Origin: Sarcodiotheca gaudichaudii
Lineage: Eukaryota > Rhodophyta > Florideophyceae > Gigartinales > Solieriaceae
Length of the DNA stretch: 27,464 nucleotides
Assembly (NCBI GenBank): GCA_032355985.1
Contig: JAUKVZ010000018.1
Span: 1 to 27,464 of the forward strand
Direction: 5' to 3'
Shown here: piece after piece, positions 1-27,464 of the stretch
Layout: each line of letters opens with the position of its first letter
Position numbering within the stretch: the first letter of the stretch is position 1
The notes under the pieces: generated by a model
Told to the model about the DNA's origin: nothing
The model's database searches: none
Seen by the model: the letters and a program-made list of their open reading frames with translations, nothing else
Program-made: the position numbers and the translations under genes

Positions 1-23
1 TAACTGATGGAAAATAAAGTTTT

Positions 24-272
24 ATGCGTTTATCAAAAATTAAATTTGAAGTTAAAAAAACGTTTGCGAGAAAACTAAAAAAAAGGAAGTTTTCTAAGGC
101 AACTGCGTTAAAAATATTGGGTATGGGTCCTAGTTTATTATCTTTTTTAAAAAAACAACAAAAACTAAACCTAAATAAGCATTGTATTTCAAGTTTAATT
201 ACAGAAGAACAAGGTACTTTTGTAGTATTACATTTTTGGTTCGGAAAATGTTTCAAAAAGTTACTATTTTAG
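24..272 (+). CDS. rpl20: Probable mitochondrial ribosomal protein L20
   Basis: An 82-residue, very basic protein starting at an ATG. The N-terminal half is Lys/Arg rich (KKTFARKLKKRKF). The second half fits the bL20 C-terminal pattern: a short SFLKKQ helix, then LNLNKHCISSLI, which parallels the LNRKxLxxLA motif of L20, then a TF..L segment. L20 is a large-subunit protein that binds 23S rRNA early in assembly. The gene precedes rns, where red algal mitochondrial genomes often carry rpl20. It lacks most of the long N-terminal extension seen in bacterial L20 (about 115 residues). The TAG stop at 270-272 lies inside an inverted repeat that brackets rns, so cutting there would trim this mRNA at its stop codon. 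The assignment rests on a short motif and on position. Confidence 0.6.
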   Translation: MRLSKIKFEVKKTFARKLKKRKFSKATALKILGMGPSLLSFLKKQQKLNLNKHCISSLITEEQGTFVVLHFWFGKCFKKLLF

Positions 273-279
273 GGTAGCA
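265..279 (+). repeat. Left arm of rns-flanking inverted repeat
   Basis: TATTTTAGGGTAGCA is a perfect 15-nt reverse complement of 1645-1659. The two arms lie on either side of the small-subunit rRNA and could pair in the precursor RNA. The arm overlaps the stop codon of rpl20. By analogy with bacterial pre-16S stems, it may be a processing site; this role is inferred. Confidence 0.7.
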
Positions 280-295
280 AATCAAATAAACCCAA

Positions 296-511
296 ATTAT
301 ATTAAGAGTTTGATCCTGGCTCAGAATGAACGCTAGTGGTTGGCTTAACACATGCAAGTTGAACTAATGTTTAGCGAACGGGTGAGTAATACATAGAAAT
401 TAACCCTAAATTGAATTAGTTTAATTTAAGAAAAGTCTATGCAGAATTAGGTTGTTGGTTCATAGAATGTAGAACCAAGCCAGTGATTCTTAGCTGGTCT
501 GCGAGGATGAA

Positions 512-543
<32 letters not shown>

Positions 544-1582
544 TCTTTTAAGAGGCAGCAGTGGGGAATCTTAGGCAATGAGCGAAAGCTTGACCTAGCC
601 AAACCACGTGTGTGATGAAGATAATTATTGTAAAGCACTTTATTTGGTTTATAATTATGTTATTATATCAAAAAAAAGTCCTGGCTAATTTCGTGCCAGC
701 AGCCGCGGTAAAACGAAAAGGGCTAGCGTTATTCGGATTAACTGGGTGTAAAGGATGCGTAGGTTGAAAATCAACTATTAGTTTAAAATTAAAGTTTTAT
801 GCTTTAAATAACTATTAAAGTAATTTTCTTGAGTTCAATGAGAAGACTATGGAATTTTGAGTGTAACGGTAAAATGTGTTGATATTCAAAGGAACCTCTA
901 AAGCGAAGGCAATAGTCTAGATTGGAACTGACACTGAGGTATGAAAGCGTGGGTAGCAAAAGGGATTAGATACCCCCCTAGTCCACGCCCTCAACGATGA
1001 ATGCTATTCTTTGGATTTTCAGAGAAACAACTAACGTATTAAGCATTCCACCTGGGAACTACGATCGCAAGATTAAAACTCAAAGGAATTGACGGGGACC
1101 TGCACAAGTAGTGGAGCATGTGGTTTAAATCGATAATACGCGCAAAACCTTACCAATCTTTGTATAATACTGAGTATTACAGGAGTTGCATGGCTGTCGT
1201 CAGTCCGTGCCGTGAGGCGTTTGGTTTATTCCAACAAACGGACGAAACTTTTTTACATTAAATAATGTGTACCGCTAAGGATATCTTAGAGGAAGGCAAA
1301 AACAACGTCAAGTCCTTATGACCCTTATAGGTTGGGCTACTTTCATGTGCTACAATAAAATTTTCAATTAGAAGCCAAAATGCAAGTTTTAGCAAAACTA
1401 CAAAAAATTTTATTCGGATTGTTCTCTGCAACTCGAGAACATGAAGTTGGAATTACAAGTAATCGCAAATAAGAACGTTGCGGTGAATTAGTTCTCAGGT
1501 CTTGTACACACCGCCCGTCACGCTATGGAAATTTCTTTTATCTGAAAATTATTCTTAATTTACGGTAAAAAATGAACTGAAG

Positions 1583-1624
<42 letters not shown>

Positions 1625-1628
1625 AAAT
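296..1628 (+). rRNA. rns: Small-subunit (16S-like) ribosomal RNA
   Basis: Conserved 16S blocks appear in order: AGAGTTTGATCCTGGCTCAG near 304, GTGCCAGCAGCCGCGGTAA near 694, GGATTAGATACCC near 962, the AACTCAAAGGAATTGACGGGG block near 1077, TTGTACACACCGCCCGTCA near 1502, and AAGTCGTAACAAGGTAGCC near 1585. The gene is about 1.33 kb, roughly 200 nt shorter than the E. coli 16S gene. The 3' end reads AACCTGCGGCTGGAAAATAA, so the CCTCC anti-Shine-Dalgarno sequence is missing. The ends are approximate. The gene is enclosed by a perfect 15-nt inverted repeat (265-279 and 1645-1659). Confidence 0.97.
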
Positions 1629-1644
1629 AAAACAAAACAAAAAC

Positions 1645-1659
1645 TGCTACCCTAAAATA
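1645..1659 (+). repeat. Right arm of rns-flanking inverted repeat
   Basis: TGCTACCCTAAAATA is the exact reverse complement of 265-279. It lies 8 nt before the nad4L start codon. Pairing with the left arm would loop out the whole small-subunit rRNA. Confidence 0.7.
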
Positions 1660-1667
1660 AACAAAAT

Positions 1668-1973
1668 ATGTTGCATCAAATAAACTATATAAATGTGTCC
1701 TTGCTACTCTTTTTAATTAGTATGCTGGGTATTTTTTTAAATCAAAAAAATATTTTAGTTATGTTAATGTCTCTTGAAATGATGTTTTTAACAGTTAGCT
1801 TTAACTGAATTTCGTCATCCATTTATTTGGATGATATTGTAGGTCAAATTTTTTCGCTTTTAATATTAACAGTAGCTGCGGCTGAATCATCTATAGGTTT
1901 AGCAATATTAGTTGTATACTATCGTATAAGAAGCACAATTAGTGTGGAGTTAATGAGTCTAACAAAAGGTTAG
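1668..1973 (+). CDS. nad4L: NADH dehydrogenase subunit 4L
   Basis: A 101-residue membrane subunit of complex I (the NuoK homologue) in the proton-pumping arm. The frame opens [19 protein letters not shown] and contains the family signature [12 protein letters not shown], with the buried glutamate of the second helix, followed by a third helix [24 protein letters not shown] with its conserved AAAES glutamate. One TGA within the gene is read as Trp. The gene sits between rns and rnl, the usual red algal location, and lies between the two rRNA-flanking inverted repeats. Cutting both stems would release a short nad4L mRNA. It is missed if TGA is treated as stop. Confidence 0.95.
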
Positions 1974-1976
1974 CAG

Positions 1977-2002
1977 TTGGTTGGAAAATAATAAAATCTT
2001 TT
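1977..2002 (+). repeat. Left arm of rnl-flanking inverted repeat
   Basis: Two 10-nt blocks, TTGGTTGGAA (1977-1986) and AAAATCTTTT (1993-2002), are exact reverse complements of TTCCAACCAA (4611-4620) and AAAAGATTTT (4595-4604). The 6-nt spacers match in length, so the arms would form two helices separated by a symmetric internal loop around the large-subunit rRNA. The repeat begins 3 nt after the nad4L stop codon. Confidence 0.7.
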
Positions 2003-2035
2003 ATAAGAACATTTAAAGAACGTCTTGGTAAAGAA

Positions 2036-4305
2036 AAAAGGACGTCGCGCGACGAAACGTTATAAGTAGGCATTGGCTTGTGATCTATAAATTTCCTTTA
2101 GAAAACTATCTTATTGTAGATTATAAAAATATGCGAATTGAATCATCTTAGTAGCATTGATATCAAATCAACCGAGATCCCGTTAGTAGTGGCGAATGAA
2201 TGCGGTAAAGGCTTATTATTTATCATTTTTTAAATTTAACCTAAGAGGGTGTAAGTCCCGTAAAATGTAATCGATAAGTAATATTATAAGTAATACGAGT
2301 AAATTGTACGAACAAAGGAGGACCACCTTCTAAGCCTAAATTTTTCTTTAACCGATAGTGAACGAGTACCGTGAGGGAAAGACAAAAAATACCGTAAGGA
2401 AGCTGACTTAATAGATCAGTGTTTTGAATTTAAATGTTTAAATCATACTTGAAGTTTCTAATTTTTTAAGAATAACAAGGTGCCTTTTGCATAATGAGCC
2501 AGTAAGTTAATATTTACAGCAAGCTTAAAAATATTAATTGTAGGCAATTAAAAAGTTGTATATATTAAACCTGAAGCCAAGTGATCTAACTATGAGCAGG
2601 TTGATAACTCATTAACATGTTTTGGAAGACCGAACCCGTATATGTAGCAAAATATTGGGATGACTTGTGGTTAGGGGTGAAAGGCCAATCAAACTTGGCG
2701 ATAGCCGGTTTTTCACGAAAAGTATTTAAGTACTACGTTACTAAAAGTACGTTGTAGGTACAGTAACAAATTAAACAATGGGATGTATAAAGTTTATTGC
2801 GTTTAATTTAACTTTGAACTAAAACTTCACTTTAGTAACAGACAGTCTTTGGGCGATAAGGTTCAAGGACAAAAGGGTAACAACCCAGACCGTATACTAA
2901 GATCTCTAAATTATAACTTAGTGGGGAAGATTTGCATTATTTCAAATAAATTTGGGTAGGCTTAGAAGCAGCCTTCCATTGGAGAAAGCGTTTTAGCTCG
3001 CTATTTTTTAATGCAAGTTTAAAATAAACGAGGCTCCAAGTTATATATCGAAGTAACGGATCAGTATAATGTACTTGATGGTAGTGAAACATTCTGTTAA
3101 CTATTTAGAAGAACGAAAGTTTCTAAAATATAACCAGAAGCGCTAATGCTGGCATGAGTAGCGAAAACTATGTTTTAAAACATAGTCGCCTATTGTTCAA
3201 GGTTTTCAACGTAATTTTAAATACGTTGAGTTAGTCTGTCCTTAAAATTACAGTAAAAACTACAATTGATAGGAATTTACCAGTCATAAGTGCTTTAGCA
3301 TGAACGGGTCTAAAAATTTAAAGTTGTCTTTAATGGTTAAAAAACTGCAAACTTTAGATCCCAGGAAAAATTTATGACGTAGTTGACCGTACCTAAACCG
3401 ACACAGGTGAACATGTTGAGTATACAAAGGCGAATGAGTAAATTAAATTGAAGGAACTCGGCAAATTAACTCTGTAAGTTCGCGATAAAGAGTGCCAGTT
3501 AGTAAACTGGCGTCACAAAATAGAAAGCAACGACTGGTTACCAAAACCACAAGACTCTGCAAATTAGTAAATAAGACGTATAGAGTTTGACATCTGCCCA
3601 GTGCTTGAAGGTGATAAACGTAGGTTAAGTGCTTACGTTGTAATCCCAAGTAAACGGCGGTTCTAACTATAAGAATCCTTAGGTAGCGAAATTCCTTGAC
3701 GGGTAAGTTCCGTCCTGCATGAATGATGTCACGATTGCTTTACTGTCTCCAATTTAATCTCAGCGAAATTACATAGCCTATGAAAATGTAGGCAACCTGT
3801 AGTAAGACGGAAAGACCCTAGATCCTTTACTTTAATTTTATATTGAAAAAATAAACATGTTATGTAGAATAAATGGGAGTAATTAAATTACGCAAATGAA
3901 ATACCATTTTTCATGCTATGTTTTTTCTTTATTTATTTTAACAATAAAAATAGTATAAAATTGGGAGTTTACTTGGGACGAGTACCTCCTAAAATGTAAC
4001 GGAGGTGTACAAAGATAAATTTCAGTTGTTTGTAAAAACAATTAAGCGTATAATGGCAATAAATTTGTTTGACAGTTAGATTGATAAATCGTACTGGGAC
4101 GCAAGTCAGTCATAGTGATCCGGTATCAATGTGTGGAAATTGTACCGCTCAACAAATAAAAGGAACTCTAGGGATAACAGATTCATCATGGTTGAGAGTT
4201 CTTATTGATGCCATGGTTTGATACCTCGATGTCGACTCATCTTATCCTGGAATTGAAGCAGATTCCAAGGGTCTAGTTGTTCGCTAGTGAAGAAGGTACG
4301 TGAGT

Positions 4306-4342
<37 letters not shown>

Positions 4343-4590
4343 TGCTACAGGTCAGAAAAAATAAAAGTGTATTTTTAGTACGAGAGGACCAAAATATTTT
4401 AACCACTGGTGTATTGGTTGTTAGTACCATTAGCAAGCCAAGTAGCTAAGTTAACAAAGTTTATGTACTGAAAGAATCAATAGTACGAAAACTTCTTTTA
4501 ATTTTTTCAAGAATATTCTAGAAGACTACTAGATAGATCGGTTTGACATATATAATTAGTAATAAAGTTATCGAACAAATACGAATTTAT
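2036..4590 (+). rRNA. rnl: Large-subunit (23S-like) ribosomal RNA
   Basis: Recognisable 23S blocks include the GTAGGCATTGGC segment near 2067, equivalent to the bacterial 5' GGTGGATGCC; TAACTATAAGAATCCTTAGGTAGCGAAATTCCTTG near 3663-3700; the AAGACGGAAAGACCCTA block of the peptidyl-transferase region near 3803; GGGATAACAGA near 4171; and the sarcin-ricin loop AGTACGAGAGGACC near 4378. There is no intron, although rnl introns are known in some red algae. The ends are estimated from the conserved blocks; the flanking inverted repeat (1977-2002 and 4595-4620) sets outer limits. A span of about 2.55 kb is slightly shorter than the bacterial gene. Confidence 0.95.
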
Positions 4591-4594
4591 TCAA

Positions 4595-4620
4595 AAAAGA
4601 TTTTTAAAACTTCCAACCAA
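4595..4620 (+). repeat. Right arm of rnl-flanking inverted repeat
   Basis: AAAAGATTTT (4595-4604) and TTCCAACCAA (4611-4620) are exact complements of the two blocks in the left arm at 1977-2002. The arm ends 14 nt before the rps3 start codon. Confidence 0.7.
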
Positions 4621-4634
4621 TACTATTAAAAATA

Positions 4635-5318
4635 ATGCCACGTAAAATAAACCCTACTAGTTACAGGCTTGGTTTACTCCAACTTTGAAACTCAAATATA
4701 ACAACATATGGAAATACCATAAACTTTTTTCAGGAATCCAGAAATGTTTTCTTGGAGTTTCTTATTCTAAAATTCCTAAAAATCCATAGTCTCAAAGCAG
4801 GTAATCTTAGTTGGATAATATCTGCTTCAAAAGTATCTTTGGTCATAACGTGTGTAAGTTTGCATAAAGCAAAGGAGGATCTTAATGTTTTAGTTACAAG
4901 ATTAACTAATTTTATTTTGCTTACGTACAATTTACCTGCAAGAGTGTACTTGCTTCGAAGTTTGAATTGGCCTTGCACTTCTGAATTTCTGAAGTTTTAT
5001 TTTGACTTCAAACTTAAAAAAAACGACTCTTTTAAACAGGTACTCAAAGATGTTATTCAAATTGTTAACACGCAGCTTAATGCTAAAAAAATAGTTAGTA
5101 CTTCCTGTGGTCCTGTTTCACTAAGGTTGCAGGGTTTTAAACTAAAAGCTTCAGGACGATTTCCGAATTCAAGGAACCAAATGAGTCAATCTACTCAAAG
5201 TAATGTAGGGTCTATCGCGTTAGCGGAATTAAATAATTATGTGGAATATTCGCAAATACCAATTTTCACAAAGTCAGGGGTTTATAGTTTACATATATGG
5301 TTACTATACGCTACTTAA
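4635..5318 (+). CDS. rps3: Small-subunit ribosomal protein S3
   Basis: A 227-residue protein starting MPRKINPTSYRLGLLQLWNS, the standard organellar S3 N-terminus, with one TGA read as Trp in the LQLW motif. The C-terminal domain (about residues 165-227) has the S3 signature GFKLKASGRF, then VGSIALAELNNYVEYSQIPIFTKSG, matching the family's G-L-DY-TK-G pattern. The middle is short and AT rich. S3 binds 16S rRNA at the mRNA entry channel. The ATG at 4635 is preferred over a downstream ATG at 4752, because the conserved N-terminus would otherwise be lost. The 3' end overlaps a possible start of rpl16 by 22 nt; rps3-rpl16 is a conserved ribosomal-protein pair of bacterial origin. Confidence 0.95.
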
Positions 5319-5743
5319 ATCAAATATTTATGAACTTAAATAAAAAATTACACAATAAGTATAAAACCTGCTCTAGTTACAATTCACATATTTTAAAATT
5401 TGGTGAGTATGGCTTTAAAGCTCATAAATCTAGTGTTCTTACAGAAGCAAATATTGACTTGTTACAAAGGTCCTTAAGTAAGTTTCTTAAAAAAATTTCT
5501 AAGGGTTCTAAAGCAACGAAATACTGAAATCGTCTGCAAGTAAATTCAACAGTAACTCGTTTAAGTCCCGAGTCACGCATGGGTAAGGGTAAAGGAGCTA
5601 TTCTTCATAAAATCTTATATGTAAAAAAAGGGCAAATTATTTTTGAATTCTCGAGTATACCTCTTACCCAGATTTCTATTGTTTTGTCATTTTTAAATTC
5701 GAAGTTACCTCTTAGTATAAAATTATTAAAGAGAAGCATTTAA
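5297..5743 (+). CDS. rpl16: Large-subunit ribosomal protein L16
   Basis: 148 residues from the ATG at 5297, or 137 from an in-frame ATG at 5330. L16 hallmarks are visible: KFGEYGFKAHKSSVLTEANID (bacterial FGxYGLxAxxxxxxTxxQIE), then the TVTRLSPESRMGKGKGA block, matching the family's RMGxGKGxxxxW, then the KGQIIFEF strand. One TGA (5525) is read as Trp. L16 organises the A-site region of the large subunit. The 5330 start lies 11 nt after the rps3 stop and gives a more typical N-terminus; the 5297 start would overlap rps3. The sequence does not settle the start. Confidence 0.93.
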
Positions 5744-5754
5744 TTAATAAATGT

Positions 5755-5826
5755 GGGGAAGAAACTTAAAGGTTGAGTGTTAGTCTGTCGCACTAAAAGT
5801 TGCGGGTTCGAGTCCCGTCTTCCCCG
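5755..5826 (+). tRNA. trnD: tRNA-Asp (anticodon GUC)
   Basis: A cloverleaf with acceptor GGGGAAG/CTTCCCC, anticodon GTC and T-arm GCGGGTTCGAGTCCCGT. It separates rpl16 from cox1 and could serve as a processing punctuation mark. Confidence 0.95.
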
Positions 5827-5877
5827 TCGTTTTCGAGATAAATAAAGACTATTGTACATAATACTATTAAATAAAAA

Positions 5878-7484
<1,607 letters not shown>

Positions 7485-7485
<1 letters not shown>

Positions 7486-8291
7486 TGTATTACTATTCAT
7501 CCAACATTTTTTTCAACACTCTTGCAAATAATTCTATACTGTTAAATTGCCAGCCAATTTCTCACTGCGATGCAGCTGAAAATTGGCAGGTAGGTTTTCA
7601 AGATCCTGCAACACCTATTATGGAAGGTATTATTAATTTACATCATGACTTGATGTTTTTTATTGTCGTTGTTTCCGTATTTGTTAGTTGAATGCTAGCA
7701 AGAACTTTATGGCATTTTGATAAAGTTCAAAATACTAGTGCTTCTTCGTTAAGTCACGGTACATTTATAGAAGTAATTTGGACAGTAACCCCTGCAATAA
7801 TATTGCTAGTCATAGCCGTACCTTCTTTTTCTTTATTATATGCCATGGACGAAATAATTTCGCCAGCAATCACAATAAAAACTTTAGGTCATCAGTGATA
7901 CTGGAGTTATGAGTATTCTGATTATACAAACAATTCTGATGAAGCAATAGCGTTTGATAGTTACATGATACCTGAAGAAGATCTCGAGTTTGGTCAATTA
8001 AGACTACTTGAAGTTGACAATCGTTTGGTGGTACCTGTAAATACTCACATAAGAGTTATTGTTTCTGCAGCAGATGTTTTACACAGTTGAGCTGTACCTT
8101 CTTTAGGTATTAAGTGTGATGCTATTCCAGGACGACTAAATCAAACTTCTATGTTTGTTAAAAGAGAAGGTTTATATTATGGACAGTGTAGTGAAATATG
8201 TGGAATTAATCACGGCTTTATGCCGATCCTTGTAGAAGCTGTATCACTTCCTAATTACATTACTTGAATTTATAATAAATTGGACGACTAA
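7485..8291 (+). CDS. cox2: Cytochrome c oxidase subunit 2
   Basis: A 268-residue complex IV subunit that carries the CuA centre. Two transmembrane helices (near residues 45-68 and 95-120) are followed by a soluble domain with the aromatic [10 protein letters not shown]-type segment and the CuA ligands in [16 protein letters not shown] near 8185-8230. UGA codes for Trp at several conserved sites, including the helix boundary at 7689. The ATG overlaps the cox1 stop by one base (TAATG), so the two may be translated from one message with coupled termination and re-initiation. Confidence 0.98.
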
Positions 8292-8292
8292 C

Positions 8293-8412
8293 ATGCGCTT
8301 TAGTATGTTACAGTTGTTACTTCTTCTAAGTTTGTTTTTAGTTTTTTTCAAATTCAAACCTGAATTCTTCATTTCTGTACTGCAAAAATTAAAAAATTAC
8401 ATAAAACACTAA
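8293..8412 (+). CDS. Small hydrophobic 39-residue frame between cox2 and cox3
   Basis: An ATG just after the cox2 stop opens a 39-codon frame ending in TAA, 7 nt before the cox3 ATG. The product starts MRFSMLQLLLLLSLFLVFFK, a single hydrophobic segment, and ends in a basic tail (LQKLKNYIKH). The frame fits neatly between two genes on the same strand and fills most of the gap. I do not recognise a family. A chance frame in AT-rich DNA is possible; alternatively it is a short membrane peptide translated from the cox2-cox3 message. Confidence 0.35.
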   Translation: MRFSMLQLLLLLSLFLVFFKFKPEFFISVLQKLKNYIKH

Positions 8413-8419
8413 GTTCAAA

Positions 8420-9238
8420 ATGATATCGTTAACAAAAGTTTCTAAATCTGTACAAAGGCATCCTTTTCACTTGGTAGATCCAAGTCCGTGACCATTTGTT
8501 GCTTCTTTAACTGCGTTTGGGTGTGCTGTAGGTTTAGTAATGTACATGCACGCGTACACAGGCGGAAGTTCTCTTCTTCTAACAAGTTTTTTAATTTTAT
8601 TATGTGTTATGTTTGTTTGGTGACGTCATGTTGTTAGAGAATCTACTTATGAAGGTCACCATACTGGTATTGTACAAAGAGGATTGCGTTATGGAGTTAT
8701 TCTTTTTATAGTTTCCGAACTTCTCTTTTTCTTTGCTTTTTTTTGGGCTTTTTTCCATAGTAGTCTCGCTCCTACCGTTGAAATTGGGTCTATTTGGCCC
8801 CCAAAGGGAATAAATGTTTTAAGTCCTTGAGAAATTCCTTTCTTAAATACTATTATTTTATTATTATCAGGTTGTACGGTAACATGAGCGCATCACGCTA
8901 TGGTTGCTAATTTACGTACACAAGCGTTTATTTCTTTGTTACTAACTATCGTATTAGCAAGTGTATTTACGTCATTCCAAGCATTTGAGTACAATATGGC
9001 TGATTTCCGCTTGTCTGATGGTATTTATGGTTCGACATTTTATTTAGCCACAGGTTTCCACGGTTTTCACGTATTTGTTGGAACCATCTTTTTAGGTGTT
9101 TGTTTAGTACGTCTATTAACATACCAATTAACTCAACAACATCATTTTGGTTTTGAAGCAGCGGCTTGGTATTGGCATTTTGTTGATGTTGTTTGGTTAT
9201 TTCTATTTGTATCTATTTATTGGTGAGGCGGTTCATAA
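8420..9238 (+). CDS. cox3: Cytochrome c oxidase subunit 3
   Basis: A 272-residue, seven-helix subunit of complex IV. The N-terminus has [14 protein letters not shown], the family hallmark. Later come [10 protein letters not shown], the [13 protein letters not shown] helix, the [14 protein letters not shown] segment and a C-terminal [26 protein letters not shown] is read as Trp in PSPW, in the WAHH motif near 8885 and two residues before GGS at the end. It is packed between a small frame after cox2 and atp4 12 nt downstream. Confidence 0.98.
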
Positions 9239-9250
9239 AAGAATAAAAAA

Positions 9251-9808
9251 ATGTTAAACTATCTTGTTTTACTTATATTATCTACAACAGTTTTAATAAA
9301 ACATAATATTATACTATTAAATGAAGAAACGTTGATTTTAATATGTTTCATTACGTTTTTTTGGCTAGGTACAAAAAATTTATCGGGAGGTATAAATGAT
9401 AATTTAGAAGGAAAGATTTCTACTGTTAAAAATAATTTAGAGGGGTCCTTAAAAACCTCGCTTTTAAATTTGCAGAATTTGTTGGATATGCAAAAACGAT
9501 TTTGGGGTCTTCTTCAAAATTTCAAACAACTGGGGTACAACTGTTTAAAATTTACAGGTTTAATCACAGATACAATTGTAGCAAATTCAGCTCAGTCTTT
9601 ATCAGAGTTATTTCCACAAAAGCTGCAGTTCACAGCACGTTTAGAAAATCAAACTGCTAAACTTTTGTCTAAATTGATTATCTTAAAATTAAAAAAAATT
9701 GTAGAGCTGAAAGGTTTTTATTCTTCAGTTATGAGCAATCCTCATTTTGTGTGCTCTAATAAAATAGTGGTGAGAGAATGTATACAAAAAATTAGTTCCG
9801 TTAAATAA
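9251..9808 (+). CDS. atp4: ATP synthase F0 subunit b (Ymf39)
   Basis: 185 residues. The N-terminal hydrophobic helix (residues about 3-45) carries LLNEETLILICFITFFWLG, matching the NEE-xL-xxxCF motif that identifies Ymf39/Atp4 in protist and plant mitochondria. The remainder is mostly helical and charged, as expected for the peripheral stalk that links F0 to F1. The sequence is poorly conserved outside the first 50 residues, which is normal for this family. Its place between cox3 and cob is the usual red algal one and supports the call. Confidence 0.92.
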   Translation: MLNYLVLLILSTTVLIKHNIILLNEETLILICFITFFWLGTKNLSGGINDNLEGKISTVKNNLEGSLKTSLLNLQNLLDMQKRFWGLLQNFKQLGYNCLKFTGLITDTIVANSAQSLSELFPQKLQFTARLENQTAKLLSKLIILKLKKIVELKGFYSSVMSNPHFVCSNKIVVRECIQKISSVK

Positions 9809-9830
9809 AATTTTTAACTTGATAACAAAA

Positions 9831-9904
9831 GCGGGTATAGGTGAATCGGCTACACCATTAATTTTCCACATTGAAAGTTACCGGTTCGAATCCGGTTACC
9901 CGCT
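9831..9904 (+). tRNA. trnG: tRNA-Gly (anticodon UCC)
   Basis: Acceptor GCGGGTA/TACCCGC, anticodon loop TTTCCAC with anticodon TCC, and T-arm ACCGGTTCGAATCCGGT. It reads the GGN box together with trnG(gcc) on the other strand. Confidence 0.95.
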
Positions 9905-9945
9905 AATTTTGTCATAAAGTAAGTTAAATTAGAATCGTATAAAAA

Positions 9946-10017
9946 GGGAGTATAGTTTAGTTGGTAGAACGCCTGTTTTGCATACATGTAGCATAGGTTC
10001 AAATCCTATTATTTCCA
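9946..10017 (+). tRNA. trnA: tRNA-Ala (anticodon UGC)
   Basis: Acceptor GGGAGTA/TATTTCC with two G-U pairs, anticodon loop TTTGCAT (TGC), and T-arm ATAGGTTCAAATCCTAT. The anticodon stem has one mismatch. Confidence 0.92.
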
Positions 10018-10046
10018 ATAAGTTAAACAAATAATACGTACACCTA

Positions 10047-10472
10047 ATGCATTTGAGGTTAAATTTAAGACAAGTGCTTTTACAAAAATACGACGCGTTG
10101 GACTGTCAAAGTACTGAGTTATCTTCAGATGTTTTGGAAATGCACTTGATTCAAAATCATGATGCAGTACTTAAAAAGAGTCCTAGTGCTTACCATAAAA
10201 CGTTAGCCTTAGAGTTTTTGTCAACACAGAAGGTGTTGCATAGTACAGCGTCAAAGTCGTATCAATTAAATAACAAAGTAGTTACTACAATAAGAAAAGA
10301 TAATTACTTTCTGCTTCTAGATTACTTTACCAACACCATTCTGTTGTCTACTAAAAGTAAAGATGTAGTAAAAACACATGACAATCCTATTTTAAAAAAT
10401 TACTTAGTCGTATCGGAAAATCCTATTTCTTTTACTTCTATTATGATTAAAAGTAAATCATGTATTCAATAA
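10047..10472 (+). CDS. 141-residue protein, possibly a divergent ribosomal protein L5
   Basis: A full-length frame with ATG, no TGA codons and no transmembrane segment, placed between trnA and trnQ upstream of cob. The region near residues 50-100 recalls uL5: LALEFLSTQKV resembles the bL/uL5 ALELLTGQKP segment, is followed by SKSYQLNNK where L5 has KSIAGFK, and then by TIRKDNYFLLLDYFTNTILL where L5 has TLRGxxMYxFLDRLIxxxLP. The flanks do not align by eye. The protein is basic in its second half, as ribosomal proteins usually are. rpl5 persists in the mitochondria of cyanidiophyte red algae, so retention here would be possible but unusual. I leave the symbol blank because the match is weak. 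Confidence 0.6.
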   Translation: MHLRLNLRQVLLQKYDALDCQSTELSSDVLEMHLIQNHDAVLKKSPSAYHKTLALEFLSTQKVLHSTASKSYQLNNKVVTTIRKDNYFLLLDYFTNTILLSTKSKDVVKTHDNPILKNYLVVSENPISFTSIMIKSKSCIQ

Positions 10473-10473
10473 A

Positions 10474-10546
10474 TGGTGTATAGCCAAATCGGTAAGGCAG
10501 TGGCTTTTGATGCCGTCATGTAAAGGTTCGAGTCCTTTTACACCAG
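10474..10546 (+). tRNA. trnQ: tRNA-Gln (anticodon UUG)
   Basis: Acceptor TGGTGTA/TACACCA, anticodon loop TTTTGAT (TTG), and T-arm AAAGGTTCGAGTCCTTT. It starts 1 nt after the stop of the 141-codon frame. Confidence 0.94.
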
Positions 10547-10559
10547 AATTTAAATTCAT

Positions 10560-10641
10560 GCTCACTTGGTGAAATTGGTAGACACGATGGATTTAAAATC
10601 CATTCCTTTTTTGGGTACTGGTTCAAGTCCGGTAGTGAGTA
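10560..10641 (+). tRNA. trnL: tRNA-Leu (anticodon UAA)
   Basis: A type II tRNA with a long variable arm, anticodon stem ATGGA/TCCAT around TTTAAAA (TAA), and T-arm ACTGGTTCAAGTCCGGT. Acceptor GCTCACT/AGTGAGT has a G-U terminal pair. Confidence 0.93.
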
Positions 10642-10688
10642 CAGAATGTAATATTTTATAAAATACAAATTAGAAACTTAATATTAAA

Positions 10689-11831
10689 ATGCAAATTTTA
10701 AAACAACCTTTACTATCAGTAGTAAACGATCATCTGGTGGACTATCCTACACCAATTAATATTCATTATGCTTGAAGTTTTGGGTTTTTAGCATCTATGT
10801 GTTTAATTATTCAAATTTTAACAGGTATTTTTTTAGCTATGCATTATACCACTCATGTAGATTTAGCTTTTGCTAGTGTTGAACATATCATGAGAGATGT
10901 CAATTTTGGTTGGTTGTTACGTTACTTACATGCAAATGGTGCTTCTATGTTTTTTATTGTCGTTTATATGCATGTATTTAGAGGACTTTATTTCGGATCT
11001 TATGCTGCACCTCGTCATTGGGTATGAGCATTAGGAGTTTTAATACTTTTACTTATGATATTAACAGCTTTTATTGGTTATGTTTTACCATGAGGGCAGA
11101 TGAGTCTATGGGGGGCAACTGTTATTACTAATCTCGTATCAGCAGTACCTTTAGTAGGTGATTCTATTGTAACTTGATTATGAGGAGGATTTTCTGTAGA
11201 TAATGCAACTTTAAATAGGTTCTTTAGTTTACATTACTTACTTCCGTTTATTATTGCTGCGGCGAGTTTAGTTCACATAGCGATTTTACACCAAGATGGT
11301 TCAGGAAACCCTTTGGGTATTGATTCTACAGTTGATAAAATTTCTTTTCACCCTTATTTTATAGTTAAAGATTTTTTGGGTTTAACATTGTTCATTATTT
11401 TTTTCTCAATGTTTGCGTATTTTAATCCTAATATTTTAGGGCATTCAGATAACTACATTGAAGCGAACCCTATGGTTACGCCCGCTCACATTGTACCTGA
11501 ATGGTATTTTTTACCTTTTTATGCAATTTTAAGAAGCATCCCTCACAAATTAGGTGGTGTTATCGCTATGGTACTAGCTATTGTAGTATTAGCTCTTTTA
11601 CCTTGGATTCATAGTACAGAGATAAGAAGTTCTCGTTTTAGACCTATTTATAGAGTATTTTACTGAACTATAATTTCTTGTTGTTTGATCTTAGGTTGAA
11701 TAGGGGGTATGCCTGTAGAAGATCCTTACATTGTAATAGGCCAAGTAGCCAGTATTTTTTATTTTGTCTATTTCCTAGGTATATTACCATTGCTCGGTAA
11801 GGTAGAAAAATTTTTGCTTTCAATCAAGTAA
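10689..11831 (+). CDS. cob: Apocytochrome b
   Basis: A 380-residue central subunit of the bc1 complex (complex III). Landmarks in order: the N-terminal [20 protein letters not shown], the haem-ligand helix with [21 protein letters not shown], the Qo-site segment [17 protein letters not shown] near 11080-11120, and [17 protein letters not shown] with the PEWY catalytic motif near 11497. The frame continues past TGA (Trp) codons at 10774, 11026, 11664 and 11697 to a TAA at 11829-11831. There are no introns. It is the last protein gene of the rightward block. Confidence 0.98.
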
Positions 11832-11839
11832 GTCTCTGA

Positions 11840-11912
11840 ACATTTTTAGTTTAACAGGATAAAACACTAATCTTCTAAATTAGATATGAAGGTTCAAGTC
11901 CTTCAAGATGTG
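11840..11912 (+). tRNA. trnR: tRNA-Arg (anticodon UCU)
   Basis: Acceptor ACATTTT/AAGATGT, anticodon stem CTAAT/ATTAG around CTTCTAA (TCT), and T-arm AAGGTTCAAGTCCTT. Confidence 0.93.
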
Positions 11913-11924
11913 TAAATATAAAGA

Positions 11925-12000
11925 GGCGGGAAGAGCTCGGTTGGTTTGAGCAATAGATTGTGATTCTAGAGGTCGTGAGTTCAAATCTCATTTCCCGCCC
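11925..12000 (+). tRNA. trnH: tRNA-His (anticodon GUG)
   Basis: Acceptor GGCGGGA/TCCCGCC, anticodon loop TTGTGAT (GTG), and T-arm GTGAGTTCAAATCTCAT. The base before the acceptor is A, so the extra G-1 needed by tRNA-His would have to be added after transcription. It is the last gene of the rightward block. Confidence 0.94.
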
Positions 12001-12008
12001 GCTTGTCT

Positions 12009-12091
12009 TGTAGGTAGAGGGACTTGAACCCCCACAACGTTTCGTCACTAGAATCTAAACCTAGCATGTCTACCAATTCCATCATACCTAC
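12009..12091 (-). tRNA. trnL: tRNA-Leu (anticodon UAG)
   Basis: A type II tRNA on the minus strand with acceptor GTAGGTA/TACCTAC, anticodon loop TTTAGAT (TAG), a long variable arm and T-arm GGGGGTTCAAGTCCCTC. It faces trnH head-on with 8 nt between them and is the last gene of the leftward block. Confidence 0.94.
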
Positions 12092-12097
12092 GAACTT

Positions 12098-12712
12098 CTA
12101 TTTGCGTAAATTAATAAACTTGACTGCGCCTGTAAAATCACGAGACAACTGTACAGTAATTTGTTGTTTTCTAACATTTGATTTTTGGTGCATGGTTAAA
12201 ACAATAGCACCTACCATAGCAATAAGTAAAATGAATCCTGAGCTTAGAAATATGAAACTAAACTCTGTATACAACACGCGGCCTACAACTTCAATATTAT
12301 TTAAACCGTCGTTTTCTAGCACTCAATTATTTCAATGTAATGTAGACAAGAAATCTGAATTCACGAATTCAAAGTTGACGTTTAGGCCACTAACCAATTG
12401 AAAAGCTAAACTTGAAAAAATAATGAGGCTTAGAGGCACTTTCGATCAATTATTAGCTTTGAATGAAAGCGGTTTAACGTTTAACATCATTACTACAAAT
12501 AAAAAAAGTACAGCAATAGCCCCTACGTAAACAATAAGTAACATGAAAGCTAGAAACTCTGCTCCCGACAACAACAATAATCCAGCAACATTACAAAAAA
12601 CTAGTATCAAAAAAAGTACTGAATGCACAGCATTCGTTAAGTTTATAACCATAAAAGCTGATATAAAAGCTAAACTTGAAAAAATGTAAAATAGAATTAG
12701 TTCAATATGCAT
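12098..12712 (-). CDS. nad6: NADH dehydrogenase subunit 6
   Basis: A 204-residue hydrophobic subunit of complex I (NuoJ homologue). It starts MHIELILFYIFSSLAFISAF. The conserved block GAEFLAFMLLIVYVGAIAVLFLFVVMMLNV (residues about 50-80) contains the family's YVGAIxVLFLFVVMML. TGA at 12446-12448 is read as Trp, and the frame runs on through a more variable middle to a last helix, SGFILLIAMVGAIVLTM. It stops at a TAG 7 nt upstream of trnL(uag). Confidence 0.96.
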
Positions 12713-12728
12713 TACTCTTATTTTAATT

Positions 12729-12801
12729 AGCGAAAAAAGAGACTCGAACTCTCAACTTTAACCTTGGCAAGGTTACACTCTACCAATTGAGTTATCTTCG
12801 C
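12729..12801 (-). tRNA. trnG: tRNA-Gly (anticodon GCC)
   Basis: Acceptor GCGAAGA/TTTTCGC, anticodon stem TAACC/GGTTA around TTGCCAA (GCC), and T-arm GAGAGTTCGAGTCTCTT. It lies between sdh2 and nad6. Confidence 0.94.
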
Positions 12802-12832
12802 GATTCATGACGGTATTAAAACGCTTTTGTAC

Positions 12833-13588
12833 TTAACGAGGTAAAACCATCACTTTATGTTTTAATAAACTAATGACTTTTCCTGGGTTTAATCCTTTGG
12901 GACAACTTCTAGTACAATTCATTATAGTATGGCATCTAAGTAATTTCATTTTGCTATTTAAGGCTTCAAGACGGTTTGTAGCGGAGCTATCTCTTGTGTC
13001 AATTATTCACCGATATGCTTGTAACAACACAGCAGGTCCTAAATATTTATCGTGATTTCATCAATAGCTAGGACAACTAGAAGAGCAGCAAGCACACAAA
13101 ATACACTCGTATACACCATCTAATTCTATTCTATCTACTTTAGATTGCAAATATTCTATATTAGCGGTACCATTAGATTGTAACCAAGGTTTGACTGATT
13201 TGTGTTGTGCATAAAAATTTGAGAGATCAGGAACTAAATCTTTGACAACATACATGTGAGGTAATGGGTACACAACTGTAAACCCTGTATCTTGCTTAAG
13301 CGCGCTTAAGCATGCTAGTGTATTTTTACCATCAATATTCATGGAACAAGATCCGCAAATACCTTCTCGACATGAACGTCTAAAAGTTAAGGTGGGATCT
13401 TGTGTTTCTTTTATTTGTATCAACGCATCAAGAACCATAGGCCCGCAATTTTCCATACTTATAGGATAAATAGCCAATCAAGGATCTTGGTTTGTATTAG
13501 GGTTCCATCTATACACTCTTAAGAACTTAAGAGATTGTAAGTATGTACCATTAGTTATTTTTATTTGATTACTTTTTTGTAAAAACAT
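12833..13588 (-). CDS. sdh2: Succinate dehydrogenase iron-sulfur subunit
   Basis: A 251-residue subunit B of complex II, which passes electrons from SdhA to ubiquinone through three clusters. The [2Fe-2S] ligands lie in [16 protein letters not shown] and the later LACLSA cysteine. The [4Fe-4S] ligands are in [16 protein letters not shown], and the [3Fe-4S] region is in [19 protein letters not shown] near the C-terminus. Four TGA codons are read as Trp, including two in a row or near each other after the SCPSY motif. The ATG at 13588 gives [11 protein letters not shown] and retains the N-terminal LRVYRWNP strand. It lies 3 nt downstream of the sdh3 stop, so the two are very likely co-transcribed. 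Confidence 0.97.
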
Positions 13589-13591
13589 GTT

Positions 13592-13966
13592 TTAGAGATT
13601 TATAAATTGAAGTGAGAGTAAACATATGGTAAATAAAATAACTGACCTATTTAACTTTCTATTTTCAAGAGTGTGACCTAAACTTGATTTTATGTGACGT
13701 AGTCCATTTAACATGTGGTAAGACAATATTAATCCCAGCAAGAATTTAGTAAGTTGAGAATTTCCTAGTGTACAAATTATTTTTAATAAATGATTTAATT
13801 CTACTGGCGAGACTCATAGATACAATTTGAGGATGTAAGTAATTAATAATATATAGCATAATATAACAATAGCTGACAAACGATGCCAGATAGAAAATAA
13901 GGAACCGGTTTGCGGCAAATAAACTGTAAGGTGAGGAGAAATAGGCCTGTTAAAAGATTTAATCAT
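13592..13966 (-). CDS. sdh3: Succinate dehydrogenase cytochrome b subunit
   Basis: A 124-residue SdhC, one of two membrane anchors of complex II that bind haem b and ubiquinone. The signature RPISPHLTVYLPQTGSLFSIWHR, including the SIxHRxSG-like quinone-site serine and arginine, spans residues 7-29. The haem-ligand helix contains LSYHMLNGLRH, with the conserved H-x-x-x-G-x-R-H. Three hydrophobic helices are visible. One TGA (Trp) occurs in YLWVSP. It is followed directly by sdh2. The frame is split by TGA if the standard code is used. Confidence 0.96.
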
Positions 13967-13989
13967 CTATTAAACATGTTGTAAATGTA

Positions 13990-14061
13990 TGTCTAGAACG
14001 AGAGTTGAACTCGTGACACAAGGGTTTTCAACCCAATGCTCTACCACTGAGCTATCTAGAC
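13990..14061 (-). tRNA. trnF: tRNA-Phe (anticodon GAA)
   Basis: Acceptor GTCTAGA/TCTAGAC, anticodon loop TTGAAAA (GAA), and T-arm CGAGTTCAACTCTCG. It is upstream of sdh3. Confidence 0.94.
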
Positions 14062-14076
14062 AGTGAATCTGATTGG

Positions 14077-14162
14077 CGGGAAGAATAGGATTCGAACCTA
14101 TGATAAGTAATACTTATAACAATTTTCAAAATTGGCGCTTTAAACCACTCAGCCATCATCCC
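14077..14162 (-). tRNA. trnS: tRNA-Ser (anticodon UGA)
   Basis: A type II tRNA with anticodon stem CCAAT/ATTGT around TTTGAAA (TGA), a long variable arm and T-arm ATAGGTTCGAATCCTAT. Acceptor GGGATGA/TCTTCCC has one T-T mismatch. Confidence 0.92.
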
Positions 14163-14175
14163 TGTAACTGCTATT

Positions 14176-14248
14176 TTAGGGTAACAGGATTCGAACCTGT
14201 AATCTTTTATGCCCAAGACAAATATGTTAACCTTTACACTATACCCTA
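14176..14248 (-). tRNA. trnP: tRNA-Pro (anticodon UGG)
   Basis: Acceptor TAGGGTA/TACCCTA, anticodon loop CTTGGGC (TGG), and T-arm ACAGGTTCGAATCCTGT. Its 3' acceptor strand plus flank matches a 13-nt word found in three other places in the window (see findings). Confidence 0.93.
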
Positions 14249-14260
14249 ACAAAAAAAAGA

Positions 14261-14516
<256 letters not shown>

Positions 14517-14542
14517 TTATTACCCTCTAGGTATAACCTCAA

Positions 14543-14614
14543 AAGCTAGGATTGGATTTGAACCAACATGTAAAAGATTTGCAATCTAACGCATAACCAT
14601 TTTGCTACCTAGCC
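14543..14614 (-). tRNA. trnC: tRNA-Cys (anticodon GCA)
   Basis: Acceptor GGCTAGG/CCTAGCT (terminal G-U), anticodon loop TTGCAAA (GCA), and T-arm TTGGTTCAAATCCAA. Confidence 0.93.
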
Positions 14615-14623
14615 GTAATACAC

Positions 14624-14696
14624 TAGCAAAAGCAGGACTTGAACCTACGACTCTTAGATTATGATTCTAATGTTCTACCAACTAAACTATTTTGCC
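14624..14696 (-). tRNA. trnM: tRNA-Met (anticodon CAU), elongator-like
   Basis: Acceptor GGCAAAA/TTTTGCT, anticodon stem TTAGA/TCTAA around ATCATAA (CAT), and T-arm GTAGGTTCAAGTCCTGC. It lacks the three G-C pairs in the anticodon stem that mark initiator tRNAs, so it looks like elongator Met; a lysidine-modified Ile tRNA cannot be excluded. It is the only CAU tRNA I found. Confidence 0.88.
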
Positions 14697-14704
14697 TTTC
14701 TTTT

Positions 14705-15052
14705 TTATAAACGTCTTTGGCGTGTAACCCTACACCCGTTATGCGGTAAAGCAGTAAGATCTTGTATGGATAACAAGTTTACTTCAGTAGATGATAAAGC
14801 TTTGGTAATCGATTTTTTATTCTTATTTAAACCTTTAAGTTTTAAATGTATATGAGAAAACCCTAAACTTGAAGACTTAACTATAATGCTTACAACGGAA
14901 TTATAAACAATAGTTGAAACAGACTTTCTTAAACCTCTAGATTTTTGACACCCTGCTGAAGTTCAAAGAAGTACATCGCCTGTTAAATTTGTAAAAGTAC
15001 AAATAACATTATTAGATGTAAATAGAACAAAAAGTATACCTGTTTTTTTCAC
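14705..15052 (-). CDS. rps11: Small-subunit ribosomal protein S11
   Basis: A frame of 115 residues from a GTG start, too disrupted by a TGA (Trp) codon to appear under the standard code. The S11 pattern is clear: TSNNVICTFTNLTGDVLLW (family N-I-x-T-x-T-D-x-G), SAGCQKSRGLRKS (G-x-x-x-x-x-G-x-RKS), GFSHIHLKLKGLNKN (the conserved G-RG-P turn region, here diverged) and the C-terminal signature LPHNGCRVTRQRRL. S11 lies on the platform near the E site. No ATG is in frame upstream before a TAA, so GTG at 15052, or the nearby ATT or TTA codons a few positions upstream, must start it. It lies between trnM and rrn5. Confidence 0.93.
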
Positions 15053-15070
15053 GTTAATTTTTAAATAGAA

Positions 15071-15182
15071 GTATTAACCAACCAAGATTCTCAAAACAAA
15101 ATAATAGTCTTGGTAAAATTACGTTACATCCGAGTTCGGTATGGGATCGGGTACTTAACAACGCAATTTTTTAAGTTAATAC
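15071..15182 (-). rRNA. rrn5: 5S ribosomal RNA
   Basis: On the minus strand the universal 5S core CCCGATCCCATACCGAACTCGG occupies about 15130-15150. The two ends pair perfectly as helix I (GTATTAAC with GTTAATAC), and CCAAGA pairs with TCTTGG as helix IV/V. The length of 112 nt is close to the family's 115-120. Mitochondrion-encoded 5S rRNA is known in some red algae and is easily overlooked. It lies between nad3 and rps11. The covariation-style evidence visible here (closing stem plus core) makes this a confident call. Confidence 0.92.
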
Positions 15183-15192
15183 TATATTACAA

Positions 15193-15558
15193 CTAGTCTC
15201 ACTCTAAAGCACCTTTGCACCATTCATAAACGAAACCTACCGTTAAAACAATTAAAAATATGATCATAGACCAAAACCCAAATATGGGTATTTGATTAAG
15301 AGTCACCGATCAAGGAAATAGAAAGCTAATTTCTAAATCAAAAATAAGAAATAATATAGCAACCAAGTAAAACCTTACGTCAAAAGTTGCTCTAGCATCA
15401 TCAAATGGATTAAAGCCACATTCATAAGCGCTTACTTTCTCTTGATCAGGTTTTTGAGGAGTTAATACAAATGACAAAGCAAAAATGACTACTGATAATA
15501 CAGTAGATATTGTAAAAAATACTAAAATGGTAGAGTACTCTGTAAATAAAATATTCAT
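15193..15558 (-). CDS. nad3: NADH dehydrogenase subunit 3
   Basis: A 121-residue, three-helix subunit of complex I (NuoA homologue). It has the loop motif [36 protein letters not shown], including the redox-switch cysteine of ECG that is characteristic of ND3. TGA at the residue after SFLFP and again at the C-terminal ALEWD is read as Trp. The frame stops at a TAG (15193-15195), 10 nt before rrn5. It follows nad1 in the map and precedes it by 10 nt in genome order. Confidence 0.97.
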
Positions 15559-15568
15559 TGTTTTTAAA

Positions 15569-16549
15569 TTAAGGTAATCAATCTAACGTTAATAATAACC
15601 CAGCTACAAAAAAAACCCAACCTAATGCTAATGGTAAAAATATTTTTCAACCGAGCCGCATTAATTGGTCATATCTATATCTTGGAAAAGCAGCACGGAC
15701 TCAAATAAAACCAAATAAAAGACAAGTTGTTTTTGCGCTAAATCAAAAAGCACCTGGTACCCAATAAAATAATGCGATATTAAGCGGTGGTAACCAACCC
15801 CCTAAAAAAAATATAGTTGTTAAACTACACATTAAAATCATATTAGCGTACTCACCTAAAAAAAATAAAGCAAAACCCATCGCTGAGTACTCCACGTTGT
15901 AACCTGCTACTAACTCAGCTTCTGCTTCAGGTAAATCAAAAGGTGCCCTGTTAGTTTCAGCTAAAATAGAAATATAAAACATGATTAAAATAGGAAATAA
16001 AGGAATTCCGTATCATATGTACTGTTGTGCTAAAATAATTTCAGTAAAATTTAATGAGCCAGCACAAAGTAGTACGTTTATTAATATTAAACCAATTGAA
16101 ACTTCATAGGATACCATCTGCGCAGCAGAGCGCAAAGCGCCTAAAAAAGCGTACTTTGAATTACTTGACCAACCCGCTGTTATGATACCGTATACACCCA
16201 GTGACGATATAGCTAATATGTATAATACCCCAGCATTTATATCAGAATAAACGCAACCTTCATTTATAGGCAACACACATCATGAAACTAATGCTAGTAA
16301 AAAAGTTAATATGGGGGCTAAGATGAAAATAGTTAAATTTGCACTGGAAGGTAAAATTGTTTCTTTTACAAACAACTTAAGAGCATCCGCTAAAGGTTGC
16401 AAGAGGCCAAACAACCCTACAACATTAGGACCTTTTCGACGTTGCATTGAAGCCATTACTTTCCTCTCAGCAAGAGTCATGTACGCTACAGCTATAAGTA
16501 ATGGAACAATTAGCGTAAGTGATTTTATAATAGAGCTTAAAATTAACAT
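15569..16549 (-). CDS. nad1: NADH dehydrogenase subunit 1
   Basis: A 326-residue, eight-helix subunit of complex I that forms the quinone-binding tunnel (NuoH homologue). It includes [39 protein letters not shown] near the N-terminus, the [14 protein letters not shown] block, and [26 protein letters not shown], the strongest nad1 signature, near 15900-15975. The C-terminus is [25 protein letters not shown]. Four or more TGA codons are read as Trp. Length is normal and no introns are seen. Confidence 0.98.
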
Positions 16550-16570
16550 GTTACTATAATTTAAAATATA

Positions 16571-18064
16571 CTACCCTAAAATAGGAAAAGACATGCGCGA
16601 CAAAAAGAAAGATAAAAGCTCTAGGTCTACAAAAAGAAACATTACTAAGAATGTAAATAAACCCAAAAATAAAGATGTACTCTTACTAATTGAGTAAGAA
16701 ACTGTTCACACGGGTAAATTCTCAAAGTACATAATTTTTATTAATCTTATATAATAAAAACAAGTAATACAACTCATTATAACAGCAAACACGGCTAAAG
16801 CATAAGCATTATTTTGTAGTGAGACAAGCAAGACAAATAATTTTGCGAAGAAACCTACTAAAGGTGGAATACCTGCCATAGAAAATAGGAAGATAGACAA
16901 CGTTAAAGCTAATACAGGATTAAAATATGATAACCCTTTAAAATCCTTAATGTAACGAATTTGGTAATGCTTTGGATACTGATAATAACGAAATGCTGAT
17001 AAAGACAAAAAAATCCCTAGCATAGTAATTATATACACAGATATGTAAAACAGGAGGCTAAAAACACTTTCTAACTCACCAGTACTAAATCCTATTAAAA
17101 GAAAACCCACATGATTTATTGAACTATAAGCAATAAAACGTTTTCATCTTGTTTGAAAAAAAGCAGCTAAAGTTCCAACCAATACCGATAAGTAAGCACA
17201 AAAAATTATTATTTTTTGCCATGAAAAAATAAAATCATGGAAACCTATAAAACAAAAACGTAAGAGTAAAGTAGTTATAGCCAACTTAGGTAAAATTGAA
17301 AAGAAAGCTGTAATTGACGTTGGAGCTCCCTCGTATACATCAGGAGACCACACATGAAAAGGTGCTGCACTTAACTTGAAAAGGAATGCAGTACTCACAA
17401 AAATGATACCTATGTTTATACCAAATTCAGCCCCTGCTTTATCCAAAAGTGATCCTGTAAAAAATAAAGAAAAATCATAGAAGTTTGTTAATCCCGTTAA
17501 ACTATATAAAATAGATGAACCAAATAACAATAGAGCTGATGAAAAAGCTCCTAAAATGAAATATTTTAAACCAGATTCTGTAGAAAATTCTGAAGTTCGT
17601 TTGAAACTCGCTAAAACATAAAATACTAAACTTTGGAACTCTATAGAAAGATATACTGATAACAGGTCTATTGCTTGTACGACAAATAACATACCTGTTA
17701 CAGCTAAAAGAGTTAATATCCAGTATTCGAATGAGTTTATTTTCTCATTTACTACATAAGAAGTAGATAAAAAAAACCAAAAAAGATATGCACCCAAAAG
17801 TATTAGCTTGGATCCATATACAAGTGAGTCATTTACCAATAAATTATTCCAAGCCAAAAAGTTATACTGGGGACTTAAAGACGTGATTAAAAAACTGAAA
17901 GAACCAACTTGAAAACTTAACCAACCTACAACGTTACTAACCACAGGAAAACCTGCTTTCTGCGAAGTACTAAGTAATACACCATAAACAAGCAAACAAC
18001 AACAAGATCCTAGTACAAAAATTTCTGGCAAAATTGTATAAATGTCATAAAAAGAGATAGCCAT
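16571..18064 (-). CDS. nad2: NADH dehydrogenase subunit 2
   Basis: A 497-residue antiporter-like subunit of complex I (NuoN homologue). Landmarks are LLSVYLSIEFQSLVFYVLASFKR, the KYFILGAFSSALLLFGSSILYSLTG block, the KLSAAPFHVWSPDVYEGAPTSITAFFS signature with the lysine essential to proton pumping, and SMAGIPPLVGFFAKLFV near residue 390. TGA at 17144 and 16706 is read as Trp. The ATG at 18064 gives MAISFYDIYTILPEI. The last bases before and including the TAG stop read CCTATTTTAGGGTAG, a word shared with the ends of rpl20, the rns flank and trnP. Confidence 0.97.
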
Positions 18065-18070
18065 TATAAG

Positions 18071-18328
18071 TTATAAGAAAAATTCTATAGTACAAAAAAT
18101 AATTTTCAGGAAACAAACTCTTAAAAAAATTAAAAATAATAATTGAGTATATCGGTCGTGTACATAGTCAGATACTATTGATTCTAAGCCAGATTTTGCG
18201 TGAACAAAACTGAAACCTACAACTAAAAATATAATTTCTATATCAACCAAAAACCCTGGTATTAACGCAACTGCTGAAAGACGGACTGCATGCCACATAC
18301 CAAAAAAATTTACACCAATTTGTTGCAT
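18071..18328 (-). CDS. sdh4: Succinate dehydrogenase membrane anchor subunit
   Basis: An 85-residue SdhD, the second small membrane anchor of complex II. The conserved segment FVHAKSGLESIVSDYVHD gives the haem-ligand histidine and the quinone-site DY pair of the family (H-x3-G-x2-x-I-x-DYVH). Three hydrophobic stretches fit its three helices. It is slightly short but red algal sdh4 genes are typically 80-90 codons. The start lies 2 nt after the nad4 stop, and its stop is only 6 nt from nad2. Confidence 0.93.
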   Translation of the reverse strand: MQQIGVNFFGMWHAVRLSAVALIPGFLVDIEIIFLVVGFSFVHAKSGLESIVSDYVHDRYTQLLFLIFLRVCFLKIIFCTIEFFL

Positions 18329-18330
18329 AG

Positions 18331-19812
18331 CTAAATAATTTTAATACATATTAATTGCTCTAATAAATTAACAACAGATACGTGCATTTCATTTAAAAAG
18401 ACATTTGGATAAACACCCATTCACATGGTAGGAATAACCAATAAAAAAAGAATTCAGAATTCTCTACGAGAAACATCTTGGAACACTGTAAAGTACTGCG
18501 TTTTTAAAACTCCAAATACAACTCGATTCAGTAACCAAATTGAATAAGCAGCTCCTAGTATCATACTTGTAGCTGAGAAAAAAGTTAAAACAGTACTTAT
18601 CTGAAAAGAACCTATTAACACAAGAAATTCCCCAATAAAACTACTTGTACCTGGGAACCCAATATTTGCAAAACTAAAAAACATAAAAAAAATAGTAAAT
18701 AAAGGCATAACCTGAACTAATCCGCCGTAATATTTAATGATTCTAGTATGATGCCTATCATACAAAATTCCTATACAAAGAAATAAAGCAGCTGAGACTA
18801 AACCGTGACTTAGCATAAGGATAATACTACCTTCAATACCTTGTGTGTTCAAAGTAAAAATTCCTATTGTAACAAAGCCCATGTGCGAGACAGATGAGTA
18901 TGCAATGATTTTTTTCAAATCTATTTGACGTAATGTTGTTAACGAGGCGTAAACAGCAGCAATTAAACTCAACATAAATACAAGAGGAGAAAAATAAATT
19001 GTAGCTACTGGAAACATAGGTAAAGAAAATCTTAAAAAACCGTAACCACCCATTTTTAACAGTATGCCCGCCAATATTACAGAACCTGCTGTTGGTGCTT
19101 CTGCGTGTGCTTCGGGTAACCAAATATGAAAAGGAACCATAGGAATTTTAACCGCAAGACTAGCAAAAAAAGCTAATCATAAAACTAGCTGCTTATTTTC
19201 AGAAAATTCTGTATGCCAAAGAACCTGAAGGTCAGTTGTACCAGCTTGAAAGTATATTACTAGAATAGCTAAAAGCATTAAAAGAGAACCTGTAAGAGTA
19301 TACAAAAAGAACTGGTAAGCTGCTCTAATTTTACGATCTCTAGATCCCCATACTCCTACTATAATAAACATAGGCATTAGTACGCTTTCAAAAAATATGT
19401 AAAATAACAATAAATCTAAGACACAGAAAACTTGTATAAGCAAAAATTCTAATACCAAAAAGCAAATAAGGTACTCTTTTATTGAGTGTGCTACTGAACC
19501 CCAACTTACTAAAACACATAATAAAATAAGGAAAGTTGTTAGAACAATAAAAAATAAAGAAATCCCATCAACTCCAATCGTATAATACAAGTTAAACGAG
19601 GGTAACCAGCTAACAGTAAGCAAAAATTGGAATGAGGGATCTGAAGAATCAAACTCTAGCCATAAAAAAAGAGAAGATAAAAAAGAAAGACCTACAACAC
19701 TAAACGTCACATCTCTGCACAAGTTTTTTGCTGAGGCGGGTATAAATAGTAGAATAACAGTACCTATAAGAGGTATTACAGATGTGATTAAAAGAGGGTT
19801 AAAGCCACTCAT
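18331..19812 (-). CDS. nad4: NADH dehydrogenase subunit 4
   Basis: A 493-residue antiporter-like subunit of complex I (NuoM homologue). It has YTIGVDGISLFFIVLTTFLI, the FFESVLMPMFIIVGVWGSRDRKIRAAYQFFLYTLTGS block, VPFHIWLPEAHAEAPTAGSVILAGILLKMGGYG with the conserved LPxAH motif, and SSVSHMGFVTIGIF. TGA codons (19174, 19141 region, 18454 and 18435) are Trp. The frame ends in TAG at 18331-18333, overlapping nothing and lying 2 nt before sdh4. Such tight spacing suggests that nad4-sdh4-nad2 form one message. Confidence 0.97.
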
Positions 19813-19832
19813 TTACAACTAATTTTAATTTG

Positions 19833-20399
19833 TGAGTCTAGACTGACTTGAACAGCCAACCTTACGCTTATCAAGTTACAATTGGAAACACTACGCTGAC
19901 GTAGTACAACCTTTGCTCCAAAACCAAACGCGATAGTTTCCCATCATTAGGCTCCTTATTTACTTGTTTTAAGTAAATACGTAAATAGCAGTTTAATTTT
20001 TATTTTACAAAAAACTTTTTACTACTAAATACAATCCTATAATTCTTAATACGTTTTAATTTTTTTGTCTTATGAGATTTTTAGGACCCTGCTTTATAAC
20101 GAGGTTTTTAGAGAGTTAGAGATTGTATACGCTGCAACCCCTCAAACTAACCTAACTATGTTAAAGTAACGATATTTTCAACAGGTTTCTGTACGTGACC
20201 TTGAATCTACTACGGTAAAATAATTTCACCTAGCTCCAATTTTACAATTGTAGGCTCCGAATAAACGCTAAACTCTATAACGGTAAGACTTCCACTTACA
20301 CAAAAAAATTACTTAAAGAAAAATTTCTATACATAATATATTAATATTTTTGTATAAACGTAACACACGCGTATGCTCTAACCTTTAAGCTATAGACTC
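19833..20399 (-). tRNA. trnI: tRNA-Ile (anticodon GAU), split by a group II intron
   Basis: The 5' exon (20369-20399) reads GAGTCTATAGCTTAAAGG, D-arm, and the 5' half of the anticodon stem TACGC. The 3' exon (19833-19874) starts TTGATAAGCGTA. Joined, the exons form a 73-nt tRNA with acceptor GAGTCTA/TAGACTC, stem TACGC/GCGTA and loop TTGATAA (anticodon GAT). The exon boundary is at the first base of the anticodon loop. A trnI split by a group II intron between nad4 and nad5 is a known feature of florideophyte mitochondria. Confidence 0.92.
19875..20368 (-). other. Group II intron in trnI (no ORF)
   Basis: The intron is 494 nt. It begins GTGTG, the group II 5' consensus, and ends AC (consensus AY). 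Domain V lies at 19921-19954: 34 nt, with the AGC catalytic triad in GAGCC, a GAAA tetraloop and a bulge before TTTGG. The following stretch (19876-19920) folds as domain VI, including CTACG/CGTAG. No maturase frame is present, so splicing must rely on proteins encoded elsewhere. This accounts for the long gap between nad4 and nad5. Confidence 0.9.
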
Positions 20400-20410
20400 A
20401 AGTAAATAGT

Positions 20411-22417
20411 TTAAATAAAAAACAAGGTTAGCAAACAAATACTAACTAAAACTAAATTTAAATTGATACTAAAAAATGAAGTAAATAGTATACTACATAA
20501 AAACAGCAATCCAGCAACTATAAAGAAAATATAATGAGTTATTTGTCCACTTTGAAGACTAGCAGTAATTTTTGACCATTTAGGGATAACACGCAACAAA
20601 CCAGTAGGAAACGCTAACTCTACAAATCCCCTATCTATATTTTTAAATGAAATAAAATAACCAAAATTCATTAAAGGCCTAACAATTAAAGAATTATTTA
20701 ATTTATCTAAGTACCATTTTTTATTAAGAATAAACCCTAAAAAAATGATGATTTTATTATATTGACAAATTGAATAAAACCAAATAGGAAAAACATTTAA
20801 TAAAGTAGCCAGTAATATACCACTTAAACTTATAAAAAAAGGAACCCATTTTATTGTAACCGGTAACCATTCAGCTTCAAACATATGAGAATGCTGCGGT
20901 AGTACAAATATAGAAGAACCCCAAAAACTGGTACCGAAACCAACAAAAAGATCTCTTGTTAAATAACCTATCCATAAACTTCCCAATGCTAACACAATTA
21001 AAGGAAAAAACATTAAAAAAGAAGACTCGTGTATGTTTTTTACTAAAGGTCTATTTACATTAGAATTGTTTAAAAAAGTTAGGTAAATTAATCTAAATGA
21101 ATAAAAAGATGTAAAAAAAACAGCAATGCTACCCAACCAACAAGAAAAAAAACCGTAAGAAAAAGCTAAATTACTATAACCAGTTACTTGCGACAACTCC
21201 AAGATGAAATCTTTAGAGTAAAAGCCTGTTAAAAAAGGAAAGCCTGTTAAAGCTAAAGAACCTATTAACATTAAAGAATAAGTTAAAGGTAAAAACCTTA
21301 CTAAAGATCCCATACGACGCATATCTTGCTCGTCAGAAACAGCATGTATAACTGAACCTGCACTTAAAAATAAAAGTGCTTTAAAGAAAGCATGGTTTGC
21401 TAAATGAAACATACTAACATTGTAACAAGATAAACCACATGCAAAAACCATGTAACCTAGCTGACTACAAGTTGAATAAGCAATTACCCTTTTTAAATCA
21501 TTCTGAAAAACACCAGCAATAGCAGCAAAAAAAGCCGTTAAAGAGCCAAAAATAGTTAAGATAAATAACGTAAAAGGACAATATTCTAACAAAGGAGAGA
21601 ATCTTACCATCAAGAAAACACCTGCTGTTACCATGGTTGCTGCGTGAATTAAAGCTGATACAGGAGTTGGTCCCTCCATTGCATCAGGTAATCACGTGTG
21701 CAGACCAAGTTGTGCAGATTTACCCACAGCACCTACAAATAACAAACAGCTTGCTAGCGTCAAGCCATGTACTTTTACTCCCATAAATATAAAACTGTAA
21801 GAAGATAAAAGAGGAACACACGAAAATATTGTTAAGTAATCAACTGAATTGAACATAAAAAAGATTGTCAAAATACCCAAACTCAAACCGAAATCACCTA
21901 TACGGTTTACCACCAAAGCTTTTATTGCTGACTGGTTCGCAGCTAATCTTGTATGCCAAAAATTAATTAATAAGTAAGATGCTAAACCTACACCCTCCCA
22001 TCCTAAAAACATTTGAATTAAGTTATCTGCAGTTACCAAAACTAGCATGAAGAATGTGAAGATTTCTAAATAAGCCATAAACCTAGGTATGTGAGGATCT
22101 GTTTCCATGTACTTAATTGAATATAAATGTACTAAACTAGAAATAGTTGTAATAATAACCAACATAGTAACAGTTAAACTGTCAAATAGAAAACCTCAAT
22201 TTACTGAAAAAACACCTGAACTAATCCAGTTCACTAAGATTAAATAGCAAGGAGTACCCCCTAGACCTACTTCATAAAACGCTATAAACGAAAGTACCAT
22301 AGAAAAACTAACACAAATTGTAGAAATTAAACTTGACCCATAACAACCAAGCCATCGACCACCAAAGCCTGAAATTACAGCCCCTATCAAAGGTAATATA
22401 ATAATTAATAAATACAT
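20411..22417 (-). CDS. nad5: NADH dehydrogenase subunit 5
   Basis: A 668-residue antiporter-like subunit of complex I (NuoL homologue) with the long C-terminal lateral helix. Landmarks are [46 protein letters not shown] with its conserved E, the [23 protein letters not shown] block at 21679-21610, and [16 protein letters not shown] at 22196, 22166 and 21692 is read as Trp. The C-terminus reaches 20411, 12 nt from trnI. The length matches red algal nad5. Confidence 0.97.
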
Positions 22418-22437
22418 AATTAGTACGTGTGTTTTAC

Positions 22438-22848
22438 TTAGTTATTGTAGTACAATTTATAACTACGTGAATTTATTTGAATTGACTCTAGCGCTATTTG
22501 ATCACAATGCAATAATATACTTAAAGTGCTATCTATAATCATACTATCAACAAAAGATAAATTTAAATCATGTGTGGTATTTTTTAATAAAAATTTTGAA
22601 GAATAAAAATGCTTTAAAGTACTTAAACCTTCGTTTACTATTTGAGTGAATACAATTTGATTGCGTAAAGATGTCTCGTGTGTAATTTGCGATTCTTTTA
22701 AATTAGCTTCTACAACTAATTTCCTAGATTTTATAGATTTTAAAAACAAAGGAAAAAAGAAATGAGTAAGCACCATGTAAGAAACTAAAAATATAAAAAA
22801 TAATCAAAAAAGTTGGGTGAATATAATAATACGATCTAATTGTGGCAT
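22438..22848 (-). CDS. atp8: ATP synthase F0 subunit 8
   Basis: 136 residues. The N-terminus MPQLDRIIIFTQLFWLFFIF is the classic Atp8 signature (MPQLD-x2-x-F), with the Trp at FW encoded by TGA. A single membrane helix (residues 8-35) is followed by a basic turn and a long soluble tail, typical of algal and plant Atp8 rather than the short animal form. The subunit belongs to the peripheral stalk. The true start is the ATG at 22848; a methionine at 22776 lies 24 codons inside. It lies 12 nt downstream of atp6. Confidence 0.94.
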
Positions 22849-22860
22849 GATATAGTAATT

Positions 22861-23619
22861 TTAGTGCATATCTAACACATCATTTAAATAGATGCATGTT
22901 AATAAAGTAAATACGTAAGCTTGCAAACCTGCAATGCCTAACTCGAGACCAATTAAGGCTAAAAGAAGTGCTAAAGGTATAAGATGTAAAAAAGCCATCA
23001 AACCACCTGCAGACAACATTGTTCACGCAAATCCTGCAATTATTTTCAACAATGTATGTCCTGATGTCATATTTGCAAATAAACGAATTGAAAGCGTAAA
23101 CACTTTAACAATATAAGAAATAAACTCAATTGCTACTAATAAAGGTACTATAATCAAAGGTACTCCTTTAGGTAAAAATAACGCGAATAGTTTTAAGCCA
23201 TGAGTCTGAATACCTATAATATTTATACCTATATAAATTGATAAGGCTAGACCAAATGTAAAAACTATATGACTAGTCGCTGTAAAAGTGTAAGGTACCA
23301 TACCAACTAAATTACAAAAAAGTAAAATTAAATGTAAAACAAATATAAAAGGAAAGTAACGTTCCCCTTTAGAGCCTAAATTCTCCTGTACCATATTAGA
23401 GGTTACTTCATAAAGAAACTCTTCTGCGCACTGTCATTTATTTGGTATTAGGGTGTTTTTATAAAAACTTAAACTTGTTTTTAATATTAATAAAAAAGAG
23501 GCCAAAAGTAAAAATAATGACGAATTAGTAAATGAAAAATTATAACCGCTTAAACTAAGAGGGAGGATGGTAACAATTTCAAATTGTTCCAGAGGACTTG
23601 CTATGACAAAAGAAAACAT
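22861..23619 (-). CDS. atp6: ATP synthase F0 subunit a
   Basis: A 252-residue F0 subunit a, which forms the proton half-channels. Key segments are SPLEQFEIVTILPLSL at the N-terminus, GMVPYTFTATSHI, FTLSIRLFANMTSGHTLLKIIAGFAW with the essential arginine in LSIRLFANM, and GLELGIAGLQAYVFTLLTCIYLND near the C-terminus. TGA at 23434 and 23023 is Trp. The ATG at 23619 was chosen; an upstream in-frame codon at 23667 would run into trnW. Confidence 0.97.
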
Positions 23620-23640
23620 GTTCCTAAAAACTTTTATTTC

Positions 23641-23714
23641 CAGGAGAAGAAGGAATCGAACCTTCAACCTTTGATTTTGAAAATCAGAACTCTAACCTAT
23701 TGAGCTATTCTCCT
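23641..23714 (-). tRNA. trnW: tRNA-Trp (anticodon UCA)
   Basis: Acceptor AGGAGAA/TTCTCCT, anticodon stem CTGAT/ATCAA around TTTCAAA (TCA), and T-arm GAAGGTTCGATTCCTTC. The UCA anticodon reads both UGA and UGG, which explains the code 4 usage throughout the window. Confidence 0.95.
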
Positions 23715-23737
23715 TACTAACAGTAACAATAATAAAT

Positions 23738-23822
23738 TAGAGAGAATAGGATTCGAACCTATGGTAATTGAATAATAAATAGATTTACAGTCTACCGCTT
23801 TAAACCACTCAGCCACCTCTCT
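23738..23822 (-). tRNA. trnY: tRNA-Tyr (anticodon GUA)
   Basis: A type II tRNA with acceptor AGAGAGG/TCTCTCT, anticodon loop CTGTAAA (GTA), a long variable arm and T-arm ATAGGTTCGAATCCTAT. Confidence 0.94.
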
Positions 23823-23833
23823 GTTTCACCAAA

Positions 23834-24199
23834 TTATTTCTTCTTACCGTATTTTGATCGGCTTTGCTGACGCTTACTTACTGGGTGAAGATCGCAAACA
23901 CCTCTTACAAAATGATATTTTACACCAGGTAAATCTTTAACTCTACCACCACGTACAAGTACCATTGAATGATCTTGCAAATTATGTCCTTCCCCAGGAA
24001 TGTAACCAATAACAAGTTTGCCCGTAGACAATTTAACCTTGGCTACTTTCCTCTCAGCTGAATTCGGTTTTTTAGGATTGGTTGTATACACTTTAATGCA
24101 TATACCTTTTTTTTGGGGATTGCCATTTAAAGCTGCTGACTTTTTACCACAAGATTTTGCTTTTCGAGGTTTTTTTATTAACTGCGTAAAAGTTGGCAT
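23834..24199 (-). CDS. rps12: Small-subunit ribosomal protein S12
   Basis: A 121-residue decoding-centre protein. It starts [20 protein letters not shown], the usual S12 N-terminus, and carries [22 protein letters not shown], the [32 protein letters not shown] core and the C-terminal SKYGKKK. Positions with Lys and Pro in the PNSA and DLPGV loops are those linked to fidelity and streptomycin response in bacteria. A methionine further upstream (24274) would overlap trnV, so ATG 24199 is chosen. The gene is highly conserved and full length. Confidence 0.98.
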
Positions 24200-24216
24200 A
24201 CGTGATTTTTTTATGC

Positions 24217-24289
24217 TAAGCAATAACGGACTTGAACCATTAACCGTTTCAGTGTAAATGAAACACTCTACCAATTGAGTTAATTGCTT
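24217..24289 (-). tRNA. trnV: tRNA-Val (anticodon UAC)
   Basis: Acceptor AAGCAAT/ATTGCTT, anticodon stem TTTCA/TGAAA around TTTACAC (TAC), and T-arm AATGGTTCAAGTCCGTT. Confidence 0.94.
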
Positions 24290-24320
24290 AAGTACTAAAT
24301 ATATTTTTATATAGAATTTA

Positions 24321-25076
24321 CTATCTAATAAATAGCTGCTTTAAACGAAAACAGATTATAAAAAACGCTAATTCTACAATAAGCGATAAATAAAATAGAA
24401 TAATTATTTGTAACGTAACATCTGGTGGTATTACCAGGTAAAATAAAAATATTAAAATAAATAAAAGCTGTTTTCTGTATAAAGAAAACAAAAAGAATGC
24501 GTACGTTGTAGTGTATAAAAACAGTAAAGTAATAAATGAACAAAAAAGTAAATGTAAAGCAGTACTTAATAAATTATAAAATTGGCCTGTCCAAAGTAAA
24601 TATTCTTGAATACGCACGTTAACAATTACCTCAAAAAATGCCTGCGTACTTTGCATTTCCCAATAAAAACAAAATTTAAATATTCCTGGTAGTAAAAATA
24701 CATACGTTGTTAAAAAAACTAGTACTCACAAATTAAACGTACCTATTAAGTAAACTTGTAAAATCTTTAATTGGTAGGCATAAAGGCAAGGAACTAAAAA
24801 AAAGTATAAATGGTAAGAAAATAGAGGGAAAACAGCAACAGACGTTACAAACACTACACTTTGAATAACAGAATTGATTAAATCAGTTACACGTGTTGCA
24901 ATTAAAGTGCTATACCCTAAATTTATTAATGGTTTAACTTCCAGTAGTAGAAATATGTCGACAAAATAAAAAGTAATTAAAAACGAAAGTAAAAAACTAA
25001 AAAAAGTGTAGTATACACGCCAAGATAATTCGGATAAATACAACTTGAAAACAGGCGTTGCTATAAACGTTTTAAT
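24321..25076 (-). CDS. tatC: Sec-independent protein translocase TatC (Ymf16)
   Basis: About 251 residues. The protein has six hydrophobic segments and the TatC-like N-terminal [27 protein letters not shown], the last part of the ELxxR motif that recognises the twin-arginine signal peptide. A later segment, [36 protein letters not shown], matches the conserved TatC P-D-x-x-x-Q region and the following helix. TGA at 24723-24725 is Trp. In the frame there is no ATG upstream of the ELSWR motif: candidates are ATT at 25076 or TTG at 25043, so the start is uncertain. ymf16 between rps12 and a tRNA cluster is the usual red algal context. Confidence 0.88.
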
Positions 25077-25092
25077 GAAAACAATATTTTGT

Positions 25093-25166
25093 TGAGTGTA
25101 TTAGGACTTGAACCTAAGATCTATAAATTAAAAGTTTACTGCTTTACCAAACTAAGCTACACACTC
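25093..25166 (-). tRNA. trnK: tRNA-Lys (anticodon UUU)
   Basis: Acceptor GAGTGTG/TACACTC, anticodon stem GTAAA/TTTAT around CTTTTAA (TTT), and T-arm TTAGGTTCAAGTCCTAA. Confidence 0.93.
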
Positions 25167-25169
25167 TTC

Positions 25170-25244
25170 TAGTGCTTGGAAAGACTTGAACTTTCATCAA
25201 TAAATTCGTAGTTTACTACTTTATCCTGTTAAGTTACAAGCACT
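25170..25244 (-). tRNA. trnR: tRNA-Arg (anticodon ACG)
   Basis: Acceptor AGTGCTT/AAGCACT, anticodon stem GTAAA/TTTAT around CTACGAA (ACG), and T-arm GAAAGTTCAAGTCTTTC. Its anticodon arm is close to that of the neighbouring trnK. Confidence 0.93.
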
Positions 25245-25249
25245 AAACT

Positions 25250-25335
25250 CGGAAAGAATGGGATTTGAACCCATGGTACAAAACATGTACGATGACTTAG
25301 CAAGTCATTGCCTTAAACCTCTCGGCCATCCTTCC
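25250..25335 (-). tRNA. trnS: tRNA-Ser (anticodon GCU)
   Basis: A type II tRNA with acceptor GGAAGGA/TCTTTCC, anticodon stem ATGAC/GTCAT around TTGCTAA (GCT), a long variable arm and T-arm ATGGGTTCAAATCCCAT. Confidence 0.94.
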
Positions 25336-25577
25336 TCTGTATAGTGGGCTTTTAATCTCAGGAAATTAGTACTTTTGCGTTTCAACTTTTTTGTAATGTA
25401 ATCATCTAACACATTAACTAGTGCGTTAAATAAATATATGTTTAGATATGACCCAAACAAACAAGTTAAGTGTTCTGTGGAAGTATAAAAATCTCCAAAA
25501 TGAGTATTTCTATACCCCATTTTACGTAATGATCTACTTTTGATACCAAGACATGGCAAACCTTGTTTTGATTTGAT
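25336..25577 (-). other. Unassigned open stretch downstream of orf619
   Basis: About 80 codons are open on the minus strand between the orf619 stop and trnS(gcu). The phase is the same as orf619. Read from a TTG at 25559, the product contains GIKSRSLRKMGYRNTHF, a hydrophobic YLNIYLFNALVNVL patch and a basic KKLKRKSTNFLRLK tail. Under code 4 the frame stays open through trnS and into trnR (to 25221), so it has no sensible end of its own. I recognise no family; it may be untranslated 3' sequence, a remnant of a longer frame brought in with orf619, or a small gene. Confidence 0.3.
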
Positions 25578-27437
25578 TTAAAGGAGTATAGGTTTCTTTT
25601 TAGCTTTTATGATGATCGGTTTGTCTCGTGTAACTATAAATTTATCTTTACGTTCAGAAATTGCAATACGTAATCCGCCACTACCAGCTAATGAGTACAA
25701 GTTTTCCAACAAATACTGTTTTTTACGTCGATAGTTAGGGTCCGTACCTACAAAACAGTACATTTTTTGCAGAACTTTGCGAACTTCGAAAGTTTTAGGG
25801 TATCTGCCTATTGCCACAGAATTGGTTATTAAGCCATATAAATAACGTTGGACGGTGTTAAGTCTTTTTTCTGTATTTAAATCGTAAATGCAATAATTTT
25901 TGTTGGCCTGAAACAATATTTTAACAAACAGTTCATTTAGTTTAATTTTTAAACTGTGATGAGTTTTTCATTGGATTATTTCGTAGTTCATTATGAAGCT
26001 TGTACCCGTAACCAATTTATGTTCACTTACAAGTACTTTGTATCTAATTGATGTAGCGGCGAAAGCTTCCAAAGATTTATAAAATCTCGTTCTAAAACTA
26101 CCACCGTCTTGTTGACGCAATTGTTTCGCAACTGCTGGTATATTTATACAAAATGTACCAGCACAATCTGCAGTGGTACTTTGTTGTTTACACTGATTGA
26201 GAATAGACATAAAGACACCGTAGTCAAAACCGTTCAAAGCATAGGGTACATTTACTTTAACTTGATTATTTTCATTTTTTACAATGGTAAATACCTCGGG
26301 CCTACAATTTTTATTTGGTTTATACGCAAAGGGAAAAAACGCATTGCTGCATTTTAGGAAATTAGAAGTTTCTTTTTCTCGTTTTTCTCCTGTTACATTA
26401 TGAAATAGTTGGCTATTATTTTTAATGGCTTTGCAACCACCACTCAAATAAAATCCCAATGCTTTTTTATTTATTACGTAAACATAGGCATTTTGGACTG
26501 TACGTTCCACGTAAAACGGGTTTTCATCAAATTTTGTTCTGTATCTAAGTTTCATAAGAAGGAATTTTGCCATTGCAATTAAATTTTCTGATGTATTTTT
26601 ACCCATAAATTTATACAAAAATATACATAACTGAAAATCGTATTCTGAAGGACTTTTTGATCCTTTTTCTTGCAAAATATCTAAATATATATCATAGAGT
26701 ACTGAGCATTCAATACTTCGCAAGACACCCAATGCTTCTTTTTCACCATCTGGGGTTAATTCTACATTACCCCAAATTTGGATTTTATGATTTTTTATTT
26801 TGTGCTTTAGAGTTGATTTAAAGTAGATGGTTTGTAAAGTATCCGTAGAAATAGCCTGCTCAAACAAAGGTTTTTTATACTTCAAAAAACCTGGCCATTG
26901 TTCACCTGTCATAGTTACCGCTCTATGTTTATTTTTTCTAAAAACTTCCAAAGTTATCTTCGGAAATTCAATTGTGGGTGGAAGTGTACTTCGAAGATTG
27001 GAGTACCAATTGGTAATCATAAAAACGTGTAATCCTGTTTTTGATGGACTAAATTCAACATAACATTCTTCTAAACCGTTTAATATTTCTTGAACGTAAG
27101 GCGAAAGTACAAATACATTGTCTTTTCGTTGTATGCAATGGTCAATATCTAAAACTGTAAAATTTGTGTTGTGGAATCCAAAAGAAACCCCTAACCTATT
27201 CGCAGGGTAATTTGATCTGGGCGCTAACTCTGCCAAAGCGTTTAAATCAAATAATTTAAACGGTTTCTTTTTCTGCAACCCTTTGATTAACTTTACTGTG
27301 GGTTCAGTTGTATATACGGGATAAGGTATTTTTCGTGTTCCTTGTCACTGCCAAAAACAAAAATTAGGTGAAGTACTAATTTTTGGAGGTAAACTATTAT
27401 TATTTTTGATGTAAGCAACTGTTAAACGGTTTATCAT
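25578..27437 (-). CDS. Plasmid-type primase-polymerase with replication-initiator-like C-terminus (orf619)
   Basis: Under code 4 this is one 619-residue frame from an ATG at 27437 to a TAA, with two TGA Trp codons (residues 31 and 490) beside four TGG. An AEP primase-polymerase fold fits residues 25-180: FCFWQWQGTRKIPYP at the start, acidic pair LDIDHC (D97, D99), SPSKTGLHVF (S130-H137) and TLEVFRKNKHRAVTMTG (E164, R172, T177-G178). Residues about 262-318 (SPSEYDFQLCIFLYKF ... ENPFYVERTVQNAY) resemble the helix-bundle domain that follows such primases in phages and plasmids. From about 415 on, FDYGVFMSILNQC, IPAVAKQLRQQDGGSFRTRFYKSLEAF and, after 540, RYLYGLI and FEVRKVLQKM resemble winged-helix plasmid replication initiators. 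No helicase motifs are seen. It is first in the leftward block and most likely came from a mitochondrial plasmid. Domain calls are by eye. Confidence 0.85.
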
Positions 27438-27464
27438 AATTTATTTTAAGTTTGGAAAAAGTTT

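Follow-up and report, generated by a model that had tools for sequence, protein, structure and literature searches.

What is an unbroken frame of 619 codons, bearing the motifs of a primase, doing among the genes of a red algal mitochondrion? The frame, which we call orf619, lies in a stretch of 27,464 nucleotides from Sarcodiotheca gaudichaudii (GCA_032355985.1, contig JAUKVZ010000018.1), the whole of which is the window discussed here. The gene content around orf619 identifies the window as mitochondrial DNA: rRNAs and tRNAs were identified by Rfam and ARAGORN, Pfam matched TatC, S12, ATP synthase B, YMF19 and an SDH membrane subunit elsewhere in it, and cox, cob, nad and further genes were named by eye from their translations. 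An earlier note, written from the letters of the sequence, had taken orf619 for a plasmid-derived replication gene settled in mtDNA and joining an AEP primase-polymerase to an initiator-like region. Our analysis partly supports that interpretation. The mitochondrial setting is shown by the neighbouring genes, the AEP domain and the plasmid origin are supported, and the initiator is plausible.

Part of the background is already published: plasmid genes of DUF1368 have been reported, as has a single mitochondrial homologue, in Palmaria palmata. DUF1368 is described as a plasmid-borne family specific to red algae (PMC5217408, PMC4814812). Lee et al. 2016 describe homologues of Pp6427 orf3 on red algal plasmids and, as pseudogenes, in plastids; the single mitochondrial homologue reported there is in Palmaria palmata mtDNA, and homologues were not found outside red algae in that survey (PMC4814812). 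From shared plasmid frames we infer that DUF1368 and the Pp6427 orf3 family, to which orf44 of Palmaria palmata mtDNA belongs, are one and the same. Plasmid members of DUF1368 are ORF1 of Gle4293, ORF1 and ORF4 of Gch7220, ORF1 of Gch3937 and ORF1 of Gro4970. Complete plasmid frames of the Pp6427 orf3 family have 405-485 aa (PMC4814812), and since the DUF1368 model takes up 404 positions, a full AEP domain would not fit beside it; judged from these published lengths, the plasmid frames would lack one. The text of Lee et al. 2016 contains no word that starts with 'primase' (PMC4814812), and in the literature searched (mostly titles and abstract openings) we found no AEP part, no domain order like that of orf619 and no function for DUF1368.

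The features of orf619 are as follows.

25578-27437, minus strand (27437 to 25578): orf619, a complete frame from ATG to stop, 619 codons in code 4
26838-27413, minus strand: AEP primase-polymerase domain, about aa 9-200, by profile, motifs and fold
26460-26753, minus strand: likely helix bundle, about aa 229-326, which overlaps the first part of the DUF1368 match
25701-26687, minus strand: DUF1368 match, aa 251-579 (PF07112, E 9.4e-30, 104.2 bits against a cut-off of 25)
25857-26252, minus strand: tentative first winged helix resembling Rep3_N (PF01051) and RPA (PF10134), about aa 396-527
25626-25871, minus strand: possible second winged helix, about aa 523-604, by its predicted H-E-H-H-E-E order

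Does this frame look like a gene of its host genome? Its extent agrees exactly with the earlier description, which left the strand unstated. Two in-frame TGA codons, at positions 31 and 490, are read as Trp in code 4; under table 11 both would be stops. When the bases of orf619 were shuffled 300 times, the longest stop-free run was 191 codons. Codon usage fits that of native mitochondrial genes: orf619 scores 0.148, within the range spanned by 17 of them in the same window (0.094-0.310), whereas by the same measure its shifted frames come out at -0.065 and 0.008, and shuffles of its bases have a mean of -0.009 (sd 0.023). The intact frame probably still makes a protein. It may be settled and even functional, on three grounds: its intactness, its codon usage and the catalytic residues that it keeps.

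Those residues lie in the N-terminal part. The primase motifs read there earlier (D-x-D, S-x-x-x-x-G-x-H and E...R...TG) are all present, with catalytic residues kept, as D97-x-D99, S130-P-S-K-T-G135-L-H137, E164, R172 and T177-G178. The phage family phrog_1829 (DNA primase) matches aa 16-318 with an E-value of 1.3e-15, phrog_13901 matches with 1.2e-10, and in tblastn aa 14-379 align with a Bacillus badius plasmid primase (E 6e-7). Against the PDB, phmmer matched the NrS-1 primase weakly (E 0.033); a profile built from orf619 and four plasmid or phage primases matches NrS-1 chains strongly, with much contributed by the four relatives.

How well are the catalytic positions conserved? We compared orf619 in two alignments, one with the same four primases and one with 27 relatives picked from 80 loci (28 rows). 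Residues D97, D99, E128, S130, S132, G135 and H137 are invariant throughout both alignments. P131 and T175 are found in all 28 rows of the larger alignment and differ in one phage of the smaller, and E164, R172, T177 and G178 are conserved in at least 90% of rows. The 27 relatives without orf619 yield a profile that gives it 103.9 bits, against 4.4 bits for the best of 500 shuffled copies, and aa 1-200 alone score 89.4 bits. In this profile search the AEP assignment was borne out, as it was by the motifs and by the fold described below.

The protein has nevertheless diverged from these relatives. It keeps 21 of the 28 columns that are near-invariant among them and has the commonest residue in just 75 of 250 well-filled columns; left out one at a time, the relatives keep a median of 97% (lowest 62%) of near-invariant columns. 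The changed ones, with the relatives' residue first, are A54L, A68L, G85S, G133K, Y166F, G253D and W303F. On our reading of the alignments, Y166F appears to fall at the position of NrSPol Y146, where Phe occurs naturally in other primase-polymerases (PMC8718748). The SPS loop of NrSPol (S108-P109-S110), in which S108 is required for activity (PMC8718748), is present in orf619 as S130-P131-S132.

The AlphaFold model of the whole protein has a mean pLDDT of 59.9 and a pTM of 0.43. Within aa 11-190, 12 of 18 ten-residue blocks reach a pLDDT of at least 80, and the lowest has 49. All six Foldseek matches of this model below E 0.001 are to NrS-1 polymerase; the best has an E-value of 3.2e-9. TM scores by target are 0.42-0.50 with an rmsd of 12-16 over both domains (0.49 and 13.6 for the best). 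The input alignment for AlphaFold included AEP proteins, so the predicted AEP fold is partly dependent evidence. Condensin and JetABC complexes at Foldseek ranks 10 and 47 are weak matches, given without an aligned range, and are not counted. There is no Walker A pattern in orf619, where the sole GK precedes N, and no helicase family was found in it by Pfam. Profile, motifs and fold together support an N-terminal part of the NrS-1 type at aa 9-318, an AEP domain with a probable helix bundle.

The helix bundle assignment stood in part. AlphaFold places helices at aa 229-241, 245-258, 263-278, 283-297, 301-305 and 309-325, with block pLDDT of 77-85 over aa 261-320 and 58-66 ahead of aa 261. The relatives-only profile extends to aa 318 and gives 11.4 bits to aa 201-345 taken by themselves, where the best shuffle has 4.4. 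PF22763, the Pfam model for the bundle, on the other hand, does not match orf619 at E-values up to 10. The helices and the profile signal lie where the DUF1368 match begins, so DUF1368 probably opens with a helix bundle.

The DUF1368 match also supports the plasmid origin proposed at the outset, since aa 251-579 belong to a red algal plasmid family. In 200 prokaryotic genomes, from the phylum of the genome that carries locus L113, no DUF1368 match rose above the cut-off. Two weak matches were seen there, one (L183) inside NADH dehydrogenase and the other interrupted by stops. A Pfam survey at E 0.01 covered 56 proteins, orf619 and those of 55 of the 80 loci, and listed 22 families; DUF1368 appeared in two of the 56, orf619 and L084. 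The L084 match, which lies in its helix bundle, has an E-value of 0.0057 and was set aside as evidence because DUF1368 matches near E 0.007 can arise by chance.

We read orf619, with a probability of about 0.68, as a replication gene from a lineage of red algal plasmids (DUF1368), now in mtDNA and adapted to the mitochondrial code, with roles in priming and in origin binding that we infer. Beside orf619 we found no iterons, no plasmid-like arrays and no unusually stable hairpin, which makes a free plasmid seem a likelier partner for it than the mtDNA.

Could orf619 instead be a recent plasmid insertion, silent and not yet decayed, while working copies reside on plasmids? The lack of origin-like repeats nearby would agree with this, and the plastid members of the Pp6427 orf3 family described by Lee et al. 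are pseudogenes without exception (PMC4814812). Yet every catalytic motif residue is kept, the codon usage falls within the native mitochondrial range and TGA is read as Trp. A recent arrival would hardly be expected to show the last two features, except where its plasmid is itself resident in mitochondria. We regard a silent insertion as rather unlikely and prefer to see in orf619 a plasmid gene that has adapted to its present code.

What does the C-terminal part of such a gene do? Two regions patterned like winged-helix initiators had been proposed for it, and the resemblance to Rep3_N and RPA makes this plausible. Against the C-terminal 240 residues, PF01051 (Rep3_N) gives an E-value of 0.0038 over positions 10-129 of its 141, with 18.0 bits where the cut-off is 22.4; with a longer C-terminal piece the E-value weakens to 0.0061. 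PF10134 (RPA) gives 0.017 with 240 residues and 0.013 with 290 (15.1-15.5 bits against a cut-off of 27). The search for Rep_3 families thus did not reach the curated threshold for either model, and the two matches fall on overlapping stretches of orf619. A separate Rep_3 profile was built from 16 proteins of nine genomes, some sharing one genome (16 of 17 places, one with an internal stop being dropped). It scores the C-terminal part at 11.1 bits, above all of 1000 shuffles (best 7.8). When the same part was aligned to Rep_3 by hhalign, 183 columns matched with an E-value of 0.023 and a probability of 2%.

Structure prediction is of less help here. In the whole-protein model most blocks of aa 331-520 have pLDDT below 50. 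Further on, AlphaFold predicts helices at aa 523-542, 552-560 and 569-584 and strands at 548-551, 590-594 and 599-603, in blocks of pLDDT 51-78. Modelled alone, the C-terminal 240 residues reach a pLDDT of 46.9, and a PDB search with that poor model returned nothing below E 0.001.

The C-terminal part might be some other domain, DNA-binding or structural, that is peculiar to DUF1368. The sub-threshold Pfam scores, the hhalign probability and the poor isolated model all lean that way. Against it, matches to two initiator families coincide on one stretch, the separate Rep_3 profile beats every shuffle, and the H-E-H-H-E-E order is predicted at aa 523-603. We judge a domain of another kind to be unlikely. 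A Rep_3/RPA-like winged-helix initiator at about aa 396-604 is the likely reading, drawn from weak resemblance and short of demonstration.

Is the combination of AEP domain and initiator-like part found elsewhere? A single-sequence search of viral contigs with the whole of orf619 gave no close relative. The whole protein matches 24 phage and 6 plasmid records, on the AEP and bundle side only; the C-terminal part alone gave 20 pattern matches and 0 relatives in viral contigs, and in a plasmid collection no relative at E 1. AEP frames were present at 163 of 164 prokaryotic or viral loci (L001-L164), representing 148 distinct sequences. The Rep_3 profile found none among these 163 at E 0.1 (the best was 0.13, 5.2 bits). 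Forty-two of the frames are shorter than 400 aa, and among the 121 that are longer, 75 carry a strict Walker A motif; some of the other 46 (L006, L010 and L084) have the Pfam families D5_N or DnaB_C. In the survey of 56 proteins HBD was found in 28, D5_N in 9, AAA_25 in 5 and DnaB_C in 3, and neither Rep3_N nor RPA was among the 22 families. In a tree of the AEP and bundle domains (58 rows retained from 130 that were nearly full-length), orf619 sits on an end branch of 4.76, without a supported position.

The surroundings of orf619 hold several further features.

25336-25559, minus strand: open stretch of 74 codons from TTG, starting 18 bases past the end of orf619 and extending into trnS; Pfam gives no family
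10047-10472, plus strand: frame of 141 codons between trnA and trnQ; no Pfam match
15070-15182, minus strand: mitochondrial 5S rRNA adjoining nad3 (Rfam, 39.3 against a gathering score of 38)
19875-19956, minus strand: catalytic part of a group II intron between nad4 and nad5, barely above the Rfam gathering score
24-272, plus strand: frame of 82 codons ahead of the rRNA genes; no Pfam match

Coralline red algae are reported to carry a trnI containing a group II intron between nad4 and nad5 (PMC6279150). The 74-codon stretch may be a plasmid remnant or non-coding. By its place in the gene order, the 82-codon frame may be rpl20. If the window is circular, this frame and orf619 would be read divergently from starts some 50 bases apart, an arrangement in which a two-way promoter is possible. 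That orf619 has been domesticated to prime or restart mtDNA replication, its C-terminal part binding a mitochondrial site, is very improbable: the gene is intact and codon-adapted and on a circle would start near the 82-codon frame, before the rRNA genes, but plasmid DNA is spread sporadically in red algae and not as a conserved mitochondrial gene (Lee et al., PMC4814812), and a candidate binding site sought near orf619 was not found.

How might the product of a DUF1368 plasmid gene work in a mitochondrion? The N-terminal domain, by its family, motifs and fold, would make and extend primers. The helix bundle, if it acts as work on the NrS-1 and pRN1 proteins suggests, would bind the template and the first nucleotides for primer start. 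Through Rep_3-like tandem winged helices, the C-terminal DUF1368 part would recognise an origin, either of a plasmid or in mtDNA, and would position the primase there. With a helicase supplied by another protein, that helicase and the organelle polymerase would then complete the copying. Such a protein most likely serves a plasmid that is, or until recently was, maintained in these mitochondria.

A bolder version is that orf619 is a working mitochondrial replicator in one chain, whose Rep_3-like part binds a specific origin while the AEP domain primes and copies there, and that DUF1368 plasmids descend from such a primase-initiator. We hold this to be speculative and doubtful. If it were true, no host primase would be needed, and some DUF1368 plasmids would have lost the primase or else would have it hidden by frame calls in the wrong code. 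Under the broader reading, a plasmid replication gene now in mtDNA, orf619 links DUF1368 to phage-type primases and, less firmly, to plasmid initiators. It offers a testable model for the replication of DUF1368-type red algal plasmids and is an unusual case of an organelle genome in which a single chain pairs a primase with a probable initiator.

Which known systems come closest? The DUF1368 plasmid proteins share the match over aa 251-579; orf619 differs from them by about 250 residues with an intact AEP domain in front. NrS-1 polymerase and its phage and plasmid relatives have in common with orf619 the AEP motifs, the SPS loop, a probable helix bundle and the fold, but orf619 is without the helicase part that is usual, though not required, among them and has the DUF1368/Rep_3-like part in its place. 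Plasmid initiators of the Rep_3 and RPA families are of the RepE, Pi and RepA type. Their likeness to orf619 is weak and extends across nearly the full Rep3_N model and 183 Rep_3 columns; orf619 differs in scoring below the cut-off, in the iterons, of which none were seen, and in being joined to a primase. Plasmid primases are typically fused to helicases, according to a review in which RepA, RepB' and RepC of RSF1010 are described as separate proteins (PMC4538821). In RSF1010 an AEP primase and an initiator serve one replicon (PMC4538821), as we propose for orf619, which would work like the RepB' primase and the RepC initiator fused. What RSF1010 distributes over three proteins, orf619 would carry without the helicase, its primase and initiator-like part in a single chain.
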